Positions 1-38,286 of a stretch of DNA of 38,286 bases are shown here, piece after piece. A program made the translations under genes and the position numbers. This stretch comes from Leptolyngbya sp. FACHB-321 (lineage in GTDB: Bacteria; Cyanobacteriota; Cyanobacteriia; Leptolyngbyales; Leptolyngbyaceae). Below the pieces are notes generated by a model. The model was not told the origin of the DNA. It did no database searches and saw only the letters and a list, made by a program, of their open reading frames with translations. Where the stretch lies: positions 1-38,286 of the forward strand of contig NZ_JACJPI010000054.1 in the NCBI RefSeq assembly GCF_014695975.1. The letters run 5' to 3'. The stretch's first letter is position 1. Each line of letters opens with the position of its first letter.

Positions 1-111
1 CGTTCTCCAGTCAATTGCTTTGTCAATATCTTGGGCGGATTGATTGCCTATTGCCATCAGCCAAAGAAGCCATCCATTGCCCTTGACCACAATTTGCTCC
101 TTCCGGCTTAA
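1..111 (+). pseudogene. IS982-like transposase, C-terminal end (cut by window edge)
   Basis: Frame 1 is open from the first base to a TAA at 109-111. It reads [20 protein letters not shown], then a PKKPSIAL segment, which resembles the C-terminal end of IS982-family DDE transposases (a final hydrophobic GLIAY segment followed by PKKPS). Only the last 37 residues lie in the window, so I cannot tell whether the element is intact further left. The identification rests on recalled family sequence and not on a search. The minus-strand open frame over the same bases is a shadow. Confidence 0.55.
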
Positions 112-128
112 CCCGAACTGACGTTATT
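109..128 (+). mobile_element. Probable right end of the IS982-like element
   Basis: Immediately after the transposase stop comes ACCCGAACTGACGTTATT. IS982-family elements end within a few tens of bases of the transposase stop, and this would be the terminal inverted repeat. The left end is outside the window, so neither the inverted repeat nor a target duplication can be confirmed. The exact boundary is a guess. Confidence 0.35.
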
Positions 129-364
129 GGAAGAGAGCCAGGGCATGACTTGCTTCCAATAGAGTGGCAATCTGTACAGGTATTAAAAGTCTCATATTGC
201 GTTACTTCACACTGGCATCCTCTGTCTTGGTACCCAGGGTGATTACAGTCTAAGCCGCCAATGTCATATGAAATTGCAGGCGATCGCACCCAGAGAGAAA
301 TTATGCCAACAGGATGGATCAAGCGTCCTAAACGCGCTAGGTTAAAGCCAGCGATCGTCTGCTT

Positions 365-826
365 GTGTCTGCCTTTACGTACTGTGCCATGCTCTTACTG
401 CTCCGTTGTGCCCGACACCTCTTACTGTGTTCGTTGACCATTCTTATTGTCTGTTTTGTCGCCTACCCATCCGCTGTCTTAGCAGCAGACGCACCAATCC
501 CGCTAGATTCTGCAACAGCGGCACCAGCGCTACCAAGCCGTTCTGTTGCTGATCCCAGCAGCATTCCGTCGGAGAAGGTCAGCGAGTTTGTCCATGCATG
601 TCTACAGGTTGTTGCTCTGATCGAACGTCGTGAGGGAGAGTTACAAGGAGCCGAAACTGAAACAGAGTCGCTGCGTGTAGAGCAAGAAATCGAAGCTGAA
701 GCTTTAGCCATCATCGAGAAAGGGGGGTTGACACGTCAGGAATACTTGCAACTGTTGGGCTTGGCGAACACCGATCCCGAATTTGGCGAACGCATTGCGG
801 TGCAGCTTCAGGAAGCGACAAGTTAG
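365..826 (+). CDS. Secreted DUF4168-type protein
   Basis: This 153-residue protein starts at GTG 365, or more naturally at ATG 389 (residue 9), which gives a clean signal peptide: a charged RCARH, a hydrophobic stretch to about residue 38, then cleavage after VLA. The mature part has an N-terminal Pro/Ala-rich linker (about 41-70) and then helices with the pattern of DUF4168: a first helix FVHACLQVVALIERREGELQ, an acidic helix, and the signature EKGGLTRQEYLQLLGLANTDPE. DUF4168 proteins are small extracytoplasmic proteins common in cyanobacteria and their function is unknown. The gene stands alone, 372 bases before ftsQ. No strong Shine-Dalgarno is seen at either start. Confidence 0.7.
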   Translation: MSAFTYCAMLLLLRCARHLLLCSLTILIVCFVAYPSAVLAADAPIPLDSATAAPALPSRSVADPSSIPSEKVSEFVHACLQVVALIERREGELQGAETETESLRVEQEIEAEALAIIEKGGLTRQEYLQLLGLANTDPEFGERIAVQLQEATS

Positions 827-1198
827 GGAATGAGGAGTGAGGGCTAACCAGTGGCTCTGTCTTGCCGATGGTAGGTAACAGCTCGTTTTACTCCGCATCC
901 TCTAAGAGTAAATCTTAGGGACAGGCTTGCCGGAAGAATGTTGAGTGCTTCAATAAGAAAAAGCATAGCGAATGGCTTAAAGATTGCTTAATTGCTCTTA
1001 GCACGCCGATCGTTTATCTTTTGACAATTGGCTTTGAATAGCTTAGTAGTACTGAGGTTGTGAGCCTGACTCTTTCTAAGCGCGATCGACAGCAATTAGG
1101 TAACGTAAGATTCGCCCGAAACTTGCCGAGCGAGTGCAGCAAAATCAGGTATGTTAAGAGGCTAAGACCTCGTTTGCGGCAGAGTACTAAAAATCTGG
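827..1198. other. Intergenic, 372 bases before ftsQ
   Basis: No open frame of interest and no RNA gene recognised. The stretch contains HIP1-related sequence near 1081 and one possible promoter (1021-1049, listed separately). The rest appears featureless. Confidence 0.5.
1021..1049 (+). promoter_or_regulatory. Candidate promoter for ftsQ-ftsZ
   Basis: A perfect -35 hexamer TTGACA (1021-1026) is followed after 17 bases by TAGTAG (1044-1049), a weak -10 element. It lies about 150 bases before the ftsQ start. The good -35 and correct spacing are seen directly. That it drives ftsQ is inference. Confidence 0.3.
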
Positions 1199-2053
1199 AT
1201 GACTAGCAGTATTGGGTCGGTTTCTCGTACAGAGTTAGCGCAACGGCGGCAAAAGCTTCGCCAGCGTAGGCGTGTGCGGTTTTTGCAGTCTAGCTGGCGA
1301 ACGCTGGCGATTTGTGGTTTGACCGCAGGGGTAATCTGGACTGCAACCCTACCGCTGTGGGTCATTCGACGTCCAGAACAGGTGCGGATTGAGGGCAATC
1401 ATTTTATTCCAGTGCGTACCTTACGATCGCTGCTGCCCATCCCGTATCCCCAATCACTGTTTCGAGTTGAGCCTCAAGCGATCGCCCGTGAACTTCAAGC
1501 AAAAGCCCCGATCGCGGATGTGGTTGTCAGTCGCCAACTCTTTCCTCCAGGGTTGGTTGTGCAAGTTAAAGAGCGGTTGCCTGTAGCGCTTGCACTAACG
1601 TCTGCGGCTCCTTTACCAACAGGTGTAAAGGTGGGCAGTACGACGAAAAGCGGCTTGCTTGACGAAAATGGCATATTAACGCCGTTAGAAAGCTATGTTG
1701 CGCTCGATCAGTCATTAAAGTTGCCAGCCCTAAAGGTAATTGGCAAGCCAGAAAGCTATCGTCCTTCCTGGTCAAAGCTGTATCGAGAGCTAAAGCAAGG
1801 TCCACCCGTTAACGTTTCGGAAATCGATTGGCGCGATCCAGCTAACGTCATCCTGAAAACAGAGCTGGGCACGGTTCACATTGGTCCCTATAGCTGGCAA
1901 TTCTCGTCGCAGTTAAAGACACTCGATCGTATGCGATCGCTTGCAAAAGACTCCAGGTTCAGCCAAATCACGTATATTGATCTCCGTAACCCAGATAACC
2001 CAATTGTGCAAATGACCAAAACTCAAAACCCTGTAGAATCTGGTACTCCCTAG
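1199..2053 (+). CDS. ftsQ: Cell division protein FtsQ/DivIB
   Basis: This 284-residue bitopic membrane protein of the divisome would link early (FtsZ-associated) and late (septal peptidoglycan) division proteins. A very basic cytoplasmic tail (residues 11-26, rich in Arg/Gln) precedes one membrane segment (about 34-55, AICGLTAGVIWTATLPLWVI). A POTRA domain follows (about 60-130), opening with the typical VRIEGNHFIPVRTL, with VVSRQLFPPGLVVQVKERLP at its end. The C-terminal half is the FtsQ beta domain. The next gene on the same strand is ftsZ, 174 bases on, the usual cyanobacterial ftsQ-ftsZ order. ATG 1199 is the chosen start; the ribosome site is weak. Confidence 0.88.
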   Translation: MTSSIGSVSRTELAQRRQKLRQRRRVRFLQSSWRTLAICGLTAGVIWTATLPLWVIRRPEQVRIEGNHFIPVRTLRSLLPIPYPQSLFRVEPQAIARELQAKAPIADVVVSRQLFPPGLVVQVKERLPVALALTSAAPLPTGVKVGSTTKSGLLDENGILTPLESYVALDQSLKLPALKVIGKPESYRPSWSKLYRELKQGPPVNVSEIDWRDPANVILKTELGTVHIGPYSWQFSSQLKTLDRMRSLAKDSRFSQITYIDLRNPDNPIVQMTKTQNPVESGTP

Positions 2054-2227
2054 CTTTATAAGTGTGAGATTATGAATAACCAGCAGCAACAAAGACCATC
2101 ATTCAGTTAATTGAACCGCTCAATCTGTTGCGACTCTCGCGCTAACATTAGTTTGCTAAATTGGTTCCCCTATCATTGATGAAACCGTCTGCACACTAAA
2201 ACGTAGTTTATAACCGCTGCAATTCCA

Positions 2228-3535
2228 ATGACTCTTAATAATAATTCGGTTAATAGCAATTCGGCCGCGAGTTCAAGGGCGCTTAATCCTGACGCAGGGG
2301 CAGCCTATAACGGTTCTCAAGCCGAAGGGCAGAACAATGCTTCACTACCAGCAGAGCCAGCAAATCCTTTTGGCAACTCGGGACTACACTTAAGTCAACC
2401 TGCTAATGTCAGGGGGTTGCGGGGTGAAGAATCAAGGAGTGGTGATATTGTGCCTAGTAGCGTAGCCAAAATTAAGGTGATTGGAGTTGGCGGTGGTGGC
2501 GGTAACGCAGTGAATCGCATGATTGCCAGCGAAGTCGTTGGGGTGGAGTTTTGGTCAATTAATACTGATGCCCAGGCGCTGACTTACGCAACTGCAATTA
2601 ACCGCTTGCAAATGGGTCAAAAGCTCACGCGAGGCTTGGGCGCGGGGGGAAACCCCGCAATCGGGCAAAAAGCAGCCGAAGAATCACGCGATGAAATTGC
2701 TACTGCGCTCGATAATGCAGATCTGGTGTTCATCACGGCTGGCATGGGTGGCGGTACGGGTACTGGAGCGGCACCGATCGTGGCAGAAGTCGCCAAGGAA
2801 ATGGGTGCGCTGACTGTAGGTGTTGTCACGCGCCCGTTTACCTTTGAAGGACGGCGGCGCACCAGCCAAGCAGAAGAAGGGATTGCCGCGCTACAAAGTC
2901 GGGTCGATACACTGATCGTGATCCCTAATGACAAGCTGCTGTCGGTGATTTCAGAGCAAACGCCCGTGCAAGAAGCCTTTCGTGTCGCAGACGATATCTT
3001 GCGTCAAGGTGTTCAGGGTATTTCAGACATCATCACAATTCCAGGTTTGGTCAACGTTGACTTTGCCGATGTGCGTGCTGTGATGGCAGATGCAGGTTCG
3101 GCGCTAATGGGCATTGGCATCGGCTCTGGCAAGTCGAGAGCAAGAGAAGCAGCCGTCGCCTCGATTTCGTCGCCATTGTTGGAATCGTCGATCGAAGGCG
3201 CACGTGGCGTTGTCTTTAACATTACAGGTGGCACAGATTTAACGCTGCATGAAGTGAATGCGGCGGCTGAAATTATCTATGAAGTAGTTGATCCAGAAGC
3301 AAACATTATCTTTGGCGCGGTCATTGATGAACGGATGCAGGGCGAACTTCGGATTACAGTGATCGCGACAGGGTTTACGCATGAGGTCAGACCTCAAACC
3401 ATATCTAAACCAACTGCAACTCGTCGGGTCGCTGCTCCCTCTGTCGGCAGTCCACCGCCAGTGGCAGAACCTAAAAACAAACCAACTGGGCTAGATATTC
3501 CTGAATTTTTGCAGCGGCGACGACCACCCCGCTAG
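2228..3535 (+). CDS. ftsZ: Cell division GTPase FtsZ
   Basis: FtsZ is the tubulin-like GTPase that polymerises into the Z-ring at midcell. The protein has 435 residues. A low-complexity Asn/Ser/Ala-rich extension (1-78) precedes the core; such N-terminal extensions are usual in cyanobacteria. The core opens with [18 protein letters not shown] (about 82-99). The GTP-binding tubulin signature GGGTGTG is at 174-180, and the T7 loop region [11 protein letters not shown] provides the catalytic aspartates. After a short linker, the protein ends in the conserved peptide [15 protein letters not shown] (421-435) that binds membrane tethers. It follows ftsQ on the same strand and converges on nblS. Confidence 0.97.
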
Positions 3536-3582
3536 AGTTACCCAAAAAGGAAAGACGCTTAAAAACTGATTACCTTAGCAGT

Positions 3583-3601
3583 CTCGTTACGTACTAACGA
3601 G
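3583..3601. terminator. Hairpin between convergent ftsZ and nblS
   Basis: CTCGTTA (3583-3589), loop CGTAC, TAACGAG (3595-3601) is a perfect 7-bp inverted repeat. It overlaps the nblS stop codon (3587-3589) and lies 48 bases after the ftsZ stop. No long T-run follows on either strand, so the termination role is only plausible. Confidence 0.35.
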
Positions 3602-5644
3602 GCTAGTTTGAGGTTCGGTTGTTGCTTCTGAGGTGCTTGCTAAAGAGTGATCGCCTTGCTGTTGCAATCGTCTGGCAACTTCGTCTGCTGAAGCCCCTTC
3701 TTGGAATACCCTCAGGTCAAACCAAAAGGTGGTGCCGACTCCAGGTTCACTGACCAGATGGGCGCGGCTAGAGTGCTTTTCGATAATGTTACGTACAATG
3801 GATAACCCTAAGCCAGTGCCTTCAAGCGTATGCACCCGATTCTCAACGCGGAAAAAGCGATCGAAGATGGCGTACTGATCGTCTGTATCAATACCAATCC
3901 CTGTGTCTGCAACTTCAATGCGAACGTGCCTGAAACCTAAGGCATCTTCGGTGACGCAACTCTCAGGTGGGGGGCAGAGAAAGGGGCTTTTCGCCTGGTG
4001 GTGTTGGACGGCACTGTCTAATAGGTACGCCCGCAGCGCTACTTTGCCACCTGTTTCGGTGAATTTCAGCGCATTGCCCACCAGATTGGTAAAAACTTGC
4101 AGCAGTAGATCGTAATGCCCTAAAACGGGTGGTAAGTTCGGCTCAATTTCCTGAATGAGTTCGATCCCTTTGTCGCGTGCATTGAGACGGTAGGTTCGCA
4201 GAGTTTGCTCGATCGGTTGTGCCAAATCGACCGCTTCAAAGTTATAGAGCTTGAACGACTCCAGTTTGGATAAATCCAGCACATCGTTGACCAGTCGCGT
4301 CAGGCGATCGGTTTCGCGGTTCGCTGTTTCCAAAAACTCTCGTTGCTCGTCAAGGCTTAATTCTTCACCGTATTCGTGCAGCGTTTCGATAAAGGATTTG
4401 ATATTGAACAGTGGTGTTCTCAATTCGTGAGAGACGTTGCTGATAAACTGGCTCTTAGCTTCGTTGAGTTCAGCTTCGCGAGTGATGTCCTGTACCGTCA
4501 TTGCAATGCCTTTGACGTTCTCCCGCGACACATCTAGCACTGTCGTTAACAGAATTCGCACTGTGCGATCGAGTGGTTCTTTTAACGTGATGCGGAACTC
4601 GGCACCCTCGCGCAGTTCCCCTTTAGCTATCTGATATAACGGACGGGTAATCTCTGCCTGTACGGGTGAGGGCAACAAGCGCAGCAAGTTAACGCCTTCT
4701 ACTGTTTCGCCCTCCCAGCCAAAAAGACGACGCGCTGTAGGATTGACCAGCACAATCTGCATTTCAATGTCTAGCAGCACTGCGCCATCTGCGATCGTCG
4801 ATACCAGCGTTTCGAGCTTTGCTTTTTCGGCGGTTAGTTCTTCAATGTTCTGTTCTTCATAACGCTCCAGCTTCTCTGCCATCTCGTTGAAGCTACCAAT
4901 CAGTTCGCCCAGTTCGCCACCTAGGGGCAAATCAACTCGCTGCTTAAAGTTGCCAGAGGAAATGTTTTTCACCCCCACCAGCAGTTCCTTAATCGGCTTG
5001 GTGATGGTGAGCGCGTTGAAAACAGCACCCAAAATCACCATGACCCAGATGGAAACGAACACGGCGATCGTCACATCGCGGGTTAGATGCGATGAGGTGA
5101 CGACGGTAGGGTTAGGGTTGGTGCCAATCGCCAGCACCCCTTTGTATACCCCTCCATTAATAAGCGGTACAAAGACATCCGTTACTTCGCCATCCGGAGT
5201 CATATGCTGCCGCACCATCGGTGCCTCTGTATCCTCAGCGTAGTTATCAGGCAGATGAATCTTGCGGCGAATCGTTAGCGAGTTTTGCACTTCCGACTCG
5301 GAAAACGGAATGCCGAAGAAAATATTGCCCTCGGCATCGGCGTACAGCATATAGCGAATGCTGGAGGTACTGCTGTAAAAGCGATGTGAGAACCGTGCTA
5401 ACTCTGTACGGTTTTCGTCTATTAAGGGTGCGACGTTTGCCGCTAACAGCAAGCCTAGGTCACGCCCAAAGCGGGTATCACCCAGTCGAGCATCTTCCTG
5501 AATCGTGTTGACTGCCCAGAAGGTCAACCCGCTCATGATCAAGGAGACGACCAATGTTGCCGCTGCCATCAGTTTGGTCTGAAGCGTAAACTCCGACCAC
5601 CAGCTAGCAACGGTTGCTCGAATTTGGCGCAGGAAGGCAAACAA
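3587..5644 (-). CDS. nblS: Sensor histidine kinase NblS (Hik33/DspA type)
   Basis: This 685-residue membrane sensor kinase has the NblS architecture. A first membrane segment (about 24-46), an extracytoplasmic sensing region and a second segment (about 190-212) are followed by HAMP (about 212-265) and a PAS domain (about 275-390). The HisKA domain carries the phospho-accepting His406 in NVSHELRTPL. The HATPase domain has an N box (FTNLVGNALKFTETG) and G boxes (ADTGIGI, GTGLGLSIV). NblS is the essential cyanobacterial kinase that responds to high light and stress and controls the response regulator RpaB, and so photosystem and phycobilisome gene expression. The gene lies 99 bases downstream of purD on the same strand. 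ATG 5644 places the first membrane segment normally. Confidence 0.88.
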   Translation of the reverse strand: MFAFLRQIRATVASWWSEFTLQTKLMAAATLVVSLIMSGLTFWAVNTIQEDARLGDTRFGRDLGLLLAANVAPLIDENRTELARFSHRFYSSTSSIRYMLYADAEGNIFFGIPFSESEVQNSLTIRRKIHLPDNYAEDTEAPMVRQHMTPDGEVTDVFVPLINGGVYKGVLAIGTNPNPTVVTSSHLTRDVTIAVFVSIWVMVILGAVFNALTITKPIKELLVGVKNISSGNFKQRVDLPLGGELGELIGSFNEMAEKLERYEEQNIEELTAEKAKLETLVSTIADGAVLLDIEMQIVLVNPTARRLFGWEGETVEGVNLLRLLPSPVQAEITRPLYQIAKGELREGAEFRITLKEPLDRTVRILLTTVLDVSRENVKGIAMTVQDITREAELNEAKSQFISNVSHELRTPLFNIKSFIETLHEYGEELSLDEQREFLETANRETDRLTRLVNDVLDLSKLESFKLYNFEAVDLAQPIEQTLRTYRLNARDKGIELIQEIEPNLPPVLGHYDLLLQVFTNLVGNALKFTETGGKVALRAYLLDSAVQHHQAKSPFLCPPPESCVTEDALGFRHVRIEVADTGIGIDTDDQYAIFDRFFRVENRVHTLEGTGLGLSIVRNIIEKHSSRAHLVSEPGVGTTFWFDLRVFQEGASADEVARRLQQQGDHSLASTSEATTEPQTSLVST

Positions 5645-5657
5645 GGGCGTGAAGATG

Positions 5658-5730
5658 GTTGTTAGTTGTTGGTCATTAGTTTTTAGAGGCTGTTTTTAGC
5701 TAACAACCAATAGCTAAAAACTAACAACTA
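5658..5730. repeat. GTTAGTTG/TTTTTAG inverted-repeat cluster between purD and nblS
   Basis: The spacer is built from repeated GTTAGTTG and TTAGTTTTTAG words and their complements. The best pairing is GTTTTTAGCTA (5692-5702) with TAGCTAAAAAC (5711-5721), a perfect 11-bp stem with an 8-base loop. GGTTGTTAG (5658-5666) can pair with CTAACAACC (5700-5708), and TTAGTTTTTAG (5676-5686) with CTAAAAACTAA (5714-5724). The pairings are mutually exclusive, so alternative structures could form in the purD-nblS transcript. Such short word repeats are common between cyanobacterial genes. Confidence 0.6.
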
Positions 5731-5743
5731 CCTTCACTATAAG

Positions 5744-7036
5744 TTAACTGGCGGCTGTCTCGGTAGTTCTAACGCGATCGCCAATATCGCGGCGATAGTA
5801 GGCACTGTCAAACTGGATACTGTTGACAGCGGCATATGCTTTGGAAAGTGCGGCATCGAAGGTTTCATCCGTCACGGTCACGCCTAGCACTCTGCCCCCA
5901 TCGGTCAGTAGCGCTTGTTGTTTGGTTTTGGTGCCGGCATGAAACACAAATGCGCCTTGCTCTTCTGCGTCCTCAATGCCAGTGATGCGATCGCCCTTTT
6001 TAAATGGACCGGGATAACCTGCTGCTGCCATTACCACACAGGCAGCAGCGCCTGATTTCCAAACGATCGGTGGCTGCTCTGACAGCCGCTTCTGGGCACA
6101 CGCCAGCAGTAGCTCATCTAGAGGCGTTTCTAGCAGTGGCAGTATTGCCTGGATTTCAGGATCACCGAAGCGACAGTTAAATTCAATTACCTTCGGATCG
6201 CCCTCGGGTGTAATCATCAAGCCAGCATACAGCACGCCACAGTAGTCGATCTGACGGCTTTGGAGCGCGGCGAGCGTCGGTGCCAAGATTTCGGTCTGAA
6301 TGCGTTGCATCAGCTCAGGAGTTGCGATCGGTGCAGGCGCATAAGCACCCATTCCACCTGTGTTAGCTCCTGTATCACCATCGCCAATACGCTTGTGGTC
6401 TTGGGCGGGCAGCAAGGGGCGAATAGTGATGCCATCAGTTAGCGCCAGTACAGAGATTTCCTGCCCCTGCAAGCATTCTTCAATGACGACGCGCTCACCG
6501 GCTTTGCCAAAATGCCCGTCAAAAATCGCCGCGATCGCTGCCTTTGCTTCTGCTACCGTCGAGGCAACTGTCACCCCTTTGCCTGCCGCTAGCCCGTCTG
6601 CTTTAACTACGATCGGCGCACCCTGAGCTTCTACATACGCTTGTGCTGCCTCTTTTTCTGTAAAGACGGCAGCCTGTGCAGTAGGGATGTTAGCTTCTTG
6701 CATGAGCGCTTTTGCCCACGACTTACTGGCTTCGATCTGCGCTCCTAAGCGCGTTGGACCAAAAACAGTAAGATGCTGATGCCTTAAGTAATCTGTAATA
6801 CCTGCTGCCAGCGGTGCCTCAGGACCAACAACTACTAGAGATATTCCGTTGACCAGAGCAAAGCGCCCAATGCCTTCGAGATCCTCGACGTTGAGCGGTA
6901 AGTTCTGGCAACGCTTTAGTGAAGCAGTCCCCCCGTTACCAGGAATGCACGTTACCTGTTGCACCTTAGGAGATTGCAGCAACTTCCATGCCAGCGCGTG
7001 TTCGCGACCACCATTGCCAATGACCAAAACTTTCAC
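5744..7036 (-). CDS. purD: Phosphoribosylamine-glycine ligase PurD
   Basis: PurD (GAR synthetase) joins glycine to phosphoribosylamine using ATP in purine synthesis. I start it at GTG 7036, where VKVLVIGNGGREHALAWKL begins, the usual PurD N-terminus. This gives 430 residues, the normal family length, with GGGAT-like bases just upstream. The frame stays open to ATG 7267, but those 77 residues are Cys/Ser-rich and unlike PurD. ATP-grasp features are clear: KADGLAAGKGVTVA, the block GDGDTGANTGGMGAYAPAP, and the metal-binding EFNCRFGDPEIQ. nblS follows on the same strand and may be co-transcribed. Confidence 0.93.
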   Translation of the reverse strand: MKVLVIGNGGREHALAWKLLQSPKVQQVTCIPGNGGTASLKRCQNLPLNVEDLEGIGRFALVNGISLVVVGPEAPLAAGITDYLRHQHLTVFGPTRLGAQIEASKSWAKALMQEANIPTAQAAVFTEKEAAQAYVEAQGAPIVVKADGLAAGKGVTVASTVAEAKAAIAAIFDGHFGKAGERVVIEECLQGQEISVLALTDGITIRPLLPAQDHKRIGDGDTGANTGGMGAYAPAPIATPELMQRIQTEILAPTLAALQSRQIDYCGVLYAGLMITPEGDPKVIEFNCRFGDPEIQAILPLLETPLDELLLACAQKRLSEQPPIVWKSGAAACVVMAAAGYPGPFKKGDRITGIEDAEEQGAFVFHAGTKTKQQALLTDGGRVLGVTVTDETFDAALSKAYAAVNSIQFDSAYYRRDIGDRVRTTETAAS

Positions 7037-7469
7037 GGTTTCTATCCCAACAGTAAACGAGCTGAGGCTAAGCAAAAAACATTGAACTGAAGGCGTGAGA
7101 CTACAGCTTTTCCTCTCTGCCGCTGTTAAAGCGGTTTGGCGCTGTGCCTCAGTGTCTATCTTACTGATAGCCTCACGCCATTGATTATAAGTCTGCTTAT
7201 GATATGCCAGCCAAATGCAACTCATTATGTCATCTCTGCTTATGCAATTGTTGGTAAGTGGACACAAAAGCCACAGGCACTCTATAACGGAGACTATCGA
7301 CTTTCATCGGCTGCGATCGCTATAGGTTTGCTCGCAACTTAACCCCTACGGGCAGTTTGAGCAGTTTGCAGGGGTGTACGGGACGACGACAGCAAACAAA
7401 ATACCTATTGTTTACAAGCAAGTTTTCCTGGCAGAATTTTCGGTGCGGTGATTTTCTAGAGGAGCGGTT
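7037..7469. other. Divergent intergenic region, purD to TPR gene
   Basis: 433 bases between the purD GTG start and the TPR gene must hold the promoters of both. A HIP1 octamer lies near 7312. Short open frames on both strands show no recognisable protein features. No RNA gene seen. Confidence 0.45.
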
Positions 7470-9146
7470 ATGTCAAGGCGTAGCAATGAATGGAACCAAG
7501 TCTGGGAACAGCAAGACGGAGGCTCAGCAATGCAAAAACGTGTGGATGTAGCACTGCCATCCTTGCGCGCTGTAAACTTGGCGCTCCCTCTGTTGTTCTT
7601 AGGTCTGGTGCCAGAGGCGATCGCGCAACCTGTACCCCAACCAACAGAGTTAAGACCACTACAAGGTCAAAACCCTCCTTTGCAGCCGCTACCGGGTCAA
7701 ATCCTTCAGCCGTTGCCGGGTCAAAGCCCTCCCTTGCAGCCGCTACCAAGTCAGAATCCTCAGCCGCTACCGGGTCAAAACCCTCCCTTGCAGCCGCTAC
7801 CAGGTCAGAATCCTCAGCCGCTACCGGGTCAGAATCTTGATGTGCAGCCCTCTCAAAACCAGGTGCCAGAGGTTAAAACCCCTCCAACTCAGCCACCAGC
7901 CGCACAGCCAACTCCCTCCAAAAAAACTGACGAGTTTCCGCCCAATCCGCTAGAAAGTACAGCGCCTGATCCGTTGCTGCCACAGACGGCAGTGCCGCGT
8001 CCCCTTTCAGCCTTAGAGCGGAAACAGCTAACTGCCGCACTGGATAACTTGAATAATCAGGCAACTGCCACGTTGCAGCAGGGCGATCGGGTTGGTGCCT
8101 TTGCACTGTGGTATCGGGAACTGCGTCTGCGGCGAGCATTAGGTGCCGTTGAGGAGACAAAAGCACTGGGACGAGTAGGTGATATTGCCTGGAAAGAGAG
8201 CCTAACCCCAGATGTTCGTTGGATTACCAAGCGCCTGGATACCATTCTGGCGCAACACCAATTGTCAACCGCTACGATGGCTACAGCTCCAGCAACTGGC
8301 GATACAGTGCCCCTAGATCCCGTTGCCACGCCGCCACCTTCTAACACCAGTGACACAAGCGCCGTTCTTAGTAGTAGCGATCGTGCCGGGCGCTTAGCCG
8401 TGCTGCAAGCGCTGGGAGTTGCCTATCAGCAGGTGCGCTTACCAAAGCCAGCCGTAGCGATCTACACCCAAATTGTGACCGACGCAAAGCAGCGCCGTGA
8501 CGAAAAACAGACTGACGAAGCGCTCATTACGTTGGCGCAGCTACACCTCACTTGGCTCGACTATCCCAACGCTGCCGTCACTTACCAAGAGTTATCAAGT
8601 AGAGCCAAGGCAAGGGGCGATCGCCAAAACGAAAGTATCTATTTGACACGACTGGCATATAGCTATGAGCAAGCAAAACAGCCAGCACAGGCAATAACCG
8701 TCCAACAGCAACTCGTTGCGCTTTACGAAACCTTGCCTGATCCCCTCTCCATCCCAGCGTTAAAAATCAAAATTGCCGATAACTATCAGCTTTTGGCACG
8801 TCCTGACCAGGCAGAGCAATACTACCAGTCAGCCTATCAACTGGCTCAACCCACGCTCCAGCTTGCCTATGCTAGCGAAGCGCTACAGAAGCTTGGTGCG
8901 CTCTACCGTGCCAACGATCGCCTGGATGCCGCCTTAAAAGTTTTTGATTACCTGGTCAGCCTCGAACAGCAGTCTTACAACCTCTACGGCATGATGCACG
9001 CTTACGACCAAATTGGACAGATTCAGCGCGATCGCAAGCAAAACCAGCAGGCAGTGGCAGCGTTTCAGCAGGGCTTAGGTCTAGCAAGACAGCTCAAGTA
9101 TCGGCAAGACTACTTCACGGCTCAGATTCAAGAAATGAATAAATAA
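7470..9146 (+). CDS. Secreted proline-rich TPR protein
   Basis: This 558-residue protein has two possible starts. ATG 7470 has AGAGGAG five bases upstream. ATG 7530 has ACGGAGG seven bases upstream and gives a normal signal peptide (hydrophobic to LVPEAIA, cleavage about residue 52 in the long numbering); I think 7530 may be the true start. A repeat of the unit LQPLPGQNPP (about seven copies, residues 61-128) and a Pro/Thr linker follow. The rest is helical TPR-like repeats, e.g. GVAYQQVRLPKPAVAIYTQI and RLAYSYEQAKQPAQAITVQQ. TPR proteins are protein-binding scaffolds; the partner is unknown. The gene diverges from purD and lies before ilvC. Confidence 0.72.
   Translation: MSRRSNEWNQVWEQQDGGSAMQKRVDVALPSLRAVNLALPLLFLGLVPEAIAQPVPQPTELRPLQGQNPPLQPLPGQILQPLPGQSPPLQPLPSQNPQPLPGQNPPLQPLPGQNPQPLPGQNLDVQPSQNQVPEVKTPPTQPPAAQPTPSKKTDEFPPNPLESTAPDPLLPQTAVPRPLSALERKQLTAALDNLNNQATATLQQGDRVGAFALWYRELRLRRALGAVEETKALGRVGDIAWKESLTPDVRWITKRLDTILAQHQLSTATMATAPATGDTVPLDPVATPPPSNTSDTSAVLSSSDRAGRLAVLQALGVAYQQVRLPKPAVAIYTQIVTDAKQRRDEKQTDEALITLAQLHLTWLDYPNAAVTYQELSSRAKARGDRQNESIYLTRLAYSYEQAKQPAQAITVQQQLVALYETLPDPLSIPALKIKIADNYQLLARPDQAEQYYQSAYQLAQPTLQLAYASEALQKLGALYRANDRLDAALKVFDYLVSLEQQSYNLYGMMHAYDQIGQIQRDRKQNQQAVAAFQQGLGLARQLKYRQDYFTAQIQEMNK
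7650..7853 (+). repeat. In-gene tandem repeat encoding LQPLPGQ units
   Basis: About seven copies of a unit encoding (L)QPLPGQNPP occupy residues 61-128 of the TPR protein. The units alternate in length (8-10 residues), and a higher-order period of 57 bases (19 residues) is visible: CCCTCCCTTGCAGCCGCTAC recurs with almost the same following sequence, starting near 7726 and 7783. The near-identity at DNA level suggests recent expansion by slippage or unequal exchange. Confidence 0.8.
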
Positions 9147-9475
9147 GGGGAAGGCGGAGGGCAGAAGGTAAAAGGCTGAAGGCTAAGGGCTAAAGGCTGA
9201 AGGCGAATTGAGATAAGTTGGACTGTTGGAGACAATTGAGATGCTTGAACGGCATCTGCTTGTGAGCAACCTGGCTGCTGCGGAAGTGGCAAAGGATTGA
9301 AGGCTACTTCACTCCCTCGACTTTCCCTCTCCCCTGGTAAGCACTTCACTTTTGCCTTCTCACTTTTGCTTTTTGCCTTCTTTCACCTTTTGCCTTTCTT
9401 TTACCTTCACTCTCCTGGGATCTGATAAAATTTTGAGTTCGCACAGAACTCGACCCTTGCAAGGAGACTCCCACT
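9147..9475. repeat. Purine-rich and complementary pyrimidine-rich tracts before ilvC
   Basis: 9147-9206 on the + strand is an irregular run of AAGGCTGAAGG/AAGGGCTAAAGG words, almost all purine. About 9325-9412 is a run of the complementary type, TTTTGCCTTC/CACTTTTGCC, almost all pyrimidine. The two could pair as a long imperfect hairpin in RNA. Similar short-word repeats occur between other genes here (36770-36830). No gene is contained in this stretch. Confidence 0.6.
9423..9466 (+). promoter_or_regulatory. Candidate ilvC promoter and ribosome site
   Basis: TGATAAAAT (9423-9431) is a good extended -10 element (TGn then TAAAAT); the -35 region is poor. It predicts a leader of about 38 bases. 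AAGGAG (9461-9466) sits nine bases before the ilvC ATG. The start assignment is strong, the promoter is inference. Confidence 0.4.
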
Positions 9476-10468
9476 ATGGCGCGGATGTATTACGACGCGG
9501 ATGCCAACTTAGATTTGCTTAACGGAACGATCGCCATTATTGGCTACGGTTCTCAAGGTCACGCCCACGCGCTGAACCTGAAGGATAGCGGTGCCAATGT
9601 GATTGTGGGGTTGTATCCCGGCAGCAAATCGGCAATCAAAGCAAAGGAGTCGGGCTTAACCGTGTATTCGGTTGAGGAAGCAGCGAAACGGGCTGACTTC
9701 ATTATGGTTTTGCTGCCAGATGAAGTGCAAAAAACGGTTTATAAAAATGAGATTGAACCGCATCTGACAGAAGGAAAGGTGCTGGCATTTGCCCACGGGT
9801 TCAACATTCACTTCGCGCAAGTAGTGCCTCCTAGCAACGTTGATGTGGTGATGGTTGCTCCTAAGGGACCCGGACATTTGGTGCGGCGCACTTATGAGCA
9901 GGGTGAAGGAGTGCCTGCTTTGTTTGCCGTTTTTCAAGATGCGTCAGGACAGGCACGCGATCGGGCAATGGCTTACGCTAAAGGCATCGGCGGCACTCGT
10001 GCAGGCATCCTGGAAACGACGTTTCGGGAAGAAACCGAAACCGATTTGTTTGGGGAGCAGGTCGTTCTCTGTGGTGGTTTGACAGCGCTCATCAAGGCTG
10101 GCTTTGAAACTCTGGTAGAAGCAGGTTATCAGCCTGAGGTTGCCTATTTCGAGTGTTTGCATGAAGTCAAGCTTATTGTGGACTTGATCGTGGAAGGTGG
10201 TCTAGCCAAAATGCGCGACAGCATCTCCAACACCGCCGAATATGGTGACTTTACGCGCGGTCCTCGCATTGTCAACGATGACACCCGCGCTGAAATGCGG
10301 AAGATTCTGCTCGAAATCCAGACCGGTCAGTTTGCTCGCGAGTTTGTGCTGGAGAATCAATCGGGTAAGCCTGGTTTTACTGCCATGCGCCGTCGTGAGG
10401 CAGAACACCAGATCGAAGCTGTCGGCAAGGACTTACGTGCCATGTTTAGCTGGTTGAAGAAGGCTTAA
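9476..10468 (+). CDS. ilvC: Ketol-acid reductoisomerase IlvC (class I)
   Basis: IlvC converts acetolactate or acetohydroxybutyrate to the dihydroxy acid with NADPH and magnesium, the second step of valine/isoleucine/leucine synthesis. The 330-residue length is typical of the short class I enzyme. The NADPH-binding Rossmann motif [13 protein letters not shown] is at 23-35, the substrate region [14 protein letters not shown] at about 127-140, and the metal-binding acids are Asp190 and Glu194 (in [12 protein letters not shown]) with Glu226 and Glu230 in the knotted C-terminal domain. The ribosome site AAGGAG is well placed. The gene appears to be monocistronic, with a hairpin shortly after it. 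Confidence 0.97.
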
Positions 10469-10508
10469 CCCAAACGCCACTGGGTTTAGTAGCTATAAGC
10501 TGTTGTCT

Positions 10509-10536
10509 GCCACCGTAGTAAGCTGCGGTGGCTTTG
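10509..10536 (+). terminator. Probable ilvC terminator
   Basis: GCCACCG (10509-10515) pairs with CGGTGGC (10526-10532) over a 10-base loop and is followed by TTTGT. A smaller hairpin (AACCCA 10467-10472 with TGGGTT 10481-10486) overlaps the ilvC stop. The T-run is short, so efficiency is uncertain. Confidence 0.45.
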
Positions 10537-10733
10537 TCCTGACCGATACAACTTTGACATGAATCTTAGAGAAGCTACCCTTGCAGCAATTTGAAACTGT
10601 CATTCGGAACTTAAAGACATTTAACTGCTAGAGGTTAGGATATGCAACGAGAGCGTTCTAGCAACGCAATGCTAAGAGCCGTCTGCAATTCTGCTTATTT
10701 AGGCTGCTGGTTGCCCATCTAGAGAATAGCTGT

Positions 10734-11342
10734 ATGACCGAGTGGATTACGAATACGATGACATCCCTGGGCTATGTGGGGATTGGGCTGCTGATGTTTC
10801 TGGAGAACCTTTTTCCCCCGATTCCTTCAGAACTGATCATGCCGCTCGCAGGGTTTACGATCGCGCAAGGTAAACTGAACTTTTTTCTCGCGGTTCTGGC
10901 GGGTGTGGTTGGCACGATGCTGGGCGCACTGCCCTGGTATTATGCTGGCAAACTGATTGGTGAGCAACGGCTGCGGCAGCTTGCCGATCGCTATGGTAAG
11001 TGGTTGACGCTTTCTGGCAAGGATATTGACAAGGCAAACCGTTGGTTTAATCAGCATGGCGCAAAAACAGTACTGTTTTGCCGTCTAGTGCCGGGTGTGA
11101 GGACGCTGATCTCACTGCCAGCAGGCATCAATCAGATGCCGATCGCACTCTTTTTGCTGTATTCAACCATTGGCACTACGCTCTGGGTAACATTGCTCAC
11201 GGCTCTGGGTTATTTTCTGGGGAACAACTACGAGTTGGTGGAGGTGTACCTAGCACCTATGAGCAAAATTGTCTTGCTCGGTCTACTGATTGCAGTGGTT
11301 GTTTGGCTTGTCCGGCGCAAAACGCGTAAACCTGTTCGCTGA
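10734..11342 (+). CDS. DedA-family membrane protein
   Basis: This 202-residue integral membrane protein belongs to the DedA (SNARE-associated, VTT-domain) family. The N-terminal half carries the family hallmark FLENLFPPIPSELIMPLAG (about 22-40). It is followed by GTMLGALPWYYAGKLIGE and the amphipathic FCRLVPGVRTLISLPAG, whose Arg residues are conserved in DedA proteins; a last membrane segment (about 176-194) and a basic tail end it. DedA proteins include flippases for lipid carriers such as undecaprenyl phosphate and are needed for envelope integrity; which substrate applies here cannot be told. It has its own intergenic regions on both sides. Confidence 0.9.
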   Translation: MTEWITNTMTSLGYVGIGLLMFLENLFPPIPSELIMPLAGFTIAQGKLNFFLAVLAGVVGTMLGALPWYYAGKLIGEQRLRQLADRYGKWLTLSGKDIDKANRWFNQHGAKTVLFCRLVPGVRTLISLPAGINQMPIALFLLYSTIGTTLWVTLLTALGYFLGNNYELVEVYLAPMSKIVLLGLLIAVVVWLVRRKTRKPVR

Positions 11343-11969
11343 AACAGTTGGGCTTAGATTACGTCACCTGTATCAGTGGCTTGACTCCCAAAAAATTGAG
11401 GTGTGCTTTGAGATAAGCATCGCGTTACTACGAGGGTATATGCAGGACTCAGAGTAGTCGATTAGCTTTTACTTACCAGCGGAATTGCTTTTGCAGGTAG
11501 GCTTCTCTTTGTTAGAGCAAAGCTAGGGCAGGGTCTTTTCAATGTTTAGCTTCTTCTTGAGGAATTTTTATGTGCGCTGTTGTGGGGGATAATAGGGGCT
11601 ATGCAGCGGGTCACTGTTGGTGGTTTCCTATTCTGTAAGGGAGACTCCTAGCTCTTTTACAAAAAGTAGCTGCACTATAGCTCAGTCACTTTATGGCAAA
11701 CATGGTGGAAAAACTGTTCTACTGAAGTGGTGTATGCCGATCGCTTGTCCCGGTCATGGTAGGCGTTGGGGCACTACTCTAAGTTTCATTACGCCTAAGC
11801 TCATGGGCAGCTTTGCCTGGATTGCTTGAACGACATTACTGCATTGATTTTTAGGCAAGTGACTTCAGCAGCCGAGCAGCGTTGAACGCCTGATTACTCT
11901 TGTGACTGTCGTTGTATCACCTGTCTCAGCAGCACTGCCCCTTTATTAAGAAAGCACATTAAACAGACT
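11343..11969. other. Long intergenic region before the ABC exporter
   Basis: 627 bases without a convincing gene. A 22-codon frame at 11570-11638 (begins MCAVVGDNRG) has GAGGAA upstream, and a 70-codon frame at 11617-11829 follows; neither has family-like composition. A short hairpin CTTTG/CAAAG lies near 11508-11524. No tRNA or known RNA recognised. The length is unusual for this window. Confidence 0.4.
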
Positions 11970-13697
11970 TTGAAAGGACGCGATCGCTACTGGCAGCTTC
12001 TTGATTACATTCGACCGCATGGTCGCACGATCATTCAGGCACTGCTCTGCACCCTTGTTTTTACGGCAATTTGGCCTGTGCTGGCATGGATAGCAGGTCA
12101 AATGGCGGCTTTGATTGGGCAGGGGAGAATTCTGGCGATCGCCGAGCTTGCCGGTTTCTGCACGATTGTCTTTTTGGTGCAGAAACTTGCCCAGTACGGT
12201 CAGGATTCGCTGATGGCAAAGGCGGCTCTGGCAATCACCCTCGACCTTCGTAAGCACGTCTATGCCCATCTACAGAAGCTCAGTCTCAGTTACTTTGAAA
12301 CAGCTCAGAGCGGCGATCTTGCCTATCGGCTAACGGAAGAGGTCGATCGCATCGGCGAAGTGGTCAACAAAGTCTTTCACCAATTTGTGCCCAGTGTGCT
12401 GCAACTGCTGGTGGTGCTGGGCTATATGGTTTATCTCAACTGGCAACTAACGTTAGCAACGCTGGTTATTGCTCCATTGATGGCAGTGCTCGTTACCTGG
12501 TTTGGCGAGCAGTTGCGTCAACTCTCCTATCGTAGCCAGAGCCGAGTTTCAGACTTGTCAGCGCTGCTGGTAGAAGTGTTTAGCGGTATGCGTCTAGTGC
12601 AAGCGTTTGCTGCTGAAGACTATATGCTCGATCGCTTCGGTCGAGAGGCAGAGCGCAACCGTCGGGCGCGCTTTCGGGCAGAGCAACTCAAAGCCATTCA
12701 AATGCCCGTAGTGGGCTTTTTAGAATCTCTTAGCCTGCTGTTTTTGCTGCTGCTTGGCGGCTGGCAAGTCTCGCAGGGCAACCTGACAGGCGGCGAGTTT
12801 GTGAGCTATCTCACGGCTGTCGTGATGCTTATTGACCCGATCGCGCTGATTACCAGCAATTACAACGAATTTAAGCAAGGCGAAGCTTCACTTGATCGCA
12901 TTTTTGAATTGCTGGATATTCAGCCAACTGTGGTTGAACACACTGGCGCTGTCACCCTACCAACCGTAACGGGTAAAGTGGAGTACCGCGCCGTGAGCTT
13001 TGGCTACCAGATCGATCAGCCAGTGCTGAAAAATCTCAGCTTTCTGGCACTCCCAGGTGAGGCGATCGCTCTGGTTGGCTCCTCTGGTGCTGGTAAAACG
13101 ACGTTAGCAAACCTGTTGCCCCGCTTTTACGACCCTCAAAGCGGGCACATTTTTCTGGATGGTGTGGATGTCAAAGATGTCACCCTCAGCAGCTTACGCC
13201 GTCAAATTGGCATTGTGCCGCAGGAAACGATTCTTTTTTCAGGCACGATCGCTCAAAACATTGCCTTTGGGCAAGCCGATTTAGACCTGGACACTATTCA
13301 GAACGCTGCTAAAATTGCCAACGCCCATCAGTTCATTGTGGAATTTCCTCAGGGCTATCAAACCTGGCTGGGTGAGCGTGGTGTTAACCTTTCGGGCGGG
13401 CAGCGCCAACGACTGGCGATCGCTCGTGCTGTGCTTCTGAATCCACGCATTCTGATCCTGGATGAAGCCACTTCTGCCCTTGATTCCGAATCTGAAGCGC
13501 TGGTGCAAGAAGCGCTAGAGCGGTTGATGCAGAACCGCACCGTCTTCATCATTGCCCACCGTCTTGCTACCGTCCGCCGCGCCGATCGCATCCTGGTACT
13601 TGAACAAGGACAGGTCGTTGAATCTGGTACTCACGCCGAGTTATTAGACAAAAGTGGGCGTTATGCTCGGTTTTACGCGCAACAGTTTCAAACCTAG
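11970..13697 (+). CDS. ABC exporter, fused permease and ATPase
   Basis: This 575-residue half-transporter has an N-terminal type I exporter membrane domain (about 15-310, six membrane segments) and a C-terminal nucleotide-binding domain. Walker A is GSSGAGKTT (370-378), the Q-loop is in GIVPQETILF, the signature LSGGQ is at 474-478, Walker B is ILILDEATSALD (about 494-505), and the H-loop is in IIAHRLAT. It should work as a homodimer or with a partner half-transporter. The substrate is unknown; MsbA-like lipid export and drug or peptide export are all possible. The best start is TTG 11970; no ATG or GTG occurs upstream in frame near it. Its stop is directly followed by the stop of glsA on the other strand. 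Confidence 0.88.
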   Translation: MKGRDRYWQLLDYIRPHGRTIIQALLCTLVFTAIWPVLAWIAGQMAALIGQGRILAIAELAGFCTIVFLVQKLAQYGQDSLMAKAALAITLDLRKHVYAHLQKLSLSYFETAQSGDLAYRLTEEVDRIGEVVNKVFHQFVPSVLQLLVVLGYMVYLNWQLTLATLVIAPLMAVLVTWFGEQLRQLSYRSQSRVSDLSALLVEVFSGMRLVQAFAAEDYMLDRFGREAERNRRARFRAEQLKAIQMPVVGFLESLSLLFLLLLGGWQVSQGNLTGGEFVSYLTAVVMLIDPIALITSNYNEFKQGEASLDRIFELLDIQPTVVEHTGAVTLPTVTGKVEYRAVSFGYQIDQPVLKNLSFLALPGEAIALVGSSGAGKTTLANLLPRFYDPQSGHIFLDGVDVKDVTLSSLRRQIGIVPQETILFSGTIAQNIAFGQADLDLDTIQNAAKIANAHQFIVEFPQGYQTWLGERGVNLSGGQRQRLAIARAVLLNPRILILDEATSALDSESEALVQEALERLMQNRTVFIIAHRLATVRRADRILVLEQGQVVESGTHAELLDKSGRYARFYAQQFQT

Positions 13698-14678
13698 CTA
13701 GGTTGCGTCGTCTAACTGTTCCAACAGGTGCAAACAGCCCATCGGTGGATCAAACATATGGAGTTCAAACTGCCGGGATAGTTCCTCGCAAACTTTGATA
13801 CCACGCACGCTACTACCATGCGCATCAAGCAGTGGCGAAAAAACAGCAATGCCAACCTGCCGTGGAACGATCGCAATAATGCCGCCCGAGACGCCACTTT
13901 TGGCTGGGATGCCGACGGTATACGCCCATTGTCCTGCGAAGTTGTACATACCACAGGTGTACATAACGCTGAGAATGTCGCGGATGTAGCGACTGGGTAC
14001 AGCACGCTCGCCCGTAAGGGGATTGATCCCCCGATTGGCTAACGTTGCTGCCATCGTTGCTAAATCGCGGCAGTTCACCATCATTGAGCACTGCTGAAAG
14101 TACAGATCCAGCGACTCATCCATACGATCGTCAATCATCCCAAAATGCCGCATAAGCGATGCCATTGCCCGATTGCGGTGTCCTGACGATCGCTCTGAGA
14201 CAAACACTGACATATCGATATACACGTCATGCCCCACATAGCACCGAAACATATCGAGCATCCGGTTGAGCCGTTCGGTCGCGCCCTTGCCTTTGATGAG
14301 ACTGGTGGTGGCGATCGCACCCGCATTGATCATGGGGTTATCGGGACGCTTGGAGTATTCATCCAGCCGAATAATGGAATTAAAGGGATCACCCGTTGGT
14401 TCAACGCCCACTTTGGCAAGTACCGCTTCGCGACCGTGCTCCTCCAGCGCCAAGCCATACACAAACACCTTCGAGATCGACTGAATTGTAAAGAGCTGCT
14501 CCGCATCCCCGGTGACAAACGTGCGACCGTCTGCGGTCACGACACAAATGCTGAACCAATTCGGGTTCATCTTCGCTAATTCAGGAATGTAGCTGGCAAC
14601 CTTGCCATCGGTTAACCCCTTATATTTGTGGTAAAGGCTGTCCAGAATAGCTTGAAATGATTCTGATGAAGCACTCAT
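13698..14678 (-). CDS. glsA: Glutaminase A
   Basis: Glutaminase hydrolyses glutamine to glutamate and ammonia. The 326 residues match the serine-dependent beta-lactamase-like glutaminase family, with the catalytic SxxK motif Ser67-Ile-Ser-Lys70 in [10 protein letters not shown]. Other family blocks are [36 protein letters not shown] and the C-terminal [20 protein letters not shown] 14678 gives the usual N-terminus. The gene ends exactly where the convergent ABC exporter ends (the two stop codons are adjacent, TAGCTA at 13695-13700), so read-through in either direction would produce antisense RNA. Confidence 0.95.
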
Positions 14679-14735
14679 AGAGATGAAGCACCCATAGAGA
14701 GAAGGGATGAGTGGTGAGCAAACGGTTGAGTTATA

Positions 14736-14784
14736 ATTTCGCTGGGTTGGCCGATGCAGCCAACGTTAGCGGCAGTAGCGAAAT
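14736..14784. repeat. Nested inverted repeat upstream of glsA
   Basis: ATTTCGCT (14736-14743) pairs perfectly with AGCGAAAT (14777-14784), and inside it GTTGGC (14746-14751) pairs with GCCAAC (14759-14764). It lies 58-106 bases upstream of the glsA start and, if transcribed, would be in its leader. It does not match any riboswitch I know. Confidence 0.55.
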
Positions 14785-14938
14785 GACCTCAAGCTGATAG
14801 AAAAACTCTATGCCATCTAATCACAGACGTTACGTGCGTTGTGATTCAAATGCTCTGGAAAGATTGGTTTCTATCGCCTGGAAAAACAGCCCCAAGTGCC
14901 GTTGTGCAAACTCCATACCAATTTTGTTCTTCAGCGTA

Positions 14939-15060
14939 GGAGATTTCTGAGAAAAAATGTACCGCTTGTAGGGGACAGGTTTTGCCAGAATCTCTGCTAA
15001 TAGCCGCTCACGTTAGTAGCAAACCTGCCCCTACGGGTCTTTTGTTTGCTAGAAATCTCC
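14939..15060. mobile_element. MITE-like inverted-repeat element
   Basis: Terminal inverted repeats GGAGATTTCT (14939-14948) and AGAAATCTCC (15051-15060) bound a 122-base segment. Within it an inner pair, GTAGGGGACAGGTTT (14968-14982) and AAACCTGCCCCTAC (15021-15034), matches in inverse orientation with one indel. No open frame is present. Short elements with GTAGGGGCRGGTTT arms are widespread in cyanobacterial genomes, and a related one is at 22152-22216. Whether it is mobilised in trans is unknown. Confidence 0.6.
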
Positions 15061-15338
15061 TTAACCCTCCAAGATGGGGTGAGATAAATTCACTTAAAAT
15101 GCCCTAGCTGCCATATCTTGCTCGACTATGTCTTTCGCTAGCTTAAAAAACCACTTGCCTAACGGCTTGAAAGCAGAAAGTTTGCTCATCAAGACTGAGC
15201 ATCTAGACATGAAAACTACCTTTTGCAAGCCTTGATCCCCTTATCCCCCACTCCTTATCTCTTACGAACGATCGCCAATCCACTAGACTGGAAATACAAT
15301 TGCCTTAATTTCTCTGCAATTTTGCCGGAGCGTTACCT

Positions 15339-16139
15339 ATGGAATCTCTGATCGCTGCCCTTACTTTAGTAGTGGTTGGCTATATTGCCGGTTCGGTCAA
15401 GATTATTAATGAGGGTAACGAAGGCATTGTGGAGCGATTAGGACAGTATCGTCGCAGCCTGAAGCCTGGTTTGAATTTTGTCATTCCAGTTTTTGATACT
15501 GTTCTGGTCGAGACCACGCGCGAACAAGTTCTGGATACTGACCCCCAGCAGGCTATCACCCGCGACAACGTACCGTTGACGGTAGATGCTGTCATGTACT
15601 GGAAGATTCTCGACGTGCAAAAGGCTTACTACGGGGTCGAAGATTTAGAATCGGCGCTGACTAATCTGGTTGTCACTGCGTTGCGCGGTGAAATTGGGCA
15701 GATGGATCTGCGGGAAACGGTCTCAGGTAGAAACAAAATTAATCAAGCGCTACTGCACCAACTGGATGAAGCAACCGAAAGTTGGGGCGTGAAAATTATG
15801 CGGGTAGAAGTTCAGGAGATTGCGCCCTCAAAGACGATGCTGGAATCGCTAGAGCTAGAGCGAGCGGCAGAGAGTAAGCGCAAAGCAGCGATGTCAGAAA
15901 CCGAATCAATGGTAGAGTCCATTCAGCGTATTTCCAGGGCACTACAGGGACAACCCAACTCTCAGGCGGTGTTGCAATACCTGGTCGCCCAGAAGTATGT
16001 CGAGGCAAATCTGAAGTTAAGCGAAAGCGATAACTCCAAAATTATTTTCATGGATCCTAAGGCACTGACCGAGACGATCGGAGAACTAATTTCTACCGAT
16101 CAAGCTGAATTGGGTAATGGGAACGGCAACAATCTCTAA
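15339..16139 (+). CDS. SPFH/band 7 (stomatin-like) membrane protein
   Basis: This 266-residue protein has an N-terminal membrane anchor (about 3-22, LIAALTLVVVGYIAGSVKII). It continues directly into an SPFH/PHB domain: VERLGQYRRSLKPGLNFVIP, TDPQQAITRDNVPLTVDAVMYW, then NLVVTALRGEIGQMDL and WGVKIMRVEVQEI. An Ala/Glu-rich coiled helix (about 175-215) follows. This matches bacterial stomatin/paraslipin proteins, which oligomerise in the membrane and may organise quality-control proteases; cyanobacteria carry several prohibitin/stomatin homologues. No NfeD partner gene is next to it. GGAG sits shortly before the ATG. Confidence 0.9.
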   Translation: MESLIAALTLVVVGYIAGSVKIINEGNEGIVERLGQYRRSLKPGLNFVIPVFDTVLVETTREQVLDTDPQQAITRDNVPLTVDAVMYWKILDVQKAYYGVEDLESALTNLVVTALRGEIGQMDLRETVSGRNKINQALLHQLDEATESWGVKIMRVEVQEIAPSKTMLESLELERAAESKRKAAMSETESMVESIQRISRALQGQPNSQAVLQYLVAQKYVEANLKLSESDNSKIIFMDPKALTETIGELISTDQAELGNGNGNNL

Positions 16140-16331
16140 GAGATTTCTCATGGCTCTCGACTATCAGGCGAACCCATGTTGATCGACACTCAGCCAAACT
16201 GAGCAGGTGAGGCATTGTGGTATGGCAAATATGTTAATGCCAAGCATAGAAACTAACGACTTAACTTGGCGGCGACAGACTAACTTGACATCCGCACCAA
16301 GATCTCTCGATCGTCCACAACGTTTGAACTA

Positions 16332-16811
16332 TTAGGCATCATCGCTGACCGCCACAGGAATGTCAAAATGAAGCACATCTTCGCGTGCCCCAAGCTTCGT
16401 GTAGAGTGCAATCGCAGGGTCATCTCCGATGTCCGCCTGTACGAAAATAACATAGGCTGCTCGCGCTACAGCGATCTTCTTTAATTCCTGGATTAGTGCA
16501 GTGGCAATCCCTTCGCGTCGATGCGCTGCTGCAACCGCCAGATCGTAAAGATAAATTTCACTACGCTCTTGCTCGAACTTCTGGAGTTCATAGGCAGCGA
16601 GACCTCCGACTACTAATCCCTTTTTCAATGCTGCAAGCGCAATGAAATAATCGCTGTTTAGCAACCGCTTGAAATAGGTATGGCTGGGGCGAGACGAGCT
16701 ATAGGTATCAACTTCGTTGAAAGCCTCACCGAAGGTATCCAATAAATCCTCAACAAGTGCCAGGTCGTTGGCAAAAAGCTGACGAATGCTAACTGGCTCG
16801 GAGGATGACAT
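16332..16811 (-). CDS. GNAT acetyltransferase of the AAC(3)-I type
   Basis: This 159-residue GNAT protein strongly resembles the AAC(3)-I aminoglycoside 3-N-acetyltransferases along its length: [20 protein letters not shown] (56-75), [16 protein letters not shown] (78-93), the acetyl-CoA motif [10 protein letters not shown] (97-106), and [18 protein letters not shown] (124-141) followed by REDVLHFDI. These blocks are nearly those of integron-borne AAC(3)-I enzymes as I remember them. Aminoglycoside modification is therefore a real possibility, but chromosomal homologues may have other substrates. It stands alone, convergent with the SPFH gene, with neighbours of ordinary composition and no integron features nearby. 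Confidence 0.82.
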
Positions 16812-16926
16812 TTTCTACCTGTTGACTGGAGCGCTACAAAAAGGTGCTGGGTAAGATGTCTAACAATAGTGCCTCAGTCTTGCTGGTTCATAAGACTCGG
16901 CAGAGCCATCGCTACCATTGCAAAAC

Positions 16927-17316
16927 TTAACCCAGACCGAGATAGGTTTTGCCCAAGTAGCGTGTGAGTCGTTTGAGTGGGTTCGCCGCTGCATCAAGTT
17001 GAGTCACATTGTTGCTTGCTGACATCCCTACTAACGCTGCAAACGCTTCATCAGACAAAATACCCGACTGATGCTGCTGGAACGCATCCACCACAGTTAC
17101 AAGATCATTAGCCGAAAAGGTATAGCCGTTCTGGGCAGCAAAGGCAGCAACAATAGGAGCACGTTCTCCCTTCAGCGCTTCGGTTTCGGCAGCGTCTAAC
17201 TCAGTTTCACTGCTGATATTACCATCACCAACACCTAGCAGCGTTTCAAGCTGCTGACGCAGAGCTTGGTCTTCGGCGGTCTTTTGCATGAATTGCAGTA
17301 CGGTAGTAGTTGCCAT
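16927..17316 (-). CDS. Nif11-like domain protein
   Basis: This 129-residue, mostly helical, Ala-rich protein has no signal peptide. The N-terminus VLQFMQKTAEDQALRQQLE (about 6-24) and the later IVAAFAAQNGYTFSANDLV (about 54-72) give the Nif11 pattern (helix, then a GYxFSxxDL block). Nif11 domains occur as small proteins linked to nitrogen fixation and as leader regions of RiPP precursors. Here the C-terminal part (about 95-129) has no Cys and few Ser/Thr, and there is no GG cleavage site or modifying enzyme nearby, so a RiPP precursor is unlikely. Function unknown. Confidence 0.7.
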   Translation of the reverse strand: MATTTVLQFMQKTAEDQALRQQLETLLGVGDGNISSETELDAAETEALKGERAPIVAAFAAQNGYTFSANDLVTVVDAFQQHQSGILSDEAFAALVGMSASNNVTQLDAAANPLKRLTRYLGKTYLGLG

Positions 17317-17630
17317 ATCACAAAGTTGCTCTAGATGATCTATTTGATCAAATGTTAACAGAGGTTTGTGAAGATGCTAAAGAACAAAACCTGAAGTTTC
17401 CCATTTGCAGTTGCAGCCGAAGCGAAAAAGGGCACTCTAACCCAGAGGTGCGGGCATTGTCAGTAAAAAGGTGTGGAGCACAACTTTATGGCTTGTCACT
17501 TTTCCTTGAATACCCGTTAAAGCGCTGTATCAGTGTGAAATGCTGTCCCAAGCAGCACGAGGACTGAGAACTGGGCTGTTTTGGGAAAGCGCTTCGATCG
17601 CCACACGAAGGGTAGTGTACGACAACAATA

Positions 17631-18032
17631 ATGAATGTAATGCCAAGAGTCGCTGTATTAGATGATGACGAAGGCTGGTGCTTTGCCATCAAACGTTTTT
17701 TTAGAGCTAACTTTGAAGTCACCACGTTTACAGATGCCCAAAGTTTTCTGAATGCCACGCTTGAGTCTTACGATCTCGTCATTATCGACTTTACGATCGC
17801 ACCCAACCATCGTCATGAAACTTCTACAAATGGCATTGAAGTGATTCATCAATTGAAAACCCAACTGAAGCATCCTCCCCTGACCATGCTCACCTCCGCC
17901 TTCATTAGTCGGGGTGATGTGGCAATCAACGGCACCTTGAGCGCACACGCAGATGCCGTTATGCCCAAAGATTGCGGGTTAGATGAAATATTGCAAACGG
18001 CTCAAAATCTGCTGGCTTCTAGAGCAAGCTAA
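17631..18032 (+). CDS. Stand-alone response-regulator receiver protein
   Basis: This 133-residue protein is a single CheY-like receiver domain with no output domain. Key residues are present: acidic Asp11-13 (VLDDDE), phospho-acceptor Asp53 (VIIDF), Thr88/Ser89 (MLTSA) and Lys113 (MPKD). The loop after Asp53 is unusually long (PNHRHETSTNG), and an insertion-like TSAFISRGDVAINGTLSAHA precedes the lysine. Start is ATG 17631 or ATG 17640. No kinase gene is adjacent; single-domain regulators typically serve phosphorelays or motility-type complexes. It converges on mnmA with a nested inverted repeat between them. Confidence 0.8.
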   Translation: MNVMPRVAVLDDDEGWCFAIKRFFRANFEVTTFTDAQSFLNATLESYDLVIIDFTIAPNHRHETSTNGIEVIHQLKTQLKHPPLTMLTSAFISRGDVAINGTLSAHADAVMPKDCGLDEILQTAQNLLASRAS

Positions 18033-18039
18033 GTGGTGC

Positions 18040-18161
18040 AGAGTAGCCCTTTGCCAGCAACTAGAGTTAAAGAGCGTTGCAATAGCTTAAAGCTATAAGG
18101 TCAAGGAGTGATCCTTGACAAATAATTTGTCACCAGCCCCAAGCTAAAAGGGTGCTACTCT
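18040..18161. terminator. Nested inverted repeats between the receiver gene and mnmA
   Basis: The inner hairpin is perfect: GTCAAGGA (18100-18107), loop GTGA, TCCTTGAC (18112-18119), followed on the + strand by AAATAATTT. An outer pair, AGAGTAGC plus CCTTT (18040-18052) with AAAGGG plus TGCTACTCT (18147-18161), matches except for a two-base bulge and reaches into the mnmA stop region. It lies between convergent genes, so it probably ends transcription from both sides. Confidence 0.5.
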
Positions 18162-19210
18162 TGGCGATCGATAATGCCACCGCCCAGCAAGACCTCGCCA
18201 TCGTACCAAACGGCTGCCTGACCGGGTGTGATGCTCGACTGCGGCTCGTCAAAGACAACACGCACACGATCGTTCTCCAACGGAATCACGGTAGCAGGAA
18301 CAGCCAGCGATCGATAGCGAATTTGCACGTCTGCCCGAATAGGTGTAGCTGGTGCCGCAATCGAAGCCCAGTTGAGCCGCTGGACGGTACATTCAGCCGC
18401 CAGAGTCGCAGTGCGATCGCCCACAATCACGCGATTGTTTGCAGCGTCTAGCGCCACCACATACAACGGTTCACTATGAGCAACGCCCAGCCCCTTTCGC
18501 TGACCAATGGTGTAGTGATGTACCCCTTCATGCTGCCCTAGCACCTTACCCGACTGGTCAACAATTTCACCCGACTGAGGCGTAATGTATTTGTCTAAGA
18601 ACGCCCGCATTGAACCATTGGCTTCTACCAGACAGAGATCCTGGCTTTCGGGCTTGTCGGCAGTGTGTAACCCAAAGGCAGCGGCAACCTGACGAGTTTC
18701 AGTTTTAGGCTGTTCTCCTAGCGGAAAGAGAACCCGCGCCAGAACATCTTGCGGCAGGTCGTACAAAAAGTAGGACTGATCTTTTGTGCGATCGATCGCC
18801 CGTAACAACTGATAGCGACCCGATGTCACATCGTAGCGAGTGCGGGCATAGTGACCGGTGGCAATGCGATCGATACCCAATGTTTCCTGTGCATAGCGCA
18901 GCATCGGGCTAAACTTTACTGCTTTGTTGCACTGAGAACAGGGCAGCGGCGTAACGCCCGTGCTGTAACCAGCCACCAGATAGTCCACGATGTTTTCCTG
19001 AAAGGATTCGCGGGTATCAACGATGTGATGAGGAATGCCTAACTGTTCGCATAACTGAGCGGCATCTACCATTCCTTCAGAGCAGCACTGCCCCTTCCCT
19101 TTCATTAACCAAAGCGTCAGCCCCACGACCGAGTAGCCCTGATCGTGCAGCATAGCAGCGGCTGTTGAACTATCGACTCCACCGGAGAGTCCTACCACAA
19201 CGTTTTTCAT
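18155..19210 (-). CDS. mnmA: tRNA-specific 2-thiouridylase MnmA
   Basis: MnmA thiolates the wobble uridine U34 of tRNA-Lys, tRNA-Glu and tRNA-Gln with ATP and persulfide sulfur. The start chosen is ATG 19210 ([20 protein letters not shown]), which opens with the PP-loop SGGVDSS as in all homologues and gives 351 residues; an upstream ATG at 19291 would add 27 unrelated residues. Catalytic cysteines are Cys94 in PCSQCN and Cys193 in SQDLCLVE. The TGHYAR and DQSYFLY blocks are also typical. The gene stands alone on the minus strand. Confidence 0.95.
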
Positions 19211-19300
19211 GGACAGCGAAACAAAAAGATTTGCAAGCAATTGCTTCTCTAGGCTAACACCCACGCAGGCTTGACGGCGTTGAGATTTCAACGTAAATCA

Positions 19301-19372
19301 CAACAGCCTATGCTTTAACGACGTAGGCAGCCAGGTAAACAAGAGCGTTCGCTAACCCCATCGTTCTAAGGG
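19301..19372 (+). repeat. Diverged copy of the petJ promoter region
   Basis: This segment aligns without gaps for its first 50 bases to 20341-20390 just before petJ (35 of 50 identical by my count), including the shared CAGGTAAACAA, and after a one-base gap both end in TCGTTSTRAGGG. The copy before petJ carries the candidate petJ promoter. Here the corresponding hexamers are TTAACG and AACAAG. No recognisable gene follows on this strand. Confidence 0.5.
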
Positions 19373-19495
19373 ATGCCTTCTGCCCTTCAACAGGACAGGC
19401 TTAGTTACTCGATCGTTGATACGGCAGGAACGTCCCAATGTATGAATGGGGCTGTATCTTATCTCCAGCAGGGGCGATCGCATCCACTAGCACCA

Positions 19496-20104
19496 TTAGC
19501 GAATACCGATCGTGAGGCTATATTCGCCAGTCACGCCCGACTGCTGTTCTTCTGGCACTAGCTGCACCCGCACCCGATAATCGCCAGAGCGACGTAGCAC
19601 ACCCGACCAGTTGCGGCTACCTGTATAAAGGTTGCTGCCATTCGGGTCAAACACTTGCACTTGTAAATAAGGGCTGGTGCCGACTGTGCTGGTGGTAAGC
19701 ATTTGACCTGCGCCAGCTCTTAGCAGATAGTTGTGAGACTGTGTGCCCTGCACCCTGCCGCCGACTTTAGCAGCAGATGTCCCCGGTGCAAACGAGATGC
19801 GTTGGGATGTTGCTGCCGCATTTACCCGCAGTAAGTCGCCTCGAATCCAGCCGCGTGCGCCCGAACTGGGAAACTCGACCAAGTACCACTGATAGCCATC
19901 CGGTGCATTCGTTTGGTTAAGGATATTGACCCGATCGCCACCTAACCCGTAGTGCTGAACACGTGCACTTGTTGAAGGAGACTGCCGTACATTGACCCGA
20001 CCCCCCGGAGTTCCCTGAATTGTCCCTGTGTCTGCCGACGCTGGTAGCACCGTAGCAAGCGAGATAACGAGGGCTGTAATTAATGCTGAGTACTTAAACT
20101 TCAT
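19496..20104 (-). CDS. Secreted bacterial SH3-domain protein
   Basis: This 202-residue exported protein starts at ATG 20104 (a GTG lies one codon upstream). The signal peptide runs MKFKYSALITALVISLATVL and ends at PASA, with cleavage before DTG. A bacterial SH3 domain follows (about 28-95): VNVRQSPSTSARVQHYGLGG, VNILNQ, WYLVEF, ARGWIRGDLLRV. The C-terminal half (about 100-200) has beta-sandwich features resembling pre-peptidase C-terminal domains: LQVQVFDPNGSNLY, then GDYRVRV and GEYSLTIGIR. SH3b domains often bind peptidoglycan, so a periplasmic wall-associated role is likely. No catalytic domain is present. Confidence 0.78.
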   Translation of the reverse strand: MKFKYSALITALVISLATVLPASADTGTIQGTPGGRVNVRQSPSTSARVQHYGLGGDRVNILNQTNAPDGYQWYLVEFPSSGARGWIRGDLLRVNAAATSQRISFAPGTSAAKVGGRVQGTQSHNYLLRAGAGQMLTTSTVGTSPYLQVQVFDPNGSNLYTGSRNWSGVLRRSGDYRVRVQLVPEEQQSGVTGEYSLTIGIR

Positions 20105-20354
20105 CACAAAGACCTGTTGAAAAAGAGTGCTTAGACTAGCTACACCTCCTCCTCCTCAATACCGCACATTTGCCTCATAACTAAATGGTATTCAGGTTCA
20201 TGACAGGCGCGATCAATGTACTGACAGAGCTAAATGCGATCGCCCCGGTTGTAGAAAACATCAGTCTGTGGCGCGGCTTCGCTAACGTTACGGCGTAATG
20301 ATCAGCGTACAAAAGAGAGAAAGAGTACGCCCTAACACTTCGACAGCCTGTCTT

Positions 20355-20412
20355 TTGACGCTGTGACCAGTCAGGTAAACAATAGAGCTTGCTGATGCTT
20401 CGTTGTGAGGGG
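20355..20412 (+). promoter_or_regulatory. Candidate petJ promoter and ribosome site
   Basis: TTGACG (20355-20360), a 17-base spacer and AACAAT (20378-20383) form a reasonable promoter; GAGGGG (20407-20412) is a well-placed ribosome site six bases before ATG 20419. A related segment lies 1.04 kb upstream (19301-19372). Confidence 0.4.
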
Positions 20413-20418
20413 ACTGGT

Positions 20419-20769
20419 ATGAAAAAACTAATGTCGAGCTTGCTGGTAGCGATCGCGCTCTGTCTCACGTTCTTTACTACTCCCGCACTGGCAGATGCCG
20501 CGACAGCTCTTACTGCAAGGGGTGCCAAGCTCTTTAGTGCAAATTGTGCAGCTTGTCATCAAGGTGGCAACAATGTTATTTCTGCTAACAAAAACCTGAA
20601 AGCAGCCGCGCTGAAGCAGTATGGTATGGATTCGACTGAAGCGATTATCGCCCAGGTGACAAACGGTAAAAACGCCATGCCTGCGTTCAAAGGTCGGCTA
20701 AAAGAAGAGGATATCCAAGCCGTAGCTGCTTATGTGTTAGACCAGTCAGCAAAGGACTGGAAAAAGTGA
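20419..20769 (+). CDS. petJ: Cytochrome c6 (soluble)
   Basis: Cytochrome c6 carries electrons in the thylakoid lumen from cytochrome b6f to photosystem I or terminal oxidase, often replacing plastocyanin when copper is scarce. ATG 20419 is preferred over the ATG ten codons upstream because of its ribosome site and normal signal peptide ([20 protein letters not shown], cleaved near ALA25). The mature protein has the heme-binding CAACH (43-47), the axial Met87 in NAMPAF, the typical [16 protein letters not shown] start and the C-terminal [11 protein letters not shown]. The precursor length of 116 residues is typical. The TauE/SafE-FRD gene follows on the same strand. Confidence 0.95.
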
Positions 20770-20868
20770 TGCATTACTGGGTGTCCCGAAGCCAATGATG
20801 GGTTTGGACATTTAGAAGGTACAACGCTCAAACCTCTTTTGACCAATGATTTAGGTTGCCTACGGATA

Positions 20869-22089
20869 ATGACTGATTTGTTGCTGGTCATGCTGCTAGG
20901 ACTGCTGGGCAGTTTTGGGCATTGTGTGGGGATGTGTGGACCACTCACAGCCGCCTTTGCGCTGTCTCAGCAGTCCTCGTCGTGGCAACAGCGCTTGTTT
21001 TTTCATGGATTGTTAAACCTGGGGCGCATTGTGAGCTATGCACTGGTGGGTGCTGGCATTGGCGCACTTGGATCAGTGCTGGTCGCTGGTGGACAACTGG
21101 CAGGGATTGACAGTGGACTGCGACAGGGGTTGTCGATCGTCACCGGGTTGGTACTCATCTGGATGGGGTTAACGCAGATTAATCCCAAACTATTGCCAGG
21201 ATTGCCCTTGCTTCATCCCATTCTGCAAGGCGGCTTTCACGAGCGTCTGAGTGGTGGCATGATGCAGCTTTCCAGCTATGCTCACTGGTGGACTCCAGCA
21301 CTCCTCGGCATGACATGGGGCTTGATTCCCTGCGGGTTTTTGTATACGGCGCAGATCAAAGCGGCTGAAACGGGTAGCCTCTGGCATGGCACCGCAACAA
21401 TGTTGGCCTTTGGTCTGGGTACTATGCCCTCAATGTTGGGCGTTGGGCTTTCGACAGCGCTGGTCAGTCGCGATCGCCGCAGTCAACTTTTTCGCATGGG
21501 TGGGTGGGTCACGCTAGCGATCGGCATTCTCACCCTCCTCCGTACAGACGCAATGGTGGACTACACTGGGCATGCTGCTATCCTTTGCCTGATGCTGGCA
21601 CTGCTTGCCCGTCCTGTGAGTCCTTTCTGGCAGTTTCCCTTGCGCTATCGGCGTGTGTTTGGTGTCGGTGCCTATGTCCTCTCGCTGGCACACATCGGCC
21701 ATATGCTGGCTCACACCTTTGAATGGGATCTGCAAAGCCTGCCGTTTTTACCGATCGAGCAGCAGGTAGGCATCTGGGCAGGCATTGTTGCGATCGGTCT
21801 CATGACTCCCGTTGCCCTCACCAGTTTTGACTGGATGGTCAAGGTACTAGGTCGGCATTGGCGACACATTCATCTCTTAAGCGTTCCAGCCTTGATCCTT
21901 TGCGTCGCGCACACAGTTTTGGTTGGCTCTCATTACCTCGGCACAACCGAATGGACAACGGCAAACAAAGTGCTGTCTGGCTGTTTAGTAATCGTTACAG
22001 CGGGCATCTTGCTCGTACGGTTACCCTGGTTCTGGTCTTTACCAGGCTTGAAACCGTTTTATACCTCACCCATTCGCACTAAAGATTAA
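20869..22089 (+). CDS. TauE/SafE (UreH/DsbD_2)-like protein fused to a ferric-reductase-like membrane domain
   Basis: This 406-residue polytopic membrane protein starts at ATG 20869 (a TTG ten codons upstream is less likely). The N-terminal half (about 1-225) begins LLLVMLLGLLGSFGHCVGMCG with Cys19 and Cys23 in HCVGMCGP. That motif marks the DsbD_2/TauE-SafE family, whose members occur with cytochrome oxidase and copper genes. The C-terminal half (about 230-400) has five membrane segments with His pairs (SLAHIGHMLAHTFEW; WRHIHLLSVPALILCVAHTVL), like ferric-reductase/MsrQ-type di-heme domains. It lies 99 bases after petJ. A role in c-type cytochrome, heme or metal handling in the lumen is inferred. 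Confidence 0.72.
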   Translation: MTDLLLVMLLGLLGSFGHCVGMCGPLTAAFALSQQSSSWQQRLFFHGLLNLGRIVSYALVGAGIGALGSVLVAGGQLAGIDSGLRQGLSIVTGLVLIWMGLTQINPKLLPGLPLLHPILQGGFHERLSGGMMQLSSYAHWWTPALLGMTWGLIPCGFLYTAQIKAAETGSLWHGTATMLAFGLGTMPSMLGVGLSTALVSRDRRSQLFRMGGWVTLAIGILTLLRTDAMVDYTGHAAILCLMLALLARPVSPFWQFPLRYRRVFGVGAYVLSLAHIGHMLAHTFEWDLQSLPFLPIEQQVGIWAGIVAIGLMTPVALTSFDWMVKVLGRHWRHIHLLSVPALILCVAHTVLVGSHYLGTTEWTTANKVLSGCLVIVTAGILLVRLPWFWSLPGLKPFYTSPIRTKD

Positions 22090-22151
22090 GGTCTATGGCT
22101 AGGATGCAGTGAAGTTGCTTAGGAATGGGAATTCAATAAGTTCGATCTTTG

Positions 22152-22216
22152 GTAGGGACAGGTTTACTGTCAAAGCTATTGCAGGATGCTGTTTGATCTG
22201 CTAAACCCGCCCCTAC
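22152..22216. repeat. Short inverted-repeat element related to 14939-15060
   Basis: GTAGGGACAGGTTTA (22152-22166) and TAAACCCGCCCCTAC (22202-22216) are imperfect inverted arms of a 65-base unit. Arms and spacing match the inner pair of the MITE-like element at 14968-15034 (67 bases). The outer GGAGATTTCT repeats are absent here. Confidence 0.55.
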
Positions 22217-22454
22217 AGTTTGCGGATTGATTAAATTCATGCTCCTTGGTGCCTAAACGCAGCAGAACATTGGCATCAGCTTAGAGTTGGTCATCGCTGC
22301 TAATGATGCGTTCTCCATTGGCTAGCGAAAGAACAGGATTCTACGCTTTGAATGATGACGCAAGCTAACCGTGCTCTCGATCCGGTCGATCGCTTAATTT
22401 TCGTGTGGCGCTTAAATCTGTTTTCAGCGCACACAGAATGGGCACACTTCAACC

Positions 22455-22490
22455 AGGAAAACTATTTCCTGTAGGAAAACCAATTTCCTG
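22455..22490. promoter_or_regulatory. Tandem palindrome AGGAAA-n4/5-TTTCCT
   Basis: AGGAAAACTATTTCCTG (22455-22471) is followed after one base by AGGAAAACCAATTTCCTG (22473-22490). Each is a 6-bp palindrome with a 4- or 5-base spacer. The tandem arrangement, 164 bases before lemA, looks like a double operator for a dimeric regulator; a hairpin role is an alternative. Confidence 0.45.
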
Positions 22491-22653
22491 CTAATGGCAT
22501 AAGGCAATGATGGAGCAATCGCGTTCTCGCAGTATGCGCTTGCAGACTTTTGTATTGAACTTCTAGCAGTGATTGCATGGTGCGATCGTCAAGCCCATGT
22601 TGCTTCATTTTAGCTGCCTTCACTAACCTACTGAACTTTAGGACTCAGACATT

Positions 22654-23244
22654 ATGGGGACTTTGATTTTTCTGGTTGTACTGATTCTGATCATTGGTTT
22701 CATCTTTATGGATGGCTACAACGGTCTTGTGACGCTCCGCAACCGTTACAAGAATGCCTATAGCCAGATTGATGTGCAGTTACAACGGCGTTACGACTTG
22801 ATTCCAAATTTGGTGGAAACTGCGAAAGGCTACATGAAGCATGAGCGGGAAACACTCGAAGCCGTCGTTGCTGCCAGAAATGCTGCGTTGTCAGCCAATA
22901 GCCGTGCTGCCAGAAATCCTGGTGATCCAAGCACCATGCAGCAATTGGGTGATGCAGAAAGTGCGCTGACAGGCGCGTTAGGACGCTTGATGGTGCTGTC
23001 AGAAGCCTATCCTGATTTGAAGGCTGATCAGACGATGACCCTCGTGATGGAAGAACTATCCTCCACTGAAAATAAAGTCGCCTTTGCCCGTCAGGCTTTT
23101 AACGATGCCGTTACCTTGTACAACACAAAGCGCGAAGTCTTCCCCAGCAATCTGGTAGCAAATGGGTTCAACTTTGCACAAGCAGAACTGTTAGAAGAAG
23201 CTGCACCAGAGGTTAAAGTCGCACCGCGCGTATCGTTCAGCTAA
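22654..23244 (+). CDS. LemA-family protein
   Basis: This 196-residue protein has one N-terminal membrane segment (about 2-20, GTLIFLVVLILIIGFIFMDG) and the LemA helical bundle. Family blocks: YNGLVTLRNRYKNAYSQIDVQLQRRYDLIPNLVET (22-57) with its QRRxDLIPNLV core, VVAARNAAL, LMVLSEAYPDLKAD, and FNDAVTLYNTKREVFPSNLVA near the end. LemA proteins are membrane-anchored and are often encoded beside M48 peptidases, as here (129 bases before the M48 gene). They may act as its adaptor. ATG 22654 is the start. Confidence 0.92.
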   Translation: MGTLIFLVVLILIIGFIFMDGYNGLVTLRNRYKNAYSQIDVQLQRRYDLIPNLVETAKGYMKHERETLEAVVAARNAALSANSRAARNPGDPSTMQQLGDAESALTGALGRLMVLSEAYPDLKADQTMTLVMEELSSTENKVAFARQAFNDAVTLYNTKREVFPSNLVANGFNFAQAELLEEAAPEVKVAPRVSFS

Positions 23245-23373
23245 GGGCAGGAGTCAGCAGTGAGCTTTTTACTTCACGCTGATAGCGATTTCCAAAGCAA
23301 TCTTCGACCGTAGGAAGCATTCATCTCCAAGGATGACGCGCCTCCACTTCCTAAATTCTCCTGGCAGAGCATC

Positions 23374-25461
23374 ATGAATTTTTTTGAGCATCAAGATCAG
23401 GCGCGAAACAATACGCGAAAGCTGATTCTGCTTTTCGCGCTGTCTCTGTTGTTTATCACTGTCACGGTTTACTTAGCGGCAGTTGTTACGCTGTCGGGTT
23501 CGTCTAAAGGGTCAAAGTCGCGATCGTCCCGCTACTCATCAATCAACTGTACCCAACCGCGTTCTGCCGCTGGTGAACCTCGCGTTAGCACCAATTTTAA
23601 TGATCCGGCTGAACGCTTTCAATCGCGTAACCCCAATAGTGTTGCCGTTAGTCCCTCTCTACGGGTGCCATGTCCGCCTGTCACTCAGAAAGCAGCCTTT
23701 AGCTGGTGGAATCCCTCGCTGTTCTTCACCATTGGCACTGGCACTGTAGTCATTGTGGGTTTGGGTAGCCTGTACAAAATTCAAACGTTGAAAGCAGGCG
23801 GCAGTGTTATTGCCCAGGAAATGGGCGGACGGTTGCTGCTGTCAGAAATGGCGCACCCGGAAGAACGGCAGTTGTTGAATGTCGTTGAGGAAATGGCGAT
23901 CGCCGCTGGCATCTCAATCCCTGCCGTGTATGTTCTCGACGGGGAGCAAGGCATCAACACATTTGCTGTCGGTTTTACATCCAATGATGCTGTTATTGGT
24001 GTCACACGCGGAACACTTGATGTCCTTTCCCGTGACGAATTACAAGGAATGATTGGGCATGAATTCAGCCATATTCTGAATGGCGATATGCGGCTGAATA
24101 TTCGTCTCATCGGCATACTGCATGGGCTGCTGGTCCTTTACATTACAGGACGAGTCTTGATCAATTGCCGACCAGGTGGCAAGGAAGGGAATGCCTTACT
24201 CGCATTTGGCATTGCTCTTGTAGTGATTGGTAGCTTTGGCTTGTTGTGCGGTCGGTTGATTAAAAGCGAAATCTCGCGCCAACGTGAATTTTTGGCAGAT
24301 GCATCCGCAGTGCAGTTTACCCGCAACCCAGCCGGACTTGCAGGCGCGATGAACAAAATCGCTAACCACCCTTACGGCTCGTTAATGCAACACCCCGCTG
24401 CAGAGGGTAACAGCCACCTTTTTTTCAGCAGTGCATTGCACTTCGGGGTTCTCGGATCGTTGTTTTCGACGCATCCAAAGGCAGAACAACGGATGCGTCG
24501 TATCGAAGCTTTCAAAGGCAAGTATGCGACTCAAACGCCCACGTTTGGAGGCAGCAGTCGTTCACCGTTGGTTGGTCAAGCTGGCAGCACCACTGTAGCT
24601 AGACATACGAATATTCAGGCAAATGCGGCTCAGGTCGTGGATCAGGTTGGCACCGTTACATCCGAACACTACGCCTATGCGAAAGCGCTTCTGGGACAGT
24701 TACCTGAATCCCTTCTGTCAGGTATTCGAGAGCCGCAGGGCGCGATCGCGATCGTTTACGGGCTGCTGCTCGACACTCAAAATGCCGCTGTGCGAACGAA
24801 ACAACTAGAGTGGCTGAAGCAGGTTGAACCAGCCGATGTCATTGAGAAAACTCTGGCGTTGAGTGCTGACATTGATGTACTTGATCCACGATCGCGGCTC
24901 CCCCTGGTTGATCTCACCATACCCGTTTTGCGTCAGAGTGATACCGACCAACACCAGCGGCTTTTCAAATGCATTCAGGGTTTGGCAAATGCGGATGGAC
25001 GTTGGTCATTGTCAGAATTTGTCCTGTATGCCGTGTTGCGCCATCGCTTGCAGCCGTCCAGCGTGACAAGCCCTCAATCTACCGAGTTCACTACGATCGG
25101 GCAAATCTGGTCAGACTGTTTGATTCTGCTGTCAGGCTTGGCGCAGGTTGGACAAACGGGCACCGATGCGATTACCTATGCCTTTCGCTCTGGCGTTCAT
25201 CGGTTGCCGGGAGCCGGACAGGAAATCTTGCCCGATGCACCACCAGCCTGCAACATGAAAACGCTGAAGTATAGTATCGATCGCCTAAACCTGGCAACGC
25301 CGAAGCTCAAACAAGCGATCGTTGATGCCTGTGCTCATACAGTGTTGCTGGATAACAAGGTGACGGTACAGGAAGCAGAATTACTGCGGGCGATCGTCAT
25401 TTTGCTCGACTGCCCCATGCCGCCCTTTTTGAACATTGGTAGCAAGCGGATTAAGGCATAA
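23374..25461 (+). CDS. M48 (HtpX-like) membrane metalloprotease with C-terminal extension
   Basis: This 695-residue membrane protease has a first membrane segment (about 18-39), an unusual Ser/Arg/Pro-rich extracytoplasmic insert (about 45-112), and a second membrane segment (about 113-133). The M48 catalytic domain follows: zinc motif HEFSH at 229-233 and third ligand Glu305 in QREFLADASA, with further hydrophobic segments between. The C-terminal part (about 440-690) is helical; FKCIQGLANADGRWSLSEFV and LLDNKVTVQEAELLRAIVIL look like TerB-type helices (ADG..S..E). It pairs with the LemA gene just upstream. The substrate is unknown; HtpX proteases remove damaged membrane proteins. Confidence 0.88.
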   Translation: MNFFEHQDQARNNTRKLILLFALSLLFITVTVYLAAVVTLSGSSKGSKSRSSRYSSINCTQPRSAAGEPRVSTNFNDPAERFQSRNPNSVAVSPSLRVPCPPVTQKAAFSWWNPSLFFTIGTGTVVIVGLGSLYKIQTLKAGGSVIAQEMGGRLLLSEMAHPEERQLLNVVEEMAIAAGISIPAVYVLDGEQGINTFAVGFTSNDAVIGVTRGTLDVLSRDELQGMIGHEFSHILNGDMRLNIRLIGILHGLLVLYITGRVLINCRPGGKEGNALLAFGIALVVIGSFGLLCGRLIKSEISRQREFLADASAVQFTRNPAGLAGAMNKIANHPYGSLMQHPAAEGNSHLFFSSALHFGVLGSLFSTHPKAEQRMRRIEAFKGKYATQTPTFGGSSRSPLVGQAGSTTVARHTNIQANAAQVVDQVGTVTSEHYAYAKALLGQLPESLLSGIREPQGAIAIVYGLLLDTQNAAVRTKQLEWLKQVEPADVIEKTLALSADIDVLDPRSRLPLVDLTIPVLRQSDTDQHQRLFKCIQGLANADGRWSLSEFVLYAVLRHRLQPSSVTSPQSTEFTTIGQIWSDCLILLSGLAQVGQTGTDAITYAFRSGVHRLPGAGQEILPDAPPACNMKTLKYSIDRLNLATPKLKQAIVDACAHTVLLDNKVTVQEAELLRAIVILLDCPMPPFLNIGSKRIKA

Positions 25462-25477
25462 AGCTAGCTCAGAGGAG

Positions 25478-25526
25478 GTGCTGAGTTTCACGATGCTCTA
25501 CTGGATTTGGAAGAGGGTCGATCGTG
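25478..25526 (+). repeat. Left copy of diverged direct repeat flanking the toxin-antitoxin remnant
   Basis: GTGCTGAGTTTCACGATGCT and the bases to 25526 match 26212-26260 (starting GTGCCGGGTTTTTCGATGCT) at about 37 of 49 positions without gaps, including TGGATTT, GAAGAG and CGATC. The two copies are 734 bases apart and bracket the decayed vapBC-like genes. Confidence 0.5.
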
Positions 25527-25916
25527 CTACCAGTATTCGAAAGATCAATCCGTCCACATAATTGAAGTCTGTATCATTGGTCGCTAACACCCAACCTCGT
25601 TCTAAGCACTGAGCAGCAATCCATATATCATTCATGGGAATTGGTCGTCCCTTTCGCTTCAATGCTAACCGTGTTTGAGCATAGCTTCTGCTGTTTCTCT
25701 TCCTAAAGGCACCGCAATGCAAGCCTCCATGAACTCCAGGTAACGAGGCAAATTTTGTAACGATCGTGCAGAGTTTTCAGCATTAAACAACAACTCTCCG
25801 ACCACAACCATCAGTAAAATTATTTCCGGCAACGCCAATACTTTTTCGGCGATCGCAGTGTCTCCATTCAAGAAACGAACGGCAACAGACGTATCTAGTG
25901 CAATCGCACCACTCAT
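25527..25916 (-). pseudogene. VapC-like PIN-domain toxin, broken by two frameshifts
   Basis: From ATG 25916 the frame reads MSGAIALDTSVAVRFLNGD, a PIN-domain start with the metal-binding Asp, and continues to IAVPLGRETAEA. It then leaves frame around 25684-25685 (one base appears lost) and stops at 25665. In the next frame the domain continues as YAQTRLALKRKGRPIPMNDI, then WIAAQCLERGWVLATNDTDF and NYVDGLI. At the AAA of 25540-25542 (TTT on the coding strand) one extra base seems to spoil the end: removing it gives IFEYW and a stop at 25527, a typical VapC ending. PIN toxins are ribonucleases; this copy should be inactive. Confidence 0.8.
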
Positions 25917-25921
25917 TGACA

Positions 25922-26116
25922 TCAACCTGTCGGCAATCGGTTGCAATAGTTCACTGTAGTTCCTTCCGCCTCTGCGTCACTTAAAATACCGACAAACTTG
26001 GCAAGCGGATGCTCTTGGCGTACAGCCTTAAGCCGATGCAAAAAATCCAGAACTGGTTGTACTAAATCATCAGAAACCTGCTCGATCTCCTGAATCAGTT
26101 GCTCACGCTTTGCCAT
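25922..26116 (-). pseudogene. VapB-like antitoxin, frameshifted near its C-terminus
   Basis: From ATG 26116 it reads MAKREQLIQEIEQVSDDLVQ and continues to HPLAKFVGILSDAEAE, matching small VapB-type antitoxins of cyanobacteria. It then diverges to GTTVNYCNRLPTG and stops at 25922 (64 residues). Dropping one G at about 25962-25963 restores a family-like tail EELQ, an in-frame TGA (25951-25953, where homologues have Arg or similar), then TIATDCRQVDVNEW, which runs up to the toxin start. So both a frameshift and a nonsense change are present. The short product might still be made. Confidence 0.65.
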
Positions 26117-26211
26117 GTGTCTTATATCCTCTAGCAACGTCCGTTTGTTTGAACTCGATACGATTTTATCCTTTGATTTTAGCTAAGGGAGAATCGCCCT
26201 CTTTAGCCCAT

Positions 26212-26260
26212 GTGCCGGGTTTTTCGATGCTTCATTGGATTTAGAAGAGAGGCGATCACG
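26212..26260 (+). repeat. Right copy of diverged direct repeat
   Basis: This is the partner of 25478-25526 (about 75% identity, same orientation). It lies beyond the 5' end of the antitoxin gene and before the AT-rich CAP-domain gene, so it is not coding sequence of either. Confidence 0.5.
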
Positions 26261-26387
26261 TTAACTGTACTTTTGAACACACAAGCTGAAAGACATCAGT
26301 TTTATTAAATCTTTGTACAACTAACCTAGGCACTAATTTTCTCTAAAGTTTTAAGCAATTGTTTAAGTCTGAAAGGTAGAGAAGGAA

Positions 26388-26426
26388 ATGTATATAAACA
26401 GTACTTTAACATCACTATGCCGTTAG
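26388..26426 (+). CDS. Possible 12-codon upstream frame overlapping the CAP gene start
   Basis: ATG 26388, preceded by AGAAGGAA, reads MYINSTLTSLCR and stops at 26424-26426, overlapping the first ten bases of the next gene. The CAP-gene ATG itself (26417) lacks a ribosome site, so translational coupling is possible. It is too short to judge by composition. Confidence 0.25.
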   Translation: MYINSTLTSLCR

Positions 26427-27925
26427 ATTTGTTTGACCCGAGCTTCTACCGATCTGCCAATGCTGATTTGAGAGGCTTCAGTGATGCTCAAGCTTTATCT
26501 CATTTCCAAACACATGGGCTCAATGAAGGTCGTCAATTTTCTCCATTTATTGATCTGAATTTCTATCGCTCAAGCAACAGTGATCTCGCAAGATTTAGCA
26601 ATCAACAAGCTTTTAACCATTTGCGAGATTATGGCATATCAGAAGCGCGTACTTTTTCGCAATTTGCCAGCCTGAATTTCTACAGGTTTGCAAATAATGA
26701 TGTAGCTAGCTATAGCAATCAGCAACTCTTTGAACATTTGCGCTCATACGGAGCTGACGAAGGTCGTCTCTTTTCGCAATCTTTCGATTCAAACTTTTAC
26801 TTGGCTAGCCACCCTGATGTAGCCCAAGTATATGGGGGTAGTAGAAAAGGTGCGTTATTTCATTTTGAGTTAAACGGTTTTTGGGAAGGACGGCAGTCTT
26901 CCCTCAATTTTAACGTGAACTATTATCGAGCGGCTAACTCAGATTTGGCAGTCGCTAATCTAAACAACAAACAGCTTTTAGAGCACTTCCAGAGATTTGG
27001 TATTAATGAGGGGCGCTTAACATCTGAAGCCTTCAATGTCAAAGCTTATCTTTCTCACAATTCGGATTTAGCCTCAACTGGCATGAACTATAGACAGGCG
27101 ACTGATCATTTCATTCGTTTCGGTCGGTGGGAAAATCGTCAAGCCAGCCAATTTATTAATAGCGATTATGCTCGTAATACTTTTGATTCAGCACGCGATG
27201 TTTTTTTTGATAATAATTCTGTTGTCTTTCGAGACTCCATTCAAAATTCAGATCCTAATGACTTCTATAGATTCAACTTGTCAACGCAGCGAGGTAGTTC
27301 TTTTCGGCTCCAACTGAATGGCCTCACATCGAACTTAAATGTTGAGTTGTACAATAGTAATAGGCAGTTAATTCTTCAATCTTCTAATGCTGGTACTACC
27401 GGTGAGTTGTTAGCTAAAAACCTAGCTGCCGGAACTTATTACATTAAAGTTTATCAGGCTGGAACAGGTTCAGCTTCTAACTATAACTTAAATATATCAT
27501 CTGCTCCTTTATCAACTGGCAATTATTTTGCAGACAAAGTTGTAGACCTTACCAACGTCCAACGCGTTCAATTTGGCTTAACTCCCCTCCTGCTACAACT
27601 GCAATTAACCTCGGCTGCACAAACTCATAGCCAGAATATGGCATTGTCTGACTTCTTTAGTCATACAGGGGCGGATGGTTCGTCAGCCAGCAGCAGAGCA
27701 CAAACAGCAGGTTATTCCTCATCCTACGTTGGGGAAAATATTGCAGCAGGTTATATTACGCCTGAAGAGGTAATACAAGGGTGGATGAATAGCTCAGGGC
27801 ACCGTGCAAATATCCTTAATATGAGCTACCAAGAAATTGGGGTTGGCTATTACTACCTTGCTAACGATGGTGGGCAAGTGAATTATAAACATTACTGGAC
27901 TCAGGGTTTCGGTGCAATTTTCTAA
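26417..27925 (+). CDS. Repeat/PPC/CAP-domain protein, AT-rich
   Basis: This 502-residue protein has three parts. The first (about 1-245) is six repeats of roughly 40 residues of the type FDPSFYRSANADLRGFSDAQ followed by ALSHFQTHGLNEGR, a repeat found in cyanobacterial surface proteins. The second (about 255-358) is a pre-peptidase C-terminal-like domain (DPNDFYRFNL, LNVELYNSNRQLI, LAAGTYYIKVYQ). The third (about 370-502) is a CAP/SCP-PR1 domain (TNVQRVQFGL, AAQTHSQNMALSDFFSHTG, VGENIAAGY, GHRANILNMSYQEIGVGYYY). No signal peptide is visible, so type I or another secretion route is inferred. One counted line (26581-26640) is 37% GC against 53% in a counted neighbour line (28321-28380), and no HIP1 site occurs within it. 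Confidence 0.78.
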   Translation: MPLDLFDPSFYRSANADLRGFSDAQALSHFQTHGLNEGRQFSPFIDLNFYRSSNSDLARFSNQQAFNHLRDYGISEARTFSQFASLNFYRFANNDVASYSNQQLFEHLRSYGADEGRLFSQSFDSNFYLASHPDVAQVYGGSRKGALFHFELNGFWEGRQSSLNFNVNYYRAANSDLAVANLNNKQLLEHFQRFGINEGRLTSEAFNVKAYLSHNSDLASTGMNYRQATDHFIRFGRWENRQASQFINSDYARNTFDSARDVFFDNNSVVFRDSIQNSDPNDFYRFNLSTQRGSSFRLQLNGLTSNLNVELYNSNRQLILQSSNAGTTGELLAKNLAAGTYYIKVYQAGTGSASNYNLNISSAPLSTGNYFADKVVDLTNVQRVQFGLTPLLLQLQLTSAAQTHSQNMALSDFFSHTGADGSSASSRAQTAGYSSSYVGENIAAGYITPEEVIQGWMNSSGHRANILNMSYQEIGVGYYYLANDGGQVNYKHYWTQGFGAIF

Positions 27926-28026
27926 AGCAAATAGGTTTCCTCTCACACTGCTAGTTGTGAGCTTTAACCAGAATAAGGAATAACCTTAAGAACGCTTTTG
28001 TCAATTCTCGATGAGAAGAGGCTTTC

Positions 28027-29946
28027 CTAACCGACTGAGAGACCGCGTTGGGTTTGTCGATCGCGTATCCGTTCCAAACTACTCACTGGAATGGCAGAAA
28101 TGAGTTGGCGTGTGTAGTCTTTTTGGGGTGTGCGATAGATGCTTTCGGAGGGACCAATTTCTTCGATTTCGCCTTTGTTCATGACCATAATGCGATCGCT
28201 CATGAACTTCACCACGCTCAGATCATGAGAGATGAAAATGTAGGTGAGGTTGAACTCGCCTTGTAGCTCTTTCAGTAAGTTCAAAACTTGCGCCTGCACC
28301 GAAACATCCAGTGCCGAAACGGATTCGTCGCAAATGATGAATTTGGGGTTAAGGGCGAGCGATCGGGCGATGCAAATCCGCTGACGTTGCCCACCCGAAA
28401 ACTCGTGCGGATAGCGGTTTAAGGCATCAGCATTTAAGCCCACTCGTTCTAGTAAATAGACAGCGCGTTTCTGCTGCTCCTGCCGTGCCTTGGGTTTGGC
28501 GTGAATTTGCATCGGTTCCATCACCGCTTTGCCGACTGTCATGCGAGCATCCAGCGAACCAAAGGGATTCTGGAAGATAATCTGCATTTCTCGCCGCAGC
28601 CGTCGCATCTCGTTTGGCACAAGGGCAGTCACTTCTTGATTTTCAAACCGTACCGTGCCGCTAGCAGGCTTGATGAGTTGCAAGATGGCGCGTGCCAGCG
28701 TCGATTTGCCACAACCAGATTCGCCCACCAATCCCAGCGTTTCACCGGGATAGACATCAAAGGAGACATCCTTCACTGCCACAAAGTAGCGTTTGGTTTG
28801 CCCAAAGGCACCGCGCACGGGAAACTGTACACGCAGGTTTTGAACAGACAGTAATGGGGTTGCTTGCTGGAGTAAGGCTAGGCGCTGGTCGAGTTCGTCC
28901 TGGCTGACCTCGCGTGCGAGATGAAGTGCTCGAGCGACATCCGTTTCGCGTTCTTCAATCAGCAGTTCGCCTGATGGTGAGGTGCTGACCTGCATAAAGT
29001 CTGAGACTGTGGGTAAAAGATTGAGGCGGCGATCGAGCCGAGGGCGGCAGGTCAGTAAGCCTTTCGTATAGGGATGCTGCGGGTTTGAGTAGATCTGCAA
29101 AACGGGACCCGCTTCGACAATTTTGCCCTGATACATAACAGCAACATCATCAGCAATTTCGGCAATTAGCCCCAGGTCATGGGTGATGAACATCATGGAC
29201 ATACCGCGTCGATCGCGCAAGTCCCGCAGCAGATCCAAAATCGTTGCCTGCACGGTAACATCCAGTGCGGTAGTCGGTTCATCAGCAATCAGCAACGCAG
29301 GGTCACAGGCGATCGCCATAGCAATCATCACCCGCTGCATTTGCCCACCTGATAGCTCATGGGGATAGCGGTTGAGAAAGGCTGCCTTTTGGCGAAACAC
29401 CTGCTGCTCAACCTCTGAAGCAGGCGGCAACGGCACAGTCGGATTATTGCGCTGGAGGTCTTCCACATAGCGCTGTTTCATCACCCCATCGTCTGGCAGC
29501 AGGCGCACTTCCTGAAGGCGGGCGATCGCTTCGCGTTCGGCTTCTTTCTGCGTTATTCGTTTGTGCAGACGGATTGCTTCCACAAGCTGAAATCCGATCG
29601 TATAAACCGGATTCAGCGAACTCATGGGTTCCTGAAAAATCATCGAGATTTCGCCGCCGCGGTAGTCTTCAAGCTGGCGACTGGGGATTTTGGCAAGGTC
29701 GATCGCCTGCGCCCCCCTCTCAGCACCCCAAAACAAAATTTCGCCCTTCGTTACTTTGCCAGGAGACGGCACTAAGCCCATCACCGCCAGCGATGTCACC
29801 GATTTTCCTGAACCCGATTCGCCTACAATCCCCAGCGTTTGCCCTCGTTTCACTTCAAACGAGATGCTATCCACTGCCTTGAGCAATCGTCCATCCGGCT
29901 GAAACTGAACTTCAAGGTTGTTGACTTGCAGGACTGTGTCGCTCAT
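28027..29946 (-). CDS. Oligopeptide/dipeptide-type ABC transporter, two fused ATPase domains
   Basis: This 639-residue protein joins two nucleotide-binding domains of the DppD/DppF (OppD/OppF) type in one chain, as in GsiA and YejF. Domain 1 (about 1-330) has Walker A GESGSGKS (42-49), signature LSGGQMQRV, Walker B LLIADEPTTALD, and the oligopeptide-transporter C-terminal motif NPQHPYTKGLL. Domain 2 (about 365-639) has GESGCGKS, FSGGQRQRICIARSL and FIICDESVSALD. It would energise import of peptides or similar solutes through separately encoded permeases, which are not in the window. It lies downstream of the asparaginase on the same strand. Confidence 0.92.
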   Translation of the reverse strand: MSDTVLQVNNLEVQFQPDGRLLKAVDSISFEVKRGQTLGIVGESGSGKSVTSLAVMGLVPSPGKVTKGEILFWGAERGAQAIDLAKIPSRQLEDYRGGEISMIFQEPMSSLNPVYTIGFQLVEAIRLHKRITQKEAEREAIARLQEVRLLPDDGVMKQRYVEDLQRNNPTVPLPPASEVEQQVFRQKAAFLNRYPHELSGGQMQRVMIAMAIACDPALLIADEPTTALDVTVQATILDLLRDLRDRRGMSMMFITHDLGLIAEIADDVAVMYQGKIVEAGPVLQIYSNPQHPYTKGLLTCRPRLDRRLNLLPTVSDFMQVSTSPSGELLIEERETDVARALHLAREVSQDELDQRLALLQQATPLLSVQNLRVQFPVRGAFGQTKRYFVAVKDVSFDVYPGETLGLVGESGCGKSTLARAILQLIKPASGTVRFENQEVTALVPNEMRRLRREMQIIFQNPFGSLDARMTVGKAVMEPMQIHAKPKARQEQQKRAVYLLERVGLNADALNRYPHEFSGGQRQRICIARSLALNPKFIICDESVSALDVSVQAQVLNLLKELQGEFNLTYIFISHDLSVVKFMSDRIMVMNKGEIEEIGPSESIYRTPQKDYTRQLISAIPVSSLERIRDRQTQRGLSVG

Positions 29947-30050
29947 GAGGTACCGCGAGAACTTTCCTGGATTTTAACAGCCTCTCTGGATCGATTGTGT
30001 TTAGTGACACAGGATTCAGTGTTAACTCGCTCAGTACATCTTGCTTATGC

Positions 30051-31004
30051 TTACAGCATCGACAGTTCGCCTGCGACTTCAAGCCGGGTCACGCTGCTCA
30101 TCGTCATAAAGCTTTCTGAAAGCGTTTCTGACACCGAAGGACTGATCCAGCCCATTTGCTTCAGCAGGTGAATCGCGACGGCGTATTTCGCCCGTTTTGC
30201 ACCGTCCATCACTTTGATAGCTAACCCCATACCTTCACCCAAGCGCCCGATGCACTGAATACCTTCTGCTCCAGCTTTACTGACGAGTTCGCCTTCAGTC
30301 AGGCGCATCAGTTCGGTATCAAATTCGCCCTCGCCTGCCACCATGGCTGGATGGTGGGTCATTGCTCGCACAATCCGTTCCATGTCCAAACTTTCACCTG
30401 AAGCAAGACGGGCATAAAGTGAGGCAATCTGCCCTAGCTGCATAAAGTAGGTCGGGGCACCGCAGTCATCACGAGCGCTGATAAACTCTTCGGCAGGCAT
30501 GCGGAGCTGCTCGGCAACTTTTTGCAAAATCAATTGCTGCACTGGGTGGCTGCGCTGAAGGTAGCTGCTGAGCGGAAAATTTCGCTGTTGGCACACGGCA
30601 AGCATACCAGCGTGTTTACCAGAACAGTTATATTCCAAGCGGCTACGCTTCCCAGTCGGTACAGGGCACTGGAGCACAGTTGGGTCAACATCTGCACGCC
30701 AGAGAATGTTGAATGCCTGACGCACCTGCTCGATCGTTCCCTTGTGTGAACTACAGATAATTGCCAGGTCGCGATCGGTCAATCCATAGCGCTCCAGTGT
30801 ACCTGTCGTCGTTACGGCTAATGCCTGAAAGGGCTTTAAGGCAGAGCGCACGAAGGTTGCGGTCTCTGCACTTCCAGCCACCAGCAAATTTCGCCCTCGG
30901 TTGTCACAAATGACTGCCTGGACGAAATGCCTGGATTCGATAATACCTTCGCGCAGTAAGCGGACTTCCAGCTCTGCGGCTTGTGTGCGTCTTCCCCTAG
31001 TCAT
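30051..31004 (-). CDS. L-asparaginase (Rhizobium/type II-like family, PF06089)
   Basis: This 317-residue protein belongs to the asparaginase family unrelated to the E. coli enzymes: SALKPFQALAVTTTG (SxxK-like SALK), IICSSHKGTIEQVRQ, the block EYNCSGKHAGMLAVCQQRNF, RDDCGAPTYFMQLGQIA and MVAGEGEFDTELM. It hydrolyses asparagine to aspartate and ammonia. Cys and Lys residues in SGKHAGM and DDCGAP probably take part in zinc binding and catalysis, as in the rhizobial enzyme. The C-terminus looks complete. It lies between the CGLD27 gene and the ABC ATPase, all on the minus strand with gaps of about 100-130 bases. Confidence 0.88.
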   Translation of the reverse strand: MTRGRRTQAAELEVRLLREGIIESRHFVQAVICDNRGRNLLVAGSAETATFVRSALKPFQALAVTTTGTLERYGLTDRDLAIICSSHKGTIEQVRQAFNILWRADVDPTVLQCPVPTGKRSRLEYNCSGKHAGMLAVCQQRNFPLSSYLQRSHPVQQLILQKVAEQLRMPAEEFISARDDCGAPTYFMQLGQIASLYARLASGESLDMERIVRAMTHHPAMVAGEGEFDTELMRLTEGELVSKAGAEGIQCIGRLGEGMGLAIKVMDGAKRAKYAVAIHLLKQMGWISPSVSETLSESFMTMSSVTRLEVAGELSML

Positions 31005-31132
31005 GCGTACGACTCTAACATTTGAAGGGGACGAAGGGCGGAAAAGTTTTGAGTTTCAGGTGTGAAGTGAGGAGGAAAGGTTAAGGGATAAAGTATAAAA
31101 ATTTAGCCTTCAGCTTTTAGCTTTCGCCGTTT

Positions 31133-31630
31133 TTACAGCACATTCCATATTCCCCAGCCTGCCAGTAGCCCGATCGCCAAGACACCAAAAGTTCGTGTGA
31201 GGCGTTTGAGAACGGGTTGAATCTGGTAAGTGACCACTAGTTGATCTTGAGCGAGCATTGCTGGCGGCTTTGCCCACAGTTGACCGTCATACCAACCCGA
31301 TTCTTCATAAAAAATGGTGGCGGCAGACAAACGCGATTGAATGTATGTCCAGCCTAAATACAGGCGTAAAAGCACCAGCGAAAGGCAGAGGGCAGCGCCT
31401 GCTGTACCAGCGAGGGCAAACTGAGCCGGATGTTTGGCGATCGGGAAGCTAGCGGCAGCGATCGGTCCAGCAAGTAGCCAACTCCAGCCCCAAATCCAGA
31501 GCAGCTTGCGAATGTATTGCGGTAACCCAAGTGCTGACCACCGAAAAAACCAAGATTCTTTTAACTCCTGGTACTCGTTTAACGGTTGCTGCTCGAAGGG
31601 AACCGGGCAGGGAGAGACAGAAGACTTCAT
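31133..31630 (-). CDS. CGLD27/DUF1230 membrane protein
   Basis: I start this at ATG 31630 (MKSSVSPCPVPFEQQPLNEY), which gives 165 residues and the usual family N-terminus with the conserved CPVPxEQxPxNEY; a start 12 codons upstream is less likely. Two central membrane segments (about 40-62 and 69-92) follow SWFFRWSALGLPQYIRKLLW. A region with FYEESGWYDGQLWAKP precedes a third hydrophobic segment at the C-terminus. CGLD27 proteins are conserved in cyanobacteria, green algae, plants and diatoms and have been connected with plastid iron status; the molecular role is unknown. Confidence 0.88.
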   Translation of the reverse strand: MKSSVSPCPVPFEQQPLNEYQELKESWFFRWSALGLPQYIRKLLWIWGWSWLLAGPIAAASFPIAKHPAQFALAGTAGAALCLSLVLLRLYLGWTYIQSRLSAATIFYEESGWYDGQLWAKPPAMLAQDQLVVTYQIQPVLKRLTRTFGVLAIGLLAGWGIWNVL

Positions 31631-31864
31631 GACTACGCCATCCGGTAGCAAGCTGGCACACTTCACACTATAAACGACTTAAGCCAGATGAACGAGTGGC
31701 AAGCGATGACTACTTTGCTTAGGGCTTGCGTAGGCACCATTACTCTGCGCTATTTGAGGCAGGACTGCACTGCTCGTTCTATTTAATTTGAGCGATCGTG
31801 GCGGCGGTACGGGCGGAAACAGAGCGAGGGCTGCAAAGGTGGGATGCACTCTTGATAGCTCAAC

Positions 31865-31897
31865 AAAAAAGATGGCTGGTTTAGTTAAAACCAGCCA
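31865..31897 (-). terminator. Strong Rho-independent terminator of the small gene 31930-32148
   Basis: TGGCTGGTTT (31873-31882), a 5-base loop and AAACCAGCCA (31888-31897) form a perfect 10-bp stem. On the minus strand it is followed after two bases by TTTTTT (31870-31865). It lies 32 bases past the stop of the small minus-strand gene and is the cleanest terminator in the window. Confidence 0.85.
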
Positions 31898-31929
31898 CCT
31901 GACACGCCTATTCACTGTCAGTGCTCCAA

Positions 31930-32148
31930 CTAAATGGACTGAACCATGTCCCTATCAAGGTCGGTTGCGATCGAGCCCTGCAAATTATCTGGATCAACGT
32001 AATGACAAACTGCATCATTCATACAGATGAATGCCCAGCCAGCGCGATCGATATTGACTAACTTATAGGATGCTTCTTGAACGAAACAGCCTCTGTGATT
32101 GCGAGTTTCTGGCTTAACTTGAATGTTATCGAGATCATCAAAAATCAT
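31930..32148 (-). CDS. Small conserved-looking protein of unknown function
   Basis: I do not recognise this 72-residue protein. It is supported as a real gene by AGGGAG eight bases before ATG 32148 and by the strong terminator just after it. It begins MIFDDLDNIQVKPETRNHRG, has three Cys (in GCFVQEA, FICMNDA and AVCHYVD), and an acidic C-terminal half. No membrane segment or signal peptide is present, so it is probably a soluble cytoplasmic protein. A second possible small frame lies just upstream on the same strand (32231-32377). Confidence 0.6.
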   Translation of the reverse strand: MIFDDLDNIQVKPETRNHRGCFVQEASYKLVNIDRAGWAFICMNDAVCHYVDPDNLQGSIATDLDRDMVQSI

Positions 32149-32187
32149 ATCTAACTCCCTAGCTCTAAAGAGCGGTAAAAAGGTTTG

Positions 32188-32205
32188 CCGAAGAGCGCGA
32201 AGCTC
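32188..32205. repeat. Small hairpin between the two minus-strand small frames
   Basis: AGAGC, loop GCGAA, GCTCT forms a short hairpin about 40-55 bases before the small gene start. The stem is only 5 bp, so it may be incidental or part of the leader. Confidence 0.25.
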
Positions 32206-32230
32206 TGTCTAATTAAGTAACTAAATACTA

Positions 32231-32377
32231 TCACTGAATTCTTAGAGCACTCATTACGTTATGTAGGTAAATATAACGAGACGTAAATTGCTGAAGGTTT
32301 TCATCGTCTAAAAACTTAATTTCTAGCATTACCTTTGCGAAGAAGTGTATCGATTCAGCTTCAACACATTCAACCAC
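32231..32377 (-). CDS. Possible 48-residue small gene or gene remnant
   Basis: A minus-strand frame from GTG 32377 to TGA 32231 reads VVECVEAESIHFFAKVMLEI, then KFLDDENLQQFTSRYIYLHN and VMSALRIQ. Its composition is protein-like (mixed helical pattern, few rare residues) and unlike shadow frames here. The frame is open upstream back to a TAG but without ATG; the start is uncertain, so it could be the 3' remnant of a longer gene. It lies 82 bases upstream of the small gene 31930-32148 in the same direction. Family not recognised. Confidence 0.35.
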   Translation of the reverse strand: MVECVEAESIHFFAKVMLEIKFLDDENLQQFTSRYIYLHNVMSALRIQ

Positions 32378-32989
32378 TTCTTTGGTTAACTTTTCTTTAC
32401 AAACCCTCTAATTTAATCAGGATGCTTCAACAGCTAGTTACACCTCCTAAAAGCCAGGAGCGGTTACTAAAGCCTGTTAACGTCACGGCTACATAGTTCT
32501 TTGAAAAGGTGAGAGGGAGCGGAAGGTGGAAAGGAAATGAGAATGAGTGATGGCATGGCTCTGGACAATTCTGTGGCAGTTCGCTTCTTTCTGAAAGAGC
32601 AGTAGAAAGAGTTAGTTCTAAGAAAAACCTACTGATCTAAGCTTGAAGGTAGCTTTCGCTAAAGCATAAGAGATGCATCACTCCTAAGACCTATCAATTG
32701 CCAAGTAGTTACCGATACGACTTGAAGTTGTTTTCTGTAGATGCAAAGTATTTAGTAAGCAGCGATCAATGCAAGATTGCCAACTAAAAGTAACCGCTTG
32801 CTTGGAACTAAGTCAGAGGGCTAAGTTGAACACTACTGAGAGACCGGGTTTCGACTGCACTCGATCCGCCGCCATAGAAGACTGAGAGCATTGAGACTTT
32901 GGCATGAGCGCTCAGTCAAATGCGAAGTCGAAAGGCATCTTAATAAAGACTTACGCCCTCCTACTTATGTGAAATTTTGCAACTTGTTC
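32378..32989. other. Gene-poor stretch between small frames and dnaG
   Basis: About 610 bases with no intact gene. A short VapC-like remnant (32537-32605, + strand) is listed separately. The remainder carries no frame or structure that I can assign. Confidence 0.45.
32537..32605 (+). pseudogene. VapC-like PIN-domain N-terminal remnant
   Basis: The frame from ATG 32537 reads MRMSDGMALDNSVAVRFFLK, then EQ and stop at 32603-32605. MSDGMALDNSVAVRF is the first strand of a PIN domain with its metal-binding Asp, and aligns with MSGAIALDTSVAVRF of the broken toxin at 25916. AAGGAA precedes the first ATG. The domain is cut off after about 20 residues; the following bases in another frame (AVERVSSKKNLLI) may be decayed continuation. 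It cannot encode a working toxin. Confidence 0.5.
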
Positions 32990-34912
32990 TTAGCTGATGA
33001 CGGGCGCTTGTACGAGGTCTTCAAAAGTGGTTTGACGTTCGCGATCGAGGTCTTGAATCCGCTGATCTTCAGCACGAATCTTTTTCTGGTAGAAGTGTCC
33101 TAAATCGGGTGCAGTCGCGCAGTCAGTCTTTTCCCAAAGGGAGATAAAATGGCGACGACGTTTTTCGCACATCACTTTTTCCATTGAGGCGACGGCAGCG
33201 CGGATGACAAGAGCCGATCTCAGCACGTTAATGTCTCCCGTTTCGTCAAGCTGAAACAGAGCGTAAATTTTGCTCATGTCGCTGGGGAAGTCGGTGCAGC
33301 GGTCTTGCAGCAGTGTCAGTAGATCCAGTGAAGGATCGGCTTCAACATCAAACCCTTCTTCTTTTAGCGCCAGAGTTTGTCGCCACAGAAAGCGGTGATG
33401 GGACAAACTGAACTCCAGATCGCGGGCTTCAAGCGCTTCAACGATCGCCGCACGGTGCAGCGGTTTATGTAGGTAAAGGCGCAGCAGTTGCGCTTCTGAT
33501 TCTTCTAATAAATCGCGTTCGCTGCTGGTTTGCCACTTTTGCGATCGCCCATGCCAACGTTCGCCGCGCACCTGAAGCCGTAAATTATCTTCTAACTGCC
33601 GCATGAGGCGACTGTTGCCCTGACTCAACAATTCAGCACATTTCTGAATGTAATGGGTACGCAGCATCGAATTTGGTAGGTTGCCCAGCAGCTTAACGAC
33701 AATCTGGACGCTGTGCTGAAACTGATCTGCCTGGTTCAGGTCTTGTCCGGCGATCGCCTGCTGAATCTGCCAGTCAAGCCAGAGAGGCGAATCATCCAAT
33801 AACTGCTGATAGTCGGCTGGCGTATTCGTTTGTAGAAACTCGTCTGGGTCTTTGCCAGTGGGAATATTGAGGATGCGAAGCTGCACCTCGCCCTGGTATG
33901 CCAGCGCTGCCACTTCGCCGATCGCCCGTTCTGCCGCCTGAGTGCCCGCGCGATCGGCATCAAAGTTAAACACAATGCGTTTGGATTCGGTGTAGCGCAA
34001 GAGTTGACGTACCTGAGCAAGGCTCAACGCTGTACCCATTGAGGCGACTACGTTAGTAATGCCTGCACTGTGGAGCGCGATGACATCAAAATAGCCTTCG
34101 ACCACCACTGCCTGGTCTTGTTTGGCGATCGCCGCCCGTGCCTTATCTAGCGCAAAGAGAATATTGCCTTTATCGAATAGCTCGGTTTCGGGTGAGTTGA
34201 GGTATTTGGGCTGCTCATCGCCCAGCGATCGTCCCCCAAAGCCCACCACTCGCCCTTGAAGATCGTGAATGGGAATCATGAGGCGATCGCGAAAGCGGTC
34301 ATAGTAACTGCCCGTTGCACCTTTGCGTGGCACAATCAGCCCTGCTCGTTCTACCAGTGCGACAGGATAGTGCTTTTGCTCCACCAGATAGCCAAACAGG
34401 GTTTCCCAACCAGCAGGCGCGTAGCCCAACTGAAACTGCTGGATCGTTGTTGCAGTCAACTTCCGTTGCTCAGTCAGGTATGCCAGGGCTGCCTTTCCCT
34501 GCGGCTGGTTCAAAGCATGCTCAAAGAATCGGGCTGTGAGCGCGAGAATTTCATGCAACTGCTCCCGCACTGAAATCTGGCGCTGTAATTCTTGCCGTTG
34601 AGCGGGTTCTAGCGTCTGCACCGAGACTTGATAGCGCTTTGCTAGATCTAGCACCACTTCGCTGAACGAGTGTTTCCCCAACTCCATCAGAAATTTGATT
34701 GCGTTTCCACCCGCACCACAACTAAAGCAGTAGTAAAACTGCTTGCTGGGGCTGACTGTAAAGCTGGGCGTTTTGTCGTCGTGAAAGGGGCACAACCCGG
34801 TAAAGTCCTTCCCTAACTTTCGCAAGACAACGTGCTCAGACACCACATCAACGATGTCTGCCCGCTGTCGGACTTGCTCGATCGTATCAGGGTGAAGACG
34901 CGGGATGTCCAT
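32990..34912 (-). CDS. dnaG: DNA primase DnaG
   Basis: DnaG makes RNA primers for replication and binds the DnaB helicase through its C-terminal domain. The 640 residues start MDIPRLHPDTIEQVRQRADI. The zinc-binding domain has Cys41, His44, Cys62 and Cys65 in LCPFHDDKTPSF and YYCFSCGAGGN. The catalytic core includes GRVVGFGGRSLGDEQPKYLN and the TOPRIM segment VVVEGYFDVIALHSAG with VFNFDADRAG and GKDPDEFL. The C-terminal helicase-interaction region (about 450-640) is less conserved. Complete and alone on its strand. Confidence 0.96.
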   Translation of the reverse strand: MDIPRLHPDTIEQVRQRADIVDVVSEHVVLRKLGKDFTGLCPFHDDKTPSFTVSPSKQFYYCFSCGAGGNAIKFLMELGKHSFSEVVLDLAKRYQVSVQTLEPAQRQELQRQISVREQLHEILALTARFFEHALNQPQGKAALAYLTEQRKLTATTIQQFQLGYAPAGWETLFGYLVEQKHYPVALVERAGLIVPRKGATGSYYDRFRDRLMIPIHDLQGRVVGFGGRSLGDEQPKYLNSPETELFDKGNILFALDKARAAIAKQDQAVVVEGYFDVIALHSAGITNVVASMGTALSLAQVRQLLRYTESKRIVFNFDADRAGTQAAERAIGEVAALAYQGEVQLRILNIPTGKDPDEFLQTNTPADYQQLLDDSPLWLDWQIQQAIAGQDLNQADQFQHSVQIVVKLLGNLPNSMLRTHYIQKCAELLSQGNSRLMRQLEDNLRLQVRGERWHGRSQKWQTSSERDLLEESEAQLLRLYLHKPLHRAAIVEALEARDLEFSLSHHRFLWRQTLALKEEGFDVEADPSLDLLTLLQDRCTDFPSDMSKIYALFQLDETGDINVLRSALVIRAAVASMEKVMCEKRRRHFISLWEKTDCATAPDLGHFYQKKIRAEDQRIQDLDRERQTTFEDLVQAPVIS

Positions 34913-35402
34913 TGGAAAGAGAGTAGGGGAAATGAAGTCTCCCTATTGTCGCAAATTTCGTTGGGAAGGGGCGTATCCGTCGTAGCGTTTGGTGTGGCTC
35001 TGCTATCTTTTGACTCAGGGTAAGTAGCGGCACACTTCTTTGCAATACTTCATGCTTACAAAAAGGATTCCTTTTCTCTAGGTTGCTCTGGGTTGAGCGG
35101 GATTTCAGACATAGTGCTTCCGAAAGTGATCATGTGTCAGATTCCAGTGGATGCCTAGGAACCAACTACAGGTTCGCCACTCTTCTGCTCTGCTGCTAAT
35201 CTTAACAAGCCGGGTTTTTGTACCGAAGCATCTTGCCTTTGAAGCTTTAGCGGCTGCTTTTCCGTTCCTCCGCACCGATTAATCCTCTCTTCTCATGTCC
35301 TCATATTTTTTTCCCAACCCCTTTACGTGGTGTAAAACATGGGCAGTGCATTCTCAAGCGAGTTAACATCGCTACGTTACGCGTGAAGGGACACAGGGGC
35401 AG
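34913..35402. other. Intergenic region between dnaG and the amidase
   Basis: 490 bases between divergent genes. I see no gene, tRNA or clear repeat; short frames are under 20 codons. Promoters for both neighbours must lie here. AGGGG (35394-35398) sits four bases before the amidase ATG. Confidence 0.45.
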
Positions 35403-36767
35403 ATGGGACGAATTTTTATTTCAGCAGCGCACGGTGGTCAGGAAAGCGGTGTGACCGATCCGGGAGCGGTGATTGCAGGCACAACCGAATCCAGAGAGAT
35501 GATTTTGACACGCGATCTAGTCGTGACAGAACTGCGATCGCGCAGCTTTGAAATTCTGTCTGTCCCCGATGATCTAAGCGCCAGACAAACGCTTGATTGG
35601 ATTAATGGTCGCTCTCGCGCTGGAGACATTGCCCTGGAAATCCATACAGATGCCTTTTCTAACCCGTCTGTGCGTGGGTCAGCTGTGTTCTACATTGCTA
35701 ACAATGCTCAGCGCAAGGCACAGGCAGAAACGCTTTTGCTAGCGCTGCTGCGCCGGGTGCCTCAGCTACCCAATCGGGGTGCGCGACCTGATACCGCAAC
35801 AGGTTTGGGCAGTCTAGCGTTCTGTCGGCAGTTGGTTGTGCCAGCGCTCTTGATGGAAGTTGCTGTCCTCTCTAACCCAGACGATCGCTTCATCATTCAA
35901 AACCAGCGACGGAATGTAGCGCTGGGTCTTGCTGATGGGTTGGCATCCTGGAGCCGATCGGTGTCGCCTCCTACGTCTACTCCAAATCCAACGCCATCTC
36001 CGGGTACCTATCCGCCTTGCAATATTAATATTAATGGGCAAACCTATGGCGAACAGGGCATCATCGTCAGCGGTAATGCGTATGTGCCGATCGATCTGGT
36101 CGATCGACTGGGGGTAGACGTTTCCACTGATCCCAATGTTCGTCGCATCACCTACCGCAACATTGTGTACGTCCGAGCGGTTGACTTGCGCGATCGACAT
36201 GTTTCGATCGCCTGGGACAGCACAAACCGTACGATCTTTCTCAAGTCAGCCTCACAAATCTGTTCTGGTCAGTTCGACAAGATTTCGGGGCAGGGCAACA
36301 CCTCCGAAGTCCAGCTCCTCATGTTCCTCAAGGCAAATAATGAAGCAGCGCTGACCCGTTACCCAGAGATCGCTAAACTCTACCGAGAGGAAGGTAGCAT
36401 TGAAGGCATTAATTATGATGTTGCGTTCGCGCAAATGTGTCTGGAAACTGACTTTCTCCGCTTTAGCGGTACCGTCAGACCCGAGCAAAACAACTTCGGC
36501 GGACTAGGTTCAGCGGGTGGCGATTCGCAAGGAGCCTCCTTCCCTAGTGCTCGTATTGGTGTACGAGCGCAAATCCAGCATTTGAAAGCCTATGCGAATG
36601 CAGAGCCACTCGTGCAGGCAGTGGTCGATCCTCGCTTTAACTTTGTAGCTCGTGGGGTTGCGCCCCTTGTCGGTTTATTAAGCGGACGCTGGGCTGCTGA
36701 TCCTAAATATGGCGACAAACTGCTTGCCGTACTGAAGCGCCTCTATGAATCAGCGGGATTGATGTAG
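35403..36767 (+). CDS. N-acetylmuramoyl-L-alanine amidase with glucosaminidase-like domain
   Basis: This 454-residue protein combines two cell-wall domains. Residues 1-190 are an Amidase_3 zinc amidase: ISAAHGG (His10), Glu29 in TTESREM, EIHTDAF (His81) and LLMEVAVLSN (Glu152). A Pro/Thr linker (about 190-205) leads to a central segment (about 207-285, YVPIDLVDRLGVDV) like the copper-amine-oxidase N-terminal fold found in wall proteins. The C-terminal part (about 300-454) resembles lysozyme-like glucosaminidases, with GINYDVAFAQMCLETDFLRF and NNFGGLG. It should cleave peptidoglycan at two bonds. No signal peptide is visible at the chosen ATG, which is odd for a wall enzyme. Confidence 0.85.
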   Translation: MGRIFISAAHGGQESGVTDPGAVIAGTTESREMILTRDLVVTELRSRSFEILSVPDDLSARQTLDWINGRSRAGDIALEIHTDAFSNPSVRGSAVFYIANNAQRKAQAETLLLALLRRVPQLPNRGARPDTATGLGSLAFCRQLVVPALLMEVAVLSNPDDRFIIQNQRRNVALGLADGLASWSRSVSPPTSTPNPTPSPGTYPPCNININGQTYGEQGIIVSGNAYVPIDLVDRLGVDVSTDPNVRRITYRNIVYVRAVDLRDRHVSIAWDSTNRTIFLKSASQICSGQFDKISGQGNTSEVQLLMFLKANNEAALTRYPEIAKLYREEGSIEGINYDVAFAQMCLETDFLRFSGTVRPEQNNFGGLGSAGGDSQGASFPSARIGVRAQIQHLKAYANAEPLVQAVVDPRFNFVARGVAPLVGLLSGRWAADPKYGDKLLAVLKRLYESAGLM

Positions 36768-36835
36768 AGCAGTCAGCGGTCAGCAGTCAGCATGAAATCT
36801 GGATCTGAAGGCTGGTGGCTGAAAGCTGATAGCTC
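36768..36835. repeat. Short-word repeat between the amidase and CHAD genes
   Basis: CAGTCAGCGGTCAGCAGTCA (from 36774) is made of three CAGTCAG-type words and is followed by GAAGGCTGGTGGCTGAAAGC. It lies between convergent genes and belongs to the same class of degenerate short-word repeats as those before ilvC. Confidence 0.5.
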
Positions 36836-37801
36836 TTATTTAGAAAGCTGCTGTTCCGTTGGCATGTCAGCCGCGATCGGCTCCAGCAGCAATTGACGAA
36901 GCTGTTGACGAAAGGCTGGCTCTAAGTAGCGTAGCCGTACTGCTTCCCAGCCAGACATTGCTTCCGTTTGAGTTTGGTGGATGGCAGTTTGCAGTTCGGG
37001 CAACTGAGTGTGCTTAGGCTGGTGCTTTTTCAGCAACGCCTGTAAAACCTGGCTATCGTGTACTGTCCCCAACTTGGACTGGATTGCCTTGACATCATCA
37101 ATCCACGTTTGGAAGGCTTCGCCATAGAACGAAACAAAGAACTCTGCCTGATAGCGGACGTGCTTGCACGCTTTGCGCAAGTCATGCAAACTTTCACTAT
37201 CGGCATCCGAAGCGTCCGCCGGTACCAACCAGCCAGGGTGTAAGAGCAACGTTGAAAGCAGTGGACTCAACAGATCTGGCAAAAACAGTTGCAAGGGTTG
37301 GCTCGCTAGCGCTGTGTAACGAGGCTGCTCGATCCAGGTTTCGTAGGCAGTTTTGAGTTGCTGGTAGCGCGATCGCGTCAGCGCATCTTTTACATCTGCT
37401 GATGCCACGCGGCGCTCTTTCTGAAGTTTTGCAATCACGTCATCGAGCGATCGCTGCGTGGTTTCAGCTACGTCAGAGCGATACTGGGTTTGCAAGGCGT
37501 CTATCTGCACATCCAAATCTCGCAGCCGACCCAGCACTTTAGCCAGGGAGCCAATCTGTTTCGCTGCCGCAGCCTTTGGCAGTGCGATCGCCCAATCAAA
37601 AACCTGTAGTGCCGTTCGTAACCGACGCGTACCCACCCGCATCTGGTGAAGCGGTTCTGGATTTTTGTCAGCAATTACCTTTTTCTCGTGCTTCACCACC
37701 GCACGATATTGCTCGGCAATGACCGCATGAGCAAACGCGCCCAGCGTGACAGAGGGATCAATGAGAGACGTTGCAGTTACCTGCTTTTTATCTATTTTCA
37801 T
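36836..37801 (-). CDS. CHAD-domain protein
   Basis: This 321-residue soluble, strongly helical protein is a CHAD domain over most of its length. The conserved basic helices carry His and Arg: EPLHQMRVGTRRLRTALQVF (about 49-68) and SLHDLRKACKHVRYQAEFFV (about 204-223), with LGRLRDLDVQIDALQT and LGTVHDSQVLQALLKKHQ. CHAD domains bind inorganic polyphosphate through these positive faces and often target proteins to polyphosphate granules. No CYTH triphosphatase domain is fused. Gene start ATG 37801. Confidence 0.9.
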   Translation of the reverse strand: MKIDKKQVTATSLIDPSVTLGAFAHAVIAEQYRAVVKHEKKVIADKNPEPLHQMRVGTRRLRTALQVFDWAIALPKAAAAKQIGSLAKVLGRLRDLDVQIDALQTQYRSDVAETTQRSLDDVIAKLQKERRVASADVKDALTRSRYQQLKTAYETWIEQPRYTALASQPLQLFLPDLLSPLLSTLLLHPGWLVPADASDADSESLHDLRKACKHVRYQAEFFVSFYGEAFQTWIDDVKAIQSKLGTVHDSQVLQALLKKHQPKHTQLPELQTAIHQTQTEAMSGWEAVRLRYLEPAFRQQLRQLLLEPIAADMPTEQQLSK

Positions 37802-38175
37802 CTCACCCTCGCTCTCAACGAAAAAACAAATGAAGCGCTCTGTTACAACTCAGACGCTTTGAATACTCCTAAACGTAGGAGCAATCTTAATAAATTCATT
37901 ATATCAATTTCCCCAAGAGCGTTGCTGCCTCTTTATCGCTGCAAGCCTACTGCTCATTGCTTCCATGGCACATTCTCTTGCTGTAGCCTTAGCTTTAAAT
38001 AGTGAGAATTCACCTGGCAAATCTGTAGGGTTATCCATATAATTGAGGGATGGTAAAGAAACGTAACCTTCTGCTCATAATTTGTGATGCTGTCTCAATG
38101 TTTGTTGAGCAGTAGACGCGCGGGCAGGCTTTTACGGCATCCAGTCCTCATTATTATTTATCGGAGATCTGCGCT
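37802..38175. other. Divergent region between the CHAD gene and psbD
   Basis: 374 bases; the right half is the psbD promoter and leader (listed separately). An open frame crossing from the CHAD gene (37646-38002, + strand) is antisense and not convincing. Confidence 0.5.
38052..38081 (+). promoter_or_regulatory. Candidate psbD promoter with HLR1-like (RpaB) site
   Basis: On the minus strand 38067-38052 reads GTTACGTTTCTTTACC, matching 14 of 16 positions of the HLR1 consensus (two TTACA words), the binding site of RpaB. CATAAT (38076-38081) is a good -10 element. The HLR1-like site would then overlap the -35 region, a position where RpaB usually represses. The predicted leader is about 88 bases. 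Confidence 0.45.
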
Positions 38176-38286
38176 ATGACTATAGCTGTCGGGCGCGCGC
38201 CAGCGAATCGAGGGGCGTTTGACGTTCTCGACGATTGGCTGAAACGCGATCGCTTCGTCTTTGTCGGTTGGTCTGGGTTACTGCTG
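38176..38286 (+). CDS. psbD: Photosystem II D2 protein, N-terminal 37 residues (window edge)
   Basis: The D2 protein forms, with D1, the reaction-centre core of photosystem II in the thylakoid membrane and binds the pigments and the plastoquinone QA. The visible part [20 protein letters not shown] followed by [17 protein letters not shown] is the standard cyanobacterial D2 N-terminus, up to the start of its first membrane helix. GGAG (38163-38166) lies nine bases before the ATG. The rest of the gene, normally overlapping psbC, is outside the window. Confidence 0.96.

What the first reader, a model, noticed from the sequence alone, without database searches (positions are those of the whole stretch)
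20389..22089. Cytochrome c6 gene paired with a TauE/SafE-ferric-reductase fusion
petJ is followed 99 bases later, on the same strand, by a 406-residue protein that joins a DsbD_2/TauE-SafE half (HCVGMCGP) to a His-rich ferric-reductase-like half. Seen: the order, the two halves, Cys19/Cys23 and the His pairs. Known: DsbD_2-like proteins occur near cytochrome oxidase and copper genes, and MsrQ/FRD domains bind heme in the membrane. Inferred: a membrane electron or metal route serving c6 maturation, or copper/iron sensing at the thylakoid.
Basis: partly seen in the sequence, partly recalled or inferred. Interest (0 to 1): 0.6.

Follow-up and report, generated by a model that had tools for sequence, protein, structure and literature searches.

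The report
Copper-switch reductase beside cytochrome c6
A cyanobacterial membrane protein that joins a thiol-type electron carrier to a heme-binding-type reductase sits beside the cytochrome c6 gene, probably shares its copper-responsive switch, and usually occurs with a small exported protein that looks copper-binding, so it is probably an uncharacterised part of how cyanobacteria obtain or handle copper.

Summary
In detail: petJ (20419-20769), a 99-base gap, then a 406-residue fusion (20869-22089) of a DsbD_2 half and a YedZ/STEAP-type half. Such fusions were reported in 2004 (title seen, abstract recalled). Not found in print is its setting. (1) It goes with an unnamed exported protein, c1, with invariant His1, His14 and CxC: of 291 genomes both are found in 191, one alone in 7, neither in 93. 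c1's predicted fold is nearest to copper proteins. (2) petJ and/or PetR/PetP-like genes lie within about 6 kb in 17 of 75 loci. (3) A palindrome, GTTTGACAGNCTGTCNTTT, precedes petJ, fusion and c1. A matrix made only from petJ promoters scores strongly before the fusion in 20 of 57 loci without petJ or petR nearby. In the own genome the extended site is mismatch-free only before petJ-fusion and before the distant c1. Best reading: a copper-handling redox module of the cytochrome c6/plastocyanin switch, probably reductive copper scavenging. Cytochrome c6 maturation is unlikely. PetR binding and copper chemistry are inferred; half the loci lack a strong box.

The parts
20338..20356 (+). putative operator CTTCGACAGCCTGTCTTTT (palindromic core GACAGNCTGTC at 20342-20352), 62 bases before the petJ ATG
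   Evidence: score 25.6; next best in the window 12.1; one of two mismatch-free extended sites in the genome, the other before c1
20419..20769 (+). petJ, cytochrome c6 (116 aa, N-terminal hydrophobic segment, CAACH heme motif)
   Evidence: NF045930 above cut-off
20770..20868 (+). 99-base gap between petJ and the fusion; 3-4 bases in six close relatives
   Evidence: one match in the own genome
20869..22089 (+). DsbD_2 / YedZ-STEAP-type fusion protein, 406 aa
20887..21531 (+). DsbD_2 half (residues 7-221): invariant H18, C19, C23 and C155
   Evidence: same residues in three bacterial and archaeal stand-alone homologues
21565..21903 (+). ferric-reductase-like half as matched by Pfam (residues 233-345): R261, H275, H335; H348 lies just beyond
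   Evidence: fold match STEAP1, STEAP2, cytochrome b561, SpNOX

Best explanation
The fusion is a membrane redox component of copper handling in cyanobacteria, made (inferred) together with cytochrome c6 when copper is scarce. Shown by computation: it shares a palindromic operator with petJ and c1 in many genomes, it co-occurs with c1, and its two halves keep the cysteines of CcdA/DsbD-type carriers and the His/Arg pattern of YedZ/STEAP reductases. Inferred: the operator is read by the copper-switch regulator PetR; the heme half passes electrons across the membrane; these reduce Cu(II) to Cu(I), or keep the CxC of c1 reduced so that it can hold Cu(I); c1 and the DsbD_2 half hand the copper on for uptake or for loading copper proteins such as plastocyanin and cytochrome oxidase.
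For: Co-occurrence with c1: 191 both, 5 fusion only, 2 c1 only, 93 neither, of 291. c1 lies within 400 bases in 61 of 75 loci (70 genera), 58 of them downstream on the same strand, median gap 54 bases. c1: hydrophobic leader (read by eye as a signal peptide), then invariant His1, His14 and CxC in 41 sequences; model pLDDT 88; best solved folds are CrdA (Z 12.5, 104 residues, 3.3 A), FetP, HftA and FtrA/P19 (Foldseek E 7e-5 for CrdA). PetR/PetP-like genes near the fusion in 12 of 75 loci, petJ in 13, either in 17. Operator: petJ-trained matrix, score 13 or more within 350 bases upstream in 21 of 74 loci (one of the 75 dropped, too little upstream) against 9 of 2028 control windows; 18 or more in 20 of 57 loci with no petJ/petR nearby; 38 such sites in 190 kb upstream against 10 in 1.68 Mb elsewhere, at least 4 of those 10 lying before petJ or c1. 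Own genome: extended site mismatch-free only before petJ-fusion and before the unlinked c1. Stand-alone DsbD_2 homologues: 4 of 4 annotated records opened lie beside genes that I know as copper-enzyme or copper-delivery genes (a fifth has no annotation). In genome G061 one separate homologue of the heme half lies beside cytochrome oxidase subunit III and another beside c1.
Against: No metal, heme or DNA binding was tested. Half of the loci (37 of 74) have no box scoring 18 or more within 2.6 kb. Only 3 of 20 unlinked c1 genes have a box with at most one mismatch. In the own genome neither the petE-petJ2 cluster nor the petR region has a good box, although PetR is reported to act on petE in Synechocystis. 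PetR (E <= 1e-25) co-occurs only partly with the fusion (162 both, 34 fusion only, 31 PetR only, 64 neither), and boxes are not clearly rarer without PetR (39 of 66 against 2 of 8 at score 13; Fisher 0.036 to 0.11 over five thresholds). The c1 fold match is by model only; no relative above cut-off in Pfam and none credible in the PDB by sequence, and FetP/P19 proteins serve iron uptake (recalled). In seven of the eight genomes with only a separate heme half, c1 is not within about 1.5 kb of it. Genomes are related, so p values overstate independence.
Confidence: 0.62

Rival explanations
1. Iron arm of the switch: the heme half is a ferric reductase and c1 an FetP/P19-like iron/copper protein, raising iron supply for heme when cytochrome c6 replaces plastocyanin.
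For: c1's fold neighbours include FetP, FtrA/P19 and HftA, known (recalled) from iron uptake; the Pfam domain is named Ferric_reduct; the shared box with petJ fits equally well.
Against: Neighbours of stand-alone DsbD_2 homologues are copper-related, not iron uptake genes, in the four annotated records opened. The nearest fold is the copper protein CrdA. I recognised no iron permease among the 40 clusters printed near the fusion, but identified few of them by search.
Confidence: 0.17
2. Copper export or detoxification: the module reduces or sequesters excess copper in periplasm or lumen.
For: CrdA is called a copper resistance determinant; Cu/Zn superoxide dismutase-like genes share the Pseudanabaena run of genes.
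Against: In linked loci the box lies before petJ, and petJ is the gene used without copper (passages), so induction by excess copper is not expected.
Confidence: 0.1
3. One reading: a membrane electron or thiol route for cytochrome c6 maturation.
For: Recurrent petJ adjacency and the DsbD/CcdA-like cysteines.
Against: 89 of 95 genomes lacking a fusion match have a petJ-family match at E <= 0.001, and 4 fusion genomes have none. c1, not petJ, is the constant partner.
Confidence: 0.06
4. MsrQ-like repair system: the heme half feeds a periplasmic methionine or cysteine repair partner.
For: Weak match to MsrQ (31 bits).
Against: Far below the MsrQ cut-off of 130 bits; c1's predicted fold resembles copper-binding Ig-like proteins. 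A search for msrP was not made.
Confidence: 0.05

Closest known systems
YedZ fusions of cyanobacteria (von Rozycki et al. 2004; title seen in the reference list of PMC3591440, abstract recalled)
   Same: YedZ/STEAP-type heme domain fused to a transport or biogenesis protein
   Different: c1 partner, petJ/PetRP linkage and shared operator are not part of what I recall of it; the paper was not held
DsbD_2 (PF13386) stand-alone 'TauE/SafE family' proteins beside copper-related genes
   Same: H-C-x-x-M-C-G and P-C motifs, copper-related neighbours in the four annotated records opened
   Different: no heme half, other partners
STEAP metalloreductases and YedZ/MsrQ
   Same: predicted fold (Z 13.6 to STEAP1) and three-His-plus-Arg signature
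   Different: no NAD(P)H/flavin domain found by Pfam in the 406 residues; fused to DsbD_2; paired with c1
PetRP copper switch of Synechocystis (petE, petJ, slr0601-slr0602)
   Same: BlaI-like regulator and membrane protease beside petJ in 8 of the 75 loci
   Different: the passages read name no such fusion in the regulon; I had no sequences of slr0601, slr0602, PetR or PetP of Synechocystis, so whether slr0601/slr0602 are relatives of c1, c9 or others is untested
CrdA and FetP/P19/FtrA periplasmic copper proteins
   Same: predicted fold of c1
   Different: no detectable sequence similarity; own invariant His1, His14, CxC; partner is a DsbD_2-YedZ fusion

Membership tests
Cytochrome c6 PetJ | NCBIfam NF045930 cut-off | tested here: met
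   147.7 against 135 bits
DsbD_2 (PF13386) | Pfam gathering score and conserved cysteines | tested here: met
   157 against 24.9 bits; C19, C23, C155 invariant
CcdA/DsbD thiol carriers | redox-active cysteine pair carrying electrons across the membrane | not testable with these tools
   residues conserved; activity unknown
YedZ/STEAP branch of ferric reductase domains | Pfam score, three His and Arg in place of the first canonical heme His | tested here: met
   37.5 against 28 bits; R261 (14 before H275), H275, H335, H348 invariant in 63 rows; signature read in passages of PMC3591440
YedZ/STEAP branch of ferric reductase domains | heme b binding | not testable with these tools
   ligand pattern only
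MsrQ | NCBIfam equivalog cut-off | tested here: not met
   31 against 130 bits
Full ferric reductase / NADPH oxidase | fused NAD(P)H/FAD domain | tested here: not met
   no such Pfam domain in the protein
CrdA or FetP/P19 family (for c1) | fold | tested here: inconclusive
   Z 12.5 to CrdA, 9.8-11.6 to the FetP/P19 group, model only
CrdA or FetP/P19 family (for c1) | sequence similarity to the family | tested here: not met
   no Pfam match to c1 above cut-off, no credible PDB sequence relative
PetR regulon | operator shared with petJ | tested here: met
   found in about half of the loci only
PetR regulon | PetR binds it and controls transcription | not testable with these tools
   inferred from petR-petJ divergent promoters

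The most novel reading that the evidence does not exclude
An undescribed cyanobacterial copper-acquisition module: a DsbD_2-YedZ/STEAP fusion acting as a cupric reductase and copper hand-over protein, paired with an unnamed exported copper protein (His1, His14, CxC), both under PetR, forming a missing uptake arm of the plastocyanin/cytochrome c6 switch in about two thirds of the genomes sampled.
Probability: 0.45. Interest if true: 0.82.

Novelty: new variant of a known kind. Interest (0 to 1): 0.7.

Why it matters
The copper switch between plastocyanin and cytochrome c6 is a classic of cyanobacterial physiology, yet in Synechocystis the PetRP regulon is reported to hold only four proteins, two of unknown function (commentary). 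If the shared operator is PetR's, many other cyanobacteria add a membrane redox protein and an exported, probably copper-binding partner. That would give a concrete candidate for how the cell reduces, captures or delivers copper when it runs short, and a ready genetic test.

Tried and rejected
Literature terms on DsbD_2/TauE and on YedZ with copper in cyanobacteria showed no paper on this fusion in the listings; passages of PMC3591440, PMC8238504 and PMC7676999 were read. The key papers of 2004 (YedZ) and 2021 (PetRP) are not held. The BlaI/CopY-type pattern TACANNTGTA (recalled) was sought in 32 upstream regions and not found. The fold search of the whole fusion gives, for the DsbD_2 half, only Z 6-8 rows to unrelated-looking transporters, which shows nothing either way. 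Sequence search of the PDB with both alignments gave only chance-level rows. The other five exact core sites in the own genome score under 13 with the extended matrix and were set aside as probable chance. I could not check the spatial clustering of c1's His1, His14 and CxC because no model coordinates were in the Python box. A class search for the regulator used a strict limit (E <= 1e-25), so PetR absences are uncertain.

Full report
Observation. The window holds petJ at 20419-20769 and, 99 bases later on the same strand, a 406-residue fusion at 20869-22089. petJ passes the NCBIfam PetJ model. The fusion has a DsbD_2 half (residues 7-221) and a Ferric_reduct half (233-345), both above Pfam cut-offs. 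In 103 aligned sequences, the window's included, H18, C19, C23, C155, H275 and H335 never vary; H348 is present in 102 and H282 in 100, the rest being gaps. R261, 14 residues before H275, is invariant in 63 rows; with H275, H335 and H348 this is the pattern that PMC3591440 gives for the YedZ/STEAP branch (three His, Arg in place of the first heme His; passages). The predicted structure (mean pLDDT 75.5) matches STEAP1 (Z 13.6, 155 residues, 3.8 A), STEAP2, cytochrome b561 and SpNOX in the C-terminal half. The tool warns that Z near 13 can be common for helical bundles, but the sequence pattern agrees.

Spread. A match to the fusion was found in 196 of 291 genomes of the class. I re-examined 14 genomes, 12 of them from the 196: 8 match only with the heme half, as separate proteins, one only with the DsbD_2 half, one has a remnant, two (not among the 196) have nothing, and two have a full-length fusion. 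So full-length fusions are fewer than 196; other weak matches were not re-examined.

The constant partner is c1, not petJ. In 80 named loci, the best of 227 found, the commonest neighbour is an exported-looking protein, in 60 of 80; petJ is within the fetched flanks (at most 8 kb) in 22 of 80 (several contigs are short, so both are lower bounds). A second set of 75 genomes, chosen by hand from the matches listed and covering 70 genera and 20 families, has c1 within 400 bases in 61, 58 of them downstream on the same strand, median gap 54 bases. Across 291 genomes both fusion match and c1 are present in 191, fusion only in 5, c1 only in 2, neither in 93. The 191 include the eight genomes with only a separate heme half. 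Shared ancestry inflates any p value.

What c1 looks like. It has a hydrophobic leader ending in A|H (read by eye; no predictor was run), so that the mature protein would begin with His1; His14 and a CxC are also invariant in 41 sequences. Three c1 proteins have no Pfam match above cut-off. Its model is good (pLDDT 88). The closest solved folds are H. pylori CrdA (Z 12.5), then FetP, HftA, Tp34 and FtrA/P19, most with copper in the entry titles; a DUF4426 protein of unknown role also ranks high. Foldseek also ranks CrdA first. A PDB sequence search finds nothing credible. Copper binding is therefore a structural inference.

Copper-switch neighbourhood. Of the 75 loci, 13 have petJ and 12 have a BlaI-like regulator with an M56/M48-like membrane protease; 8 have both and 17 at least one (families checked by Pfam for two pairs). 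A frequent order is protease and regulator on one side, and on the other petJ, a protein that looks TPR-like by eye, sometimes an exported His-rich protein (c9), the fusion, and c1. I take this pair to be PetR/PetP, the regulator and proposed copper-sensing protease of the plastocyanin/cytochrome c6 switch (passages of PMC7896320, PMC13421787, PMC12292863), without having had the Synechocystis sequences to compare. GeCoViz reports petP, comB and petJ as conserved neighbours of petR and, in the passages seen, no fusion. In the own genome petR-petP, petE-petJ2 and c1 lie on other contigs. In another family, genome G011, the order petJ-fusion-c1 is nearly gapless.

Shared operator. Among 32 regions upstream of petR or petJ (several from close relatives, so not independent) the palindrome GACA-N3-TGTC appears in 14; three shuffled sets gave no pattern in 5 or more. 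The extended form is GTTTGACAGNCTGTCNTTT. In 57 fusion loci with neither petJ nor petR within about 6 kb, 12 have the core with at most one mismatch within 350 bases upstream, against 15 of 1962 control windows. Of 20 petJ genes away from any fusion, 7 have it with at most one mismatch (shuffles 1.25%); of 20 c1 genes away from the fusion, 3 do (shuffles 0.5%). A matrix trained only on 11 of those petJ sites scores 13 or more in 21 of 74 fusion upstream regions against 9 of 2028 control windows, and 18 or more in 20 of the 57 without petJ or petR nearby. Sites scoring 18 or more number 38 in 190 kb upstream of the fusion and 10 in 1.68 Mb elsewhere; by position at least 4 of those 10 lie before petJ or c1. 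In the window's own 6.7-Mb genome the core occurs 7 times (reversed control 3). The extended form without mismatch occurs only at 20338-20356, before petJ-fusion, and at C40:106243-106261, before the unlinked c1 gene; the next best has two mismatches, and at three mismatches the pattern is no commoner than its reversed control. That pattern was written with these two sites in view, so the independent evidence is the petJ-trained matrix. In five of six close relatives petJ and c1 have a box each.

Limits. Half of the loci show no strong box within 2.6 kb (37 of 74). In the own genome, petE-petJ2 and petR have none. Boxes are not clearly tied to PetR presence (39 of 66 with PetR, 2 of 8 without, at score 13; Fisher 0.036 to 0.11 over five thresholds), and PetR and fusion co-occur only in part (162 both, 34, 31, 64). 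That PetR reads the box is thus the likeliest but unproven reading.

Relatives outside cyanobacteria. The DsbD_2 half matches stand-alone proteins in 93 plasmid records. I opened five: four are annotated, and all four lie beside genes that I know as copper-related: cbb3 oxidase and a metal P-type ATPase in Sinorhizobium, a primary-amine oxidase in Natrinema, NosL, Sco and FixH in Paenibacillus, ba3 oxidase, halocyanin and a P-type ATPase in Haloarcula. The fifth has no annotation. H18, C19, M22, C23, P154 and C155 are invariant in the window protein and three of these. In genome G061 a separate heme-half protein lies beside cytochrome oxidase subunit III, and another beside c1; in the other seven genomes with only a separate heme half, c1 was not seen within about 1.5 kb of it.

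Interpretation. Shown: gene pairings, shared box, conserved residues. Inferred: PetR control, hence expression at low copper; heme and thiol electron transfer; reduction of copper or of c1's cysteines; hand-over of copper. The iron rival stays open because FetP/P19 proteins act in iron uptake (recalled) and c6 needs heme iron. Cytochrome c6 maturation is unlikely, since 89 of 95 genomes without a fusion match have a petJ-family match at E <= 0.001 and 4 with it have none (206 of 291 pass the PetJ cut-off).

Novelty. The fusion type was reported in 2004 (title seen; abstract recalled; not held). I found no report of its pairing with c1, of the shared operator, or of its place in the copper switch in the listings of searches of an open-access library that lacks most subscription journals.

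Noticed in passing
20770-20868: In six close relatives the petJ-fusion gap is 3-4 bases; the window has a 99-base stretch found once in its genome, with an 8-base direct repeat (CCAATGAT) 51 bases apart.
   Followed up: partly
L116 6361-8591 (own genome, contig C72): A second petJ lies beside petE and two c-type cytochrome genes that look like psbV; no good copy of the operator was found there.
   Followed up: partly
L117 about 6315 (own genome, contig C40): In the own genome the c1 gene lies away from the fusion but has its own copy of the operator 52 bases upstream.
   Followed up: yes
L139 5439-5975 and 11 other loci: c9: an exported-looking His-rich protein, without Pfam match in the two tested, just upstream of the fusion in 12 of 75 loci.
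   Followed up: partly
L140, L144, L161, L190, L191: A protein that looks TPR-like by eye, with an N-terminal hydrophobic segment, recurs between petJ or petR and c9 or the fusion.
   Followed up: no
L061, L083, L104 and other Pseudanabaena loci: A Cu/Zn superoxide dismutase-like gene lies between petJ and c1 in the same run of genes.
   Followed up: partly
L277 237-1705: A separate ferric-reductase-like protein overlaps or abuts the cytochrome oxidase subunit III gene.
   Followed up: partly
L276 1303-1791: Genome G149 matches the fusion only by residues 1-35 and 138-175 in one short frame, while c1 is still present in the genome.
   Followed up: no
22654-25461: A LemA-family gene followed by an M48 (HtpX-like) protease gene, unrelated to the finding as far as seen.
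   Followed up: no
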